Positions 1 through 64,000 of a DNA stretch of 64,000 nucleotides are shown here, piece by piece. The stretch covers positions 248,001 through 312,000 of the forward strand of contig NZ_AP021881.1 of assembly GCF_009937995.1 (NCBI RefSeq), read 5' to 3'. The notes beneath the pieces were generated by a model, which saw nothing but the letters and a program-made list of their open reading frames with translations, was not told where the DNA came from and searched no databases. Origin of the DNA: Sulfuriferula nivalis (GTDB taxonomy: Bacteria > Pseudomonadota > Gammaproteobacteria > Burkholderiales > Sulfuriferulaceae). A program made the position numbers and the translations under genes. Position 1 is the first letter of the stretch. The number at the start of each line of letters is the position of its first letter.

Positions 1-636
1 GAGCGCAGGTGCGGAATACTGGCTGTTGGCCAGTGGCTTGCTGTTGGCGATCCACACGACTTCACAACCGAGCTGTGACAGGATAAAGGCGAATTCAGTG
101 CCGATGACACCACTACCAACAATGGCGACACGTTTGCCAGCAGGAGGTGGGTTATCAAATAAATCGTCGGTAGTGAGTACGCGTCCCGCGGTGAGAGGGT
201 AATTGTCTGGCACGTACGGGCTGGAACCCGTGGCGATGATGATGTTTTTGCCGCTGATGTGTTCGTTAGTGATGGCGATCGTGTTGGCATCGACAAATTG
301 CCCGCTGCCAGTAAATGCACTGATGCCCAGTCGTTTCATGTAATCGGTGTAGCTGTCGCGTACGTTTTCTACGACTTTGTGCTGGTGATCCCAGGCGCCA
401 TGGATGTCCGCACTGAGTGTGCCAGTGATGCCGCGTTCGGCAAAATCCTTGCTGTGCGCAACCAGCTGTGCAGTATGGTGCCAGTCTTTTTTGGGTACGC
501 AACCACGATTTAAACAGCAACCGCCCCAATCTGCTTTTTCGATGATGGCGACATTCAAGCCGCGTAATGTAGCTAATACTGCTGCGCGATAACCGCCAGG
601 ACCTGAACCGATTACGATGAGATCAAATTGTTGCAT
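1..636 (-). CDS. Dihydrolipoyl dehydrogenase-like FAD disulfide oxidoreductase (3' end cut by window)
   Basis: The first 212 codons are present and the gene runs off the left edge. The N-terminus carries the FAD dinucleotide-binding motif GSGPGGY (residues 10-16). It is followed by a redox-active disulfide motif, CLNRGC (Cys41 and Cys46), with an extra adjacent Cys40. A second Rossmann motif, VGSGVIGTEFAF, near residue 170 fits NAD(P)H binding. This is the class I pyridine nucleotide-disulfide oxidoreductase family, which includes Lpd, glutathione reductase and mercuric reductase. The residues after the disulfide (VPKKDW) differ from the usual PSK of E3 subunits, so the exact substrate is uncertain. 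The 9-bp gap to mgtE upstream suggests co-transcription. The family is certain, the specific enzyme is not. Confidence 0.8.
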   Translation of the reverse strand, partial: MQQFDLIVIGSGPGGYRAAVLATLRGLNVAIIEKADWGGCCLNRGCVPKKDWHHTAQLVAHSKDFAERGITGTLSADIHGAWDHQHKVVENVRDSYTDYMKRLGISAFTGSGQFVDANTIAITNEHISGKNIIIATGSSPYVPDNYPLTAGRVLTTDDLFDNPPPAGKRVAIVGSGVIGTEFAFILSQLGCEVVWIANSKPLANSQYSAPAL

Positions 637-645
637 GTTGCTTCC

Positions 646-2103
646 TTACGTTAGATAAGGCATAAATAATGCCGCCAGACCGAGAAAAATAAAGAATCCG
701 CCACTGTCAGTGACGGCAGTGAGGAGTACGCTAGAGCCTACCGCAGGGTCACGGCCAAATTTATGCATGATGGCAGGAATGGCGACCCCCATGAAGGCGG
801 CGAGTAATAAATTGAGTGTGAGCGCGCCCATCATGACCACGCCCAGAGCGGGCTTGCCATAGAGCAGGTAGGCGAAGATGCCTACGACGCTTCCCCAAAT
901 CAGGCCATTAATGAACGCGACGCCGATTTCCTTACGGAACAGTTTTTTGGCATTGTCCGGGTGTATCTGTCCTAATGCCAAGGCGCGTACTATCATGGTC
1001 AGTGTTTGATTGCCCGAGTTGCCGCCGATACCAGCGATGATGGGCATGAGCGCGGCAAGTGCCACCAGCTTTTCTATCGTGCCTTCAAATTCACCTATGA
1101 CGCGCGAAGCAACAAATGCCGTGACCAGATTAATGGCCAACCACGCCCAACGGTTTTGCACCGATTTCCATACGCTCGCGAAAATATCTTCTTCCTCACG
1201 CAAACCCGCAATCGAGAGCATGTCGCTATCGGATTCTTGACGAATATGGTCAACCACCGCATTAACGGTGAGTCGGCCAATCAAGTGTCGATCTGCGTTT
1301 ATGACAGGGGCCGATACCAGGTCGTAGCGTTCAAACGCGTTTGCCGCGTCAGAGGCGTCATCTTCGGCATGAAATGTAACCACTTCTTCCGCCATGACAT
1401 CCGCTACTTTTTCATCGGGTTGTCTGAGCAACAGGCGTTGTAACGGCATCACACCCTGCAGCGCGCCATTTCTGTCGACCACAAATAACTTGTCAGTCTG
1501 CTCGGGTAATTCGCCTAAGCGGCGTAAATAACGCAGTGCAACTTCCAGCGTGACATCGGCGCGAATAGTCACGATGTCATAATCCATTAGACCACCGACG
1601 GTATCTTCCGGGTAGGATAGGGCGGATTGCAGGCGCGCACGTTTTTGCGTATCCAGTGACTCTAGCAAGTCCTGGATAACGTCTTTCGGCAAGTCAGGCG
1701 CCAAGTCGGCGATTTCATCAGTGTCCAGCGTTTCCGCAGCAGCCAGCAGTTCATCACTGTCCATCGCCTTGATCAGCGATTCACGAACTGCGTCGGACAC
1801 TTCGAGCAGGATTTCACCGTCGCGTTCGGCTTTGACTAAATCCCAGACCAGTAGGCGATCATTCAGCGGCAAAGCTTCCAGCACACATGCCACGTCGGCA
1901 GAGTGCATGTCATCGAGCAGGGTGTGTAATTCAGTCAGATTTTGCTTGTGGACGAGATTCTCTACCAGATCGCGGCGCGGCATGTCCTGTTTGTGAACAA
2001 GGCGTGTAACCAGATCGTGTTTACGCAACAACTCCACCACCCGGTTCAGGTTGTCTTCAGCGCTGTCGTGGGCTTTGTTGCCCGTATCGAAATTATCAGC
2101 CAT
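646..2103 (-). CDS. mgtE: Magnesium transporter MgtE
   Basis: This 485-aa inner-membrane Mg2+ channel/transporter has the full MgtE layout. An acidic helical MgtE_N domain (about residues 20-135) is followed by two CBS domains (about 138-265) that sense cytosolic Mg2+. The C-terminal membrane domain has about five helices (from about 310). The conserved pore segment GIGGNSGNQT is present in the membrane domain. Known members gate closed when Mg2+ binds the cytosolic domains. No long leader precedes the ATG, so there is no sign of a Mg2+ riboswitch. The next gene on this strand is the truncated oxidoreductase, 9 bp downstream. Confidence 0.95.
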   Translation of the reverse strand: MADNFDTGNKAHDSAEDNLNRVVELLRKHDLVTRLVHKQDMPRRDLVENLVHKQNLTELHTLLDDMHSADVACVLEALPLNDRLLVWDLVKAERDGEILLEVSDAVRESLIKAMDSDELLAAAETLDTDEIADLAPDLPKDVIQDLLESLDTQKRARLQSALSYPEDTVGGLMDYDIVTIRADVTLEVALRYLRRLGELPEQTDKLFVVDRNGALQGVMPLQRLLLRQPDEKVADVMAEEVVTFHAEDDASDAANAFERYDLVSAPVINADRHLIGRLTVNAVVDHIRQESDSDMLSIAGLREEEDIFASVWKSVQNRWAWLAINLVTAFVASRVIGEFEGTIEKLVALAALMPIIAGIGGNSGNQTLTMIVRALALGQIHPDNAKKLFRKEIGVAFINGLIWGSVVGIFAYLLYGKPALGVVMMGALTLNLLLAAFMGVAIPAIMHKFGRDPAVGSSVLLTAVTDSGGFFIFLGLAALFMPYLT

Positions 2104-2175
2104 GATGGGTGGAGGGGTAGACGTAAAGTCGTGATTGTACGGGATTTAGCAGGAAAACGGCAGGGGTAGCAGGTG

Positions 2176-3555
2176 CTAAATAATGGGTTTTATTTTTGAT
2201 AATAGATTTGTCAAAGTATCGCAATTTTTTTGACATATTGCGCGGAAGTCTGTGCTGATGCGGCTATCTTGGGCACAGTGGTGCCAGTAGTGGGTAGCGG
2301 CGGCAGCAGCTTGATGCCATAGCTGTTGTTCTGCGGGTAGTGGCAATGCGGGTTGGTAGGCTGGAGCGGGCACTTCGCCGCTATTTGCAGGGGCATACAT
2401 CATTGGTAGCATGTCGTAGATGGGCGCGAGCATGAGGCCTGGGACGAATGCGAGATTGCCATCGTGCATGTCAGTGTTGGCTATGAGTTTGCCAAACCAC
2501 CATGCGAGTGTAATACGTGTTACATCGTCACTGGCTAACCAGCCCAAGGTTTGTAATGTACGGGCAGAATTTGGCCATTCTGTATTTTTGCCAATAAGCG
2601 CAGCATTGATGCTGGCCAATGTGCAAACGGGCGAGCGTCCATAGTCACCATGCCTATCGAATCGCGTAATTTCCAAAAAAGTCCGACCTGCATGTTGAAA
2701 AATTGTTGAGCTGACTGCGGCAATTTTTAGCGTGTCATTGAGTATCTGGGCAGCGATATGTTCGCACACTAGCAAGTCAGTCCATCGTTGCACTGCAGCC
2801 GAATTATCAGCTGCCGAGAATTTGACGATGACATGGCGTGTTTGTTGCTGGTTGTACCGGTGAGCAGTAAATTTTGGAAATTCGCCCCCTGCGGAGGAGC
2901 CTGCAATGCCTGATGTCATTGCAAGATTGGCTAGTTGCGGATAGCGTAGGCTGACTTCATCATCGGCTATAGGCGGTGAGCCTGGCATGCTGATGTTATT
3001 CAAAAATAGACGATAAGCGGTGTCGCCTATAATCAGATCTCCTGGTTGGTCATGTCCCAAGTTAGACAGTGCATAAAGGGTGTCATTGTCAGACCAGTTG
3101 TCTGGGTTGTCTGCAAGTTGTAAATTGTGAGCGTAAGTTTTGGCAAAGCGTCTGCCTAAAAACCCCTGTGGGCGCATGTCGATAATAGGGTAGGGCAGGC
3201 CATCAAACCAGCCATCCGCCATGTCCTGATCAAGTGGCCAGCGGAAAAGCATGGTAGGTGTGAGGTGGTAGCCTTCGGGATGAGTGAGTGTAAGCCGCCC
3301 GATTTCATGGCCTTGGCCCTTTTCATCGATGCGGTAAACAGGGATGGGCTGTGCATCACCACGTAATGTACGGCGCAAAGCATAACGTGTGCGCTTGGAT
3401 CCACCACCACTGATGATGTTATTCCCTAGCTGCTTAATAGCGCGGCTTAATGTGGCGCGACTAATGTCACCTAATTGCGTGCGTAGTGCGGCAGCACCTA
3501 TGCGTGGCTGGGCGCGTAGGATGTTGATAATGCGATCGCTGCGAATTTTAGTCAT
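2176..3555 (-). CDS. yjjJ: HipA-family serine/threonine kinase with fused HTH (YjjJ-like)
   Basis: This 459-aa protein joins an N-terminal winged-helix-like DNA-binding segment (about residues 1-60, repeat-helix IGAAALRTQLGDISRATLS) to a HipA-type kinase fold. The glycine/serine-rich loop SSAGGEFPKF near residue 218 matches the HipA phosphate loop. NTDMHDGN near residue 360 is the catalytic loop, and YDMLPM near 381 occupies the metal-binding position. No separate HipB antitoxin gene adjoins it. In YjjJ the fused HTH is thought to replace the antitoxin, which is family knowledge not shown here. I chose ATG at 3555 over an upstream ATG at 3579 because the conserved part begins there. It is transcribed alone or with mgtE (72 bp gap). 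Confidence 0.85.
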   Translation of the reverse strand: MTKIRSDRIINILRAQPRIGAAALRTQLGDISRATLSRAIKQLGNNIISGGGSKRTRYALRRTLRGDAQPIPVYRIDEKGQGHEIGRLTLTHPEGYHLTPTMLFRWPLDQDMADGWFDGLPYPIIDMRPQGFLGRRFAKTYAHNLQLADNPDNWSDNDTLYALSNLGHDQPGDLIIGDTAYRLFLNNISMPGSPPIADDEVSLRYPQLANLAMTSGIAGSSAGGEFPKFTAHRYNQQQTRHVIVKFSAADNSAAVQRWTDLLVCEHIAAQILNDTLKIAAVSSTIFQHAGRTFLEITRFDRHGDYGRSPVCTLASINAALIGKNTEWPNSARTLQTLGWLASDDVTRITLAWWFGKLIANTDMHDGNLAFVPGLMLAPIYDMLPMMYAPANSGEVPAPAYQPALPLPAEQQLWHQAAAAATHYWHHCAQDSRISTDFRAICQKNCDTLTNLLSKIKPII

Positions 3556-3582
3556 GTTGCACCACTTATAATGATACAAATT

Positions 3583-3695
3583 ATGAAACGAATTTATTGT
3601 AATTTGTTTATTGCTTATTGGGTTATTTATATTGATTAAATTGCAATATTTTTATATTTTGGTATGGTGAATGTGTAGTTTAATGAAACGAATTT
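3583..3695. repeat. Two 13-bp direct repeats exactly 100 bp apart upstream of yjjJ
   Basis: The sequence ATGAAACGAATTT occurs at 3583-3595 and again at 3683-3695, in an AT-rich 190-bp gap between yjjJ and the groEL terminator. The copy nearer the gene also sits inside a short inverted repeat (AAATT, 8 bp, AATTT). It could be an operator for the HTH of YjjJ, or chance in AT-rich DNA. Confidence 0.45.
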
Positions 3696-3746
3696 TTTCA
3701 GTTGATTGTTGGCTGTTGTTTCTAGGACTCTGATTCGCGCAGGCGT

Positions 3747-3773
3747 AAAAAACCCCGCCACAAGGACGGGGTT
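3747..3773 (-). terminator. Rho-independent terminator of groESL
   Basis: On the minus strand a stem AACCCCG/CGGGGTT with a 9-nt loop is followed by a run of six T. It lies about 30 bp after the groEL stop codon. Confidence 0.9.
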
Positions 3774-3802
3774 CAGGTTGTGACGAATCACATGAAGCGG
3801 AA

Positions 3803-5455
<1,653 letters not shown>

Positions 5456-5497
5456 TTACTCCTGAATTGATAGGTTAAATAATGATAAGGGGATGGA

Positions 5498-5785
5498 TTA
5501 TTCCATGATGCCCATGATGTCTTCTTCACGCATAACCAATACTTCATCGCCGTCGATTTTTACAGACTGACCTGCATATTTACCGAACAGAACACGGTCA
5601 CCTACTTTTACATCCAAAGGACGCACGGTGCCGTTTTCAGCAATTTTGCCATTACCAACAGCCAATACTTCGCCTTGGTCTGGTTTTTCAGTTGCGCTGT
5701 CAGGGATAACAATACCTGAAGCGGTTTTGCGTTCTTCTTCCATACGTTTAACGATGATACGGTCGTGTAAAGGACGAATTTTCAT
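5498..5785 (-). CDS. groES: Co-chaperonin GroES (10 kDa)
   Basis: This 95-aa protein forms the heptameric lid of the GroEL chamber. It begins [18 protein letters not shown] and contains the mobile loop ([21 protein letters not shown] split over residues about 20-40) and the conserved [11 protein letters not shown] segment. Length and sequence are ordinary for the family. It is the first gene of the two-gene groESL operon and has a 70-90 nt leader that holds a short inverted repeat and, further up, CIRCE and a heat-shock promoter. Confidence 0.99.
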
Positions 5786-5825
5786 TACTGAAGCTCCTAA
5801 TTAAATAAACTAAATAAAAAACGGT

Positions 5826-5840
5826 GTGACAAGATGTCAC
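5826..5840. repeat. Short inverted repeat in the groES leader
   Basis: GTGACA-AGA-TGTCAC is a perfect 6-bp inverted repeat between the CIRCE element and groES. In the RNA it could form a small hairpin in the 5' leader. No function can be assigned. Confidence 0.5.
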
Positions 5841-5867
5841 GCAAATTTCATCTCGGGCGGTGCGATT

Positions 5868-5894
5868 TTAGCACTCTCGTCCGAGGAGTGCTAA
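5868..5894. promoter_or_regulatory. CIRCE element (HrcA operator)
   Basis: TTAGCACTC at 5868-5876 and GAGTGCTAA at 5886-5894 are separated by exactly 9 bp, an exact match to the CIRCE consensus. CIRCE is bound by the HrcA repressor. It lies directly downstream of the predicted promoter, as expected for blocking transcription start. No hrcA gene is in the window. Confidence 0.97.
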
Positions 5895-5923
5895 TAATAG
5901 GGGCGGTTAGGTGGATTTTCAAG
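5895..5923 (-). promoter_or_regulatory. Sigma-32-type heat-shock promoter for groESL
   Basis: On the minus strand CTTGAAA (5917-5923) is followed after 13 bp by CCCCTATTA (5895-5903). This is close to the sigma-32 consensus CTTGAAA-N13/14-CCCCAT. The -10 region also contains TATTAT, which could serve sigma-70. It abuts the CIRCE operator. Confidence 0.85.
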
Positions 5924-5949
5924 AGGCAGATGAAAAAATTAAATGCGTA

Positions 5950-8900
5950 TTAGTCGAAGCGGAAGGTGTAAAACAAATCCAGTGCTGACTCAGCGCCGCT
6001 TTGTGCGCGTATGGAGAAGCGGCGACTGAGCTCGTAAGTCATTTTAACCAGTTGCTTGGTGTTGGTCAGACCTTGTTGATAGTTGATATAGACTTGATCA
6101 GAGAGTCGTTTGCCCAGACTGAGCATGCTGCTGTCTAAGGTACCATCTCCATCGATGCCGATTTTGTCTAGCCCAGTCAGTTGCGTGAGTTTGGATTGCA
6201 GGGAGATGGAATTGTTTTTGCCAAGGAAGTAGCTGGCCGCTGCTTGCAGAGCTTTGGTGTCTGCACCATCAGTGCCTTTTTCGCTGCCGTGACCGAGTAC
6301 CAGCCAGGATAATTTTTCACTGTCAGTCATGTTAGGGATGGAAACCAGTTTTGCCACGGGTTCAAGAGCAGTGCCGGTGATTTGTGTTCCGACGGTGACA
6401 TCGGTGTAGGTGCGTGTCGCCAGGATGTCCACGCCCGGGTTGTCAGTTGTAGATACAAAATTAAGTATGCCACGGTTGATGTCCAGGCGTTGGCCAAATG
6501 CGGTGTAGGTGCCTTCAGCTATGCTAATCGTGCCATTTGCAACCGCTGGGCTGCTGTCATGCTGTACTAATTTGAGCGTGCCTTTCAAGCGTGCATCTAG
6601 CCCTGATCCAGTAATTTGCGTATGTTTGCCCAGATTGAGTTTGATATCAGTATTGACCTGCCATGCAGGTGTTGTTGTGCCGGATGGTTGGGTTGATTTG
6701 TTCAGGTCATGTGTTCTACCCACGATAACTACATCATTACTCAGTTGCGGCATGTTGCTGTCATTCAGATTGAGCAGGGCGTGATCAATAGTGATATCTG
6801 CTATCGCGTTGATGCGCTGGTTCTGACCGGTAATATCGGCTGTACCAGTTATAGTAACTTGACGTTCAGGACGGTTGATCAGATTTAGCTGTGTCGCCTG
6901 AGCATGGAGTTGCAGGGTTGTCAGCCCTTGATTGATTTTAATATCACCTTGTACATTCAAATCTCCTCCAGCCTTAAAGTGCAGCTGTTTGATGTGCAAC
7001 GTGTCCTGATTAAATTCGGCGTTAAATGTGCCCTTTTGCAGTGCGATGCCTTGTCTTGCATGGGTAAATACGAGTTGGTTGGCATTGATTACACCGTTAA
7101 ACACAGGTGCATAAAGACTGCCGTGCAGATTGACCTCGGCTTGCATGGCACCATCTAAATGCACATCGTCGCTCAGGATGCTGGTTATCCATGCTAGCGT
7201 GGGTAAGTCGATTTTTGCCTGGGCAAGTACGGGCGCATGGGTCGAGAGTATAAGTTGATGATTGCTTTGCGCTAATGTAGTGCTGCCTTGCATGCTGATT
7301 TTGCCCAGCGTGGTGCCGTGTATGTCCAGTTGTGTAGTCAGATGATTATGCTGCGCCTGCAGGGTCAGATGTGTTTGATCAAGTCCTAATTGAGTCGTTT
7401 TGTCACCTATGATGCCGATGTCGCCAGCTTCACGCCATATTTCCAGTGCGCCATTAAGTTGCTGGTCTAGGTGTGCCTGCCATTTTCCACCTGCTATGAG
7501 TGTGTTGTGTATGCGCGGGTTGGGGTAAAGGCTTTGCTGAATAGGACCTATATCTATATGGCTGGCACTCCCTGTAGTCGTTATGCCGGATTTGGCATAA
7601 TCGAACTGCTCCAGCTTAACCGTGCCTTTGGCGAAATCGAAATAGGCGTGACGCAGTTGCGCGCTGTTGGACTGGATGGACAGTTGCGCGGGTGTTTGCA
7701 GGGTGAACGGGTAGCTGCCGACATTGTGGAGCTGGTTGATGCTGCCGTCCCAGCGCTGGTCATGCCAGTTGCCCGTCAGCGTGGTATTTAAGTCGAATTG
7801 AGGATTGGTTGCTGTCAGGTTGATGGTGTGGCGGTTCCGTGTGCCACTGATGGTGACTTGCGCGTGCTGGAGTTGCTGCTTACCTGTGTGTATGCCCTGT
7901 ATATCCGCATCCGCTTGCACTGCGCCATTGTTACCTGAGGCTATATTGATATGCGCGTTGATTTTAGCGAGGCTTAACGTTGACAGCCAGTGGATCTGCT
8001 CCCCTTGCAGGCTCAGTTCACCAGCCGGGTTGTCCAGGGTGCCATGTAATGTGCCGTGCGCGATCACCTTGCCAGAAAAACCATCGCCCAGATTGGCAAT
8101 GTTGGGTGCATTGAGTTGCCAGGTGATACGGTCTTTAGGTGCGCCATAACTGCCTTGCCAGTTTAAGGTGTTGCTGCCTAATTGTAGTTGCACATTACTG
8201 TTGTTGATGCGCTGCGGCGCGATTTCAACAGTTGCGTGACCACTGAGCGCAGCATGGTTGTAAGTGCTGTGATCAATATCAAGCTGTAGCTGGGTCTGCA
8301 ATTGTGGCTGAATTTGGCCTTTGGTGTTGAAGTTGGCGTTAATGTTGGCGCTGGGGTAGCGGCCGAAATGAGCAGGGTCAAAATGTTTTAATTGCCCCGT
8401 TGCAGAAAATGGATGGTTGCCGGTAAAGCTAAGCTGACCCGCAAAATCCAGTTTGCTAGTACCCGCATTGAGTTGTGCGCTGGCGATATTAAGCTGTTGC
8501 TGTTTGTAGGTGGCGGCGAGCTTGATTGCATAGTCTGATTGTGCAAGGTTAGCGGTGAAGGTTTGCTGTTGGGCGTCCGCGTGGGCATTCAGGGTGCCAT
8601 TTAGTCGGGTGGCGTATAAATCATTGTGTATGTTGTGCAGGTCCAGTTGTTTTACATCCATCTGTAATGCCAGTCCATGGTTATCCCACTTACCTGCACC
8701 AGCTATGCGGGCATTTGTGCCCAGTGCCAGCATTAATTTATCAAAGTTGAGTGTGTTGGGTGAGCCATTAAATTGCGTGGTTATCTGGGTAACGGGCAGT
8801 TTGTTCTGATCCAGACTGCCTGCCCGACTATTGTTAAGCATAATGTTGCCCAGGTAATTGTTACCATCAGCAGGGCGTATGTCTATCTGTCCATCTATCA

Positions 8901-9723
8901 TGGCCAGTGGAAGCCCATTGGCAATAGCGGCGGGATTTAGATTGTGGATATCGACGTGAGCTTGCATTAACGGTTGAAGGTTAAATGGGCTGAATTGCGC
9001 TGTGATGGTGGCGTTGGCGTCATGCGATTGTGCCTGGCTATTCAGGGTGATGTTGTTGAGTGTGCCTGTCAGCAGGGTATGCGCATCATAAGCATGTACG
9101 CCATCGTGCATGCCGAGCTGGATGTCACTGCTAAGTTTGTATGGTGCGGTATCAGCCAGCATAGCCTGTAATTGTGCGTTACCCCATTGCGAATTGGCCT
9201 GTGCCTGGATTTGGTAGTGCTGCTGGTCATAGCGTAGGCTGAAGGTAATGGGCTGCAAGGTGATAGTCGTACCATTGTTTATTATGCTGAGGGTGTTGAT
9301 GCGAGCATGTTGTAATATTGCGGCAAATGGGAGTGTCAGGCTGGTGGGCAGGGTTAAGGGCTGGTTGTCGGGTTGCTTGGACAGAATCACCAGTTGGTTA
9401 ATGGCAAGCTGGTTGATTTCCAGTTGTCGATGTTGCCATGATGATTTGGCTGACCATGAGTAGGTGGTCTGTTGCAGGGTGATGGTTTTAGTGGGCGTAT
9501 CCAGCTGTATGTGTTCTATATTCAGGGTATTGAATAGTGAGCCGGAAATGCCCTCGATGGTGATTTGTCCTGCGCTGATACGGTGGATAAGCTGGGCAGC
9601 TAATCGTAATACAGGTGCGCTGCCTGATACGCCGATCAGCACGGCAATTAATATCGCTGTACCTAGCAGATAGCGTAATGGTTTGGCGTAAATCCGCCAG
9701 TTCAGTAAGTTGGCAGCAGTCAA
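5950..9723 (-). CDS. tamB: Translocation and assembly module protein TamB
   Basis: This 1257-aa inner-membrane-anchored protein spans the periplasm and works with TamA in outer-membrane protein or phospholipid transport. An N-terminal transmembrane segment (about residues 17-37) is followed by a long repetitive beta-rich AsmA/TamB region of alternating polar and hydrophobic strands. The C-terminus (about 930-1257) is the conserved TamB (DUF490) domain, with motifs such as TGTALEPVAKLVSIPNM and SWLVLGHGSE, ending in FYTFRFD. Length is normal for the family. Its start overlaps the tamA stop by 4 bp (ATGA), so the two are translationally coupled. Confidence 0.95.
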   Translation of the reverse strand: MTAANLLNWRIYAKPLRYLLGTAILIAVLIGVSGSAPVLRLAAQLIHRISAGQITIEGISGSLFNTLNIEHIQLDTPTKTITLQQTTYSWSAKSSWQHRQLEINQLAINQLVILSKQPDNQPLTLPTSLTLPFAAILQHARINTLSIINNGTTITLQPITFSLRYDQQHYQIQAQANSQWGNAQLQAMLADTAPYKLSSDIQLGMHDGVHAYDAHTLLTGTLNNITLNSQAQSHDANATITAQFSPFNLQPLMQAHVDIHNLNPAAIANGLPLAMIDGQIDIRPADGNNYLGNIMLNNSRAGSLDQNKLPVTQITTQFNGSPNTLNFDKLMLALGTNARIAGAGKWDNHGLALQMDVKQLDLHNIHNDLYATRLNGTLNAHADAQQQTFTANLAQSDYAIKLAATYKQQQLNIASAQLNAGTSKLDFAGQLSFTGNHPFSATGQLKHFDPAHFGRYPSANINANFNTKGQIQPQLQTQLQLDIDHSTYNHAALSGHATVEIAPQRINNSNVQLQLGSNTLNWQGSYGAPKDRITWQLNAPNIANLGDGFSGKVIAHGTLHGTLDNPAGELSLQGEQIHWLSTLSLAKINAHINIASGNNGAVQADADIQGIHTGKQQLQHAQVTISGTRNRHTINLTATNPQFDLNTTLTGNWHDQRWDGSINQLHNVGSYPFTLQTPAQLSIQSNSAQLRHAYFDFAKGTVKLEQFDYAKSGITTTGSASHIDIGPIQQSLYPNPRIHNTLIAGGKWQAHLDQQLNGALEIWREAGDIGIIGDKTTQLGLDQTHLTLQAQHNHLTTQLDIHGTTLGKISMQGSTTLAQSNHQLILSTHAPVLAQAKIDLPTLAWITSILSDDVHLDGAMQAEVNLHGSLYAPVFNGVINANQLVFTHARQGIALQKGTFNAEFNQDTLHIKQLHFKAGGDLNVQGDIKINQGLTTLQLHAQATQLNLINRPERQVTITGTADITGQNQRINAIADITIDHALLNLNDSNMPQLSNDVVIVGRTHDLNKSTQPSGTTTPAWQVNTDIKLNLGKHTQITGSGLDARLKGTLKLVQHDSSPAVANGTISIAEGTYTAFGQRLDINRGILNFVSTTDNPGVDILATRTYTDVTVGTQITGTALEPVAKLVSIPNMTDSEKLSWLVLGHGSEKGTDGADTKALQAAASYFLGKNNSISLQSKLTQLTGLDKIGIDGDGTLDSSMLSLGKRLSDQVYINYQQGLTNTKQLVKMTYELSRRFSIRAQSGAESALDLFYTFRFD

Positions 9724-11468
9724 AATGCGCTCCCCAAACTGAAGTGGATGTGAAAACTGGAAACCGCTTCACCATAAGCCACATCAAGACTCAAAGGGCC
9801 AAGCGGACTGCGCCAGCGCGTACCTACACCGTAGCCTGCAACAGGATGCAGGGTGGCGAATGTGTCGGCTGCATCGCCTATGTCATAAAATATTGCCGCA
9901 CCCCATTTCGGAGTTATCCAGTGGGTATATTCTGCACTGGCTGTCGACAGGTAGCGGCCACCGACGATAGCGCTGCCATCAGCAACCCCCAGACTCTGGT
10001 AGTTATAACCACGCACCGACTGGTCGCCACCGGTACGAAACAGGAAATCAGTAGGGATGCCGTTGCGATCGGGTGCGATGACGATACCCATTTCACCTCG
10101 CAGGGTGAGGCTGTCATATTTGCTGATAGGGTAAAAGTAAATGGCACGGTTATAACTACGCAAAAAGCTTTGATCGGATAAAACTGCTTTAGCGCCACCA
10201 CCAATTTCGGTACTGAATACGTAGCCTCGGGTGGGGAAGAGCAGATTGTCCAGATTGCGATAAGTCCATATGTAATTGAGGGTAAGGGCTTGCAAGTTGT
10301 CACCCACGGCGCCTGACACTGTTTTATGTTCGGTAGTGTACTGAGTGGTGATGCTGGTTTCGATGCGGCCTTTATTGCGCGTGCGTTTGAGTGCAATACT
10401 GTTCTGGGTAGTGATTTCACCTTCAATGTCGGCATGTTGGATGAAATGACGGATGCTGTCTATGTAACCCAGTTCATCGCGAGGCCGTTTCAGCTGCGTG
10501 TCCAGACTTTGTATGTTGGGATCAATTTTCAGCGCGCTGGAAAATACCAGATTGCTGTTTAACATGTTCAGATTCTGATATTCGATTTGGGCATGTGGGC
10601 CATTGTCGGTACTGGCCCCTAAACCCAAGCCTAGTTTCTGACTTCGTACTTCCTTGACATTGATGGCAATGGGCAGATTGGTTGCGTTGTCCTCGTTGGG
10701 CTCGACCAATATTTCAACAGATTGGAAATATGGGGTGCTTTGCAATTTGGACTGGAATGCCAGCAGTTTGGCCTGATCATATGGCTCGCCGGGAGTAATG
10801 GGGTTCAGGCGCTCAATAATACTGGCTGGATAGCGTTTTAATCCGGTAATGGTGGTGATGCCAAACTGGTAAGATTTTCCGCTGTCCAGGAGTATATCTA
10901 TAGCGACTTGATGAGTGTCAGGGTTAACTTGCGCGACGCTATTTACGATTTTGGCTTTGGGGTATTGGTGCAAAATCAGACTGGCAAGTAAATCACGTTT
11001 GGCTGCTGCCCATGCGTCCTGAGTAAATACGTCGCCTTTTTTTAAACGCAAGGGTGTATCTTGTAACCACGTCTGATATTTTTCTGGATGGTCAGTAATC
11101 GGGCCGATGGCTTTGATGGTAGTGCTGGTCACCAGGCTGGGTTCGCCTGGCTCTACCTTGAAACTGGCAATAAAGTTATCGCCATTCTGTTCCAGGGATG
11201 AGGTGGTTTTGGCGGAAAAATAGCCTGCGGTAGATAATAGTGTGCTGATGTCGTCCGGGGTCAGGCGATAAAGTCTGCGGAGTTGCGCTTCATCCAGTGC
11301 AGGATTGGTACGCCAGCGGTAGATGTCCAGATGTTGTGTGAGCAGTGGTTTTATATCAGCAGGCGCATCCAGTTTTATCTGATAATCCAGTGCGAACGCG
11401 GGCTGACTTAAGCTGTATATCAGCAGTGTGAGGCAGAGTGTGAATAGTTGCCGCATCAATTCACGCAT
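9720..11468 (-). CDS. tamA: Translocation and assembly module outer-membrane protein TamA
   Basis: This 582-aa Omp85-family barrel has a signal peptide (LFTLCLTLLIYSLSQPAFA), about three POTRA domains (about residues 30-270) and a 16-strand C-terminal barrel. The barrel ends in the terminal aromatic residue Phe (SLGSAF) that is typical for BAM recognition. The motif VRGYNYQSLG near residue 485 corresponds to the conserved VRGY loop-6 motif. It is the first gene of a tamA-tamB pair with a 4-bp overlap. It is divergent from the ferredoxin gene, with about 67 bp between the starts. Confidence 0.95.
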   Translation of the reverse strand: MRELMRQLFTLCLTLLIYSLSQPAFALDYQIKLDAPADIKPLLTQHLDIYRWRTNPALDEAQLRRLYRLTPDDISTLLSTAGYFSAKTTSSLEQNGDNFIASFKVEPGEPSLVTSTTIKAIGPITDHPEKYQTWLQDTPLRLKKGDVFTQDAWAAAKRDLLASLILHQYPKAKIVNSVAQVNPDTHQVAIDILLDSGKSYQFGITTITGLKRYPASIIERLNPITPGEPYDQAKLLAFQSKLQSTPYFQSVEILVEPNEDNATNLPIAINVKEVRSQKLGLGLGASTDNGPHAQIEYQNLNMLNSNLVFSSALKIDPNIQSLDTQLKRPRDELGYIDSIRHFIQHADIEGEITTQNSIALKRTRNKGRIETSITTQYTTEHKTVSGAVGDNLQALTLNYIWTYRNLDNLLFPTRGYVFSTEIGGGAKAVLSDQSFLRSYNRAIYFYPISKYDSLTLRGEMGIVIAPDRNGIPTDFLFRTGGDQSVRGYNYQSLGVADGSAIVGGRYLSTASAEYTHWITPKWGAAIFYDIGDAADTFATLHPVAGYGVGTRWRSPLGPLSLDVAYGEAVSSFHIHFSLGSAF

Positions 11469-11535
11469 TTAGATGTCCACAGCGGGAAACAAGCAGGGTA
11501 AAATGCAACGATGTGGCTTGAATGAGAGAATATCC

Positions 11536-11859
11536 ATGACTTATGTAGTAACTGAAAATTGTATCCAGTGTAAATATACCGATTGCGTCGATGTGTGTCC
11601 CGTGGATTGTTTTCGCGAAGGCGAAAATTTCCTGGTCATAGATCCGGACGAGTGCATAGATTGTACGTTATGCGTGGCTGAATGTCCTGCTGAAGCGATT
11701 TTTGCTGAGGATGATGTGCCCGCTGATCAACAGCATTGCACCGAATTGAATGCGACGTTGGCGCGGGGCTGGAAAGCGATTATCGAACGCAAAGATCCGT
11801 TGCCTGACGCGGATGATTGGAATGGTAAGACAGATAAATTAGCGCTGCTTAAACGTTAA
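11536..11859 (+). CDS. fdxA: Seven-iron ferredoxin FdxA
   Basis: This 107-aa electron carrier has the FdxA cysteine pattern [17 protein letters not shown] near the N-terminus and [12 protein letters not shown] at residues about 40-51. These patterns bind a [3Fe-4S] and a [4Fe-4S] cluster. The C-terminal extension of about 50 residues is usual for this family. I chose the ATG at 11536 over an upstream in-frame start at 11473: the family begins [10 protein letters not shown], and GAGAGAA precedes the ATG. The next gene follows after 12 bp, so the two may be co-transcribed, although no functional link is known. Confidence 0.95.
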
Positions 11860-11871
11860 TCTCTGCTCCTC

Positions 11872-14556
11872 GTGTTGCCTGCTTTTTATGCGCGCGTGGC
11901 GCGTGACATTGTTGCGCAATGCCAGCTAGCACAAGTCGAACTGGCCGATGCGCTGATCCTGGTTCCCAATTTTCATGCGGCGCCATTGCTATATCAGCAG
12001 TTAGCTGTGGCCAGCGAGCGTGAGGTAATCATCCCGCCGCCAGTGTTGACCTTACCTGCATGGGCGCAATCAGTAACGCTAAACACACCAACTTTAGCTA
12101 GCAGTCAGCGCAGTGCGTTGCTGTATCAGGCACTTAAAGCCCAGGGCTGGTTTGATACCGCATTGCTCTGGGCGATGTGCGATGAGATTGCACACCTGTT
12201 TGACGAGCTGACGCATCAGGCCGTTGATATGCCGCTGGACGTGGATGAATTTGCTGCGCAATTGTTAAGTTATTATCAAGTCCAGCAACATCAGGCAGTG
12301 ACGTTTGAAGCGCGGTTAGTGCATGATTTGTGGTTTGCACTGAATCAGACAGCAGATAGCCCAGCTGCCCACTATGCCCTGCAACTGGCGCAATTGGCGG
12401 AACAGTCACGCGCCCCCCTGTTTGTGGTGGGCTTGTCCAGCCTGTCGCGACTGGAGCAGCGTTTTCTTGCTCGTTATGCCGAGCATGCCTCCGTTAACTA
12501 TTACCACCTTGAAGATGCGCTGACGCCGATTGCACAGACGCTCTCCGCAGCTTGGCCAGAAACATTGGCGGTACCGTTACGCCAGCGTGCGTTGCAATTA
12601 CGCCAGACCTTACCGGTTAATCCTATTGCCCCTAGATTAAGCTATTGTGCGGCCACCAGCCTGGAAGATGAAGCGCGCGCGGCGGACACGCAAATTAGAC
12701 TGTGGCTGCACGAAGGTAAACGCAATATTGCTGTGGTGGTGCAGGATCGGGTCAGTGCGCGGCGGTTGCGGGCACTGCTGGAGCGGGCGCAGATATTGGT
12801 GGCAGACGAAACTGGCTGGACGCTGGATACCACTACAGCAAGTACGGTGGTGATGCGCTGGGTAGCGGTGTTGCTGACCGGGGCTAATCATGTCGATGTG
12901 CTAGACCTGATGAAGTCACCTCATGTGTTGAATGAATTAGACAGTGAACAGCGTCTGCTTGCGGTGCATCAATTGGAACAGGGGTTGCGTCAACATGGCC
13001 CAGCTCAGGGATGGGCGCGTTTAATTGCGTTATTGCCAGCAGATGCGCTGGTGGCACAGGCAGTATTGTCGGCATTGCAAGATGCGGCGTTATTGGTCAA
13101 TACGCAGCGCATGAATAGTTTGGCTGGCTGGCTGGATCAATTACAAAGCAGTTTGCAATTGCTGGGTGTGAGTCAGTGTCTGGTGGATGATGCAGCCGGT
13201 GTGGCGTTGATTGATGTGTTAAGGCAGCGCCGGATGGAATTGGCGGGGGATGTCGGGCTGTTTGAGCTGGCCGAATTTCATCGCTGGTTAAGCCGTGAAT
13301 TAGCCAGCGCGGCATTCGTCGAAACCGATGTGGATAGCCCAGTGATATTTACCCATCTGGCTGCGACACGTTTGCGTCAGTTTGATGCGGCATTATTGCT
13401 GGGGGCGGATGCGCGTAACCTGCCGTCATTGCCTCAGCAGGGTGTGTTTTTTAATCAGTCCGTACGCAGTGCTTTGGGTTTACCCACCCGAGCGCAGGCC
13501 GTTGCACAGGTACAGGCTGATTTGCAGCAACTGTTGCTCACGACTGCGCCGGTACAAGTGTTGTGGCAGTCCCTCATTGAAGGTGAGCTCAATCCTGTCA
13601 GTGCGTGGCTGGAGCGGCTGGATAGCGTGTCCCAATTGGCATGGGGCGGGAGTCTGGTCAATCAGGATTTGCATGCGCAAGCGGCGGTAGCTATGGTCAT
13701 CAGCGCTGATAATGCGGTGTTGCCTGTGCGGCAGCCTATGCCACAGCCGAGTGTGCCGAGTGAGTTGATACCCAGCAAAATTAGTGTCAGTGCCTATAAC
13801 GCATTGTTAGCTTGCCCATATCAATACTATGCGCGTTATATGCTGGGTTTGAATGCGGTGGATGATATTAGTGCCGACGTGGAGAAGTCTGATTACGGTC
13901 AGGTTGTGCACCTTATTCTGCGGCATTTTCATGAGCAACACGCTAGTGTCATGGCGTTAGGACGTGAAGCTGCTATTGCCGCACTTATCGAGCAAAGTGA
14001 CGTTGATTTTGCGCCGTTGATGGTCAATGATTATTTCGCCCGTGCCTGGCATGTGCGCTGGCTGGCGCAAGTAGAAAGCTATATAGACTGGCAAATCTTG
14101 CGTGAGCAGGAAGGTTGGTACTGGTATCAGGGCGAGGTTGATGCCAGTCAGGTATTGGCACTGGATGCAGGGTATGCAATCAAGCTCCACGGTCGACTGG
14201 ATCGCATTGATAAACTCGGTGACAACTATGCTGTACTTGATTATAAAACCAGTAATGGCAAAGAATTGCAAAATAAGGTAGACAAAGGCAAAGAAGAAGA
14301 TGTGCAGCTATTGGCTTATGCCTTGTTGTTGAGTGAGGACATAGTCCAGGCTGCTTTTGTGAGTCTGGATGATGATGCAGTAAGCTCTTTTGATTTGGCG
14401 CAAGAACCTGAAGCGGCTGCCGAAACCTGCGCAACACGTCTGGTGACGATATTTAATCAGCTTCATCAGTCCGCACCATTGCCTGCCAATGGTATCGCCA
14501 AAGTTTGCCAATATTGCGAGATGCGTGGTGTGTGCCGGCAAGATTACTGGGTTTGA
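11872..14556 (+). CDS. AddB/RecB-like PD-(D/E)XK nuclease, possible iron-sulfur protein
   Basis: This 894-aa protein resembles AddB-type nucleases. An N-terminal helicase-like region without a clear Walker A motif precedes a C-terminal PD-(D/E)XK nuclease domain. The nuclease core shows GRLDRID (about residues 773-779), then LDYKTS (about 790) and a later Gln in VQLLAYALLL. Cys648 in LLACPYQYY and three cysteines at about 879-889 (CQYC...GVC) match the four-Cys iron-sulfur staple of AddB. The start is GTG at 11872 with a poor ribosome-binding site, so it is tentative. AddB normally pairs with an AddA helicase-nuclease, but none adjoins. It likely acts in DNA repair or recombination. Confidence 0.8.
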   Translation: MLPAFYARVARDIVAQCQLAQVELADALILVPNFHAAPLLYQQLAVASEREVIIPPPVLTLPAWAQSVTLNTPTLASSQRSALLYQALKAQGWFDTALLWAMCDEIAHLFDELTHQAVDMPLDVDEFAAQLLSYYQVQQHQAVTFEARLVHDLWFALNQTADSPAAHYALQLAQLAEQSRAPLFVVGLSSLSRLEQRFLARYAEHASVNYYHLEDALTPIAQTLSAAWPETLAVPLRQRALQLRQTLPVNPIAPRLSYCAATSLEDEARAADTQIRLWLHEGKRNIAVVVQDRVSARRLRALLERAQILVADETGWTLDTTTASTVVMRWVAVLLTGANHVDVLDLMKSPHVLNELDSEQRLLAVHQLEQGLRQHGPAQGWARLIALLPADALVAQAVLSALQDAALLVNTQRMNSLAGWLDQLQSSLQLLGVSQCLVDDAAGVALIDVLRQRRMELAGDVGLFELAEFHRWLSRELASAAFVETDVDSPVIFTHLAATRLRQFDAALLLGADARNLPSLPQQGVFFNQSVRSALGLPTRAQAVAQVQADLQQLLLTTAPVQVLWQSLIEGELNPVSAWLERLDSVSQLAWGGSLVNQDLHAQAAVAMVISADNAVLPVRQPMPQPSVPSELIPSKISVSAYNALLACPYQYYARYMLGLNAVDDISADVEKSDYGQVVHLILRHFHEQHASVMALGREAAIAALIEQSDVDFAPLMVNDYFARAWHVRWLAQVESYIDWQILREQEGWYWYQGEVDASQVLALDAGYAIKLHGRLDRIDKLGDNYAVLDYKTSNGKELQNKVDKGKEEDVQLLAYALLLSEDIVQAAFVSLDDDAVSSFDLAQEPEAAAETCATRLVTIFNQLHQSAPLPANGIAKVCQYCEMRGVCRQDYWV

Positions 14557-14565
14557 GGTGGAGAT

Positions 14566-14596
14566 AAAAAAAGGGAGCGATTCAGCTCCCTTTTTT
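14566..14596. terminator. Bidirectional terminator between the AddB-like gene and phoU
   Basis: The stem GGGAGC/GCTCCC with loop GATTCA is flanked by a run of A on the left and T on the right. It can terminate both converging genes. Confidence 0.92.
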
Positions 14597-14615
14597 GTTA
14601 ACTGCATATCTCAAA

Positions 14616-15320
14616 TTAATTTGAAGCTGTGCGTTCGATTTCTTCAACCGTGGTATGACGTACATCTTTGCCTTTAACCATGTAAACCACATATTCAGAC
14701 ATGTTTTTGGCATGATCGCCCATACGTTCTATGGCTTTGGCAACGAACATGATGTCAATGAAGATGGAAATGGTGCGTGGATCTTCCATCATGTAGGTGA
14801 TCAGGTTGCGCAAAACTAAATGATATTCTTCATCTACCTGTACGTCGCTACGGCATACTTCGATTGCCGTGGTTGCATCCAGACGGGCAAAGCCGTCCAG
14901 CGCTTTGTGCAGCATCTCGAGAACAATGGTGCCCATAAATTCAATCTGGTTGAATTTTGGCTGATAGATACGGCCGTTTTGATGAATTTCCCGCGCCATG
15001 CGCGCTACTTTGGCTGCTTCGTCACCTATACGCTCCAGGTCGGTAATGGTTTTAACAACAGTCATTACCATGCGTAAGTCAGATGCAGTCGGTTGGCGAC
15101 GGGCAATAATTTGCGCACAGTCTTCGTCTATACCCACTTCCAGCGCATTGACCAGATGGTCATTGCTAATCACTTGATCAGCTAATACGAAATCAGCATT
15201 AACCAGCGCTTCCATCGCCTGAGTGATTTGTTGTTCTACCAGGCCACCCATTTGTAGCACGCGAGCGCGCATGTTTTCCAGATCGGTGTCGAATTGTTTA
15301 TAGGTATGTTCTGTGGGCAT
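14616..15320 (-). CDS. phoU: Phosphate-signalling regulator PhoU
   Basis: This 234-aa all-helical protein has two PhoU repeats of about 90 residues each, visible as the paired segments DLERIGDEAAKVARMA and AIERMGDHAKNMSEYVV. The acidic and Asp residues in these segments bind metal in known structures. PhoU links the Pst phosphate transporter to the PhoR kinase and damps the Pho response. No pst or phoBR genes are in the window, so here it stands alone. It converges with the AddB-like gene across a shared terminator. Confidence 0.96.
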   Translation of the reverse strand: MPTEHTYKQFDTDLENMRARVLQMGGLVEQQITQAMEALVNADFVLADQVISNDHLVNALEVGIDEDCAQIIARRQPTASDLRMVMTVVKTITDLERIGDEAAKVARMAREIHQNGRIYQPKFNQIEFMGTIVLEMLHKALDGFARLDATTAIEVCRSDVQVDEEYHLVLRNLITYMMEDPRTISIFIDIMFVAKAIERMGDHAKNMSEYVVYMVKGKDVRHTTVEEIERTASN

Positions 15321-15379
15321 GTCGTACTCCTGTAATTGCTTAAAATTATAAGGTGTAATTGTGACAGTTTGGTGACAAT

Positions 15380-15811
15380 TTATCCGTTAAATGGTATTTC
15401 AACCTGCTTATTGTCTATGTTTAACGTCAATATCCAGTCATGTCGTCCAGTCACGCAAACGGGTAAAACGACACGTGCTTGCCATTGCTGTGGGGATAGC
15501 GCCAATAATCGATATTGATTGTATCCCATTTCCATCTCTTTCATGGTGAAATGGGCGTGGATTTCCTGTGCATGCGCGATGCTTACGCGCAGGGTAAATG
15601 GGTGTAAGCCGGATGGCGGCTCTATGAATTCTACTTTTACCGGTTGCTGGTCTAACAGAAACTGACAACCCTGAGCTGGGCTGTTGCAGGTGATACGGGT
15701 AGTCGCTGTGTGTTGATGTTGCCAGGTCTGGTATAACCCCCCTGCGATGGCTACGCTGATGAGCAATGCAGGTAAGGCGTATTTGAGCAGCCAGTCAAAT
15801 TTCATTGCCAT
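15380..15811 (-). CDS. Membrane-anchored protein with FixH/YtkA-like periplasmic domain
   Basis: This 143-aa protein has one N-terminal membrane helix (about residues 9-27) and a periplasmic beta-rich domain. The segment FTMKEMEMGYNQYRL, followed later by VVLPVCVTGRHDW, resembles FixH and YtkA-like proteins. Those carry methionine-rich motifs and are often linked to copper handling or cytochrome oxidase assembly. Two further cysteines (CNSPAQGC) could form a disulfide. Its start overlaps the end of the Nudix-ThiE gene by 10 bp. A start two codons later (MKFDW) is equally possible. The family assignment is a tentative inference from the motif pattern. Confidence 0.55.
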   Translation of the reverse strand: MAMKFDWLLKYALPALLISVAIAGGLYQTWQHQHTATTRITCNSPAQGCQFLLDQQPVKVEFIEPPSGLHPFTLRVSIAHAQEIHAHFTMKEMEMGYNQYRLLALSPQQWQARVVLPVCVTGRHDWILTLNIDNKQVEIPFNG

Positions 15812-16737
15812 GCTCCACGTAACAAGGCAATGCCGTGTGCACCATGCTGTTGTGCAGTTTGCAAATCAGCTGGTGTGAGCCCACCTAGTGCGAATATGGC
15901 CAGACTGCGCTGCTGGGATAATCGGGTAAATTCATCCCAGCCTAGCGTGGGTGCGCCAGGGTGGCTGGCAGTAGGTAGCACGGGGGACAGCAGTGCATAG
16001 TCGCAGCCTAGTTGTGCTGCGCGGCTTAGTTCGTCAGCGTTGTGGCAGGATGCGCCTACCCAGAGCAAATCTGGTCGTGTATCGAGTTGAGCAAGCTGGC
16101 TGGATGTGAGCTGTACGCCATCGGCACCTGTGGCTAGTGCCAGGGCTATGTCGCTGTTAACGATGGTATAGGCGTGCTGGGCATGGGTGCGTAGTGTGAC
16201 TTCACGTGTAAATGCTTGTAATTCGGCAGCAGGCATATCCTTTTCACGAATCTGGATGAGCTTCAATCCATTGGCTAATGCACTATCCAGTTTGGAGAGA
16301 AAGCCATGCGGGTCAGATTGTGCCTGGGTAATCCCCATCAATGTTGGCAGTGACAGCGCTTTGATAATGGGTGAGTTCGCAGGTAAGAGCGGAGCAACGG
16401 TGATATTGTCGGCATCTTGCCAGCTAAGGGTCTGCCCTTCACGGGGATGTGGCTGGCCTTCCCAGGCCGTGACTCGGAAAAAATTAAGTACAACGGTTGC
16501 GGTGGCGTATTCGTGGGTGCGGGTAATCCACGGCGTAGCCTGCGTAATGTGTATTCCCAGCTCTTCTTCTAATTCGCGTACCAGCGCCTGATGAGCAGAC
16601 TCTCCCGCTTCGATCTTGCCACCAGGAAACTCCCAATAGCCCGCATAGGGTTTGTCGGCGGGTCGGCTGGCGAGCAGGAATTGTCCGTCAGGGCGGATAA
16701 TCGCGGCTGCGGCAACGTGAATGAGGGGTGGCTGCAT
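15802..16737 (-). CDS. Nudix hydrolase (MutT-type) fused to ThiE-like domain
   Basis: This 311-aa protein has an N-terminal MutT domain (about residues 1-130) with the Nudix box GGKIEAGESAHQALVRELEEELG, given here as its first and last parts: GGKIEAGE and RELEEELG. A C-terminal thiamine-phosphate-synthase-like TIM barrel follows (about 140-311). MutT hydrolyses oxidised dGTP. The ThiE-like part keeps segments such as IQIREKDM and VNSDIALALATGADGVQL. This fusion is common in beta- and gammaproteobacteria, where the ThiE part is often of unproven activity. thiS-thiG lie about 17 kb away. The downstream FixH-like gene overlaps it. Confidence 0.9.
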   Translation of the reverse strand: MQPPLIHVAAAAIIRPDGQFLLASRPADKPYAGYWEFPGGKIEAGESAHQALVRELEEELGIHITQATPWITRTHEYATATVVLNFFRVTAWEGQPHPREGQTLSWQDADNITVAPLLPANSPIIKALSLPTLMGITQAQSDPHGFLSKLDSALANGLKLIQIREKDMPAAELQAFTREVTLRTHAQHAYTIVNSDIALALATGADGVQLTSSQLAQLDTRPDLLWVGASCHNADELSRAAQLGCDYALLSPVLPTASHPGAPTLGWDEFTRLSQQRSLAIFALGGLTPADLQTAQQHGAHGIALLRGAWQ

Positions 16738-16802
16738 TAGTGTTTCCTAATTTATCTGAGTGACGTACAATGAGGACATTAATATCTTTTTAGTGAAACC
16801 CG

Positions 16803-17582
16803 ATGTCTATAGAACTTTACAATGATGGTGACCATGTTTGCATGATGTTTAATGATCTGGTTGATGATAATGCCGCAGCCGTCCAAGCAAATCAATTCCT
16901 GATTGTATCAAATGGTGAGGGTGCTTTGATTGATCCTTCTGGCAATATGACATTTAATGGTTTGATTGTGGGTATGGGTAAGTTCTTTCATTACAAAAAT
17001 CTTAAATATTTGCTGGCATCCCATCAGGATCCAGACATCGTTGGTTCATTAAATAAGTGGATGATGTCCACCGATGCTGATTTGTATGTGTCCAGCTTGT
17101 GGTCACGCTTCGTACCCCATTTTTGTACGGGCGATAAAACGTCAGGACGTATCGTCGGGATTCCTGATGGCGGCATGCGAATTAAGTTGGGCAAGGATGA
17201 GATAGTTGCTGTTCCTGCCCATTTCTTACATGCGGAAGGTAATTTTCAGTTTTATGATCCGCGTTCCCGTATTTTATTCAGTGGCGATATGGGTGCATCC
17301 TTAGTGCATCATGATCAGGTGACGCAACCTATCGTAACCCCAGCTGAGTTTCGTGAACATATTGAGCATATGCAGGGGTTTCATCAGCGTTATATGGTGT
17401 CGAGCAAAGTTTGTCGCTATTGGGTCAATATGGTGAAAGAAATGGATATACACGCCATCGTGCCACAACATGGGCGCTGGTTTCAGGGTAAGCCCGCAGT
17501 CCATGCTTTCCTCGACTGGATTGCCACATTGGACTGTGGCATTGATCAATTTGACCAGAGTAATTATACCTTGCCACGTTAA
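16803..17582 (+). CDS. Metallo-beta-lactamase-fold ODP/flavodiiron-like protein without flavodoxin
   Basis: This 259-aa cytosolic protein resembles the diiron domain of flavodiiron proteins and ODP oxygen-binding sensors, but lacks the flavodoxin domain. Candidate metal ligands are SHQDPDI (about residues 76-82), the histidines in AHFLHAEGN (about 140), SGDMGAS (about 160) and PQHGRW (about 222). The canonical first motif is HxExDH. Here Glu is replaced by Asp and the last His by Ile, so the metal site differs from nitric-oxide and oxygen reductases. A role as an O2/NO-responsive protein is an inference. Its end overlaps the convergent DUF815 gene by 4 bp. Confidence 0.7.
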   Translation: MSIELYNDGDHVCMMFNDLVDDNAAAVQANQFLIVSNGEGALIDPSGNMTFNGLIVGMGKFFHYKNLKYLLASHQDPDIVGSLNKWMMSTDADLYVSSLWSRFVPHFCTGDKTSGRIVGIPDGGMRIKLGKDEIVAVPAHFLHAEGNFQFYDPRSRILFSGDMGASLVHHDQVTQPIVTPAEFREHIEHMQGFHQRYMVSSKVCRYWVNMVKEMDIHAIVPQHGRWFQGKPAVHAFLDWIATLDCGIDQFDQSNYTLPR

Positions 17583-18448
17583 TTCCGGCCTGTGTAGTCC
17601 CGAGCAAATTGCCATGCGGTGCGGCCTGAGCGCGTGCCGCGTGCGAGCGCCCATTGCAGCGCTTCACGACGAAGTAGCTCAGGGTCAGTAATTTCAACCT
17701 TGAGCGCATCCAGCCATACTGCAACGGCTGCAAGATAAGCATCCTGATCGAATGGATAAAATGATAGCCATAGCCCGAAGCGTTCTGATAGTGAAATTTT
17801 TTCTTCTACTGCTTCATTAGGGTGAACCTCTGCACCGTGATGTTGGGTCTTTTCATTTTCACTCATGTATTCAGGCATGAGATGGCGACGGTTGGAGGTG
17901 GCGTATATGAGTACGTTGTCAGGCGGTGCGGCGAGTGTGCCGTCAAGGGCTGCTTTGAGCGCCTTGTAGCCCGCTTCCTCCGCTTCGAACGATAAGTCAT
18001 CGCAAAATATGATATAGCGTTCGGCTCTGCCTGCCAGTTGCTGGGTGATGTCGGCTAAATCGACCAGATCGGCCTTGTCTACCTCGATGACGCGTAATCC
18101 TAGTGGCGAATATTCCGTCAGCATGGCTTTGATCAGTGATGATTTTCCTGTGCCGCGTGCGCCTGTGAGCAGGACGTTATTGGCAGGTTTGCCCATGACA
18201 AAGTGCTGGGTGTTTTGGCTGATACGCTGTTTTTGCTGGTCTATGCCTGTGAGTCGTGCCAGATCCAGCATTTGTGGATGGGCAATGGCTTCCAGCCAGC
18301 CACGTTCACCACGCCGCCGCCAGCGGTAGGCGATGGCGGTATCCAGATCAACGCTCGGCGGTGGCGCAGGCAGCCAGTCTTCCAGTCGCGCCAGCACGCT
18401 TTCTGCACGGGTAATTAACCCGCTCAAATCAGCTGCGGTATTCGGCAT
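17579..18448 (-). CDS. DUF815-family AAA ATPase
   Basis: This 289-aa protein is a P-loop ATPase with Walker [10 protein letters not shown] (about residues 95-103), Walker B-like IIFCDDLSF (about 148-156), and the sensor segment [15 protein letters not shown]. These motifs define the DUF815 family, whose cellular role is not established. The start overlaps the 3' end of argJ by 20 bp, so it is probably translated with argJ as a two-gene operon. Confidence 0.85.
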
Positions 18449-19655
18449 TGATCTTCACGTAATCATAAGAAAAATCGCAGGTCCATAAAGTGGCATCCGC
18501 ATCGCCGCGATTGAGGACAATGCGCACGGTGATATCAGCCTGTTTCATGATGCGCTGACCATCTGCTTCCTGATAGCTGGCAGCACGGCCGCCGTTCTCG
18601 GCAACCAGTACATCGCCTAAATACATTTGCAGCGTGCTGACGTCGAGGTCAGTCACGCCTGCGTAGCCGATCGCTGCAAGGATGCGTCCAAGATTGGGGT
18701 CGGATGCAAAGAATGCGGTTTTAACCAGCGGAGAGTGGGCGATGGCGTAGCCTATTTTGCGGCATTCGTCACGATCACGTCCGCCTTCGACTACGATGCT
18801 CATAAATTTGGTTGCGCCTTCACCGTCACGCACGATAGCTTGCGCGAGTTCGCGTGAGAGGTCGGTAATTGCGTCAGCCAGCGCCAGATAATCTGCGCTG
18901 TTGCAGTCGGTGATTTCGGCATTGCCAGCTTGTCCTGTTGCGATGAGCATGAAGGAGTCATTGGTCGAGGTGTCGCCATCGACGGTGATGCAGTTGAAAC
19001 TCAAATCTGCCGCATGTTTGACCATGCTCTGCAAAGCTTCCTGATTGATTACGGCATCGGTAGCGACATAGCCGAGCATGGTTGCCATGTTGGGATGGAT
19101 CATGCCCGAGCCTTTGGCGATACCCGTAATACTGATGGTTTTGCCAGCTATTGTGACTTGGCGTGATGTGGCTTTGGCTACGATGTCCGTGGTCATGATG
19201 GCATTGGCAGCGGCAAACCAGTTGTCAGCACGGCAGTCTGCAATCGCGGCAGGCAAGGCAGCGATAATTTTGTCGGCAGGTAGCGGTTCCATAATCACGC
19301 CAGTCGAGAATGGCAGAATTTCAGGTTCGCTGCAGGGTAGCAATGCAGCCAGTGCCTCACATACAGCGCGGGCGCGTGCCAGACCGTCGTCACCCGTGCC
19401 AGCGTTGGCATTGCCCGTGTTGATGATAAGCGCACGTGGTGCGGTTTTGCCTAGATGCTTTTTCGCGACGATGACGGGAGCTGCGCAAAAGCGGTTTTGG
19501 GTGAACACGCCTGCGACACGACTGTTGGGTGCTAGCAGCATCAAAGTCACATCCTTGCGACCTTCTTTTTTAATGCCTGCGGAGGCAATGCCTATGGTGA
19601 CGCCCGCAATGGGTAACAGATTTTCAGCAATGGGTGGCGCTAGATTCACAGGCAT
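18429..19655 (-). CDS. argJ: Bifunctional ornithine acetyltransferase / N-acetylglutamate synthase
   Basis: This 408-aa enzyme recycles the acetyl group in arginine synthesis by moving it from N-acetylornithine to glutamate. Many members also make N-acetylglutamate from acetyl-CoA. The self-cleavage site is seen in [16 protein letters not shown], where the Thr of ATML becomes the N-terminal nucleophile of the beta chain. Supporting motifs are [22 protein letters not shown] and [15 protein letters not shown]. Length is normal. The DUF815 gene begins inside its last codons. No other arginine genes are near. Confidence 0.97.
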
Positions 19656-19782
19656 GGTGACTATTCTCGTAGTGTAAAAGTAGATTCTAACCTGATTTGT
19701 GACGTTGTTGCAGCTTCATAATGTTGCAACAGACTTGCAATAAACTGAAGGCTTCTGTGAGTTGCTTGGGTATATAAAAATT

Positions 19783-20886
19783 ATGTTGGTTTATTTGCGT
19801 TTGATGGTGGTAATAGCGTTTTCACTGTTCATAACTATGAGTTATGCAGCGGAAATACGGGTAGGGCAGTCTATTGATATGACGGGTGACAACGGCGATC
19901 TGGGTAAGGATTTTCTGGCCGGTGCGCGAGTTTATGTGGATTACATTAATGGTAATGGCGGTGTGCATGGCAAAAAAATCGTATTGGATGTACGTGACAA
20001 TCAAGGTTCGGTTGAGAAGTCTAACCAGATTACTCATGACTTTTTGACTAAAGATAAAGTGGATGTTCTGTTTGGTTACTACGGTGATAACGTGGTGGAG
20101 GCGACATTAGCTAATCCTGAGTTTGAGCATGGCGATACCGTTTTGGTCGCCCCATTTTCTGGTGTGAATGTGGCACAAAATGCACATGTGTATTTTATGC
20201 GGCCGAGCTATGCACAGGAGATCAAGGCAGCATTGGATTATTTAAAAACATTAGGTTTAACTAAGGTGGCTGTGGTTTATGCAGCAGATAGCTACGGACA
20301 AAATGGCTTGCAGGCTATGAAAGCCAGCTTGCGCGGTAGTTCCCTGCAATTGGTGGCTGAGCAATCTTTGCGTGAAAACAATGCAGCAGATACGACTGCG
20401 GCGATACAGAAAATTAAATCGGGTGGTGCGCAAACTACATTAATGATATTGGAAACTTTGCCAGCAGCGGAGTTTGTGAAAACTTATCATCCTATGTCGC
20501 CTGGTGCAGTCTTGATAGGCTTGTCGCTCATTAATCATCAGACGTTGATGGAGATCGCCGGTAAAGCTTCCGCGGGTGTGGTGATTACACAGGTCGTACC
20601 TCATCCTGGAAATTTCTCCATGGCATCGGTACGCGAGTTGGAGAAGTTAATGAAAAAATACCGAGATGAAGCGCCGTCACACTTGACCATGGAAGGTTAT
20701 CTGGCGGCGAAATGGTTGGTAAAGGGATTGATGCAGGCTGATAGTGGCAAGCAACTTGGTCAGGCAATCGCCAATACCCATAATCTGGATCTGGGTGGCT
20801 ACTATTTGACTGTGAACTCAGCGCACAGAGCTTCAGATTATATAGATATCACTGCAATTAGCGCGCGTGGTGGTTTGTTGCACTGA
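19783..20886 (+). CDS. LivK-type periplasmic ligand-binding protein
   Basis: This 367-aa protein has a signal peptide (MLVYLRLMVVIAFSLF..., cleaved near SYA-AEIRVG) and a type I periplasmic-binding fold like branched-chain amino-acid or amide receptors. Signatures include GQSIDMTG, FLAGARVYVDYIN, VAVVYAADSYGQNG and GYLAAKWLVKGL. No permease or ATPase genes adjoin, so it is an orphan receptor and its ligand is unknown. I prefer ATG at 19783 to the TTG at 19762 because it gives a normal signal peptide. Confidence 0.8.
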   Translation: MLVYLRLMVVIAFSLFITMSYAAEIRVGQSIDMTGDNGDLGKDFLAGARVYVDYINGNGGVHGKKIVLDVRDNQGSVEKSNQITHDFLTKDKVDVLFGYYGDNVVEATLANPEFEHGDTVLVAPFSGVNVAQNAHVYFMRPSYAQEIKAALDYLKTLGLTKVAVVYAADSYGQNGLQAMKASLRGSSLQLVAEQSLRENNAADTTAAIQKIKSGGAQTTLMILETLPAAEFVKTYHPMSPGAVLIGLSLINHQTLMEIAGKASAGVVITQVVPHPGNFSMASVRELEKLMKKYRDEAPSHLTMEGYLAAKWLVKGLMQADSGKQLGQAIANTHNLDLGGYYLTVNSAHRASDYIDITAISARGGLLH

Positions 20887-20896
20887 TATCTGCTTA

Positions 20897-21688
20897 TTAG
20901 CCTAACAGCATTTTTATCCCTAATGCATACAATAGTGCTGCAAACAGGCGTTTAAGTACGTTCACAGGTAAGCGGTGCGCCAGGCGCGCACCTATAGGGG
21001 CGGTGAATATGCTGGTGCTGGCGATAGTGGCGAAAGCTGGCAGGTAGACATAACCGGCGCTATAGGCGGGCAAGTGGCTAACAGACCATCCCGTGAAGAC
21101 ATACCCAAGCGCACCTGCTACTGCAATGGGGAAGCCAATCGCGGCGGAGGTGGCGATGGCCTGGTGCAGTTTGACATTGCACCATAGCATAAAGGGAATG
21201 GATAGCGTGCCGCCGCCGATACCGACCCAGCTCGATACTATCCCGATGATGCTGCCGACCGATGACATGCCCAGGTAGCCTGGCAAATTACGGTGAGCTT
21301 TGGGTTTGAAGTTAAGCAGCATTTGTGTGGCTGCGTAGAACAAAAATGCGATAAAAAAATGGTGCAGAAAAGTGTTGGGCAGTTTGCTGGCCAGCCAGGC
21401 ACCAAACAAGGTGCCGAACAGTATGCCAGGCAGGATATGTTTGACCGTGTTCCAGTTGACCGCGCCATGTGCGTGATGTGCGCGTACGCTGGAAATGGCG
21501 GTGATGCTGATCACGCCCAGTGACGTACCTAACGCCATGAGCATGTTGGATTCATGGGCAAACCCTTGCATGCTGAATAACCAGACCAGTAACGGAACCA
21601 GTATCAGTCCGCCACCTACGCCGAGTAAGCCTGCGATGAAGCCGGAAAGTAGCCCCATCGCAAGATAGTAGGCGAGATAAATACTCAC
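20897..21688 (-). CDS. TauE/SafE-family sulfite/organosulfonate exporter
   Basis: This 263-aa inner-membrane protein has about seven to eight helices and the duplicated TauE motifs GLLGVGGGLILVPLL (near residue 20) and SWVGIGGGTLSIPFM (near residue 155). Family members export sulfite, sulfoacetate or related anions. In a thiosulfate oxidiser a role in sulfite export is plausible but not shown. Its start overlaps the stop of the upstream 109-aa gene by 4 bp, and this gene set continues back to the GST-like and EVE genes, suggesting one operon. Confidence 0.9.
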   Translation of the reverse strand: MSIYLAYYLAMGLLSGFIAGLLGVGGGLILVPLLVWLFSMQGFAHESNMLMALGTSLGVISITAISSVRAHHAHGAVNWNTVKHILPGILFGTLFGAWLASKLPNTFLHHFFIAFLFYAATQMLLNFKPKAHRNLPGYLGMSSVGSIIGIVSSWVGIGGGTLSIPFMLWCNVKLHQAIATSAAIGFPIAVAGALGYVFTGWSVSHLPAYSAGYVYLPAFATIASTSIFTAPIGARLAHRLPVNVLKRLFAALLYALGIKMLLG

Positions 21689-22014
21689 GCCTTCAAACGC
21701 ATGGCTTCATCATTGAATGCGCCGTCGATGGCGTGGACGATATTTTCTACCAGGCGGAAGCCTTCTACAGGAGCATCATCCTTCATGTAGAACAGGCGTA
21801 TTGGACCCAGCGTTTTAATTGCCAGCGCACGCTCAATTTCAGCATTGGTGTCGGTCAGGCCGCTGTTTTTGTACATTTGCGCAATGATGTCGCCTATCAC
21901 GGCATTTTTGTGTTTGCCTTCCAGAGCAACGGTCAGTGTGTTGTTGATGTCGCCATCAGTAATGTCGTATTTGCTGTGTGTACTGATAAATGTGAGCAAT
22001 TCGATAAATGTCAT
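21685..22014 (-). CDS. Uncharacterised small protein (109 aa)
   Basis: I do not recognise this protein. It has no signal peptide, membrane segment or cysteine. It appears mostly helical, with a segment SKYDITDGDINNTLTVALEGKHKNAVIGDI whose parts (SKYDITDGDIN, GKHKNAVIGDI) may form a conserved core. It sits between a GST-like gene (10 bp upstream) and the TauE exporter (4-bp overlap), so it is likely translated with both. AGGAAAT stands just before the ATG as a ribosome-binding site. Confidence 0.65.
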   Translation of the reverse strand: MTFIELLTFISTHSKYDITDGDINNTLTVALEGKHKNAVIGDIIAQMYKNSGLTDTNAEIERALAIKTLGPIRLFYMKDDAPVEGFRLVENIVHAIDGAFNDEAMRLKA

Positions 22015-22024
22015 GTTATTTCCT

Positions 22025-22705
22025 TTAGTGTTGAGTAATGAGTCCTGCGCGTAAGCTGGTATGGCAGGCGGTTTCTACGCGTTGTATGTAGTACATCAAG
22101 TCCAGTGGCATGGTTACGCCATCCAGTAATTGTAGCGGAAAAAGATCCGTTGCAATCAGGATGTCACAAGCACTGAGGCTGTTGTTGAGATAAAAGCGCT
22201 GTTTGGCGAGATGCTTGCCTAATGCGATCAAATTAGACTGTGCGACCAGCTGATTAAATCCGTCATAACGGTCATTGGATAAGGCTTCTACACTCATGCC
22301 ATAGCGATGTTGTACGTTGGCTTTGTAACTGGCCAGCTCTGTTTCGCTGCCGCCGATATCTATGAATGCCGGGAGCACAGGTGCATAGAGTCGCTCACGT
22401 ATCGCCTGTACGCTGGTGCGCCAGTTCAGTAAAGCTTGCCATGCATCATCGCTGACCAGGCCGTTATAAATGGGTGTGCCACCTGCCCAGTCGTCCAGAT
22501 TGCGCAGGATGGTGAGGGTATCTGTTTGCAAATCATGATCAGGTAATTGCAAAGCCAGATCAGCACGCGCGCAACCGAGTTCAAACCATATTTCATCATC
22601 CTGTTGGTTTAAGGCGATTTCGTTAGCCGCTATTCCTTTGAAGTGTAATGCTATACGAACTTGCTGTGCAGCCATGGATGACCAGCGGTGATATAAGTTG
22701 ATCAT
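22025..22705 (-). CDS. Glutathione S-transferase-like protein
   Basis: This 226-aa protein starts with a thioredoxin-like half (MINLYHRWSSMAAQQVRIAL) and has an all-helical C-terminal half ending in SACDILIATDLFPLQLLDG, matching the GST_C motif around the conserved Asp. It resembles zeta/SspA-type GST family members. The loop where glutathione is usually bound is short and does not show the usual SNAIL/TRAIL-type motif, so activity is uncertain. Its start overlaps the EVE gene stop by 4 bp. Confidence 0.75.
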   Translation of the reverse strand: MINLYHRWSSMAAQQVRIALHFKGIAANEIALNQQDDEIWFELGCARADLALQLPDHDLQTDTLTILRNLDDWAGGTPIYNGLVSDDAWQALLNWRTSVQAIRERLYAPVLPAFIDIGGSETELASYKANVQHRYGMSVEALSNDRYDGFNQLVAQSNLIALGKHLAKQRFYLNNSLSACDILIATDLFPLQLLDGVTMPLDLMYYIQRVETACHTSLRAGLITQH

Positions 22706-23157
22706 AATTTACTTAAAATGAACTCGTATTCGCGCGGGTCAACTGGGGTGATAGACAGGCGATTGCCACGTTGCAGAATGCGCATATGCTCGAGCTCGGG
22801 ATATTCACGGATTTCCTTGAGCGGCATCAAACGAGTTTTTTTGACCAGTTGTACGTCAACGTTAAGCCAGCGCGGTGTTTCGTGGGTGGCTTTAGGGTCG
22901 AAGTATTTATTGCTGGTGTCGAATTGTGTTTCGTCTGGGTAAGCTAAGCGACTGACTCGTGCCAGACCAGCAATGCCGGGCTGATCGCAACTTGAGTGAT
23001 AGAACAGCACAGCATCATCAACTTGCATCTGATCACGCATAAAATTCCGCGCCTGATAATTGCGGATGCCATACCAAGCAACTGATTGATTGGGGAAGCT
23101 GGCAAGGTCATCTATGCTGACATCGGAGGGTTCGGACTTCATTAACCAATAACGCAT
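22702..23157 (-). CDS. EVE-domain protein
   Basis: This 151-aa protein is a single EVE domain, a PUA-like fold that binds modified bases. Family hallmarks are the start MRYWLMKSEPS, the segment VAWYGIRNYQARNFMRDQM, FYHSSCDQPGIAGLA and a C-terminal NRLSITPVDPREYEFI. I chose ATG at 23157 because the family begins MxYWLMKSEP; the reading frame extends 16 codons further upstream. It is the first gene of a run EVE - GST-like - 109 aa - TauE with 4-10 bp joints. It is divergent from the 99-aa gene across a 49-bp gap. Confidence 0.93.
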   Translation of the reverse strand: MRYWLMKSEPSDVSIDDLASFPNQSVAWYGIRNYQARNFMRDQMQVDDAVLFYHSSCDQPGIAGLARVSRLAYPDETQFDTSNKYFDPKATHETPRWLNVDVQLVKKTRLMPLKEIREYPELEHMRILQRGNRLSITPVDPREYEFILSKL

Positions 23158-23206
23158 GGGGTTCTCGACGTATAATAAGAATCTGCTTATTTTACTGGAA
23201 AACACT

Positions 23207-23506
23207 ATGACTGCGCTTGAACAAAAATTGACCGAATGGTTTCAACACCCTGCTATCCAATGTCATAGCTGGGATGTGGGTTTATTCTGGGTGGCTATAG
23301 ACGGGCGTCATCCGTTCGGTCGTATGAAAGTTGATGCGCGAGAATTGGAAGTGCTGTTTGCGGCATTGTTAGAAGCCCCATCAGAATGTCTGGCAGAACT
23401 GAATGCGGAATCACTGGCGCGTGGCGACTATATGCCACGTGGTGATTTTCTGGCAGCCAATGCACGGCGCCATGAACTGCCATTATTAACTCGTGTTTAC
23501 GCTTAG
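23207..23506 (+). CDS. Uncharacterised small protein (99 aa)
   Basis: I do not recognise a named family. The 99-aa product is soluble with no signal peptide. It shows ALEQKLTEWFQHPAIQCHSWDVGLFWVAIDGRHPF in parts (TEWFQHP, WDVGLFWVAIDG), then an acidic helical part. The start at 23207 was chosen over 23156 because the latter lies on the divergent EVE start. A TATAAT box is at 23171-23176, about 30 bp ahead, without an obvious -35. A WbuC cupin gene follows after 9 bp with a strong Shine-Dalgarno that overlaps this gene's end. Confidence 0.7.
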   Translation: MTALEQKLTEWFQHPAIQCHSWDVGLFWVAIDGRHPFGRMKVDARELEVLFAALLEAPSECLAELNAESLARGDYMPRGDFLAANARRHELPLLTRVYA

Positions 23507-23515
23507 GAGGCGAAT

Positions 23516-23992
23516 TTGAAGCAGTTAAGTTTTAGTCGGTTGGACGATATCAGCGCGCAAGCAGTTGCTTCGCCACGTTTCCGTATGAATGCAAATATGC
23601 ATGACGATTTGGGTGACAGCATACAGCGTCTGGCTATAGCGATGGAGCCGAATACGGTGATACGTCCGCATCGCCATGAGCATACCTGGGAATTGTTAAC
23701 TGCTTTGCGTGGGCGTTTTGTCGTGCTGCTGTTCAGTGACGACGGTTTTGTCACCCACCGTGTGGTGTTGGGCGAAGATTGTGCTGTGCAGGAAACGCCA
23801 GCTGGCGTCTTGCATGGCGTGCTGTCGCTGGATGAAGGTGGTGTGATTTTTGAAGTGAAACATGGGCCGTATAAAGTAATCAATGCGAGTGACTTTGCTC
23901 CTGGATACGAGGTGGATGATGCGCAGCAAGGTGAGGCGTTGAATCGCTGGTATGCACAAGCCAAAGTAGGCGACAGATTGTGGGGCGGATAG
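23516..23992 (+). CDS. wbuC: WbuC-family cupin metalloprotein
   Basis: This 158-aa protein has a cupin barrel with histidines in RPHRHEHTWELL (about residues 50-61) and a conserved GRFVVLLFSDDG segment, as in the WbuC family. WbuC genes often sit near polysaccharide clusters, but none is near here, and the reaction is not established. The start is TTG at 23516, placed 5 nt after a perfect AGGAGG. No in-frame ATG is near. It ends before a strong symmetrical terminator. Confidence 0.85.
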   Translation: MKQLSFSRLDDISAQAVASPRFRMNANMHDDLGDSIQRLAIAMEPNTVIRPHRHEHTWELLTALRGRFVVLLFSDDGFVTHRVVLGEDCAVQETPAGVLHGVLSLDEGGVIFEVKHGPYKVINASDFAPGYEVDDAQQGEALNRWYAQAKVGDRLWGG

Positions 23993-24002
23993 CCCTATCG
24001 CA

Positions 24003-24041
24003 CCCAATAAAAAACCCGCTTTACGCGGGTTTTTTATTGGG
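24003..24041. terminator. Symmetrical bidirectional terminator
   Basis: A perfect 17-bp stem, CCCAATAAAAAACCCGC and its complement, encloses the loop TTTAC. A and T runs lie on both sides, so it can end both the wbuC and the desaturase transcripts. Confidence 0.95.
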
Positions 24042-24050
24042 TAGAGCTAG

Positions 24051-25241
24051 TTACGCGTAGCTGCGTAATTTATGCGAGAACGATTGCAACGAAGTTATGT
24101 CGCTGGTTTCCGCACGCTGACACCAGTCTTGTAACTGCTTGAGCAACTGCTCTTTAGACGCATTGGAACGTGACCAAAGCTGAGCCAGTTCCTGACGCAT
24201 GGTGTAGACAGTATTGAGCTGCTGACTTTGTTTCAACACTTCAGCCAGGTTGGCTTTTTCAGACTCATCAAGATCCGCAGCATCAGTGTGTAACCATGCT
24301 TTGACTTTCTTGAATTTTTTGTTGTCATGCAACTGTGGAAGTGACGCTTGCAGCTTTGCCAGTTCAGTGCTGCAAGAAGCAGTAACTGTGCGGGCATAGC
24401 GAGTCAACACATCATAGCGATGAGTAATGACTGCATTGAGCAGATCCTGGTCACATACTTGCTTGGCGACATTGAATTTCGCTGTAGGTGCGACTTTTTT
24501 GACTTTAGCTAGACCGACTATTTCCATGCTGCGTATGTATAACCAGCCAATGTCAAATTCATACCATTTGTTAGAGAGTTTCGCAGAGCTACCATAAGCG
24601 TGGTGATTGTTATGTAGCTCTTCACCACCAATCAAAATACCCCAAGGGAAGACGTTGGTGCTGGCATCTTCGCAGGTGAAGTTACGATAACCCCAGTAGT
24701 GGCCGATACCGTTAATAATGCCGGCTGCGGTAATAGGTATCCACGCCATTTGTACTGCCCAGATGGTGAGGCCGATAGGTCCAAACAGGACAAGGTTCAC
24801 CACCAGCATCAAATAAATACCTAATCCACTGTGTGGGGTATATACGTTCTTTTCTAACCAGTCTTCTGGCGTACCTGAACCATATTTTTCCATAGTGGCG
24901 GAAACCTTACGTGCTGCGCGGTAAAGTTCTGCACCTTCAAAAAATACTTTTTTGATACCCAATACTTGCGGGCTATGTGGGTCTTCTTCAGTTTCGCATT
25001 TGGCGTGATGTTTGCGGTGGATAGCTGCCCACTCTTTGGTGATCATGCCAGTTGTAAGCCACAGCCAGAAACGGAAGAAATGGCTAGGTATAGCGTGTAG
25101 TTCCAGCGCACGATGCGCTTGGTGGCGGTGTAAGTAAATTGTAACCGCAGCAATGGTAATGTGAGTAAATGCCAGTGCTACGAGTACGTAACCGTACCAT
25201 GGCAAATGACCCACTAAACCGTTTGCAATAAAATCCATCAT
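24051..25241 (-). CDS. Acyl-CoA/acyl-lipid fatty acid desaturase
   Basis: This 396-aa membrane diiron enzyme introduces a cis double bond, probably delta-9, into fatty acyl chains. The three histidine boxes are intact: HRHQAH (38-43), HRKHH (75-79) and HNNHH (near 211). Four hydrophobic stretches sit between and around them. The last 150 residues form a charged, helical extension that is not part of the catalytic fold and is common in betaproteobacterial members. It stands alone between a terminator and a 108-bp gap with no obvious motif. Confidence 0.92.
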   Translation of the reverse strand: MMDFIANGLVGHLPWYGYVLVALAFTHITIAAVTIYLHRHQAHRALELHAIPSHFFRFWLWLTTGMITKEWAAIHRKHHAKCETEEDPHSPQVLGIKKVFFEGAELYRAARKVSATMEKYGSGTPEDWLEKNVYTPHSGLGIYLMLVVNLVLFGPIGLTIWAVQMAWIPITAAGIINGIGHYWGYRNFTCEDASTNVFPWGILIGGEELHNNHHAYGSSAKLSNKWYEFDIGWLYIRSMEIVGLAKVKKVAPTAKFNVAKQVCDQDLLNAVITHRYDVLTRYARTVTASCSTELAKLQASLPQLHDNKKFKKVKAWLHTDAADLDESEKANLAEVLKQSQQLNTVYTMRQELAQLWSRSNASKEQLLKQLQDWCQRAETSDITSLQSFSHKLRSYA

Positions 25242-25349
25242 AAGTGTGTTACCTCATTTGTGTGTTTCAAATATCGTTAGATACATTCAGGACATATTTA
25301 TCCTGTTATCAAACTTTAATGCATGAATATACCAGAAGTCAAGCAATTG

Positions 25350-26633
25350 TCATAATTTGTTCGCGTCGTTAATCATGTAAATATCGCGTCTAGGATAGGG
25401 GATTTGTATTCCTTCGTGCTGGAAGGCTTGCCAAATAGCGAGATTGAGATCAGAGCGTAAATTGTTTTGTCCATTTTCTGGATCGTTGATCCAAATTGAT
25501 AATTCCAGATTGATACCGCTGTCGGCAAACTCTATCAGTAATACACTGGGGGTGTATTCTTCAGTTTTTAATACGCGTTTATGCGCAAGTGCGATTGACT
25601 TCATCAATTCACGGGTACGTTCGACATCGCTGTCATAGCTGATTTGTATGGGGAGCTTGATGCGCACATCACGTTTAGTGAAAGAATGGTTGATAACGGT
25701 GGATGTGAGTAAATTTTCATTAGGAATAATAATTTCAGTGCCATCGAGCGCGCGCAACAACGTGTAGCGGGTATTAAGTTGACTGACTTCGCCGTAACTG
25801 GTGCCTACAGTGATCATGTCTCCTGGTCTTATGGAGCGATCCAACAAGATGATAAATCCCGATGCATAGTTACTGGCGATTTTTTGTAAGCCCAGTCCTA
25901 ACCCGACACCTAATGCGCCACCGAATACAGATAATACGGTGAGGTCTATGCCGACTGCAGGTAATGCTACAAGTACAGCAATAATTACGAGTAATGTGCG
26001 CATTGCTTTAATAAGCGCCAGCCGTAGACTAACGTCCATACTAGTGATGCGCAGTAGGCGTGATTCTATGAACTGAGCCAGCCAGAGTGAAGCAATGATG
26101 GATAGGGTGATAACAGCAAGTGCTTCAAACAATAATAAGAGTGAGAAATGATGATTTCCAGATTCAAAAGAAACGGCATCCAATGCGCGTTCAATACGAG
26201 GCAGTAAACCTGTGATATGAAGTGCGAAGCCTGACCAGATGATCCAGGCGATATAACGTTCCCAAGTTTTAATGGTTTCGCTGTTATTAAAGGCGAAGCG
26301 CAACATGTATACCAAGATGCGTACGATAACGAGAGAGCCTAATAATGGCGTTACGATATTGAGCAGATGAGTCTCGTGCCATTGTTCCAGTATTGCGCGA
26401 CTAATGAAGACAAGTAGCAACCCTGTAATCGGTAGCCCTATGCGTTTGGCGGCGGCATTGCCTATACGCCAAGTGGCGCGCTCATGAGCAAGATAAGGGG
26501 TGAGCCAGTGCATTATTGCCCAGCTGATCAAGCCACATACAGCTAGTATTGCGACTTGCCACAACAGATCCGTCTGGTGTGAATCGTTAATTAAGTGCTC
26601 CAGCAAATTATCGAAAGGTATGGGTGATTTCAT
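25350..26633 (-). CDS. MscS-family mechanosensitive ion channel
   Basis: This 427-aa inner-membrane channel has about five to six N-terminal helices. The pore helix region FGGALGVGLGLGLQKIASNYASG (parts GGALGVGLGLGLQ and ASNYASG) and the beta domain LDRSIRPGDMITVG are typical of MscS. The cytoplasmic domain ends in IPYPRRDIY. It releases solutes on hypo-osmotic shock. Its start overlaps the stop of the phospholipase-D-like gene by 4 bp, so the two are coupled. Confidence 0.93.
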   Translation of the reverse strand: MKSPIPFDNLLEHLINDSHQTDLLWQVAILAVCGLISWAIMHWLTPYLAHERATWRIGNAAAKRIGLPITGLLLVFISRAILEQWHETHLLNIVTPLLGSLVIVRILVYMLRFAFNNSETIKTWERYIAWIIWSGFALHITGLLPRIERALDAVSFESGNHHFSLLLLFEALAVITLSIIASLWLAQFIESRLLRITSMDVSLRLALIKAMRTLLVIIAVLVALPAVGIDLTVLSVFGGALGVGLGLGLQKIASNYASGFIILLDRSIRPGDMITVGTSYGEVSQLNTRYTLLRALDGTEIIIPNENLLTSTVINHSFTKRDVRIKLPIQISYDSDVERTRELMKSIALAHKRVLKTEEYTPSVLLIEFADSGINLELSIWINDPENGQNNLRSDLNLAIWQAFQHEGIQIPYPRRDIYMINDANKL

Positions 26634-27181
26634 AGCGGTAGGGAATGTAGGTAATGAAATTGCCAGTTGTCATGATATGCCTGAGTCAGCATTAGATTGT
26701 CGCGAAATATCAATAAATTTTCAGCATTTGTGAATTGTGCAGCATGGGTGAAATTATAACTGCCTGTGATGACTGCCGGGTGTGGTGAGTTTGCATCAAT
26801 GATCATTACTTTGTTGTGGGCGCTGCTGTGTTCGCTATCAAACACGATTGTTATACCTGCCTGCGCCAAATCGTGAATGAGGCTAGTCGGAATATGTTCA
26901 TCCTGATTTTTGTCGGCAATCAGAATGACGTCAACACCACGTCGATGTGCCTTTATTAAGGCGTCGGCGATACCCAAGTGGGTAAAACTGTAAGCTTGAA
27001 CCAATATCTGCTGATGTGCCTGTCTAATCGTGTTGATAATGAGCTGGTCTGCTGCGTCGCCAGGTGTGAAGGCGATTTGTATCGTTCCAGTAGCAGCCTG
27101 TGGTGATGTATGTTGTGCTGCTATGGCAGTTTGTGCCAGTAGCAGCATTATTATAGTGACTGCTCTAAGCAGCATTTTCAT
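26630..27181 (-). CDS. Secreted phospholipase D-like (single HKD) nuclease family protein
   Basis: This 183-aa protein has a signal peptide (MLLRAVTIIMLLLAQTAIA) and one HKD motif, HNKVMIID followed by GSYNFTHAAQFTNAEN. Single-HKD members such as Nuc dimerise to make one active site that cleaves DNA or phospholipid phosphodiesters. The start is ATG at 27181 or 27175. Both overlap the end of the RsmB-type gene by 11-17 bp. Longer in-frame upstream starts lie inside that gene and are unlikely. mscS follows with a 4-bp overlap. Confidence 0.85.
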   Translation of the reverse strand: MKMLLRAVTIIMLLLAQTAIAAQHTSPQAATGTIQIAFTPGDAADQLIINTIRQAHQQILVQAYSFTHLGIADALIKAHRRGVDVILIADKNQDEHIPTSLIHDLAQAGITIVFDSEHSSAHNKVMIIDANSPHPAVITGSYNFTHAAQFTNAENLLIFRDNLMLTQAYHDNWQFHYLHSLPL

Positions 27182-28478
27182 TTTCAGCTGGGTCTTTCTT
27201 GATGGCCGGTGCGGCTTCAAGTACCGCAGCAAAGAAGCCATCAGTGCCGTGGTCAGCAGGGTTAAGGCGCAGATAGTCACCAGTATCCAAATCAATTTGC
27301 TGACTACTTAATACTTCAGCAGCATTTTTCAAATGAAAACGCGGATTGTTGGCCAAAAATGCGCTAACAATATCCTCATTCTCTTCCGGAAGTAAGCTAC
27401 AAGTTGCGTAAACCAGGCGACCGCCAGGCTTAACCAGATTAGCTGCCGCAGCCAGGATGCTGGCTTGCTTAACGGTGAGCTCCGCAACGCTTTGTGGATT
27501 TTGGCGCAGTTTCAAATCAGGGTTGCGGCGCAGGGTTCCTAAGCCACTGCAAGGTGCATCAACCAGCACGCGGTCGATTTTGCCTGCGAGGCGCTTGATG
27601 CGATTGTCGTGCTCGCTGGTGATTAATTGCGGTGTCAAATTGGATAAACCTGAACGTTTAAGTCGTGGCTTGAGTTTGGTCAGGCGTTTTTCAGATACGT
27701 CAAAGGCATAAAGTCGACCCGTTGAGTTCATCAGCGCACCAAGTAATAAGGTCTTGCCACCAGCACCTGCGCAGAAATCCACGACCATGTCACCGCGTTT
27801 GGGCGCAACTAAATAGCCAAGTAATTGGCTGCCCTCATCTTGTACTTCGAATTCACCCGCTAAAAAAGGCTTGTACTTGTTCAGCGCAGGCTTGTCAGCC
27901 AAACGGATGCCGACGGGTGAATAGGGTGTGGCGGTTGCCGTGATGCCTGCGGCGTTGAGTGTGGCTAACAGGTCATCACGTTTAGTGCGGATGGTGTTGG
28001 TGCGTATATCTAATGGCGCAGAACGGCGAAGTGCAGCAGTGAGTTTGGTCGCGGTGGCTTCACCAAAAGTGGCTAGCAGGCGTTCAGCCAGCCAGTCAGG
28101 CACATCCCATTGTACTGCGAGCGGTTGCTCAGCCAGATTGAATGCTTTGATTTTTGGCAGCATATCCATCTCTGGGCCGCGTAAATAGGGCTCAAGCTGG
28201 CGCGCACTCATTCCATGTATGCGGGCTAACCAGGCAATAGCTAATAAACGCGGCGTGGGTTTTTCGCAGGCATTGTCCAGTGAGCGTAAATTACGTAACA
28301 CGCCAAATACTAATTCAGCGATAAAAGCGCGATCTTTTGCACCTAGCTCAGGATTCTCACGAAAAAAACGACTGAGTAAAACATCGGCTGGTGCATCCAG
28401 TGGCAACACTGAACGCAGTGCGATAACAGCGGTTTCGAGAGGAAGTACGGTAGGGAAATTGGTGTGTGCCATGATCAA
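27165..28478 (-). CDS. RsmB/NOP-family rRNA (cytosine-5) methyltransferase
   Basis: This 437-aa SAM-dependent enzyme has the two catalytic cysteines of the family: the PCS motif in VDAPCSGLGTLRRNPD and the TCS motif in YATCSLLPEENED. The SAM site is seen in VDFCAGAGGKTLLLG. A NusB-like N-terminal region (about residues 10-120) matches RsmB, which modifies C967 of 16S rRNA. Other family members (RsmF, YccW) cannot be excluded. It is the first of three overlapping genes with the PLD-like gene and mscS. A start two codons in (MAHTNF) is possible. Confidence 0.88.
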   Translation of the reverse strand: MIMAHTNFPTVLPLETAVIALRSVLPLDAPADVLLSRFFRENPELGAKDRAFIAELVFGVLRNLRSLDNACEKPTPRLLAIAWLARIHGMSARQLEPYLRGPEMDMLPKIKAFNLAEQPLAVQWDVPDWLAERLLATFGEATATKLTAALRRSAPLDIRTNTIRTKRDDLLATLNAAGITATATPYSPVGIRLADKPALNKYKPFLAGEFEVQDEGSQLLGYLVAPKRGDMVVDFCAGAGGKTLLLGALMNSTGRLYAFDVSEKRLTKLKPRLKRSGLSNLTPQLITSEHDNRIKRLAGKIDRVLVDAPCSGLGTLRRNPDLKLRQNPQSVAELTVKQASILAAAANLVKPGGRLVYATCSLLPEENEDIVSAFLANNPRFHLKNAAEVLSSQQIDLDTGDYLRLNPADHGTDGFFAAVLEAAPAIKKDPAENENAA

Positions 28479-28619
28479 GGGAGTTCAATAAAGTGACGCT
28501 AAGTTTAGCTGATGCTGGCAGCTAATCCAAATCGGTGTGGCAGGTGTTTGCTGAGACCGCGTAAATAAGCGATAATTCAAGTGTTTTGTTGTTAATTATC
28601 ACTATAAATTGAGGTTGCC

Positions 28620-30404
28620 TTGAAAAATTCTATCACCTGCCCGCTTTGGCTTTATAAGGTATTCCCATTCTTGCGTTGGTGGCCTACAGTAAGTAAGGCC
28701 ACTACTAAAGCTGATCTGATCGCAGGTTTGACCGGTGCAATGATAGTGTTGCCACAAGGTGTGGCATTTGCGACTATCGCCGGATTACCACCTGAATTTG
28801 GTCTGTATGCTGCAATGGTGCCGGCAATTATGGGGGCAATGTTTGGCTCCTCCTGGCATTTGGTCTCAGGGCCAACGACAGCTATTTCTATCGCAGTTTT
28901 TGCATCGGTAAGTCCCTATGCTGAACCTGGTTCAGCTCACTATATTAGCCTGGTATTGACGCTGACGTTTATGGCAGGTCTGTTCCAGTTGATTATGGGC
29001 ATGGCGCGTATGGGTGTGCTGGTTAATTTCATATCACATACAGTAGTTATCGGATTTACTGCTGGTGCTGCGGTATTAATTGCCGGTAGCCAGATTAAAA
29101 ATTTCCTGGGTTTGCAAATGGCGCGAGGCTTGCCATTTCATGAAGTGCTGGAGCAAGTTTATTTACAGTTTGATAAGATCAATCCATACGTAACTGCGGT
29201 AGGTGTGGTGACATTGGTGTCGGGCATAGTGTTGAAAAAATATATGCCTAAGTTGTATATGATATTAGCGATGGTGATCGGTAGTGTGGCCGCGCTGATT
29301 ATCAATCAGATGTATGGTGGTACCGATGTAACGCATATTAAAACTGTAGGTGCCTTGAGTGCGAGTTTGCCACCGCTGACACATCCTGATTTGTCGCTCA
29401 CTGCAATTAAGCAGGTGCTGTTCCCTTCATTGATTGTCACCATGCTGGCTTTGACTGAAGCAGTCTCTATTTCACGCGCAATAGCGGTGAAATCAGAACA
29501 GCGTATTGATGGCAATCAAGAGTTTATAGGACAAGGTTTGTCGAATATCTTCGGTAGCTTCTTTTCCAGTTATGCGTCCAGTGGTTCATTTAACCGTAGT
29601 GGTGTGAATTACGCGGCGGGCGCGAAAACGCCTTTGGCGGCGGTTTATTCTTCTGTCTTCCTGGTTATTATTCTTCTGCTGGTGGCATCACTGGCTGCAT
29701 ATTTACCTACTGCCGCAATGGCCGGGATATTGTTTCTGGTGGCGTATGGTCTGATCGATTTCCATCATATCCACTCGATTTTACATACCAGTCGTCAAGA
29801 GACAGCAATTTTAGCGGTCACTTTAATTGGTACGCTGGTTGATTTGGAAAAGGGGATATTCCTTGGCATTATGCTGTCGTTAATGCTTTATTTGTATCGT
29901 ACCTCACGTCCTGAAGTTGTCTCGGTTGTACCAGATGCTGAACCCGACAGTTACCATTATGTGCCACTTAATGGCTCGCCTGAGTGTCCACAATTAAAGA
30001 TTATACGTGTACATGGATCGGTTTTTTTCGGCGCTGTAAACCATGTTCAGCAAGTTTTATTAGATGTGGATGAGCATAATCCGCAGCAAAAATCTTTGTT
30101 GTTGGCATCCAGTGGAATGAGCTTTGTGGATGTGGCTGGTGCGGAAATGCTGGTGCAGGAAGCGCGTCGCCGCAAGAAAATTGGTGGTGGACTGTATTTC
30201 TATCGTATGCAAAACGATGTGCATGATTTGCTGGTTAAAGGTGAGTACATGGAAGAAATCGGCGAGAACAATAGCTTCCCTGCCAAATCACGTCCGATAG
30301 ACACTATTTATCCTAAGCTGGATAGTGAAATTTGCCGTAATTGTAGTGCGCGAATTTTTGCGCCTTGTCATCAGTCTTTACCTAATGGAGAACCTCGCAA
30401 GTGA
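28620..30404 (+). CDS. SulP-family anion transporter with STAS domain
   Basis: This 594-aa inner-membrane transporter has a SulP membrane domain (about residues 20-430) with the signature GLTGAMIVLPQGVAFA and the later SFNRSGVNYAAGAKTPLA, then a cytosolic STAS domain (about 455-560). A short tail holds three cysteines, CRNC and APCHQ, beyond the STAS fold. SulP members carry sulfate or bicarbonate. The 4-bp overlap (GTGA) with a gamma-carbonic anhydrase gene argues for bicarbonate uptake, an inference. The start is TTG at 28620, 5 nt after GAGG. Confidence 0.9.
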   Translation: MKNSITCPLWLYKVFPFLRWWPTVSKATTKADLIAGLTGAMIVLPQGVAFATIAGLPPEFGLYAAMVPAIMGAMFGSSWHLVSGPTTAISIAVFASVSPYAEPGSAHYISLVLTLTFMAGLFQLIMGMARMGVLVNFISHTVVIGFTAGAAVLIAGSQIKNFLGLQMARGLPFHEVLEQVYLQFDKINPYVTAVGVVTLVSGIVLKKYMPKLYMILAMVIGSVAALIINQMYGGTDVTHIKTVGALSASLPPLTHPDLSLTAIKQVLFPSLIVTMLALTEAVSISRAIAVKSEQRIDGNQEFIGQGLSNIFGSFFSSYASSGSFNRSGVNYAAGAKTPLAAVYSSVFLVIILLLVASLAAYLPTAAMAGILFLVAYGLIDFHHIHSILHTSRQETAILAVTLIGTLVDLEKGIFLGIMLSLMLYLYRTSRPEVVSVVPDAEPDSYHYVPLNGSPECPQLKIIRVHGSVFFGAVNHVQQVLLDVDEHNPQQKSLLLASSGMSFVDVAGAEMLVQEARRRKKIGGGLYFYRMQNDVHDLLVKGEYMEEIGENNSFPAKSRPIDTIYPKLDSEICRNCSARIFAPCHQSLPNGEPRK

Positions 30405-30961
30405 TACGTAAGAATCCAAGTGGTGATTTGCCTGTCATACATGAATCTGCATTTGTAGATCCAACCGCAATTATTTGCGGAAAGGTATTCATAGGTGAAA
30501 ATGTATTTATAGGACCTTATGCGGTGATACGTGCCGATGAGGTTGATGAAAATGGTGAAATGGAGCCGATTATTATTGGTGCGAATTCCAATATACAAGA
30601 TGGCGTCGTAATCCATTCCAAATCTGGTGCACGTGTTCAGATAGGTGAACATACATCGATAGCACATCGCTCTATTGTGCATGGACCATGTGTGGTTGGG
30701 GATAATGTATTTATAGGTTTTAACTCGGTATTGTTCAACTGTACTGTGGGCAAACGTTGTGTGGTGCGACATAACTCAGTAGTTGAGGCGTGTGCACTGC
30801 CAGATGGTTTCCATATCCCTTCTACCACCAATATTCATGCCGATTCGGATTTAAGTTTGGTCAAACAAGTTGGGTTTAGCGAGAAAGACTTTTCGGAGGA
30901 TGTCGCACAAACCAATATTAATTTGGTTAAGGGATATAAGAAATTGCAGAATGAGTTTTGA
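30401..30961 (+). CDS. Gamma-class carbonic anhydrase-like hexapeptide protein
   Basis: This 186-aa protein is a left-handed beta-helix with about seven hexapeptide turns (for example IGENVFIGPYAVIRAD). Three histidines in VVIHSKSG, SIAHRS and IVHGP occupy the zinc positions of gamma-carbonic anhydrases (Cam, CcmM N-domain). The start is GTG at 30401, overlapping the SulP stop by 4 bp. Coupling to a SulP transporter suggests that it converts CO2 and bicarbonate at the membrane. A non-catalytic hexapeptide transferase is the alternative. A strong terminator follows. Confidence 0.85.
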   Translation: MIRKNPSGDLPVIHESAFVDPTAIICGKVFIGENVFIGPYAVIRADEVDENGEMEPIIIGANSNIQDGVVIHSKSGARVQIGEHTSIAHRSIVHGPCVVGDNVFIGFNSVLFNCTVGKRCVVRHNSVVEACALPDGFHIPSTTNIHADSDLSLVKQVGFSEKDFSEDVAQTNINLVKGYKKLQNEF

Positions 30962-31014
30962 TTTGTTATGCTGATGTGAGTCGTTCTATTTAGGATACTC
31001 AATCGAATTTAAAC

Positions 31015-31052
31015 AAAAAGCCGCCTGTTCAATATTGAATAGGCGGCTTTTT
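31015..31052 (+). terminator. Strong terminator directly upstream of the second SulP gene
   Basis: AAAAAGCCGCCT and its complement form a 12-bp stem with a further inner stem GTTCAATATTGAAT, ending in five T. It lies 54 bp after the carbonic anhydrase stop and only about 5 bp before the next ribosome-binding site. Confidence 0.93.
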
Positions 31053-31068
31053 GTTTTGGAGTTGCACT

Positions 31069-32712
31069 ATGATCGTTTTAGTCGAAGCTTATCGAGCCGG
31101 TTTGTTTAAGCGCTATGATTTATTTAAAAATGTATTAGCTGGGGTGATAGTGGGTATTGTTGCCCTGCCTTTGGCCATGGCTTTTGCTATTGCGAGTGGT
31201 GCAAAGCCGGAACAAGGGATATACACAGCCATTATCGCAAGTCTGGTGACCAGCGTGTTTGGCGGCAGTCGGGTGCAGATATCGGGGCCTACTGGGGCGT
31301 TTATCGTCATTCTGGCAGGCATTACCGCGAAATATGGCTATGATGGTTTACAGATTGCCACGCTTATGGCTGGGGTAATACTCATCGCCATGGGTTTTGC
31401 CAAGTTCGGTACGGTGATACGGTATATTCCAAAACCGGTTATTACAGGCTTTACTACGGGTATCGCAGTGCTGATTTGGGTGGGGGAATGGAAGGACTTT
31501 TTTGGTTTGCATCCTGCAGAGATGGGGACGCATTTCCGCGATAAATTAATCCATTTGTTAATGGCATTGCCGACACTGCATATTGCAACCACGTTGCTGG
31601 CGGTGTTGGGGCTGGCGATACTCATTATTGCACCTCGATTTGTGAAGCGAGTGCCGGCGCCATTGATTGCCATGGTGGTGGTTACATTGGTGCAGTATGT
31701 AGGTGCGTTTCCAGGGGTTGCAACGATAGGCTCCGCATTTGGTGGTATTCCTTCCAGTTTGCCGGGTTTCCATTTTCCCGCGATGACTTATGCGCAAGTG
31801 GTGGAATTAATTGGCCCCGCATTTACGATTGCTTTACTTGGTGCAATAGAGTCATTGTTGTCCGCGGTAGTGGCTGATGGGATGGCCTGCACTAAGCATA
31901 ATTCTAATCAGGAGCTAATCGGGCAAGGTGCGGCTAACGTGTTATCGCCGATATTTGGCGGTTTTGCCGCAACTGGTGCGATTGCCCGGACTGCAACTAA
32001 TATCCGCAACGGTGCAACCAGTCCGCTGGCTGGCATCATTCATGCACTGACTTTGGTGCTGATTGTAGTCATGCTGGCACCGTTTGCAGCGTATATTCCA
32101 TTAGCGGCATTGGCAGCAATATTATTTGTAGTGGCGTGGAATATGAGCGAGATCCATCATTTCATAGCTATCGCTCGTCATGCACCTAAAAATGACAGGG
32201 CGTTGTTGCTGATTACGTTTACCCTGACGGTGTTTACCGATTTGGTGATCGCGGTCAATGTCGGGGTAATGTTAGCCGCCTTGTTATTTATGAAGCAAAT
32301 GACTGAATCAGTTAAAGTTCAAGGTGAAACAGATGAGAGTATGGTTGATTTCTGTCCCGTTGGCGTACCTAAAGGTGTGCAAATCTACTCTATAGATGGG
32401 CCTTTTTTCTTTGGTGCGGCATCAAGTTTTGAAAGTACGTTGGCCAGTTTGCACGAGAGTATGACGGTGCTGATTATTCGTATGGGGCGAGTGCCCTTTA
32501 TTGATGTGACTGGAATATATATGCTGAGGGATACTATAGCGCGTTTTCAGAAACGGGGTGTGCGAGTGATTCTGTGTGAGGCTAATCCAATTGTCCAGCG
32601 TAAGTTGGCGCAGTCAGGGGTGGATAAGTTGTTAGGCGATGAAAACTGGTTGAGTGATGTGAGTATGGCGCTATCATCCTTACCAGTTATCCAGAAAAAT
32701 GTTATATCGTAG
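31069..32712 (+). CDS. Second SulP-family anion transporter with STAS domain
   Basis: This 547-aa inner-membrane protein has a SulP domain with the signature LAGVIVGIVALPLAMAFAIASGAKPE (parts VIVGIVALPLAMAFAI and SGAKPE), the segment GPTGAFIVI, and a C-terminal STAS domain (about residues 435-540, motif VPFIDVTGIYML). It is clearly diverged from the first SulP copy. Substrate is sulfate or bicarbonate, unresolved. I chose the ATG at 31069, 7 nt after GGAG. The start at 31051 would lie inside the terminator stem. It converges with trmB 10 bp away. Confidence 0.9.
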   Translation: MIVLVEAYRAGLFKRYDLFKNVLAGVIVGIVALPLAMAFAIASGAKPEQGIYTAIIASLVTSVFGGSRVQISGPTGAFIVILAGITAKYGYDGLQIATLMAGVILIAMGFAKFGTVIRYIPKPVITGFTTGIAVLIWVGEWKDFFGLHPAEMGTHFRDKLIHLLMALPTLHIATTLLAVLGLAILIIAPRFVKRVPAPLIAMVVVTLVQYVGAFPGVATIGSAFGGIPSSLPGFHFPAMTYAQVVELIGPAFTIALLGAIESLLSAVVADGMACTKHNSNQELIGQGAANVLSPIFGGFAATGAIARTATNIRNGATSPLAGIIHALTLVLIVVMLAPFAAYIPLAALAAILFVVAWNMSEIHHFIAIARHAPKNDRALLLITFTLTVFTDLVIAVNVGVMLAALLFMKQMTESVKVQGETDESMVDFCPVGVPKGVQIYSIDGPFFFGAASSFESTLASLHESMTVLIIRMGRVPFIDVTGIYMLRDTIARFQKRGVRVILCEANPIVQRKLAQSGVDKLLGDENWLSDVSMALSSLPVIQKNVIS

Positions 32713-32722
32713 TCGTTTTTCT

Positions 32723-33412
32723 TCAGGCTTTTTTGGTAAAGACTATATCCCATACGCCATGACCTAGCCGTATGCCGCGTTGTTCAAATTTAGTCAGTGG
32801 GCGGTAGTCTGGGCGGGGTGCATAGTCAGTCGCCGTGTTGATGAGTGTCGGTTCGTCACTGAGTACCTGCAAAATCTGGATAGCATAGTCTTCCCAGTCA
32901 GTGGCGCAGTGAAGATATCCACCAATTGCAAGCTTTTGGCTGATCAGAGCGACAAACTCCGGTTTGATTAGTCGGCGTTTGTTATGACGCTTTTTATGCC
33001 AAGGATCTGGAAAAAAGATGTGTACGCCAGCCAAACTATGGTCGGGTATCATGTCGCGCAATACTTCTACCGCATCATGTTGCACTATGCGCAAGTTGTG
33101 CAGTTCACGGTGCTCAATTTGATTGAGCAGGCTGCCTACGCCTGGGCCGTGTACTTCTATACCCAAATAATCATTTTCTGGATGTTCTGCTGCAATGGTA
33201 GCGGTGGCATCGCCCATACCAAAGCCGATTTCAAGGATTTTTGGCGCGTTGCGCTGGTAAGTGGCGTTCAGGTCTATGGCCTGTGGCGTATAGGTAATGC
33301 CATACACTGATTGCAACTGATCATAGGCACGTTGCTGGGCAATGGACATGCGTCCCTGACGCAGCACAAAGCTGCGGATAGGGCGACCGACTGGACTGGT
33401 AGTATCTGTCAT
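32723..33412 (-). CDS. trmB: tRNA (guanine-N7-)-methyltransferase
   Basis: This 229-aa SAM-dependent enzyme makes m7G46 in the variable loop of tRNAs. Signatures are [11 protein letters not shown] for SAM binding, [25 protein letters not shown] (catalytic and tRNA-binding core) and the C-terminal [15 protein letters not shown]. Length is normal. It starts directly after the thiG stop (TAA-ATG), so it is the third gene of thiS-thiG-trmB. Confidence 0.97.
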
Positions 33413-34195
33413 TTAAGAACCAATTACGCCTGTGGTAGGTGAGGACGGGCTGGCAGTATAGATTTTCTTAGGCATGCGGCCTGCTAAGAATGCGCTGCGT
33501 CCTGCTTGTACAGCCTGCTTCATTGCATCTGCCATGAGTATAGGCTGCTGTGCACCAGCAATGGCGGTGTTCATGAGTACGCCCGCACAACCAAGCTCCA
33601 TCGCAATCGCAGCATCACTTGCTGTACCGACACCTGCATCGACAATGACCGGAACTTGCGCTTGGTTGATGATGATTTGCAGATTCCATGGGTTGAGTAT
33701 GCCCATGCCGGAGCCTATCAGGGAAGCCAAAGGCATAATAGCTACGCAGCCTATCTCTTCCAGTTGTTTAGCAATGATAGGGTCATCGGAAGTGTAAACC
33801 ATGACTTTGAAACCTTCTTTGATGAGGATTTCTGCAGCTTTGATGGTTTCGATAACATTCGGGTACAAGCTTTTTGGGTCACCCAAGACTTCAAGTTTTA
33901 CCAGATCATGACCATCTAGTAATTCGCGCGCCAAGCGCAATGTACGCACAGCGTCATCTGCACTATAACAACCTGCAGTGTTGGGCAAGTAGGTGTAGCG
34001 ACTGGGTGGCAGTGCGTCGAGTAAGCTGGGTTGGCTGGCATCTTGGCCAATATTGGTACGGCGGATGGCAACGGTGACAATTTCAGCGCCACTGGCTTCA
34101 ACGGCCAAGCGTGTTTCAGTGAAATCTTTATATTTGCCTGTGCCAACTAACAGGCGCGACTGATAGCTTTTTCCAGCTATGATGAGATTGTCCAT
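33413..34195 (-). CDS. thiG: Thiazole synthase ThiG
   Basis: This 260-aa TIM-barrel enzyme forms the thiazole phosphate of thiamine from deoxyxylulose phosphate, ThiS thiocarboxylate and dehydroglycine. The family segments [38 protein letters not shown] (parts LPNTAGCY and [10 protein letters not shown]), KLEVLGD, and [18 protein letters not shown] are present. It follows thiS by 18 bp and abuts trmB. No other thi genes besides the ThiE-like fusion are in the window. Confidence 0.98.
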
Positions 34196-34213
34196 GAATA
34201 TCCTATGAAATGA

Positions 34214-34417
34214 TTAGCCGCCACCGACAGCAACGACGATTTCGAGTTTGTCATTGGGCTGGAGTGCGGTAGTATCGAATAGACTGCGAGGTACGATTTC
34301 GCCATTACGCTCAATCGCAATTCTCTTGCCTGTGAGATTGAGTTCTACTATAAGCTCGGTGACATTTGATGATGCATGCAATTGCTGCGCGACACCATTG
34401 ATAGTGAGTGCTATCAA
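34214..34417 (-). CDS. thiS: Sulfur carrier protein ThiS
   Basis: This 67-aa ubiquitin-fold carrier ends in the required Gly-Gly (AVGGG), whose C-terminal thiocarboxylate donates sulfur to ThiG. I chose the TTG at 34417 because GAGGG sits 5 nt before it and the product then matches the usual ThiS length of about 66 residues. The frame stays open to 34495, which would add an unusual extension. It leads the thiS-thiG-trmB operon. The tRNA-Gly gene lies just upstream on the other strand. Confidence 0.88.
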   Translation of the reverse strand: MIALTINGVAQQLHASSNVTELIVELNLTGKRIAIERNGEIVPRSLFDTTALQPNDKLEIVVAVGGG

Positions 34418-34526
34418 GTTTCCCTCGGCTAGATATTGGTTAATGAATGTGCATTCTAACACAGTGCTCATGCGCATAGAATCACAGTTGAACATTCCAA
34501 TAAACCCACGTAGAATCAGCGGCTAT

Positions 34527-34600
34527 GCGGGTGTAGTTCAATGGCAGAACTTTTGCTTCCCAAGCAAATAGCGTGGGTTCGATTCCCATCACCCGCTCCA
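34527..34600 (+). tRNA. tRNA-Gly(CCC)
   Basis: A complete cloverleaf is visible. The acceptor stem is GCGGGTG/CACCCGC, the anticodon arm is TTTGC-TTCCCAA-GCAAA with anticodon CCC, and the T arm is GTGGG-TTCGATT-CCCAT. Discriminator T and an encoded CCA follow. The anticodon CCC reads the GGG glycine codon. Confidence 0.96.
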
Positions 34601-34675
34601 TATTTCTATTTGTTATTTTCATAATTTGTACTACACTGGTATACGTAGTGTTAGCTGTCTTGTTTTTAAGCCTGA

Positions 34676-34769
34676 CACTTGAAAAACGCAAACTTGGTGA
34701 AAGCTAAGGACGCAAAACTTCCAGTCTAATGCGTGAGTTGTGACGCGATGATAGTGGGGTTACCAAGTG
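34676..34769 (+). promoter_or_regulatory. GEMM-I (cyclic-di-GMP-I type) riboswitch
   Basis: The conserved GEMM pieces occur in order. GCAAAC (34688) comes first. A stem CTTGG/CTAAG with GAAA tetraloop follows (34693-34709), then GGACGCAAAACTTCC and GTCTAA, the tetraloop-receptor strand. GGGGTTACCAAGTG closes the domain. A closing P1 stem CACTTG (34676-34681) pairs with CAAGTG (34764-34769). Downstream, CCAGTTGGTA (34793-34802) can pair with TACCAAGTGG (34761-34770) with one mismatch, an alternative to P1. A hairpin CCATCA-TTG-TGATGG (34811-34825) stands just before the AGGAGG of the DUF1631 gene. Confidence 0.93.
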
Positions 34770-34842
34770 GGTGGTTAATATACCCATTAATGCCAGTTGG
34801 TATGTGTCATCCATCATTGTGATGGTTGAGGAGGTATGTAAA

Positions 34843-37188
34843 ATGAGTCAGCGTAACGTTGTGTCTTTACCGCAATTTGATAAGTCTCGGAATGTACTGA
34901 GTGCAGCTGATGTGATGGTGGTGCTAAATGCCTGCCGTGACCAGCTTATCACCGCTGTTGATCTCGTTTGGAATGAGCGGCGTGATAAAATCGAAGATGA
35001 CTTATTGGATTTTGCCGATCGCTCTCCTTTATTAGAAACACGTAATCTCTATTACGCGGCACAGAGTTTGTTGCGTAATCGAAATGAATCTCTCTCTACT
35101 GCAATCCGACAACAGTTTGTGCAGCAATTTGACAAGCAAGTTCGCGGGGATCAGCAAACTGAAAAACCGGATGTTGGCGTTGATTTAGATCTTTCCCTGA
35201 TTGACGAGGATGCATTTGAAGAAAGTTTGGCGTTAAGCAAGGCATCAACGCGGATGCAGTCCAGCTCGGTTGAGGAGTTAGCTGCTTTGGATCAGCGTAT
35301 AGCTGCTTTAATGCATCAGTCTCACAGTAAATCCTCAATTAACCCGTTGGCACCAAAATTGATTTGTGATGCCTTTTTAGAAGCGTGCAAAACAATAGAT
35401 GCAACTGCACGGATGCGCCTAGTGTTATTGCAGCACTTTGATGCGCATATTGCGCCTATGATGCCTGGTATTTATCGTGGTTTGAATCAATATCTGGTTG
35501 ATAAAGGGATATTGCCAAATATTAAGATAGGTGCAACTGCGCCGCGTGAACGACATCAGCCTCCAGCTCCCATGGTAGCCAGTGCCACTGATTTAGGAGG
35601 CAATGTTGGTGCGGCCATGCCATCTGCACCCAGTGCCGAAGATGGTACTGATGTTTTTGCATTGTTGCAGCAATTATTTATGAAACAGTTTGCGAGCCAA
35701 TCGGGCAGCCCTGTGGGGATGTCGCAGGGGTTTATTGGTGGAGTAGGTGGAGTAGGTGGAGTAGGTGGAGTAGGTGGAGTAGGTGGAGTAGGTGGTGGCG
35801 CCGCAGTGGGTGGTGGCTTACCACCAGTTTCGTTACATGAGCGTATTGCTTCATTAACAACTTTACAGCGTGGTCAATACACTGGTTTGGTCAATACTGG
35901 ATTTGATCCCGCATTGATCCAGGCAGGTACTGCTAATGTCCTGCGGGATATGCGTGATGCTGGGTTGGTTCAGGTTGATAATCAGGCAGATAGTTTGACT
36001 ATAGATATTGTAGCCATGCTGTTTGATTACGTTTTTGATGATAAAAACATTCCTGCTGAACTTAAAGCCCTGATAGGTCGGTTGCAAATTCCTGTATTGA
36101 AAGTGGCGCTGCTAGATAAGCAATTCTTTTCTAAAAAATCCCACCCTGCACGGCGGTTGCTGGATGAAATTGCGGAAGTATCGGTTGGCTGGACTCAGCA
36201 AGGGGCAAGCAATATTGCCTTATTCGATAAAATTGAGTCTATTGTACAGTCCGTGCTCAATGATTTTACTGATGATGCTGGGATTTTTGAGCGGTTGCTG
36301 CTGGATCTGCAGGAATTCGTTGCTACAAATGAGGCTGAGACTCAAACTGCCGTCGCTGAAACGACCACTATTATTGAAACAGCTGAACGTGCTCAACTTG
36401 CTCAAACTGTTGTGAAAGATGAGATTGCCAAGGCGCTGGCTGTACATGAGGGGTTGCCTGAGGTTATTGTTGAATTTGTACAGACTATATGGCAGCAAGT
36501 ATTGACGCATGTGTATCTGCAAGAGCATGAGTTGGGCGCGGCGTGGTATGAAGCATTGCAGACTATGCAGAATCTGATCTGGAGTGTGACCCCTAAACTT
36601 AATAATGACGACAGGTTAAAATTGGTCGCCATGTTACCAAGTTTGCTGAATCAATTACGTGATGGTATGTCATTTCTGAATATGGAAATTGAGCGACGCG
36701 ATGCGATTTTTGCGGGTTTGGTTGCGTGCCACGCAGTAGCAGTTAAAGCAGGTCTGCAAGTGAAATCAGAGCTGGTGCGCGATGAAGAAATGGTTAAAGC
36801 GATTGAAGCTGCACAGCTTGATGTGCCTGAAACGCTACCGGAAATTGCCGCGCTTGATGAGGTCGTTGTGAATATGGATGCTGAGTTTTCAGCATCAGCC
36901 GATATTGATGAAGAAGATGAATTCACGGAACAAGCCAGATGTTTGAAAAAAGGTGAGTGGTTGAGTTTTGATAATGCCAATGGCACTACTAGAAATGCCC
37001 GTCTATCATGGGTGTCTGGTTTGCGGGGCATGTATTTGTTTACTAATAAACAGGGGTTGGATGCGATGACTATCGCCTTACCTCGTTTAGCGGCAAGATT
37101 GCGTGCAGGCGAAGCGCATGTGATTAAAGCAAACTCGCTGACTGAACGCGCTGTTGAACGCTTAATAGGGAAATTGCAAGGTCGTTAG
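34843..37188 (+). CDS. DUF1631-family protein under riboswitch control
   Basis: This 781-aa soluble protein matches the large betaproteobacterial DUF1631 family, whose function is not established. It is mostly helical, with an N-terminal region around residues 30-130 and a low-complexity linker of six Gly-Gly-Val units (about 299-316). Helical regions follow to about residue 680. The last 85 residues (KKGEWLSFDNANG, RLSWVSGLRGMYLFTNKQG) look like a beta-barrel of PilZ type, an inference. The ATG at 34843 follows AGGAGG by 8 nt. An earlier in-frame start at 34771 lies just after the riboswitch and is rejected. The c-di-GMP riboswitch upstream suggests a role in motility or surface life. Confidence 0.85.
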   Translation: MSQRNVVSLPQFDKSRNVLSAADVMVVLNACRDQLITAVDLVWNERRDKIEDDLLDFADRSPLLETRNLYYAAQSLLRNRNESLSTAIRQQFVQQFDKQVRGDQQTEKPDVGVDLDLSLIDEDAFEESLALSKASTRMQSSSVEELAALDQRIAALMHQSHSKSSINPLAPKLICDAFLEACKTIDATARMRLVLLQHFDAHIAPMMPGIYRGLNQYLVDKGILPNIKIGATAPRERHQPPAPMVASATDLGGNVGAAMPSAPSAEDGTDVFALLQQLFMKQFASQSGSPVGMSQGFIGGVGGVGGVGGVGGVGGVGGGAAVGGGLPPVSLHERIASLTTLQRGQYTGLVNTGFDPALIQAGTANVLRDMRDAGLVQVDNQADSLTIDIVAMLFDYVFDDKNIPAELKALIGRLQIPVLKVALLDKQFFSKKSHPARRLLDEIAEVSVGWTQQGASNIALFDKIESIVQSVLNDFTDDAGIFERLLLDLQEFVATNEAETQTAVAETTTIIETAERAQLAQTVVKDEIAKALAVHEGLPEVIVEFVQTIWQQVLTHVYLQEHELGAAWYEALQTMQNLIWSVTPKLNNDDRLKLVAMLPSLLNQLRDGMSFLNMEIERRDAIFAGLVACHAVAVKAGLQVKSELVRDEEMVKAIEAAQLDVPETLPEIAALDEVVVNMDAEFSASADIDEEDEFTEQARCLKKGEWLSFDNANGTTRNARLSWVSGLRGMYLFTNKQGLDAMTIALPRLAARLRAGEAHVIKANSLTERAVERLIGKLQGR
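35737..35790 (+). repeat. Six tandem 9-bp repeats (GGTGGAGTA)
   Basis: Six identical copies of GGTGGAGTA encode Gly-Gly-Val units in the DUF1631 protein. Identity at the DNA level, including the wobble bases, points to recent slippage. Copy changes would keep the frame. Confidence 0.95.
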
Positions 37189-37234
37189 TCGTTATTGTTG
37201 CAGTTACGCGCAGACATTTGAGTGCATTTAGCAA

Positions 37235-38902
37235 TCAGTAAGTGATAATTGCTTGTACATGCAGCCAGGTGTCACCTTTTTCTAATACATGAGCAAGTTT
37301 GACCAGATGGGTTTCGTGACCCATAGTAACTTTAAATGTACGGTTGCCGGAATATTGGGCACCATCAATAATTAAATTGAATTGTGCGTTGACGATGTTA
37401 GTGGTCATGATGACGGGAATAGGTAAATTGTCATCAATTGCACTCACTTCATGTGCTAGTGCAAGTTGTGGTGTGGTTGGAAGTGTGGCGACATGTAGCA
37501 TGAGTACAGCAGGATGTTGGGCGACAACTTCCATCCCTGCGTGTGTACCTTCTGTTGGTGCACGAAACAGACGTCTAACGACTGCAAGTTTCCAAAATTT
37601 TTCACCGTCGGCACGAACTGCCACTAAACGACTTAGTCTTAACCAGTCATTTTTAGTTGATGGGATTTTTGTGCGATAACCTTCAATACTTTCGTCTTCG
37701 ACTCCCCAGTGCTCACATGCAATTTCAGTTGAGTTGGGTTTCGGTACACTCTGATGTTGGCGGTTTTTGGTTGCCTCGGTGACAAAACCATAAAGTTGAA
37801 TGTCTACCATCTCGGCATATTTAATATCGGCATCAAATTCTTGAATTTGCTCAGTATCTTCGGCTGTGTCTTTAATAGCCGAACAGATTTTGTTGAATCC
37901 ATGTATGACATACAGGATTTTTTTAACGGCAAGGCGAGGGCTTTTGCGTAACTTGCCAAGATTGATAGGATCCCACTGACGTTCCAGATAGTCGAGCATC
38001 TTCAGGTGCTCGGCTAAGTTGAGTTGTGAATCGGTTTGAGGTTTCGCAGTATGTAATTCGTCCTGTGTGCGTCTAAGTTGCCCCAGTAATATGGATGCAT
38101 CCCAGCACAAAAAATTATCCGGGTAGTCGCGATCGGTTACGGGCATTGCCCCTGTGGGTTGTGATGGGTCGACATAAAAATGGTGTTGGGCAAACTTGGG
38201 GTGTTTTTCAAGGTTAACCAGATGTATCCATTTTTTGAGCCAGTGGTCTGCAATTTCAATTTCTCTGGCGGGTAATGCGCTGGGATGGATTTGTGTAAGT
38301 AAAAGTGCGCGTATATATTGTGCTGTGCATTTTGACTGTTTATCACCATACATTAATACTGATAGTTCGGCATAGTTGTGACTATCGGCATGTTGGAACA
38401 GTTTGTGCAGGATGCGCCAGAGTTTTTCATCAGGTTGTTCAAAATGAAAAAAACGCCATTTAAATAAATTTCCCAGATTGTGTAAGGCGCGAACCGTCAG
38501 TACAGGTAACAGTGCTTGTTGTTTTACTAGGCTGGGTTCTGCAACTATTGTGTTGATGTGGCTGTAATAAGCTAAGCTGATTTCACTGTAATAGGCATAA
38601 ATGGCCTGCCATAACTTAGTTTCAACAGCAGTTGATATGCGTGTGTTACGTAAATATTGTTTGCATAGCATTTTTTGTATGGGCTGCGCATATTCATCCA
38701 GCGCTAAGAGCACATCCAGGCTATCAGGGTTGTATTCACTATCTTTGTTACGCAAGCGTATCAGTGCGTTTAATATTTCAGCATGATTATCGGTTGAGTC
38801 TGTATTGGGGAACTCATTCAACCAATTCATCACCGCTTTGCGATTGGCGAGAGGATCTGTGGAGGCGCTAGTTTTATTTAAGAAAGATAGAAAATTCAAC
38901 AT
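37235..38902 (-). CDS. Uncharacterised 555-aa protein, possible PilZ-like C-terminus
   Basis: I do not recognise a named family. The product is soluble, without signal peptide or membrane helices. Residues about 1-390 are helical and rich in aromatic residues, with LHNLGNLFKWRFFHF and YVIHGFNKICSAI as likely core segments. The C-terminal 150 residues are beta-rich: WLRLSRLVAVRADGEKFWKLAVVRRLFR (parts LSRLVAVRADG and WKLAVVRRLFR) and GMEVVAQHPAVLML. This resembles the PilZ-like barrels seen at the end of other betaproteobacterial proteins, an inference. It converges on the DUF1631 gene with a 46-bp gap, which hints at a shared c-di-GMP context. Confidence 0.7.
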   Translation of the reverse strand: MLNFLSFLNKTSASTDPLANRKAVMNWLNEFPNTDSTDNHAEILNALIRLRNKDSEYNPDSLDVLLALDEYAQPIQKMLCKQYLRNTRISTAVETKLWQAIYAYYSEISLAYYSHINTIVAEPSLVKQQALLPVLTVRALHNLGNLFKWRFFHFEQPDEKLWRILHKLFQHADSHNYAELSVLMYGDKQSKCTAQYIRALLLTQIHPSALPAREIEIADHWLKKWIHLVNLEKHPKFAQHHFYVDPSQPTGAMPVTDRDYPDNFLCWDASILLGQLRRTQDELHTAKPQTDSQLNLAEHLKMLDYLERQWDPINLGKLRKSPRLAVKKILYVIHGFNKICSAIKDTAEDTEQIQEFDADIKYAEMVDIQLYGFVTEATKNRQHQSVPKPNSTEIACEHWGVEDESIEGYRTKIPSTKNDWLRLSRLVAVRADGEKFWKLAVVRRLFRAPTEGTHAGMEVVAQHPAVLMLHVATLPTTPQLALAHEVSAIDDNLPIPVIMTTNIVNAQFNLIIDGAQYSGNRTFKVTMGHETHLVKLAHVLEKGDTWLHVQAIITY

Positions 38903-38972
38903 GGCGTAGTGCTACTCCCTAAATGGTGTGTTGTCTGCGCCAATATTGTTATTTTGTGCGTCTCCTGAAGTA

Positions 38973-39006
38973 GTGAATATCCATGTATTTAAATTTGGAT
39001 ATTCAC
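38973..39006. repeat. Perfect 11-bp inverted repeat between alaS and the 555-aa gene
   Basis: GTGAATATCCA at 38973-38983 and TGGATATTCAC at 38996-39006 enclose a 12-nt AT-rich loop. It lies 31 bp after the alaS stop and about 70 bp before the 555-aa gene. No T run follows on either strand, so it is not a classical terminator. It could be an operator or an mRNA-end hairpin. Confidence 0.7.
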
Positions 39007-39036
39007 CTAATTCATCACGCTGCAATCAGGCGCTAT

Positions 39037-41646
39037 TTAATTTAATTGCTGTTGTATCCATTGTGCCACAGAAGTCAAAGCGGGTGGTAGTTTTGTAGGA
39101 TTAGTACCGCCTGCCTGTGCCATGTCTGGCCTACCTCCGCCTTTTCCGTCTACCTGTAATGCGACGAAATTGACTAAGTCCCCAGCTTTTATACGTTTTG
39201 TGTAATCTGCACTTACTCCCGCTATCAGGCTGACTTTGTCTGTGGCAGTGCTGGCTAATACAATTGCACAAGGTGCCAATTTATCTTTGAGTCTATCCAG
39301 TGTGTCGCGTAAAACTTTGTTATCCGCATCGTCTAACTGTGCTGCAAGTACATTGAGTTCGCCGATTTTAATTACCTGAGTAAGTAATTCATTGCCTTGA
39401 TGAGCCGCGAGTTTGCCTTTGATTCGATCCAGCTCTTTTTCGAGTGATTTGTTTTGTTCAAGCACTAGCGTTACTCGGTTTTGCAGCTCATTGCTCGGCG
39501 TTTTAAGTAAGTTTGCAACATCGTTAATCTGCTGTTGCTGCGCTTGTGTGTAGGTGAGTGCGACGTCCCCGGTGACTGCTTCGATACGGCGCACGCCTGC
39601 GGCAACACCAGATTCTGTGACTATCTTAAAAAGCCCGATGTCTCCCGTTCGTTTTACGTGAGTGCCACCACATAACTCAGTAGAAAATTCACCCATGCCG
39701 ATAACACGAACTTCATCACCATATTTTTCGCCGAATAAAGCCATGGCGCCATGTTTGATAGCTGCATCGTGTGACATGATTTGTGTTGCAACTTCATGGT
39801 TGCTACGGATTTCCTGATTCACCAGTGCTTCAATTTGCTGAATTTGAGTAGGGCTAATAGATTCGTCATGCGCAAAATCGAAACGGGTCTTTTGTGTGTC
39901 AACCAAAGAACCCTTTTGGCTGACATGAGTGCCTAATACAGCACGCAAAGCGGCATGCAGCAAGTGGGTTGCTGAGTGATTGCGGGCAGCACGGCTACGT
40001 AAATCCGCATTGACGGTGGCGGTAATCGTGTCGCCGACACAAAGTGTGCCTTGATTGAGTATGCCACTGTGGCCAAAGACATCTGGCATGATTTTTTGAG
40101 TGTCTTCAACCTGGAAGGAAATATTGCCCGCGACGAATTGACCCTGATCTCCGGTTTGTCCGCCAGATTCTGCATAGAATGGGGTTTTGTCGAGTACGAT
40201 AACTGCGTGTGCGCCAGATGAGATGCTGGTTACAGGCTCACCATTCAGATAAATGGCGAGTATTTTAGCAACGCTTTTAAGCTGGTTGTAGCCTTGAAAC
40301 TCGGTAGTAGGACCTTCATAGCTTAAACCACTTGCCATGGAAAACTTGCTCGCAGCACGAGCGCGAGTGCGCTGGGCTTCCATGGCGCGCTCAAAGCCAT
40401 CCACGTCAACACTGAAACCACGTTCACGACCTACATCTGCAGTAAGGTCCAGCGGGAAGCCAAAGGTGTCGTATAGTTTGAATGCGGTATCTCCATCGAG
40501 CAGGCTGCTGCCTGCAGGGACGGCTTGTTCAAGTATGGCCATGCCGTGTTCCAGCGTTTCCGCAAAGCGCTCTTCCTCTTGTTTTAATACTTGAGTTACG
40601 CGTGCCTGTGCAGCAACTAATTCTGGATAGGCGGCACCCATGACTTCGGCTAGATCAGCGACTATCAAGTGGAAGAAGGCTTGTTTCTGTCCCAATTTGT
40701 AACCGTGGCGTATAGCGCGACGAATCACGCGACGTAATACGTAGCCTCGGCCTTCATTGCTAGGAATTACACCATCGGTAATTAAAAACGAGCAGGCGCG
40801 GATATGGTCAGCAATAACTTTAAGCGAATTGTTGCTTAAATCTGTTGTGTTGGTGACACGTGCGGCAGCCTGGATAAGTGCCTGAAACAGGTCGATCTCA
40901 TAGTTGCTGTGTACGTGCTGCATTACTGCCGAAATACGTTCCAGTCCCATCCCTGTATCGACGGAAGGTTTAGGTAGTGGATGCAAGGTACCTGTTTCAT
41001 CACGATTGAACTGCATGAATACCAGATTCCAGATTTCTATATAACGGTCACCATCTTCATCGGGCGAACCAGGAGGGCCGCCTGCTACATCGGCACCGTG
41101 GTCGTAGAAAATTTCAGTGCATGGCCCGCAAGGACCGGTGTCACCCATTTGCCAGAAATTGTCTGACCCACCACTGGCTTTGTCGCCGATACGAATAACG
41201 CGATCACTAGGAATGCCCATTTCCTCTGTCCAGATGGTATGCGCTTCATCATCAGTGTGATAAACCGTGACCCACAGTTTTTCTTTAGGAATGTTGAGTT
41301 CGGTGGTCAGGAACTCCCAGGCAAATTGAATTGCATTACGTTTGAAGTAGTCGCCAAAGCTGAAGTTGCCCAACATTTCAAAAAAAGTATGATGACGTGC
41401 GGTGTAGCCTACGTTTTCCAGATCATTATGTTTACCACCTGCGCGGACGCAACGTTGTGAACTTGCCGCACGGACGTAGGGTCGGTGTTCGCGCCCAAGA
41501 AAGACATCTTTGAACTGCACCATCCCTGCATTAGTAAATAGCAGGGTGGGGTCATTGCCGGGTATCAGCTGGCTGGATGCAACAGGGGTGTGGCCATGGC
41601 GGGCAAAGAAGTCAAGGAAGCGTTGACGAATTTCACTACTTTTCAT
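39037..41646 (-). CDS. alaS: Alanyl-tRNA synthetase
   Basis: This 869-aa enzyme charges tRNA-Ala. The class II catalytic core is at the N-terminus ([34 protein letters not shown]). The editing domain has the zinc-binding pairs [13 protein letters not shown] and [13 protein letters not shown]. The C-Ala domain ends near [25 protein letters not shown] (parts [13 protein letters not shown]). Length is normal. It is separated from soxB by 115 bp that hold the alaS start region and the soxB terminator. Confidence 0.99.
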
Positions 41647-41708
41647 GATGATAGGCTAGGTAAATTGAATAACCCTCATTTTAGCTTGGAAACGTAATAA
41701 ATTCACCA

Positions 41709-41737
41709 CAAAAAAGAGCCACACAACGGTGGCTCTT
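41709..41737 (-). terminator. Terminator after soxB
   Basis: On the minus strand AAGAGCCAC and GTGGCTCTT form a 9-bp stem with a 6-nt loop, followed by a T run. It lies about 25 bp after the soxB stop. Confidence 0.92.
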
Positions 41738-41761
41738 GATTTTCGAGGTGGTCCTGATGAG

Positions 41762-43477
41762 TTAAACGACGTATCCTGGATTGTTGCCTATGCCAACTAC
41801 TTTTGGTGTGTTCAGTTTCCGTGGTGTGACAACTTTAATATCACGCAAGTAGGTAGCGACTACATCCCAGATTGGGGTGCCAGTAACGCCTTCACCAACA
41901 GGCGCCCAGCCGGCAACTTTGTATTTCCGATTTGCATCTACGGGCTTGCCTTTGAGTGTCATGTTGCTAATGCGGTTACCTATCGTATTGTTGGGATTGA
42001 CGGTATATTGGATGCCGCCCACTCGTACCATGTCACCACCTTGTTGGTAGTATGGGTCGCTATTGAATAGGTTGTCGCAAACATCTTCCATAATGCCCTT
42101 GATAGTAGCACCTGTCATTTCGTTCAAGGTGGACGATGGGTAGGTAATAGCAGTCTGATCCATCAATTTGTCCATAGTGATGACATCGCCAGACAACAGG
42201 CTGGTTCCCCAACGGAAGCCTGGTGAGAATGCAGCATCAGCACCTTTAACGGTCATTAGCGCATCAAGGATGAGTTGGTCAAATGTGCCATTGAAATTGC
42301 CGCGACGATAAAGCATGTCTTCTGTGACAGCGAGTTTTTCGTTGAGTTTTGCCGCGAAAGGTGCGCGTACATCTTCGATGTATTTAGCCATCTTTGCATC
42401 AGGTGCGATCAGATTAGAGAATACAGGCAGTAAGCGATATTTCCAGCCCACAATTTTGTTACCTCGGACATCGAAATCCATGACGCCGAGGAATTTGCCG
42501 TTAGAGCCTGCGTTGGTAACCAGTGTAGTGCCCTTTGCATTTTTAACCTGATAAGGTTGAGGCACGCCGTCATGTGTATGACCACCAAAAATAGCATCGA
42601 TGCCAGTGACGCGTGAGGCCATCTTGATATCCACGTCCATACCATTGTGCGAAAGTACAACGACAACCTGTGCGCCTTTTGCGCGCGCTTCATCAACGAT
42701 CTTCTGCATGTTTTCGTCTTGTATGCCGAACGTCCAGTCTGGAACCATGTAGCGTGGGTTTGCAATCGGGGTGTAAGGGAAGGATTGGCCAATAATAGCG
42801 ACTTGTACGCCATTCATGACTTTCATCACATACGGTTTAAATACCTGATCACCAAAATCGTTGGTAGTCACATTTTGTGCAACAAAGTCGATACTGTTTT
42901 TAAAATCATTTTCTACGATGTGCTTAACGCGTTCTGCACCATAAGTATATTCCCAGTGACCAGTCATGACGTCTACACCTAATAATTTGCAGGCGTCGAC
43001 CATGTCTTGTGCATTAGTCCATAGGGAGGTTGCTGAACCTTGCCAGGTATCGCCACCATCGAGCAACAATGAGTCTGGGCGGGAGGCACGTATTTTATCT
43101 ACCAGCGTTTTCAGGTGGGCAAAGCCACCTACTTTGCCATAAGTGCGCGCTGCAGCCTGGAAATCGAGATAAGTAAACGCATAGGCTTCACGAGTACCTG
43201 GCCGTATGCCATAGTGCTTCAGTAAATACTCGCCTACCAAGTGCGGAGGTTGTCCCAGTGCACTGCCGATACCAATATTGACATTAGGTTCGCGGAAATA
43301 AATAGGGAGTAATTGTGCATGACAATCAGTCATGTGCATTAATGAGACATTGCCAAAAGTGGGGATGTCATAAAAATCGCTGGGTGCATTACCAGCCAAA
43401 GCCTGTTTACTGTCGATAGCCATGCCAGAAGCAGCTGCAACGGCGAGTAGTTGTAAAAATTCACGGCGATTCATCAT
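41762..43477 (-). CDS. soxB: Thiosulfohydrolase SoxB
   Basis: This 571-aa periplasmic dimanganese enzyme hydrolyses sulfate from the SoxY-bound S-thiocysteine sulfonate. The N-terminus carries a twin-arginine signal, NRREFLQLLAVAAASG. Metal-binding motifs of the calcineurin-like domain are MHMTDCHAQLLP, DGGDTWQGS, LSHNGMDVD and GGHTHDGVPQP. A 5'-nucleotidase C-terminal domain follows. Length is normal. It is the last gene of the sox cluster, but a terminator stands between it and soxA. Confidence 0.98.
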   Translation of the reverse strand: MMNRREFLQLLAVAAASGMAIDSKQALAGNAPSDFYDIPTFGNVSLMHMTDCHAQLLPIYFREPNVNIGIGSALGQPPHLVGEYLLKHYGIRPGTREAYAFTYLDFQAAARTYGKVGGFAHLKTLVDKIRASRPDSLLLDGGDTWQGSATSLWTNAQDMVDACKLLGVDVMTGHWEYTYGAERVKHIVENDFKNSIDFVAQNVTTNDFGDQVFKPYVMKVMNGVQVAIIGQSFPYTPIANPRYMVPDWTFGIQDENMQKIVDEARAKGAQVVVVLSHNGMDVDIKMASRVTGIDAIFGGHTHDGVPQPYQVKNAKGTTLVTNAGSNGKFLGVMDFDVRGNKIVGWKYRLLPVFSNLIAPDAKMAKYIEDVRAPFAAKLNEKLAVTEDMLYRRGNFNGTFDQLILDALMTVKGADAAFSPGFRWGTSLLSGDVITMDKLMDQTAITYPSSTLNEMTGATIKGIMEDVCDNLFNSDPYYQQGGDMVRVGGIQYTVNPNNTIGNRISNMTLKGKPVDANRKYKVAGWAPVGEGVTGTPIWDVVATYLRDIKVVTPRKLNTPKVVGIGNNPGYVV

Positions 43478-43629
43478 GCTTAATTACTCCAAATTATAGA
43501 GAGCTGTTATGTTTGGGCCTTCAGTCAATTTTTATTACTATGCATGATTGAGCAAAGGTACTATTTTGCTGATTTTAGACGTTTGTCGAAATATGTAAAT
43601 GGTATGAATAACCTACTTTCGACGGGTAT

Positions 43630-43656
43630 AAAAAACGGCGAGGGGTTGCCTCGCCG
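43630..43656 (-). terminator. Terminator between soxA and soxB
   Basis: On the minus strand CGGCGAGG and CCTCGCCG form an 8-bp GC-rich stem with a 5-nt loop, followed by six T. A second small hairpin (CCTGC...GCAGG) lies between it and the soxA stop. Full termination here would separate soxB from soxXYZA. Confidence 0.9.
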
Positions 43657-43685
43657 AGTTTTGTTGCTGACCTGCTTGTGGCAGG

Positions 43686-44516
43686 TTATTTACGGAATAC
43701 TGATGCTTTCATCGGTAAGCCATTGCTGATGTAGGAATGGAAATATTCCAGATTGTTATATTCTTCACTGCCTTCTTTAAAAGGTGTTGCTCGAACTAAT
43801 TTATTGCAACCAACATAACGCATTTGCAAGGTGACTAAATTATCACCACCACGAAATACTGGCCAGTGTGTCGCTTGACCTACTACTGGGGAAAGTAATT
43901 CGGAGCGGAGACGACTGCCTGCGCTATAAACGTGGCAGCTTGCGCATGAGAAGCCCAGTTGGCCATGACGAGTATAAAACTCGGATTTACCCGCCTCGTA
44001 TGCCGCTTCTGCTTTGGGTCCCTTGACTTTGATGTTCATTTTCATGCCGTCAGATAAAGTGCGCGCATAAGCTGTCAGTCTGCCTATGGTGGTCGCATCA
44101 CTCAGGTTGAATGGTTCTTCGCCATTGCTAACGCGGCATTCATTGATAGCCATTTCAAAAGTAACAACCTTATTGGCTTTATCATCGAAGTACGGGTAGT
44201 TACCCGCTACATTTTTGCCGCCATTTGGAAAGCAGCTGGCATAGGTTTTGCCATTTTTGAATGGCGTTTCCCACATTTTCTGACCTTGGTCAACTACAGT
44301 ACCAAATGGAGGGAAGTCCATGATGCTGTTGTACTGAGCCATCGAATCTTTATCAAAAGCAAGTGCGCCATAGACATATTGATCTAATTTGATGTCTGGA
44401 TATTTTTGAGTGAAATACTTAACAAGATTCTTTTTGTCTTGTTCTGGGGTTGCATTTGCAGCGACTGCGCCCAACGTCAGGGTGGTTGCAACTAATGCTA
44501 GCAGCGTTTTCTTCAT
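43686..44516 (-). CDS. soxA: SoxA c-type cytochrome subunit (mono-heme type)
   Basis: This 276-aa periplasmic protein forms SoxXA, which oxidatively couples thiosulfate to the SoxY cysteine. It has a signal peptide (MKKTLLALVATTLTLGAVAANA) and one haem c motif, CASCH, near residue 200. The N-terminal site where di-heme SoxA proteins carry a second CxxCH instead has single cysteines in SCFPNGG and NECRVS. The ligand cysteine lies in YVGCNKLVR. The start at 44516 follows AAGGAGG, while the frame extends 15 codons further up without support. Confidence 0.96.
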   Translation of the reverse strand: MKKTLLALVATTLTLGAVAANATPEQDKKNLVKYFTQKYPDIKLDQYVYGALAFDKDSMAQYNSIMDFPPFGTVVDQGQKMWETPFKNGKTYASCFPNGGKNVAGNYPYFDDKANKVVTFEMAINECRVSNGEEPFNLSDATTIGRLTAYARTLSDGMKMNIKVKGPKAEAAYEAGKSEFYTRHGQLGFSCASCHVYSAGSRLRSELLSPVVGQATHWPVFRGGDNLVTLQMRYVGCNKLVRATPFKEGSEEYNNLEYFHSYISNGLPMKASVFRK

Positions 44517-44616
44517 GCTGTCCTCCTTGGAATGTGGGGTGTGTCGCAAGTTACTCGACACACCTGATTTTAATTAGCGCCCGGTTTAAGCGCTAAGGCT
44601 ATTTAGCGTCCAGGTA

Positions 44617-44931
44617 TTAGCTAACGGTTGCGTCAGCAGTATTAGACTCACCTGTGTTGTCTTTCCAAGTGACAGTAACCTTGTCTCCAGCCTTAGCACC
44701 TTTAACTTTAATACCCAAGTATGGATTTTTGGAAATGGCGCCACTCCATTCAGCTTCCATAACGGTTTTGCCGTTAAGCGTTGCGGTTACTTCTGAAATG
44801 AAATGCGCTGGAATCAACTGACCTGTTTTAGGATCTTTACGTTGACCAGTTTCCATAGGGTGGTTCATTAATACTTTAATATCAGCTGTATCACCGGTCA
44901 CGGTGGCACGGATTTTCATTGGTTCTGCCAT
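44617..44931 (-). CDS. soxZ: Sulfur-oxidation carrier subunit SoxZ
   Basis: This 104-aa immunoglobulin-like protein has no signal peptide and pairs with SoxY in the SoxYZ carrier. SoxZ is exported with SoxY by the Tat system in known systems. Sequence marks are KIRATVTGDTADIKVLMNHPMETG (parts DIKVLMNHPMETG), IPAHFISEVTATLNGK and a C-terminal VTVTWKDNTG. It lies between soxY (46 bp) and soxA (about 100 bp). Confidence 0.98.
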   Translation of the reverse strand: MAEPMKIRATVTGDTADIKVLMNHPMETGQRKDPKTGQLIPAHFISEVTATLNGKTVMEAEWSGAISKNPYLGIKVKGAKAGDKVTVTWKDNTGESNTADATVS

Positions 44932-44977
44932 GGTAATTCCTTTAAGTGTGAGTAATGTGTTGGGTTAAATACGGCAA

Positions 44978-45439
44978 TTAACCGCCACAACCACCGATGG
45001 TTACTTTAACTTCTTTAGCTGCTGTGTAGGATTTTCCACCTGCGGTGACAACCGCACGTATCATTGCAGTCTGACCCATTTTAATACGAACAGAAACGTA
45101 AGGCTCAGCCCCATTTTCCAATTTAAAATCGGCAACTAGCGGATTAGGGTTCTTTTCAGCCAAGATAGCAATGTTGGTCGTGCCAGCGATTTTGCTGGTG
45201 ACTTCTACAGGCACCACAGCACCATTTTCAGCGATTTCAGGCGCCTTGATTGCAATGTCTTTGCTCTCAGTTGGGGAAGTTGCGCCCATGCCTTTCAAGG
45301 CGTCAGCAACTGACTTTGCGCTGAACGCTGCGCTGTTATATGCGGCGAATGCGTTACCAGAACCAAATAAACCTGCTGCAATAGCTAATGTGCTAGCCGC
45401 GCTAGCGCCTTTTAAAATATTACGACGTAACATATTCAT
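44978..45439 (-). CDS. soxY: Thiosulfate-oxidation carrier protein SoxY
   Basis: This 153-aa periplasmic carrier holds pathway intermediates on the cysteine of its flexible C-terminal tail, GGCGG, which is intact and is the last five residues. A twin-arginine signal (LRRNILKGASAASTLAIAAG) exports the folded SoxYZ pair. The mature domain is beta-rich with the conserved NPNPLVADF segment. It follows soxX by 18 bp. Confidence 0.98.
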   Translation of the reverse strand: MNMLRRNILKGASAASTLAIAAGLFGSGNAFAAYNSAAFSAKSVADALKGMGATSPTESKDIAIKAPEIAENGAVVPVEVTSKIAGTTNIAILAEKNPNPLVADFKLENGAEPYVSVRIKMGQTAMIRAVVTAGGKSYTAAKEVKVTIGGCGG

Positions 45440-45457
45440 GCATTTCTCCTGTGTGAA

Positions 45458-45829
45458 TTACAGACCGTAAATGAAATCGGTAACTTTGTTGATTTCGTCT
45501 TCGGTCAGGATTTTGTTTTTGCCAATCGAAGGCATAACTGTTTGTGGATTCGCATCCATCGCATTCCAGATTTGTGCACGTAATTTTGCTTTGTCTGGAT
45601 AGCGTGCAGCCATCGCAATTAATGGAGGTCCTATGGTGCCTGCTGATATTGCATCTGTCTGAGTAGGCATAGCATGGCAAGCCAGACAATTACCCAGTGA
45701 ACGATCATAAGCAATTTGCTTTCCGGTCATTTCAGGCTTGGCGTCATCTGCTGCTGCAGCGATGCTGACTATGCCAAGTGCACCAATTAAACCGACGACT
45801 AGTTTTGATAAAGTTGCGTGTGAACGCAT
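45458..45829 (-). CDS. soxX: SoxX c-type cytochrome subunit
   Basis: This 123-aa monohaem cytochrome is the electron-accepting partner of SoxA. It has a signal peptide (LSKLVVGLIGALGIVSIAAAA), haem motif CLACH (GNCLACHAMPTQ, about residues 47-51), the GTIGPPL loop and a methionine ligand candidate in TVMPSIGK. I chose ATG at 45829, which follows AGGAGG by 5 nt; the frame opens 10 codons earlier without a ribosome-binding site. It is the first gene of soxXYZA(B). Confidence 0.96.
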   Translation of the reverse strand: MRSHATLSKLVVGLIGALGIVSIAAAADDAKPEMTGKQIAYDRSLGNCLACHAMPTQTDAISAGTIGPPLIAMAARYPDKAKLRAQIWNAMDANPQTVMPSIGKNKILTEDEINKVTDFIYGL

Positions 45830-45851
45830 GTCATCCTCCTGACTTATGGGT

Positions 45852-45867
45852 GCTAGCAAACACTAGC
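45852..45867. repeat. Inverted repeat close to the soxX start
   Basis: GCTAG-CAAACA-CTAGC is a 5-bp inverted repeat with a 6-bp spacer, 23 bp upstream of the soxX ATG. It may be an operator half-pair or a leader hairpin. Confidence 0.5.
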
Positions 45868-45960
45868 GAAATCTTACTTTATGTTCCTGATATCCATACT
45901 GGATTACATAAGGATAATGCAAAAAAATATTGAAACCAATAGCTAATGGCGTGTTTTTTT

Positions 45961-45979
45961 CCCAAAATGCTATTTTGGG
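45961..45979. repeat. 19-bp palindrome in the sox upstream region
   Basis: CCCAAAAT-GCT-ATTTTGGG is a perfect 8-bp inverted repeat with a 3-bp centre, about 130 bp before soxX and 36 bp after the bepA stop. On the minus strand it is followed by A rather than T, so it does not look like a bepA terminator. It is a candidate operator. Confidence 0.6.
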
Positions 45980-46014
45980 TATATTTGTACTAAGCTGCAC
46001 TGAGCCGAAATATA

Positions 46015-47445
46015 CTATTTTTTCTCCATTTGTATTAATTTGTTCTGTGCGATTAATTGTTTCAGACGCGCATCAGCTATGGCGATTTGATAAAAATCGC
46101 CGTCTTTGGTTTTGAGTGCGATTTGTAACTGCTCTATCGCAGCGGTTAGGTTGCCAGATTTTGCATAGAATTCGCCTTGTGCATAATGCCGTAAAAAATC
46201 TTTGTTTTGCTGCGCATAGACACGGGCTTGCAACTGATAGAGCTTGGCGTCATCTGGATAAATTCGGATTAGGTCAGTCAATAATTTTACCGCATCATTA
46301 GACAAGCCTGCGTTAATCAGTGCGTCCGCATAGCTGTATATCAGTGGACGGTAATTAGGATAGTGCGCACGTGCCTGTTGATATCGCAATAACGCAGTTT
46401 TGATGTCGCCCGATTTGAATTTGATGTCCGCACCGAGTGTATCGATAATAGGGCTGTCGAGTTTCATTTGTTTGAGTTGCTGATAGCTGGTTTCAGCGTC
46501 GCTAAACTGGCGATTTTGTAATTGAGCAAAGCTCAGGCCATAAAGGACTGGCGCTAAGCTGGTATAGCGCTGATCTTTAATAGCAGCCTGATATTCTGTT
46601 ACCGCCAAATCGGGGCGAAGATTGAGGACGCGTAATTTGGTTCGTACTAGCTGAAATGTCAGGCTATCTGCAACGGGTTTGTTGCTAAAATTGGCCGCCC
46701 GGTTTTGCATGTCTGCAATACGTTCGGTGGTGAGTGGATGGGTTTGCAGGTAGGCGGGTGCATTGTTTTCATACAGGCGGCTATATTTTTGCAGGCGTTC
46801 AAAAAAACTTGCCATGGCATGAGGGTCAAACCCCGCTGCGGCCATGGTCTGGATGCCGATGCGGTCGGCTTCACGCTCATTGTCACGGCTAAAATTGAGT
46901 TGTTTTTGTATGGTCGCTGCTTGCGTAGCGGCAATGGCGCCACCTGCAACTTGAGGATTTGATTTTGCAGCTAAAATAGCTATCGCTAGTACGGCTAATG
47001 ATGGCAGAATACCATTGCTTTGGCTTTCTATCATGCGAGCCATGTGGTGTTGTGTGACGTGTGCGATTTCATGGCCTAGTACACCGGCGAGTTCTGACTC
47101 ATTTTGTGTGGCTTCAATTAATCCAGTGTGTACCCCGATATAACCGCCGGGCAAAGCAAAAGCGTTGAGTGTATTATCTTTCAGCACAAAAAATTGAAAT
47201 GAGCGTTGAGGTTCTGCACTGGCGGCGACTAAGCGGTCACCTAAATTGTTTAAATAATCAGTTAATTCAGCGTCATCGTAATACTGCGGATCAGCGCGAA
47301 TTTCACGCATAATCTCGCTACCTACGCGCGCTTCGTCGCTGGCAGAGAAGCTGCTTTGTGAAACATCGCCCAGATCGGGTAATTCGCTGGCGATGACAGA
47401 TTGGCCGTACAGGCACGTTATTAATATAAGTGTAATTAGTTTCAT
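46015..47445 (-). CDS. bepA: Periplasmic M48 metalloprotease with TPR repeats (BepA-like)
   Basis: This 476-aa periplasmic zinc protease helps outer-membrane protein quality control, including LptD and BamA clients in E. coli. It has a signal peptide (MKLITLILITCLYGQSVIA), the HExxH motif in GHEIAHVTQHH (about residue 124), a third ligand region EREADRIG and a C-terminal TPR array (about 270-470). Length fits BepA rather than short M48 proteins. It is divergent from moaC with a 41-bp gap. Confidence 0.93.
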   Translation of the reverse strand: MKLITLILITCLYGQSVIASELPDLGDVSQSSFSASDEARVGSEIMREIRADPQYYDDAELTDYLNNLGDRLVAASAEPQRSFQFFVLKDNTLNAFALPGGYIGVHTGLIEATQNESELAGVLGHEIAHVTQHHMARMIESQSNGILPSLAVLAIAILAAKSNPQVAGGAIAATQAATIQKQLNFSRDNEREADRIGIQTMAAAGFDPHAMASFFERLQKYSRLYENNAPAYLQTHPLTTERIADMQNRAANFSNKPVADSLTFQLVRTKLRVLNLRPDLAVTEYQAAIKDQRYTSLAPVLYGLSFAQLQNRQFSDAETSYQQLKQMKLDSPIIDTLGADIKFKSGDIKTALLRYQQARAHYPNYRPLIYSYADALINAGLSNDAVKLLTDLIRIYPDDAKLYQLQARVYAQQNKDFLRHYAQGEFYAKSGNLTAAIEQLQIALKTKDGDFYQIAIADARLKQLIAQNKLIQMEKK

Positions 47446-47486
47446 GCGTGTTTGATATGCGTGATAATTTTGGAGTTCCTTAAACT

Positions 47487-47963
47487 ATGCAAGCTTTTAC
47501 CCATTTTGACCAGCAGGGCCATGCCCAAATGGTAGATGTCGCTGATAAAGCTGACACCAGACGAATTGCAGTTGCACGTGGTCGTATCGTGATGCAGCCT
47601 GCTACTTTGCTTATGATACAACAAGGTTCAGCAAAAAAAGGCGATGTATTGGGGGTGGCGCGGATTGCCGCGATACAGGCCGCTAAACGTACTGCTGATT
47701 TAATTCCCTTATGTCACCCGCTGGCGTTGACCAGAGTGAATGTGGAGTTTGCGATAAATCAAGAACTATGTGCGATTGATGCTGAAGTCCGTGTGGAAAC
47801 AGTAGGTAAAACAGGGGTGGAAATGGAGGCGCTGACTGCGTTGAATGTTGGCTTGCTTACTATTTATGATATGTGCAAAGCAGTGGATAGAGGCATGCGA
47901 ATGGACGCGATACATCTGCATGAAAAGCTAGGTGGTAAATCTGGTCATTGGCTGGCCGAGTAA
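47487..47963 (+). CDS. moaC: Cyclic pyranopterin monophosphate synthase MoaC
   Basis: This 158-aa enzyme completes cyclic pyranopterin monophosphate in molybdenum-cofactor synthesis, acting after MoaA. Conserved pieces are [35 protein letters not shown], and the active-site Lys and Asp segment [10 protein letters not shown]. Length is normal. Other moa genes are not in the window. Its product is needed by the NasA nitrate reductase 1.5 kb downstream. GGAG stands before the ATG. Confidence 0.97.
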
Positions 47964-48067
47964 CATGTTGTTACAGTTTTATTGATTTCAGAAATGTTTA
48001 AATAACGTATCGGTTCTAAGATGCAGATGTGGGTGCAAAGTGTTGTGCCCAAGTAGAAAGGTAGCTC

Positions 48068-48337
48068 ATGACTAACTCTAAATTACTTGTCGGTATGCTG
48101 TGCATAGTCTGTTCCATGCCTGTATGGGCGGGGATGGGTCGTGCGCGTGATTTCCGGTCAAATGATGTTTATTCGGGGCGGGACAGTCAACAGAACGTGG
48201 GACGAGATGATCAACAGCAGCAACCCTCACGTAATGAAGTCACACCTGAACGTAACGAGGGTTTTGGTTATGGTTTTGAGCGTCGTCAGCAGCAGATGGA
48301 ACAGCGCGGCAATAGTGGGCGACGCGGGAGTAATTAA
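48068..48337 (+). CDS. Small secreted Gln/Arg-rich protein (89 aa)
   Basis: I do not recognise a family. An N-terminal signal peptide (MTNSKLLVGMLCIVCSMPVWA) is cleaved to leave about 68 residues rich in Gln, Arg, Asn and Gly with no cysteines, likely disordered. AAAGGTAG precedes the ATG as a ribosome-binding site. The glycine-zipper gene follows after 37 bp, so both may be exported products of one transcript. Confidence 0.65.
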   Translation: MTNSKLLVGMLCIVCSMPVWAGMGRARDFRSNDVYSGRDSQQNVGRDDQQQQPSRNEVTPERNEGFGYGFERRQQQMEQRGNSGRRGSN

Positions 48338-48374
48338 TCTACAACGTATCTGTGTTTATGAATCGGAGAATAAA

Positions 48375-48944
48375 ATGAAAAAGTCGGTGTTAATAACTTT
48401 GCTGCTTGGTGCAGTAACTAATGTGGCATGGGCGGATAATCAAACCAGTTTTAATGATCGCGCCCAAGTGATTTCCAGCACGCCTGTTTATCAGCAAGTG
48501 AATGATCCACGTCGTGAGTGCTGGACTGAAACAGTCAACGCTAATGATGGCAATAATACAGCCGAGCATGGCTATGGCGGTGCGATTTTGGGTGGTTTGG
48601 TTGGTGGTTTGTTAGGTAATACTGTGGGTGGTGGCAATGGACGTACTGCTGCAACAGCGGTGGGTGCGGTAACGGGTGCAATGGTGGGTGATAAAATAGG
48701 GAATCAGCCTGTGGATAATCAGCCCCGCCAAGTTGAGCATTGCACCAATCATGATAATTATCATCAGATCATTAGTGGGTACAATGTAGTCTATCGATAT
48801 CAGGATCGTACGTTCAATGCGGTTATGCCTCAGGATCCAGGCAAATTTGTGAATGTGAATGTCAATATAGGGCTGGCGGATAATCAGTATGATGAGCATC
48901 ATGAAGGTCATCATCATGATCGGGATGCTAATTACAATAATTAG
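48375..48944 (+). CDS. Glycine-zipper 2TM-domain outer-envelope protein
   Basis: This 189-aa exported protein has a signal peptide (MKKSVLITLLLGAVTNVAWA) and a glycine-zipper hairpin, GGAILGGLVGGLLGNTVGGG, then TAVGAVTGAMVGDKIGN (about residues 60-105). It also has a conserved C-terminal segment YNVVYRYQDRTFNAVMPQDPG, as in SlyB-like/Rick_17kDa family proteins. The tail is rich in His and Asp (HHEGHHHDRD) and might bind metal. There is no lipobox. I chose ATG at 48375 after GGAGAA, since the frame further upstream overlaps the preceding gene. Confidence 0.85.
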   Translation: MKKSVLITLLLGAVTNVAWADNQTSFNDRAQVISSTPVYQQVNDPRRECWTETVNANDGNNTAEHGYGGAILGGLVGGLLGNTVGGGNGRTAATAVGAVTGAMVGDKIGNQPVDNQPRQVEHCTNHDNYHQIISGYNVVYRYQDRTFNAVMPQDPGKFVNVNVNIGLADNQYDEHHEGHHHDRDANYNN

Positions 48945-48959
48945 CATCAGTATGAAATC

Positions 48960-48989
48960 AAAAAAGCCAGCTCGCGAGCTGGCTTTTTT
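48960..48989 (+). terminator. Terminator after the glycine-zipper gene
   Basis: AAAAAAGCCAGCTCG and its complement form a nearly loopless GC-rich hairpin ending in six T. Confidence 0.94.
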
Positions 48990-49097
48990 GATTTACAGGG
49001 GAATTAATAATAAGGCTGTATTCGACCACTTCGGTTCATGGCAAATTGTGCAGAATTGACTATACTGGGTTGTATCTCAATGATGGAGGAAATCATC

Positions 49098-49352
49098 ATG
49101 AATACCCAATTTCTATCCCAATTAAATCGTATGCCTACCCACGATAGTAACAATCATGTGGTTTCTTGGCATGTATTCCGGTGTTTAAGTGAGGCTGAAG
49201 ATTACGCCAAAAATGTTATGTTGGCAGGTGGGCAACATGTGGTTGGTGGTATGGATTTTGATAGTGTAGGTTCACTTTGGTGGGTAGGTGTCGCAGTAGA
49301 GGACATGGCGCACTGGGGGCATGCTGGCGCTATTAACAAACATGCAGCTTGA
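49098..49352 (+). CDS. Uncharacterised small protein (84 aa)
   Basis: I do not recognise this protein. It is soluble, with NTQFLSQLNRMPTHDSNNHVVSWHVF (parts SQLNRMPTHD and SWHVFRCLSEAEDYAKNVM) and a WWVGVAVEDMAHWGHAG segment near the end. The ATG at 49098 follows GGAGG by 8 nt; an open frame of 20 codons upstream has no ribosome-binding site. It lies directly ahead of the nasA control region. Confidence 0.7.
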   Translation: MNTQFLSQLNRMPTHDSNNHVVSWHVFRCLSEAEDYAKNVMLAGGQHVVGGMDFDSVGSLWWVGVAVEDMAHWGHAGAINKHAA

Positions 49353-49392
49353 GGCTGGTGCGTAAATTTTAGCTGTCGCACTGATAAAGTGC
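49347..49392 (+). promoter_or_regulatory. Paired NtrC-like enhancer sites upstream of nasA
   Basis: The strong site is GCAC-TGATAAA-GTGC (49378-49392), which matches the NtrC pattern GCAC-N7-GTGC exactly. A weaker site GCTT-GAGGCTG-GTGC (49347-49361) has two mismatches. Their centres are 31 bp apart, on the same helix face. The strong site is about 108 bp before the predicted start, like the glnA enhancer. Confidence 0.75.
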
Positions 49393-49466
49393 GTGGTGAC
49401 AGCGCAACTTTAGTGTAATCCAGAAAATTATTTTTAACTATATGATTAATAAATAATTATTTTTTC

Positions 49467-49482
49467 TGGCATGTGGTTTGCT
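49467..49482 (+). promoter_or_regulatory. Sigma-54 (-24/-12) promoter of nasA
   Basis: TGGCATG-TGGT-TTGCT has GG and GC exactly 10 bp apart, with one mismatch to TGGCACG-N4-TTGCT. The predicted start, about 12 nt after the GC, falls at 49492-49494, on the nasA ATG. Confidence 0.8.
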
Positions 49483-49493
49483 TAGTGTCTGGT

Positions 49494-52217
49494 ATGAATA
49501 CTAAGCCAACAACCTCTCAGATTGCCTCAGCCTGCCCATATTGTGGCGTGGGTTGTGGAGTTTTGATTACAGCTGATGGCGGGCACATTACCGGTGTTCG
49601 TGGTGATCCTGATCACCCTGCCAACTTTGGGCGGTTATGTACCAAAGGTGCGACGTTGAATATTGCGTCAGACCAACTAGGTGCAGCACGTGCGCTTTAC
49701 CCTGTATTGCGTACTGACCGCGATGCCGAACGTACACGTACCACTTGGGATGTGGCGCTGAATCATGCAGCAAATAAATTCGCCGACGTTATTCAAACGT
49801 ATGGTGCGGATGCTGTGGGTATCTACATTTCTGGTCAGCTCTCGACCGAAGATTATTATGTATTCAATAAACTAGCCAAGGGTCTGATAGCGACCAATAA
49901 CATTGATACCAATTCCCGCTTGTGTATGTCCAGCGCGGTGTCTGGCTATAAGGCTACATTGGGCGCTGATGCACCTCCTGTCTGTTACGAAGATATTGCA
50001 CACACCCAGTGTTTGTTGATAGCGGGCTCCAATACCGCATTTGCTCACCCTATTATTTATCGCCGCATCGAAGATGCGCGTAAAGCCAATCCTGATTTAA
50101 AAGTTATCGTAGTCGATCCGCGGCGCACAGATACCTCGCGTGAAGCCGATTTGCATTTGCCGATTTTGCCCGGCACAGATGTGGCGTTATTTAATGCGAT
50201 GCTGCATGTTATGTTGTGGGAAGATATGGTTGATCCCGCCTATATCGCTGCGCACACCAATGGTTTTGAAGAATTACGCGCCACAGTGCGAGAATATTCG
50301 CCAGAGTCGGTAGCTGCAGTGTGCGGTGTACCTGCTGCTGACATCATCACTGCTGCGCGCTGGTTTGGAAAATCGCCTGCCAGCTTATCCATGTATTGTC
50401 AGGGCTTGAATCAATCCAGTCACGGTACCGATAAGAATGCAGCGCTCATCAATTTGCATTTGGCAACAGGACAAATTGGGCGTGAAGGTGCGGGGCCATT
50501 CTCTTTGACGGGTCAGCCTAATGCAATGGGTGGACGTGAAGTGGGTGGTATGGCAAATCTGTTATCGGCACACCGCGATATGGCGAATGCTGAACACAGA
50601 GCGGAAGTTGCCAAGCTGTGGGGCGTCGATGACGTGCCAGCTACGCCTGGTAAATCCGCTATGGAAATGTTTGAAGCCGCGGCGGCGGGCGAAATTAAAG
50701 CCTTGTGGATCATCTGCACTAACCCCGCGCAATCGTTACCGAATCAGGTCATGGTGAGAGCAGCTTTGGAAAAAGCTGAGTTTGTTATCGTGCAAGAGGT
50801 CAACGCTTATACGGAAACCGCGGCATATGCCGATTTGTTATTACCTGCGGCAGCTTGGGGTGAAAAAGAATGTACGGTAACCAATTCTGAGCGCCGCATT
50901 ACCCGTTTGCATGCGGCTATCTCAGCGCCAGGTGAATGTCGCCCTGATTGGGAGATCGCGACAGACTTTGCGCACCGTTTGGGTGCGAAATTGGGTAAAT
51001 CGACAGCTAATTTATTCCCTTATGCTGACGTTGAGGCAGTGTTTAATGAACACAGAGAGTCCACTCGCGGACGTGATTTAGATATTACAGGCTTGACGTA
51101 CGCGCTGCTGGATGAACAAGGGCCTCAGCAATGGCCTTTCCCTGAAGGTGCAATAGCGGGCAAGGTACGGTTGTATGTTGATGGTGTTTATCCTACAGAA
51201 GATGGGCGCGCCAAGTTTGCCAATGTACGCTATTTGCCCACCGCTGAAGTCATTGACGCACGATACCCGCTGCACTTGAATACTGGTCGCCTGCGCGATC
51301 AATGGCATGGTATGAGTCGCACAGGCATGGTAGCTCGATTGTACAGTCACGTTGAATCACCGGTTTTATCTATGCATGGTGATGATATGGCACGGCGCAG
51401 CTTGAGTACGGGTGATCTGGTGCGGGTCAAGAGTCGTCGTGGTGAGTTGTTGATTCCAGTAGAAATGAGTGACGACATGCGTATCGGGCAAGTCTACATG
51501 CCCATGCACTGGGGCAGTCGTTACATGAGTGGGTTGGGCGTGAATGCGCTCACTATGGATCAGCGTGATCCAATATCTAAACAGCCTGAATTAAAGCATG
51601 CCGCCGTGCAAGTGGAAAAAATGGCGTTGCCGTGGCACATGGCAGTCATGCGTCGTGATAACGCCGTGGCACGGATGTTGCGTATACAACCATTGTTGGA
51701 TCAGTTTGGTTATGCGAGTTGCGGGCTGTATGGGCGGCAAAATCCAGTTCTGGTGTTGCGGATTGCAAATGCCACTCCACTGCCGGCTGAATTGATGAAG
51801 CAAATAGATGCGCTACTGGATATGCAGGATGAAACCAGCATCATGCGTTATGACGATGCTAAGCGGGGTGTTTCTAAACGCGTATTGGTTGAAGATGGTC
51901 GGGTTGTCGGTGTTCGTTTGACGGGAGAAATTGCCGCGCGAGACTGGCTTAAGGAAATGATGGCTGAAGGCGTAGAGATAGCGCCGTTACGTAATTGGGT
52001 ATTGGCACCATTATCTACGCCTCCTACAGGTAGCGGTAGCAGAGGACGTATTGTGTGTAATTGCCTCAATATTTCAGAATCGCAAATTGTAGCCGCGATT
52101 GCGGCAGGAGAAGATTTGCCAGCACTGCAAGCTGGTTTGAAATGTGGGACGGAATGTGGGTCTTGTGTACCCGAATTGAAACGTATGGTGCTACTAGGGA
52201 AGCAGGGGGCAGCATGA
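49494..52217 (+). CDS. nasA: Assimilatory nitrate reductase catalytic subunit NasA
   Basis: This 907-aa cytosolic molybdopterin enzyme reduces nitrate to nitrite. The N-terminus binds a [4Fe-4S] cluster (CPYCGVGCGV, later LCTKG). The molybdopterin domains follow, with NTAFAHP and CQGLNQSSHGTDKN segments, and the dinucleotide-binding domain shows LNTGRLRDQWHGM. The last 55 residues (from about 851) form a BFD-like [2Fe-2S] domain with CNCLN and CGTECGSC. This extension is known from Klebsiella-type NasA. The ATG at 49494 has no clear ribosome-binding site and coincides with the predicted sigma-54 start. It overlaps ybiB by 4 bp. Confidence 0.97.
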   Translation: MNTKPTTSQIASACPYCGVGCGVLITADGGHITGVRGDPDHPANFGRLCTKGATLNIASDQLGAARALYPVLRTDRDAERTRTTWDVALNHAANKFADVIQTYGADAVGIYISGQLSTEDYYVFNKLAKGLIATNNIDTNSRLCMSSAVSGYKATLGADAPPVCYEDIAHTQCLLIAGSNTAFAHPIIYRRIEDARKANPDLKVIVVDPRRTDTSREADLHLPILPGTDVALFNAMLHVMLWEDMVDPAYIAAHTNGFEELRATVREYSPESVAAVCGVPAADIITAARWFGKSPASLSMYCQGLNQSSHGTDKNAALINLHLATGQIGREGAGPFSLTGQPNAMGGREVGGMANLLSAHRDMANAEHRAEVAKLWGVDDVPATPGKSAMEMFEAAAAGEIKALWIICTNPAQSLPNQVMVRAALEKAEFVIVQEVNAYTETAAYADLLLPAAAWGEKECTVTNSERRITRLHAAISAPGECRPDWEIATDFAHRLGAKLGKSTANLFPYADVEAVFNEHRESTRGRDLDITGLTYALLDEQGPQQWPFPEGAIAGKVRLYVDGVYPTEDGRAKFANVRYLPTAEVIDARYPLHLNTGRLRDQWHGMSRTGMVARLYSHVESPVLSMHGDDMARRSLSTGDLVRVKSRRGELLIPVEMSDDMRIGQVYMPMHWGSRYMSGLGVNALTMDQRDPISKQPELKHAAVQVEKMALPWHMAVMRRDNAVARMLRIQPLLDQFGYASCGLYGRQNPVLVLRIANATPLPAELMKQIDALLDMQDETSIMRYDDAKRGVSKRVLVEDGRVVGVRLTGEIAARDWLKEMMAEGVEIAPLRNWVLAPLSTPPTGSGSRGRIVCNCLNISESQIVAAIAAGEDLPALQAGLKCGTECGSCVPELKRMVLLGKQGAA

Positions 52218-53197
52218 GTTATTCCGCCATTTTGAAAGAAATTGCACGAGGTGTACATGGCGCCCGCAATCTGAATGTGGATGAGGCTGCCCGGTTATAC
52301 GGCGCCATGCTGGATGGCGGTGTGCCGGAAATGGAGTTGGGCGCAATTCTGATTGCTTTGCGCATGAAAGGTGAGTCCGAGGACGAGTTGCTGGGCTTCT
52401 ATCAGGCGCTGGAATCACGTGTATATACGCTGGATACACCAGCAGCAGGTGTCCGGCCTATTGTGATTCCGACTTATAACGGTGCGCGACATCAGGCAAA
52501 TCTGGTGCCTTTGTTGGCCTTGTTGCTAGTGAAGTTTGGCATACCGGTGCTGATACATGGCACGCTGGAAAGCCAGGGTAGAACCACGACAGCTTATATT
52601 TTGCGCGAGCTGGGCATATTGCCGAGCGGGAGTCTGGCGCAGGCGAATACGGCGTTAGCGAACGACAATATCGCGTTTGTGCCGACGGCAGTGTTGTCGC
52701 CAGGATTAGCGAATTTGCTGGCTTTGCGTAATCGTCTGGGCGTGCGTAACAGCGCACATAGCCTGGCAAAAATGATGAGTCCGTTTAGCGTAGATAGTTT
52801 ACGTCTGGTGAGTGTGTCTCACCCGGACTATTTAATCAAAATGCAGGCGTTTTTTGAGACAACTGGATTGCGTGCATTGTTGTTGCGCGGCACCGAAGGT
52901 GAGGCATTTGCTAATCCTAAGCGCCGTCCTGATTTGCTGTATTGCGATGATGGCCAATCGAAACTGTTGTTTGAGGCAGAGGCCGGGCCGTTGAAAATAG
53001 TGCCGCATTTACCTAATGCCATAGATGCAGTGACGACGGCAGCCTGGATACAGGACGCAATGGCGGGGCGGCAGCCGATACCGCTGGCGATCATTAATCA
53101 GTTGGCATGCTGTTTGTACGGTACGGGTTACACCAGCGATATGAATCAGGCGAAAGCAATAGTGGCGATGGAAACTAACAGCCTGACCATGGCGTAA
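52214..53197 (+). CDS. ybiB: YbiB-like (TrpD2) nucleic-acid-binding protein
   Basis: This 327-aa protein has the fold of anthranilate phosphoribosyltransferase: an N-terminal helical domain (ARLYGAMLDGGVPEMELGAILIALRMKGE) and a larger alpha/beta domain. The PRPP-binding motif GTGGD is replaced by IPTYNGAR, and the KHGNRSVSSxxGSAD motif by IHGTLESQGRTTTAY, so transferase activity is unlikely. E. coli YbiB is a nucleic-acid-binding protein. The ATG at 52214 overlaps the nasA stop (ATGA), and cobA follows after 10 bp, so it is built into the nitrate operon. Confidence 0.88.
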   Translation: MSYSAILKEIARGVHGARNLNVDEAARLYGAMLDGGVPEMELGAILIALRMKGESEDELLGFYQALESRVYTLDTPAAGVRPIVIPTYNGARHQANLVPLLALLLVKFGIPVLIHGTLESQGRTTTAYILRELGILPSGSLAQANTALANDNIAFVPTAVLSPGLANLLALRNRLGVRNSAHSLAKMMSPFSVDSLRLVSVSHPDYLIKMQAFFETTGLRALLLRGTEGEAFANPKRRPDLLYCDDGQSKLLFEAEAGPLKIVPHLPNAIDAVTTAAWIQDAMAGRQPIPLAIINQLACCLYGTGYTSDMNQAKAIVAMETNSLTMA

Positions 53198-53207
53198 GGA
53201 GAGCAGC

Positions 53208-53960
53208 ATGAACGGTAAAGTTTATTTGATTGGTGCCGGCCCTGGTGACCCTGAGCTGATAACGCTTAAGGCAGTACGTATATTGCAGACGGCAGATGTG
53301 GTACTGGTGGATGATCTGGTCAATCCAGTGTTACTGGAACATGCGCGGAAAGATGCGCGCATTATTTACGTGGGTAAGCGTGGTGGCTGTTTATCCACAC
53401 CACAAGAATATATCCAGAAACAGATGATAGCTGAAGCACGCGCAGGTCTGATGGTGGCACGACTCAAGGGTGGCGATCCCTTCATGTTCGGGCGCGGTGG
53501 TGAGGAAATCGAGGCATTACGTGCTGCGGGAATTGCCGTAGAAGTCATCAGCGGTATTACTTCAGGTATTGCGGCACCTGCCAGTCTGGGTGTGCCAGTG
53601 ACTCATCGTGATAGCGCGCCCGGTGTGACTTTTGTGACCGGGCATAGTCGTGATGGCAATAGTGTGAACTGGCAAGCACTGGCAGCGAGCAGAACGACGC
53701 TGGTGATTTATATGGGCGTGAAAAATTTGCCCGATATCGTGGCTGAATTACTGGCTGGCGGTATGCGTGCAGATATGCCTGCACTGGCGATACAGAGTGG
53801 CACGCTGGCAAACCAGCGTCAGGTTCAAGCGACTTTGCAAACCCTGCATGCAGCGATGCAGGCAGCTGATCTGGGTAGCCCGGCAATTATAGTATTAGGT
53901 GAAGTAGTGAAATTGGCTGACATCGCAGCGCAGGCTGCATGGGTGGCACAAGCAGCATAA
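53208..53960 (+). CDS. cobA: Uroporphyrinogen-III C-methyltransferase
   Basis: This 250-aa SAM-dependent enzyme (SUMT) methylates uroporphyrinogen III twice to precorrin-2, the precursor of siroheme. Signatures are GAGPGDPELITLKAVRIL (SAM site), VGKRGG, and VARLKGGDPFMFGRGGEE. It lacks the CysG dehydrogenase/chelatase domains, so ring oxidation and iron insertion must come from other proteins. A CbiX-type chelatase is 3 kb downstream. GGAG lies 6 nt before the ATG. A gap of 114 bp to nirB shows no clear promoter. Confidence 0.97.
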   Translation: MNGKVYLIGAGPGDPELITLKAVRILQTADVVLVDDLVNPVLLEHARKDARIIYVGKRGGCLSTPQEYIQKQMIAEARAGLMVARLKGGDPFMFGRGGEEIEALRAAGIAVEVISGITSGIAAPASLGVPVTHRDSAPGVTFVTGHSRDGNSVNWQALAASRTTLVIYMGVKNLPDIVAELLAGGMRADMPALAIQSGTLANQRQVQATLQTLHAAMQAADLGSPAIIVLGEVVKLADIAAQAAWVAQAA

Positions 53961-54074
53961 GTAGTAAAACTTATCTCATCAGCACAAGTAAGCTGCAACG
54001 GCGCGGCTCCTTGATACTGTGGTGTTAATTACTAGTTGATAGTGATCTATCCGCAATCAGAAGGAGTATCCGCA

Positions 54075-56504
54075 ATGAAAAAAATGAAATTGGTAATGGT
54101 CGGCAATGGCATGGCTGGGGTGCGTACCCTGGAGGAGCTACTCAAGCTTGCGCCCGACATGTATGACATCACCGTATTCGGTGCTGAACCTCACGCTAAC
54201 TACAATCGTATTCTGCTATCACCTGTACTCGCAGGCGAGCAGACTATTCAGGACATTATGCTCAATGATGTGGACTGGTATAGCGATCATGGCATTACTC
54301 TGAATCTCAACAAAAAAATAATCAGCATCGATCGTAAAAAACGCATCGTGACGGCTGCCGATGGTACAACGGCAACATACGACAGATTGATACTGGCGAC
54401 GGGATCCAATCCGTTTATTCTGCCCGTGCCGGGCAAGGACTTGCCCGGGGTGATAGGTTATCGTGATATTGCAGATACTGACGCAATGATAGATGCGGCC
54501 AAAGTGCACAAGCATGCAGTAGTCATCGGCGGTGGTCTGCTTGGTCTGGAAGCTGCAAATGGATTGAAGTTGCGCGGTATGGATGTCACAGTCGTACACA
54601 TCAACGAATGGTTGATGGAACGCCAATTGGATAAGCCGTCAGCTAAATTGTTGCAAAAAAGTCTGGAAGACAAAGGGCTGAACTTCCTGTTGCAGAAACA
54701 CACTGCTGAATTGATACAAGGTGAATCAGGTCGGGTATGCGCGGTGAAATTCAAGGATGGTGACGAAATCCCCGCCGATATCGTGGTGATGGCAGTCGGT
54801 ATTCGGCCTAATACAGCCCTGGCTGAATCCGCTGGTATCCATTGCAATCGCGGTATTGTCGTTAATGACACCATGCAAACCTTTGACCCGCGTATTTATG
54901 CGATAGGTGAATGCGTAAATCATCGCGGTATTGCATACGGTCTGGTTGCGCCTTTGTTTGAAATGGCCAAGGTTGCGGCAAATCACCTGGCTGAGTATGG
55001 AATTGCCCGTTATGTGGGTTCAGTGACTTCAACCAAGCTTAAGGTAACAGGCATAGATTTGTTCTCGGCAGGGGAGTTTACTGGCGGTGATGATTATGAA
55101 GAAATCCTGCTGTCTGACCCCGTCGGCGGCGTGTACAAGAAAATCGTCATCAAGGACAACAAAATTGCGGGTGCGGTCATGTATGGCGATACCGTTGATG
55201 GCGCCTGGTACTTCCAGCTATTGCGTGAAGGTCGTGATGTCTCAGACATCCGTGATCATTTGATGTTTGGTCAAAGTCACGTTGGCGATTTAGGTCACCA
55301 AGGCCAGAATCGTGCAGCAGCGATGACTGATGAAATGGAAATCTGTGGCTGTAATGGCGTGTGCAAAGGCACGGTAGTTAAGGCGATTAAGGAAAAAGGT
55401 TTATTCACACTGGAAGACGTGCGTAAACACACTAAAGCCTCGTCATCTTGTGGTTCGTGTACCGGGCTGGTAGAGCAATTGCTGGCAACTGTGCTGGGCG
55501 GAGATTACTCCGAAGCGCCGAAAAATAAATCCATGTGTGGTTGCACCGATCATACCCATGCGGAAGTGCGTGCTGCGATACGCGATCAAAAAATATTGAG
55601 TATTCCTGATGTGATGTCCACAATGGCGTGGCGTACACCGAACGGTTGCGCCAGCTGCCGCCCAGCATTGAATTATTATCTTATTTCATCCTGGCCGGGA
55701 GAGGCGAAAGACGATCCACAGTCTCGTTTCATCAATGAGCGCGCCCACGCTAATATTCAGAAGGATGGTACCTATTCGGTGATACCGCGTATGTTCGGTG
55801 GTCAAACCACGCCAGATGAGTTGCGTCGGATTGCCGATGTTGCAGATAAATATGCGATACCCACAGTGAAAGTCACCGGTGGCCAGCGTATCGATTTGCT
55901 TGGTGTGAAAAAAGCCGATTTGCCTGGCGTATGGCAAGATTTGGGCATGCCGTCTGGTCTGGCTTACGGTAAGGCATTGCGCACGGTGAAAACTTGCGTA
56001 GGCAGTGAATGGTGTCGTTTTGGTACGCAAGACTCAACCAAACTGGGTGTGGATATAGAAAAAGCGCTGTGGAAAATGTGGGCCCCGCACAAGGTTAAAT
56101 TCGCCGTATCAGGTTGTCCGCGTAACTGTGCGGAAGCGGCGATTAAGGACGTAGGCATAATCGGCGTCGATTCGGGCTGGGAAATCTATATCGGTGGTAA
56201 TGGCGGGATTAAAACTGAAGTTGCGCATTTCTTTGTGAAACTGAAAACCGACGTTGAAGTGATGGAGTATTCAGCTGCGTTCTTGCAGCTATATCGTGAA
56301 GAAGGTTTTTATCTGGAGCGCACCGTGCATTATCTGGCGCGCGTAGGCATGGATTACATCAAGCAGCGCGTGTTGGAAGACGAAGCGGGGCGTAAGGCGT
56401 TGTATGACCGCATGTTGTTCTCGGTGCAGAATGAAAAAGACCCATGGCTGGAACGCACCGAAGGTGGTGTGGGCAAGCATGAGTTTGAAATGTTAACAGC
56501 CTGA
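54075..56504 (+). CDS. nirB: NADH-dependent nitrite reductase large subunit NirB
   Basis: This 809-aa cytosolic enzyme reduces nitrite to ammonium with NADH. The N-terminal FAD/NAD module (VGNGMAGVRTLEELL, VVIGGGLLGLEAANGL) spans about residues 1-310. Two BFD-like [2Fe-2S] segments follow (CGCNGVCKG...CGSC near 423-460 and CGCTDHTHAE...NGCASC near 486-535). The sirohaem/[4Fe-4S] domain has CVGSEWC (near 640) and SGCPRNCAEA (near 680). AAGGAG supports the ATG at 54075. nirD follows after 12 bp. Confidence 0.98.
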   Translation: MKKMKLVMVGNGMAGVRTLEELLKLAPDMYDITVFGAEPHANYNRILLSPVLAGEQTIQDIMLNDVDWYSDHGITLNLNKKIISIDRKKRIVTAADGTTATYDRLILATGSNPFILPVPGKDLPGVIGYRDIADTDAMIDAAKVHKHAVVIGGGLLGLEAANGLKLRGMDVTVVHINEWLMERQLDKPSAKLLQKSLEDKGLNFLLQKHTAELIQGESGRVCAVKFKDGDEIPADIVVMAVGIRPNTALAESAGIHCNRGIVVNDTMQTFDPRIYAIGECVNHRGIAYGLVAPLFEMAKVAANHLAEYGIARYVGSVTSTKLKVTGIDLFSAGEFTGGDDYEEILLSDPVGGVYKKIVIKDNKIAGAVMYGDTVDGAWYFQLLREGRDVSDIRDHLMFGQSHVGDLGHQGQNRAAAMTDEMEICGCNGVCKGTVVKAIKEKGLFTLEDVRKHTKASSSCGSCTGLVEQLLATVLGGDYSEAPKNKSMCGCTDHTHAEVRAAIRDQKILSIPDVMSTMAWRTPNGCASCRPALNYYLISSWPGEAKDDPQSRFINERAHANIQKDGTYSVIPRMFGGQTTPDELRRIADVADKYAIPTVKVTGGQRIDLLGVKKADLPGVWQDLGMPSGLAYGKALRTVKTCVGSEWCRFGTQDSTKLGVDIEKALWKMWAPHKVKFAVSGCPRNCAEAAIKDVGIIGVDSGWEIYIGGNGGIKTEVAHFFVKLKTDVEVMEYSAAFLQLYREEGFYLERTVHYLARVGMDYIKQRVLEDEAGRKALYDRMLFSVQNEKDPWLERTEGGVGKHEFEMLTA

Positions 56505-56516
56505 TAAGAATAGAGA

Positions 56517-56852
56517 ATGATGATGACTGACTGGAAAAAAATTTGTAATGTGACTGATATCCCTAATTTGGGTGCGCGCGTGGTGCAGACTGCGCAGGGA
56601 GATATCGCCGTATTTCGTACTAATGATGATGAAGTATTTGCCTTGCATGATAAGTGCCCACATAAAGGCGGCCCCCTGTCACAAGGTATCGTGGCAGGTA
56701 AGACTGTGACTTGTCCGTTGCATGGCTGGAAAATAGGCTTGGAAACTGGCAATGTTGATGCACCCGATGAAGGTCATACACCTTGTCTGCAAACCAGGAT
56801 AGACGATGCTGGTGCAGTATGGTTGAATTTGGTCACCATACCTGCCTGTTAA
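56517..56852 (+). CDS. nirD: Nitrite reductase small subunit NirD
   Basis: This 111-aa protein has a Rieske-type fold and is required for NirB activity. Unusually for many enteric NirD proteins, the Rieske cluster ligands are all visible: CPHKGGPLSQG and CPLHGWKIGLETG, two Cys-X-His pairs in the usual order. It may therefore carry a [2Fe-2S] cluster. The ATG is the first of three consecutive ATG codons, and any of the first ones could be used. Confidence 0.96.
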   Translation: MMMTDWKKICNVTDIPNLGARVVQTAQGDIAVFRTNDDEVFALHDKCPHKGGPLSQGIVAGKTVTCPLHGWKIGLETGNVDAPDEGHTPCLQTRIDDAGAVWLNLVTIPAC

Positions 56853-56958
56853 ATTTATATGAATAACATGCATAATCAACATGCTGCCAGTACGGATAGC
56901 CGTGTGAAAATGATATGATGCGCGGCGATTAGTGGGTATGGCAAATTTCGGGAACGTT

Positions 56959-57327
56959 ATGACAGGGCTTATTTTATTTGCACATGGCGCACGTGACCCA
57001 CGTTGGGCGCAGCCGTTTCGGCGTTTACAGATGATGTTGAGCGAGCAACAGCCGCAGCATCAAGTGGCGCTGGCTTACTTGGAGCTGATGTCACCACGGT
57101 TGCCTGATGCGGTTGCGGCCATGGTAGCGCAAGGTATTACGCATATTGATATAGCACCGATGTTTTTGGGGGTGGGTGCGCATATGCGTGATGATTTTCC
57201 TGCGATTATGGCGGAGTTGAATATACAGTATCCACATGTAGAATTAGCGGTTTTGCCTGTGTTGGGCGAGAGTGAAGAGTTGTTGCAGCGCATTGCCGAC
57301 TGGGTGATGCAGGGCGTTAAGGGGTGA
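56959..57327 (+). CDS. cbiX: CbiX/SirB-type sirohydrochlorin chelatase
   Basis: This 122-aa single-domain chelatase probably inserts iron into sirohydrochlorin to form the sirohaem of NirB. Catalytic histidines lie in ILFAHGARDPRW and GVGAHMRDDFP. Its short length matches ancestral CbiXS and SirB half-length forms, which dimerise. I chose ATG at 56959, giving the family start MTGLILFAHG; the frame also opens at a GTG at 56932. The nasT gene follows with a start at or overlapping its end. Confidence 0.9.
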   Translation: MTGLILFAHGARDPRWAQPFRRLQMMLSEQQPQHQVALAYLELMSPRLPDAVAAMVAQGITHIDIAPMFLGVGAHMRDDFPAIMAELNIQYPHVELAVLPVLGESEELLQRIADWVMQGVKG

Positions 57328-57329
57328 CG

Positions 57330-57905
57330 ATGTTAACAGTGATGATAGTAGATGATGATGCCGAGCGTGGGCAGCAATTGGTAAAAGCTTTTCGCAGCCA
57401 GGGGTATCAGGTTGCAGATCGGGTTGAATCTGCATTTGCGCTACCCGATGCAGTCGCCAAAAGTGCGCCTGATGTCATTATCATCGGTGCAGACTCACCT
57501 GACCGCGATATGCTGGAGCATTTGTGCGTCGCTACGCGTGATTGTCCGCGCCCTGTGGTGATGTTTACTGAAGATCAGGCAAGTGAATCCATTCGTGCCG
57601 CACTGAAAGCAGGTGTGTCAGCTTATATTGTCGATGGCCTGGAATCTGCGCGTTTGCAGCCTATCCTGGAGGTTGCCCGTATCAGGTTTGAAGAACATCA
57701 GGTGCTGGTGGATGCAGCCAATAAGGCTAATCGTTCCCAGCAAGAACGTGATCTGATTGCTGCGGCCAAACAGCGATTAATGGTTGATCAGAATATGAGC
57801 GAAACGGACGCTTATCACGCCATGCGTCGTACTGCGATGGCTGAGAATCGCAGATTGGTGGAAATCGCCGAGGCAATTATGCAGGCGATACCACCAATGG
57901 CCTGA
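57330..57905 (+). CDS. nasT: NasT-like ANTAR-domain antiterminator with degenerate receiver
   Basis: This 191-aa protein has an N-terminal receiver-like domain (about residues 1-115) and a C-terminal ANTAR RNA-binding domain (about 130-185, QQERDLIAAAKQRLMVDQNMSETDAYHAMRR in parts RDLIAAAKQRLMV and SETDAYHAMRR). NasT-type proteins bind paired hexaloop hairpins in leader RNAs of nitrate genes. Where the receiver aspartate is expected, the sequence reads VIIIGADSPDRD, so Asp is replaced by Gly. AAGGGG favours ATG at 57330 over the GTG at 57324. No NasS gene is seen. Confidence 0.9.
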   Translation: MLTVMIVDDDAERGQQLVKAFRSQGYQVADRVESAFALPDAVAKSAPDVIIIGADSPDRDMLEHLCVATRDCPRPVVMFTEDQASESIRAALKAGVSAYIVDGLESARLQPILEVARIRFEEHQVLVDAANKANRSQQERDLIAAAKQRLMVDQNMSETDAYHAMRRTAMAENRRLVEIAEAIMQAIPPMA

Positions 57906-58115
57906 TGCGAAGATATTTTCAAACAGTCGTGATTAAAAGCTTTGCACGTATTTGATTTTCTGTATCTTATTGTGGGGTTTATCTGGTTCCTCGTGTAGGT
58001 GATAGCGTGTATGATTCAGCCATATTATGCTGAAAATAGCATTTTTTATGCAACGCTACGTGAGATTTAACAGATTTTACTTCGAAAACGATGAAGTGAC
58101 AGAGACAGAGACGCG

Positions 58116-61100
58116 ATGCAAACACCCATTATTCCTGACAACGAATCTCAGCGTTTAGCTGCATTGCATGGCTATGATGTACTGGACACACCCGCTGAGG
58201 CTGAATTTGATGATTTGACGAAGTTGGCGTCCATTATCTGTGGTACTCCCATCGCGCTGGTTTCACTTATAGATAAAGACAGACAGTGGTTTAAAAGTAG
58301 CGTGGGTTTAGCTGCACATGAAACGCCACGGGCTATTTCATTCTGCGGTCATGCAATTAATCAGCCTGAACAAATACTGGAAGTAAGTAATGCATTAGAG
58401 GATGATCGTTTTGCCGATAATCCTTTGGTGCTGGGTGCGCCGAATATCCGCTTTTACGCGGGTGCACCATTAGTGACCAGTGATGGTTATGCATTGGGAA
58501 CTTTGTGTGTAATCGACACCATACCTCATCAACTGACTGAGCAGCAGCGCGAGGCATTGCAAGCGCTGAGTCGGCAAGCTACGCGACTGATAGAAAAACG
58601 CTTGATGCCGCAATTGATACAGGCACAATATCTGGCTTATCAGGAACAGGCCGCTATGCTGCATAATCAGGAACAGTACTTCGAGACGCTGTTTGACAAG
58701 TCAACCGATAGTGCATTAATTCTGCATCGTGGTCGGGTAGTGAATTGCAATCAGGCGGCGGTACGATTGTTTCATTGTGCTGAAAAGTTGCAGCTGGTTG
58801 ACATGAGTCTGGCTCAGTTATCTACCACGCATCAGGCTGATGGAGTTTGTTCGCAAGAACGCCTGGCCGATATTGTTTCGCTGGCGTTAAGTCATGGCTA
58901 TCATCATTTTGATTGGCGGATGATGCGCAGTGATGGCATGCCGTTTGATGCTGACGTTGCTTTAACGGCAATTACCATTAATGGCGAGTTGATGCTGCAT
59001 GTGGCATTGCGCGATATTACCGATAAGCACCAGCTCGAACAGGCGCTTTACCTGGCCAAGGAACGCGCGGAAGTGACGTTGGCATCCATCGGCGATGCAG
59101 TTATTACCACGGATGCCGCGGGGCAGATTACGTTTATGAATCAGGTTGCCGTCAACCTGACGGGCTGGGCACTCGAAGAGGCGACAGGTTGTGCAATTTC
59201 TACCGTATTCAATATTACGCATGAAGATACCCATCAGCAAATAGTCAATCCTGTGGAGGTGGTGCTCAGACAAGGCAAGGCGGCTGCCCCCGTAGGTCAT
59301 ACCTTACTCGTGGCGCGAAACGGCATAGAGTACATAATTGAAGATTCTGCTGCGCCTATATTTCTTGCAGATAATACATTGATAGGCTGTGTGCTGGTAT
59401 TCCGGGATGTGACTGAAAAATACCGGATGCAAAACGTAGTGCGCTGGCAAGCAGCGCATGATGCGCTGACCAATTTGCCGAATCGGGTACTGCTGGCGGA
59501 AAGTTTCAAACGTGCTATTGCGCGTGCGCAACGCCAACAAATGCTGTTGGCTGTGTGCATGATAGATCTGGATGAGTTCAAGCCAGTCAACGATGAATAT
59601 GGTCATGATGTTGGCGATCTGCTGTTGGTGCAAGTGGCGACGCGCTTGAATGAAATGATACGCGGCGATGACACTGCTGCGCGCCTGGGCGGGGATGAAT
59701 TTGCCTTGTTGCTCTCGGATATTACGGATGTGGACGAGTTGCAGGCTGTTGTGGCGCGCATACTGCAGGCGCTAGCCATGCCTTACATGATAGATGGCAA
59801 GATTATTAAGGTTTCTGCCAGTATAGGCAGTGCGTTATATCCATTGGATGACGTAGATGCGGATACCTTGCTGCGGCATGCGGATCAGGCTATGTATCAG
59901 GCTAAACAGCGTGGGCGTAATCAGCATCTGATGTTTGATGTGTCACTGGATACACAAATTATTGCGAGTCATCAGGTACTTCGTAACGTTAAAAATGCAC
60001 TGCAGCACGATGAGCTGGTTTTGTATTATCAGCCCAAGGTGAATATGCGCTCGGGACTTATCGTGGGTATGGAGGCATTATTGCGCTGGCAGCATCCAGT
60101 GCAAGGGTTGATACCGCCATTGGATTTTTTACCGCAAGTCGAAAAAACCGATCTGATTATTGATATAGGTAAATGGGTAATTGAGCAAGCGCTGAGTCAA
60201 ATCTCAGCATGGTGTAGTGCTGGCAGGTGCTGGACAGTCAGCGTTAATATTGCAGCGTTGCATTTTCAGTGTCGGCATTTTTTACAGGATTTGCAGGACA
60301 GTTTGCAGCGCCATTCTGACGTGCCGCCGCATTTGCTGGAGATAGAAATTCTGGAGTCAGTTGCGCTAGGCGATATTAATCTGGTTAACCAGCTGATACG
60401 AGATTGTCAGGCACTGGGTGTGAGCTTCTCGCTGGATGACTTCGGTACAGGCTATTCTTCATTGGGTTATTTGAAACGACTGCCAGCCGAAACGATTAAA
60501 ATCGATCAGTCATTTGTACGTGACATATTAGATGATAAAGACGATCTGGCTCTGGTCGAGGCAGTTATCGGTATGGGCCGGGTATTCAACCGTAAAATTA
60601 TTGCGGAAGGGGTGGAAACGGCTGAACATGGCGTATTGTTAATGCGTTTGGGATGCGATCTTGCTCAAGGTTATGGTATTGCCAAGCCTATGCCTGCAGC
60701 TAATGTGCTGGCATGGGCTGCAAGCTATGTGGCAGATCCAGTGTGGGCGATGTGGGCTGATACGCAATGGGAACTGGACGATTTCCCCTTGCTGGTTGCC
60801 CAGTATGACCATTTGAAGTGGGTTAAACGTCTGGTGTTATCAGTCAGACATCCGCATATAGCCTTGAACAAGTCGGAGATCACGGATGCGCATCAATGCC
60901 GGTTTGGTCATTGGTATTATGGTTATGGTAAAGCGCACTATGGGAGTCTTAGCGAGTTTATCGACATTGAGCCTTTGCACAATAAAGTGCATGAAATAGG
61001 GGTGGCAATTGTGCAAGCGTGTGAGGATGGCGATAAAGAAACCGCACAACGCTTATGTGGTGTGCTGTTGGCGACCAAGGATGGTATTTTGGGCATGATG

Positions 61101-61169
61101 GCGAGATTGCAGCAAGCTGTACGCCTGGAAGTGCATGACATAAGTATTCATCCACATAACAGCCATTGA
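58116..61169 (+). CDS. GAF-PAS-PAS-GGDEF-EAL-CZB cyclic-di-GMP protein
   Basis: This 1017-aa cytosolic protein has no membrane helix. Domains in order: GAF (about 25-165), PAS (about 185-305), PAS (about 315-440), GGDEF with an intact active site [10 protein letters not shown] (about 522), and EAL with [10 protein letters not shown] (about 651), [23 protein letters not shown] and AEGVET. Last comes a C-terminal CZB zinc-binding domain (about 900-1005). The CZB ligands are all visible: a His in VRHPHIALN, Cys in [11 protein letters not shown], and LHNKVH. Both enzymatic halves look active. A 210-bp gap upstream, with no recognisable operator, separates it from nasT. Confidence 0.93.
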
Positions 61170-61173
61170 TGGC

Positions 61174-61220
61174 GCGCTGTTCTGGTGCGTGGTGTGTTGG
61201 TGAGCGCACCATATGTTTGC
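61174..61220 (+). promoter_or_regulatory. Paired NtrC-like enhancer sites upstream of nrtA
   Basis: GCGC-TGTTCTG-GTGC (61174-61188) and GCAC-CATATGT-TTGC (61206-61220) each match GCAC-N7-GTGC with one mismatch. Their centres are 32 bp apart. They lie about 154 and 122 bp before the predicted start. Confidence 0.65.
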
Positions 61221-61307
61221 TTTGATAACGCCATCTCTTTATCTTTATCCTTGGTTTTATCGATAATAATTCTTTTATTATCATGCTGTTGTAGTTAATT
61301 TATTGAG

Positions 61308-61324
61308 TTGGCACGGCGTTTGCT
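61308..61324 (+). promoter_or_regulatory. Sigma-54 (-24/-12) promoter of nrtABC
   Basis: TTGGCACG-GCGT-TTGCT matches the sigma-54 consensus exactly, with GG (61310-61311) and GC (61322-61323) 10 bp apart. The predicted start is near 61335, giving a leader of about 67 nt. Confidence 0.92.
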
Positions 61325-61401
61325 ATGTATCTATGCAAGAGCCTTGTTCAATGGTGAGCGATCTCTGACAAACCTATTTTTTAATAAATGGAGTAACTCA
61401 G

Positions 61402-62700
61402 ATGAGCGACCACAATCCCGACAATTCTGTCGATACCACAATTTCTACTATTACTACCGATACCAATTCACGCCGTGATTTTCTGAAAAAATCCACAGGC
61501 ATGTTAGGAGCTGCTGCCTTGATGAATCTTGTTTCCCCTGAAGTCCGTCAGGGTGCCTGGGCTGCTGGCTCAGATGCGCCAGAGCTGAGCGAGGTTAAAG
61601 TAGGCTTTATTCCATTGACCGATTGCGCGTCTGTAGTTATCGCCAGCGTGATGGGCTTTGATAAAAAGTATGGCATCAAAATTATACCGAGCAAGGAAGC
61701 TTCTTGGGCGGCAGTGCGCGACAAGCTGATCAATGGCGAGCTGGATGCATCCCATGTGTTGTATGGTCTGATTTATGGCGTGCAAATGGGTATCGGTGGG
61801 CCGAAGAAAGATATGGCTAACCTGATGACTCTTAATAATAATGGTCAGGCGATTACCTTATCTAACCAACTCAAAGCAAAAGGTGCGATTGATGGTCCTA
61901 GCCTGGCTAAACTGATTAAAGCCGAGCCACGTGAATATACCTTCGCGCAAACCTTTCCAACAGGTACCCATGCAATGTGGCTGTACTATTGGTTAGCTTC
62001 TTATGGCGTGAATCCATTTACCGAAGCTAAAGTCATCACCGTACCGCCACCGCAAATGATTGCGAACATGCGTGTGGATAACATGGATGGCTATTGTGTA
62101 GGTGAGCCGTGGAATGCACGGGCGATTCGTGACAAGGTTGGCTTTACAGCGGTAACAACCCAGGAAATCTGGCAAGACCATCCAGAAAAAATCCTCGGCA
62201 CAACGGCAGAATGGGTAGCGAAACATCCTAACACTGCACGTGCATTGATTATGGCCGTGCTGGATGCATCACGTTACATAGATGACATGTCACATCGTTC
62301 AGAAGTGGCCAAGATTATTTCGGATAAGTCTTACGTGAATACCGATTTTGATTCCATAGAAGACCGTATGCTGGGTCAGTATGACAACGGTAACGGCAAG
62401 AAATGGCAAGATCCTAACTACATGAAATTCTTTAATGACGGCAAGGTTAACTTCCCTTACCTGTCCGACGGCATGTGGTTCCTGACTCAGCATAAGCGCT
62501 GGGGCTTGCTCAAGGAAGATCCTAACTATCTGGCTGAAGCGACCAAGGTCAATCAGATCAAGCTCTACACCGAAGCGGCAACGCAACTCAAGATTGCCGT
62601 GCCCAAGAGCCCGATGCGCACCTCCAAGCTGATAGACGGCACAGTGTGGGATGGTAAGGATCCGAAAAAATACGCAGCTTCATTCAAGATCCACGCGTAA
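61402..62700 (+). CDS. nrtA: Nitrate ABC transporter substrate-binding protein NrtA
   Basis: This 432-aa periplasmic protein binds nitrate or nitrite for NrtBC. A twin-arginine signal, SRRDFLKKSTGMLGAAAL, lies at residues about 27-44. The mature part matches the NrtA/CmpA family (VGFIPLTDCASVVIA, YWLASYGVNPFTE, GYCVGEPWNARAI). The related bicarbonate-binding CmpA cannot be excluded by eye, but the nitrate-gene context favours NrtA. GGAG precedes the ATG. It is the first gene of nrtABC. Confidence 0.93.
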   Translation: MSDHNPDNSVDTTISTITTDTNSRRDFLKKSTGMLGAAALMNLVSPEVRQGAWAAGSDAPELSEVKVGFIPLTDCASVVIASVMGFDKKYGIKIIPSKEASWAAVRDKLINGELDASHVLYGLIYGVQMGIGGPKKDMANLMTLNNNGQAITLSNQLKAKGAIDGPSLAKLIKAEPREYTFAQTFPTGTHAMWLYYWLASYGVNPFTEAKVITVPPPQMIANMRVDNMDGYCVGEPWNARAIRDKVGFTAVTTQEIWQDHPEKILGTTAEWVAKHPNTARALIMAVLDASRYIDDMSHRSEVAKIISDKSYVNTDFDSIEDRMLGQYDNGNGKKWQDPNYMKFFNDGKVNFPYLSDGMWFLTQHKRWGLLKEDPNYLAEATKVNQIKLYTEAATQLKIAVPKSPMRTSKLIDGTVWDGKDPKKYAASFKIHA

Positions 62701-62754
62701 AACCATGGACGTAGCAAGTTAGCTTGCTACGTCATCAGTTACACCTAGGAGAAT

Positions 62755-63642
62755 ATGATGAGTGCTGTTTATGAAACTGTGCAGGCGCAGCCTGATGTCA
62801 AAGTGGTTGCGCCCCCAGCTCAGCCAGTACCCGTTAAGACGACCATGAATAAACCTAAATTTGAGTTAAAAGAAAAGCTGGCTGACGCGTTGCGTTGGGT
62901 CATCCCGCCTGTGTTAGGTATTTTGGCATTTATTGCGCTGTGGGCATTGGTTGCACAAGAAACAGAAAATCTGCCTGGACCATTAAAAACCTGGGAATCA
63001 GCAAAATTGTTATTCGCTGATCCATTTTATAACAAAGGTCCTAACGATCAGGGTATAGGCTGGAATATTCTGTATTCGCTTTATCGCGTCGGCATAGGCT
63101 TCGGTCTGGCTGCGCTGGTGGGTATTCCGCTGGGATTCATGATAGGTCGTTTCAAGTTTCTGGCAGCGATGACCGCACCGATTATCAGCCTGTTGCGTCC
63201 GGTTTCGCCGCTGGCCTGGCTGCCTATTGGCCTGCTGGTGCTGCATAAAGCCGAGCCAGCTTCGATCTGGGTGATTTATATTTCCAGTATCTGGCCGATG
63301 ATATTGAATACCGCGGTGGGTGTGCGCCAGGTGCCGCAGGATTACCTCAACGTCGCTCGCGTGCTGAACCTGTCGGAGTGGAAAGTGTTTACCCGTATTC
63401 TGTTCCCTGCCGTATTGCCGCATGTTTTGACTGGTGTGCGTCTGGCAATAGGTATAGCCTGGCTGGTAATCGTTGCGGCTGAAATGTTGACCGGTGGTGT
63501 GGGTATCGGTTTCTGGGTTTGGGATGAGTGGAATAACCTGAATGTCGAGCACATTATCATCGCGATTTTTGTGGTGGGCATCATCGGACTATTGCTAGAG
63601 CAGGGTCTGATCTGGATCGCCAAACGTTTCAGTTACGAATAA
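62755..63642 (+). CDS. nrtB: Nitrate ABC transporter permease NrtB
   Basis: This 295-aa inner-membrane protein has about six helices after a 45-residue cytosolic N-terminus. The EAA loop is seen as ARVLNLSEWKVFTRILFPAVLPHVLTG (parts LNLSEWKVFTRILFP). It matches the NrtB/SsuC-type family. ATG ATG at 62755 gives two possible starts one codon apart, after AGGAGAAT. It lies 54 bp after nrtA and 10 bp before nrtC. Confidence 0.95.
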   Translation: MMSAVYETVQAQPDVKVVAPPAQPVPVKTTMNKPKFELKEKLADALRWVIPPVLGILAFIALWALVAQETENLPGPLKTWESAKLLFADPFYNKGPNDQGIGWNILYSLYRVGIGFGLAALVGIPLGFMIGRFKFLAAMTAPIISLLRPVSPLAWLPIGLLVLHKAEPASIWVIYISSIWPMILNTAVGVRQVPQDYLNVARVLNLSEWKVFTRILFPAVLPHVLTGVRLAIGIAWLVIVAAEMLTGGVGIGFWVWDEWNNLNVEHIIIAIFVVGIIGLLLEQGLIWIAKRFSYE

Positions 63643-63652
63643 GGGAATAATC

Positions 63653-64000
63653 ATGGAAAAGTTCGTACATTTAGATCATGTTGATGTGAAATTTAGCACC
63701 AAAAAAGGGGTTTATCATGCGCTGAGCAACATTAATCTGAGCATAGATCAGGGCCAGTTCGTTACTTTGATCGGTCACTCGGGTTGCGGTAAATCGACGT
63801 TACTTAATATTATTGCAGGCTTGCAGGATGCAACAGAAGGTGCTGCTTTGTGTGCAGGTCGTGAAATTAAAGGTCCGGGACCTGAGCGTGCGGTGGTGTT
63901 TCAAAATCATAGCTTGCTGCCATGGCTGACCTGCTATGACAATATCTATTTGGGTGTGGAACGCGTGTTTGGCGCTAAAGAAGGTAAAGCTAAACTCAAG
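63653..64000 (+). CDS. nrtC: Nitrate ABC transporter ATP-binding protein NrtC/NrtD (3' end cut by window)
   Basis: The first 116 codons are present and the gene runs off the right edge. Walker A GHSGCGKST (about residues 40-48) and the Q-loop in VVFQNHSLLPWLT are visible. Because the end is missing, I cannot tell whether it is the long NrtC form with a fused substrate-binding domain or the short NrtD form. AAGGGA precedes the ATG. Confidence 0.92.
   Translation, partial: MEKFVHLDHVDVKFSTKKGVYHALSNINLSIDQGQFVTLIGHSGCGKSTLLNIIAGLQDATEGAALCAGREIKGPGPERAVVFQNHSLLPWLTCYDNIYLGVERVFGAKEGKAKLK

Follow-up and report, generated by a model that had tools for sequence, protein, structure and literature searches.

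A GEMM-I riboswitch with a rare cytosine at its ligand-discriminating base upstream of a DUF1631 gene in Sulfuriferula nivalis

The leader of a DUF1631 gene in Sulfuriferula nivalis contains a genuine riboswitch of the GEMM-I family, with a rare cytosine at the base that discriminates between ligands. The element lies in a window of 64,000 nucleotides (the whole stretch of DNA analysed, to which all positions refer), where the plus strand at 34677-34767 matches the Rfam covariance model RF01051 (c-di-GMP-I/GEMM-I) over positions 1-87 of 87, with 73.2 bits and E 1.9e-12 against a gathering score of 35 bits; it is the sole RF01051 element in the 3.4-Mb genome. This significant match bears out the c-di-GMP-I riboswitch that a preliminary description had placed upstream of the DUF1631 gene. 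We read the element as a translational OFF switch for DUF1631 in which recognition of c-di-GMP would be weakened or altered, and give this reading a probability of about 0.5. Membership of the family, the C at position 20 and the recurrent linkage with DUF1631 are computed results; the ligand, the direction of control and the switch in pairing are inferred from them. The aptamer and the genes on either side of it are laid out as follows:

34527-34597, plus strand: tRNA-Gly gene, the upstream neighbour (RF00005, 70.8 bits)
34676-34681, plus strand: 5' strand of P1, CACTTG, pairing with 34764-34769
34677-34767, plus strand: GEMM-I aptamer (Rfam RF01051)
34687, plus strand: C in place of Vc2 G20, the base that discriminates between ligands (Rfam position 11)
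34688-34713, plus strand: P2 with its GAAA tetraloop (34699-34702), from the Rfam alignment, core bases normal
34714, plus strand: A at the position of Vc2 A47, which intercalates in the ligand (aptamer comparison)
34763, plus strand: C at the position of Vc2 C92 (aptamer comparison)
34764-34769, plus strand: 3' strand of P1, CAAGTG, pairing with 34676-34681
34843-37188, plus strand: DUF1631 gene, 781 aa (PF07793, E 2.9e-180)

In its architecture the element follows Vc2 of Vibrio cholerae, the type member of GEMM-I (GEMM-Ia), with which it has P1, P2, P3, the GAAA tetraloop, A47 and C92 in common, together with an equivalent of the P2-P3 contact base C44; Vc2 differs in carrying a G at position 20, where a C is found here. 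The A47 equivalent, invariant across the 98 standard-length aptamers compared, is present as A34714, the C92 equivalent (C in 114/114 aptamers) is C34763, and the remaining near-invariant core bases, all but position 20, are normal. The core had been described as complete, which fails at Rfam position 11. For the P1 3' strand, given previously as TACCAAGTGG at 34761-34770, letters and coordinates are right but the extent is not, since alignment to Vc2 confines the strand to 34764-34769. Most pairs of the P2 helix differ from those of the sister sequence in G017, the closest relative that carries this locus (71% protein identity), yet the pairing is kept, which is what selection on the fold would predict.

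Vc2 G20 corresponds to model position 11 of the RF01051 alignment, and the offset in PMC11218506 is identical, its G11 and A38 corresponding to Vc2 G20 and A47. Of the 114 Burkholderiales aptamers read, 109 carry G at base 20, three carry A and two carry C, so that G is a majority feature of RF01051 (109/114) rather than an invariant one, and it is absent here. Among the 42 aptamers paired with DUF1631, G is found in 41 and C solely in the 34677-34767 copy; the aptamer of G017 has G. The A that defines GEMM-Ib is not present at 34687 either: the GEMM-Ib (3',3'-cGAMP) riboswitches of Geobacter have the scaffold in common with our element, and base 20 is changed in both, but to A in Geobacter and to C here. 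Three Burkholderiales aptamers do carry this GEMM-Ib/cGAMP signature (L021 in G041, L025 in G050 and L194 in G149). The second C20 aptamer belongs to another Burkholderiales family (L157:561-645, G274:C1:558060-558144), has a normal core and sits upstream of a frame resembling a secreted subtilisin-type protease. Further pattern matches at class level, in G635, G324 and G470, had no complementary P2 and were taken as chance. No natural C20 GEMM-I RNA came up in a search of the open literature, and the novelty of C20 is unproven.

Starting from a AAAACGGC-type ancestor, the C could have arisen by either of two routes, two substitutions or the loss of a G with the gain of an A, and the structural result would be identical. 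It is less likely that G34688 acts as G20, which would lose the outer P2 pair. A sequencing error at 34687 is still conceivable, though with 3 contigs and 99.94% the genome is close to complete.

Mutation of G20 in Vc2 lowers c-di-GMP binding about 30,000-fold, while G12U at the matching position of Vc1 keeps some binding (PMC4744006). Base 20 has been described as a selectivity factor, not a hard filter (PMC9262584), and A20G in a Geobacter RNA turns the preference from cGAMP to c-di-GMP (PMC6456294). With C in place of G20, recognition of c-di-GMP is most likely weaker than in the relatives, or specificity is shifted, and the ligand is less secure than was assumed at first because the discriminating base itself has changed, a base that the preliminary description named only as a point to check. 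This copy may be a c-di-GMP sensor that has weakened, a switch that has decayed or a variant of changed specificity.

At the level of the gene family the signal is clearer. GEMM-I is matched in 115 and DUF1631 in 126 of 300 sampled Burkholderiales genomes, and aptamer-gene pairs were drawn from the 150 GEMM-I and 150 DUF1631 matches listed, so that the counts are lower bounds. Among the matches listed, at least 42 pairs share a strand and lie no more than 3 kb apart, and in at least 38 of them the distance to the Pfam match is at most 400 bp; in three pairs with a longer gap, the frame directly 3' of the aptamer opens with the DUF1631 N-terminus. DUF1631 is directly downstream of at least 41 of the 150 listed GEMM-I aptamers, across 11 families (the pair in G188 was left out of this count), and an aptamer is present at 33 of the 45 best DUF1631 matches. 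Distant Burkholderiales DUF1631 genes that were found independently (33-35% identity, full-length alignment) also have the aptamer, all with G20. The family-level link to c-di-GMP is strong, and since GEMM-I repeatedly targets DUF1631 genes in Burkholderiales, c-di-GMP is taken to be the ancestral signal.

The same genome encodes a DUF1631 paralogue of 1191 aa with the arrangement PilZ-DUF1631-GGDEF-EAL (L155:1127-4699, minus strand, G000:C1 near 1.70 Mb), which ties DUF1631 to c-di-GMP independently. Long frames of this kind that match DUF1631 are also present elsewhere in the genus. The tie proposed in the preliminary description from one leader is thus supported more strongly than could be known at that point: the aptamers recur in 11 families and, together with the PilZ-DUF1631-GGDEF-EAL fusion, place DUF1631 in c-di-GMP signalling, where its function can be tested. 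In turn, the C20 copy offers a natural experiment on the ligand-choice base of the best-studied cyclic-dinucleotide riboswitch.

A real, if lesser, possibility is that the riboswitch is decaying or dead, G20C having removed useful binding and left a folded leader with effectively constitutive DUF1631 translation. Its C is near-unique among DUF1631-linked aptamers (1/42), and the large affinity loss of the Vc2 G20 mutants (PMC4744006) suggests that c-di-GMP binding may be gone. In a tree of same-genus DUF1631 loci, moreover, the aptamer is present at 8/15 and absent at 7/15, with at least two changes of state. No aptamer remnants were found, at E up to 1, before the seven genes that lack it (L042, L043, L044, L045, L047, L048 and L049). 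These seven loci keep the upstream tRNA gene with no detectable aptamer, which points to repeated loss and to an aptamer that is dispensable; a tRNA upstream of DUF1631 is also seen in L031, L032 and most same-genus DUF1631 loci. Against decay, the rest of the core is intact at 73.2 bits, the helices still pair despite their divergence from G017, and the second C20 aptamer, in a different family, has a normal core.

It is rather unlikely, though worth considering, that the C20 aptamer is a working variant in specificity or affinity, which reads a cyclic dinucleotide through the cytosine and switches a DUF1631 protein of the c-di-GMP network. Such reading might, for instance, bring a protonated C up to the Hoogsteen edge of G, or bring C together with adenine. 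Decidedly unlikely is the narrower proposal of a shifted preference, in which C20 would select a different cyclic dinucleotide, such as one that presents adenine to base 20, much as A20 in GEMM-Ib selects 3',3'-cGAMP. Ligand choice is indeed set by base 20 (PMC6456294, PMC9262584). By hydrogen-bond pattern, C would also be closer to A than to G. The signalling proteins of the host argue the other way. Its genome has 44 GGDEF matches, so c-di-GMP is surely present. The Hypr enzymes that make cGAMP carry Ser at the substrate-selectivity position of GGDEF, but the usual Asp occupies it in 29/29 readable of the 30 best GGDEF domains, and no Hypr-type GGDEF was seen among these best 30. All relatives of the same gene have G20, which indicates that the regulon is a c-di-GMP one.

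The preferred reading, an OFF switch acting on translation with weakened or altered recognition of c-di-GMP, would operate through the part of the leader that follows the aptamer:

34766-34788, plus strand: anti-P1 hairpin with arms 34766-34772 and 34782-34788, which uses the P1 3' strand (minimum-energy fold)
34778-34784, plus strand: AUAUACC, candidate anti-SD freed on P1 formation, pairing with 34833-34839 (fold without the P1 strand)
34790-34803, plus strand: predicted local hairpin, enclosing the strand 34793-34802 of the preliminary description (fold)
34811-34825, plus strand: hairpin directly before the ribosome-binding site (sequence)
34829-34834, plus strand: ribosome-binding site AGGAGG, 8 nt before the ATG at 34843

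With no ligand, the P1 3' strand would be held in the hairpin at 34766-34788 and the ribosome-binding site would be comparatively free (ON). When ligand is bound, P1 would form and this hairpin would be undone; the AUAUACC set free could then engage the ribosome-binding site by pairing with GGUAUGU at 34833-34839 (OFF). The mode proposed is that of Vc2, which acts as an OFF switch on translation (PMC9262584). Control of translation rather than transcription, as suggested previously, is supported by the lack of an intrinsic terminator before the DUF1631 gene, the sole terminator-like site being at 34849, inside the gene. The hairpin at 34811-34825, the AGGAGG and the ATG had been read correctly, in letters as in coordinates.

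Predicted accessibility of the SD falls here from 0.56 when free to 0.42 with P1 formed, a value that 12% of shuffles reach. On P1 formation it also falls in G012 (0.74 to 0.21), G014 (0.68 to 0.59) and G017 (0.30 to 0.24), while G013 and G008 show no effect. The control consisted of dinucleotide shuffles of the spacer, of which 0.7% to 18% per case reach the value; as these effects are modest and two relatives show none, the OFF direction is a supported guess and not a result. An anti-P1 hairpin of like kind is predicted in G012, G014 and G017, and the logic of P1 formation appears to be common to G012 and G014 with other letters, and weakly to G017. Hairpins at the place of 34790-34803 are found in G012, G013 and G014, again with other letters, and relatives also have hairpins at the place of 34811-34825. 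The expression platforms of other families differ. A switch through the alternative pairing first put forward, 34761-34770 with CCAGTTGGTA at 34793-34802, is highly improbable: its complementarity to the upstream strand is real (9/10 letters, one mismatch), but the stretch folds about 3 kcal/mol better when unconstrained (-29.2 vs -26.2 kcal/mol), into a structure that holds the P1-proximal hairpin instead, the strand 34793-34802 lies in a local hairpin of its own, and relatives lack the partner sequence and do not keep the pairing.

The protein under this control is a full-length DUF1631 member (PF07793, 601.8 bits vs a cut-off of 33.7) whose nearest named relatives come from Sulfuriferula metagenome-assembled genomes. 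It reaches 200.5 bits with the PacR model (NCBIfam NF058594) against a curated cut-off of 1200, and is therefore not PacR itself. The literature searched holds no established role for DUF1631, and nothing relevant to GEMM elements ahead of DUF1631, or to PacR together with c-di-GMP, turned up in the open literature; the novelty of the link is unproven. A search by sequence found no relative of DUF1631 with a solved structure. The full-length model (mean pLDDT 52) is not usable; the C-terminal model shows a small barrel with block pLDDT 83-89 over residues 41-100 of a 122-residue segment. Its best PDB rows, a TraI domain and Tudor-type domains, are middling matches, and the predicted barrel would neither show nor exclude nucleotide binding. 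A hidden PilZ in the C-terminus was also considered; Pfam gave no PilZ match and the fold rows listed contain none, which does not amount to proof that it is absent.

Elsewhere in the window, a 555-aa protein with no Pfam or NCBIfam match is encoded at 37235-38902 on the minus strand, convergent with the DUF1631 gene. Upstream, two SulP-type transporter frames are found on the plus strand at 28620-30404 and 31051-32712, the first recognised by eye and the second checked by Pfam, and between them lies a short frame (30401-30961) with a hexapeptide-repeat look by eye.
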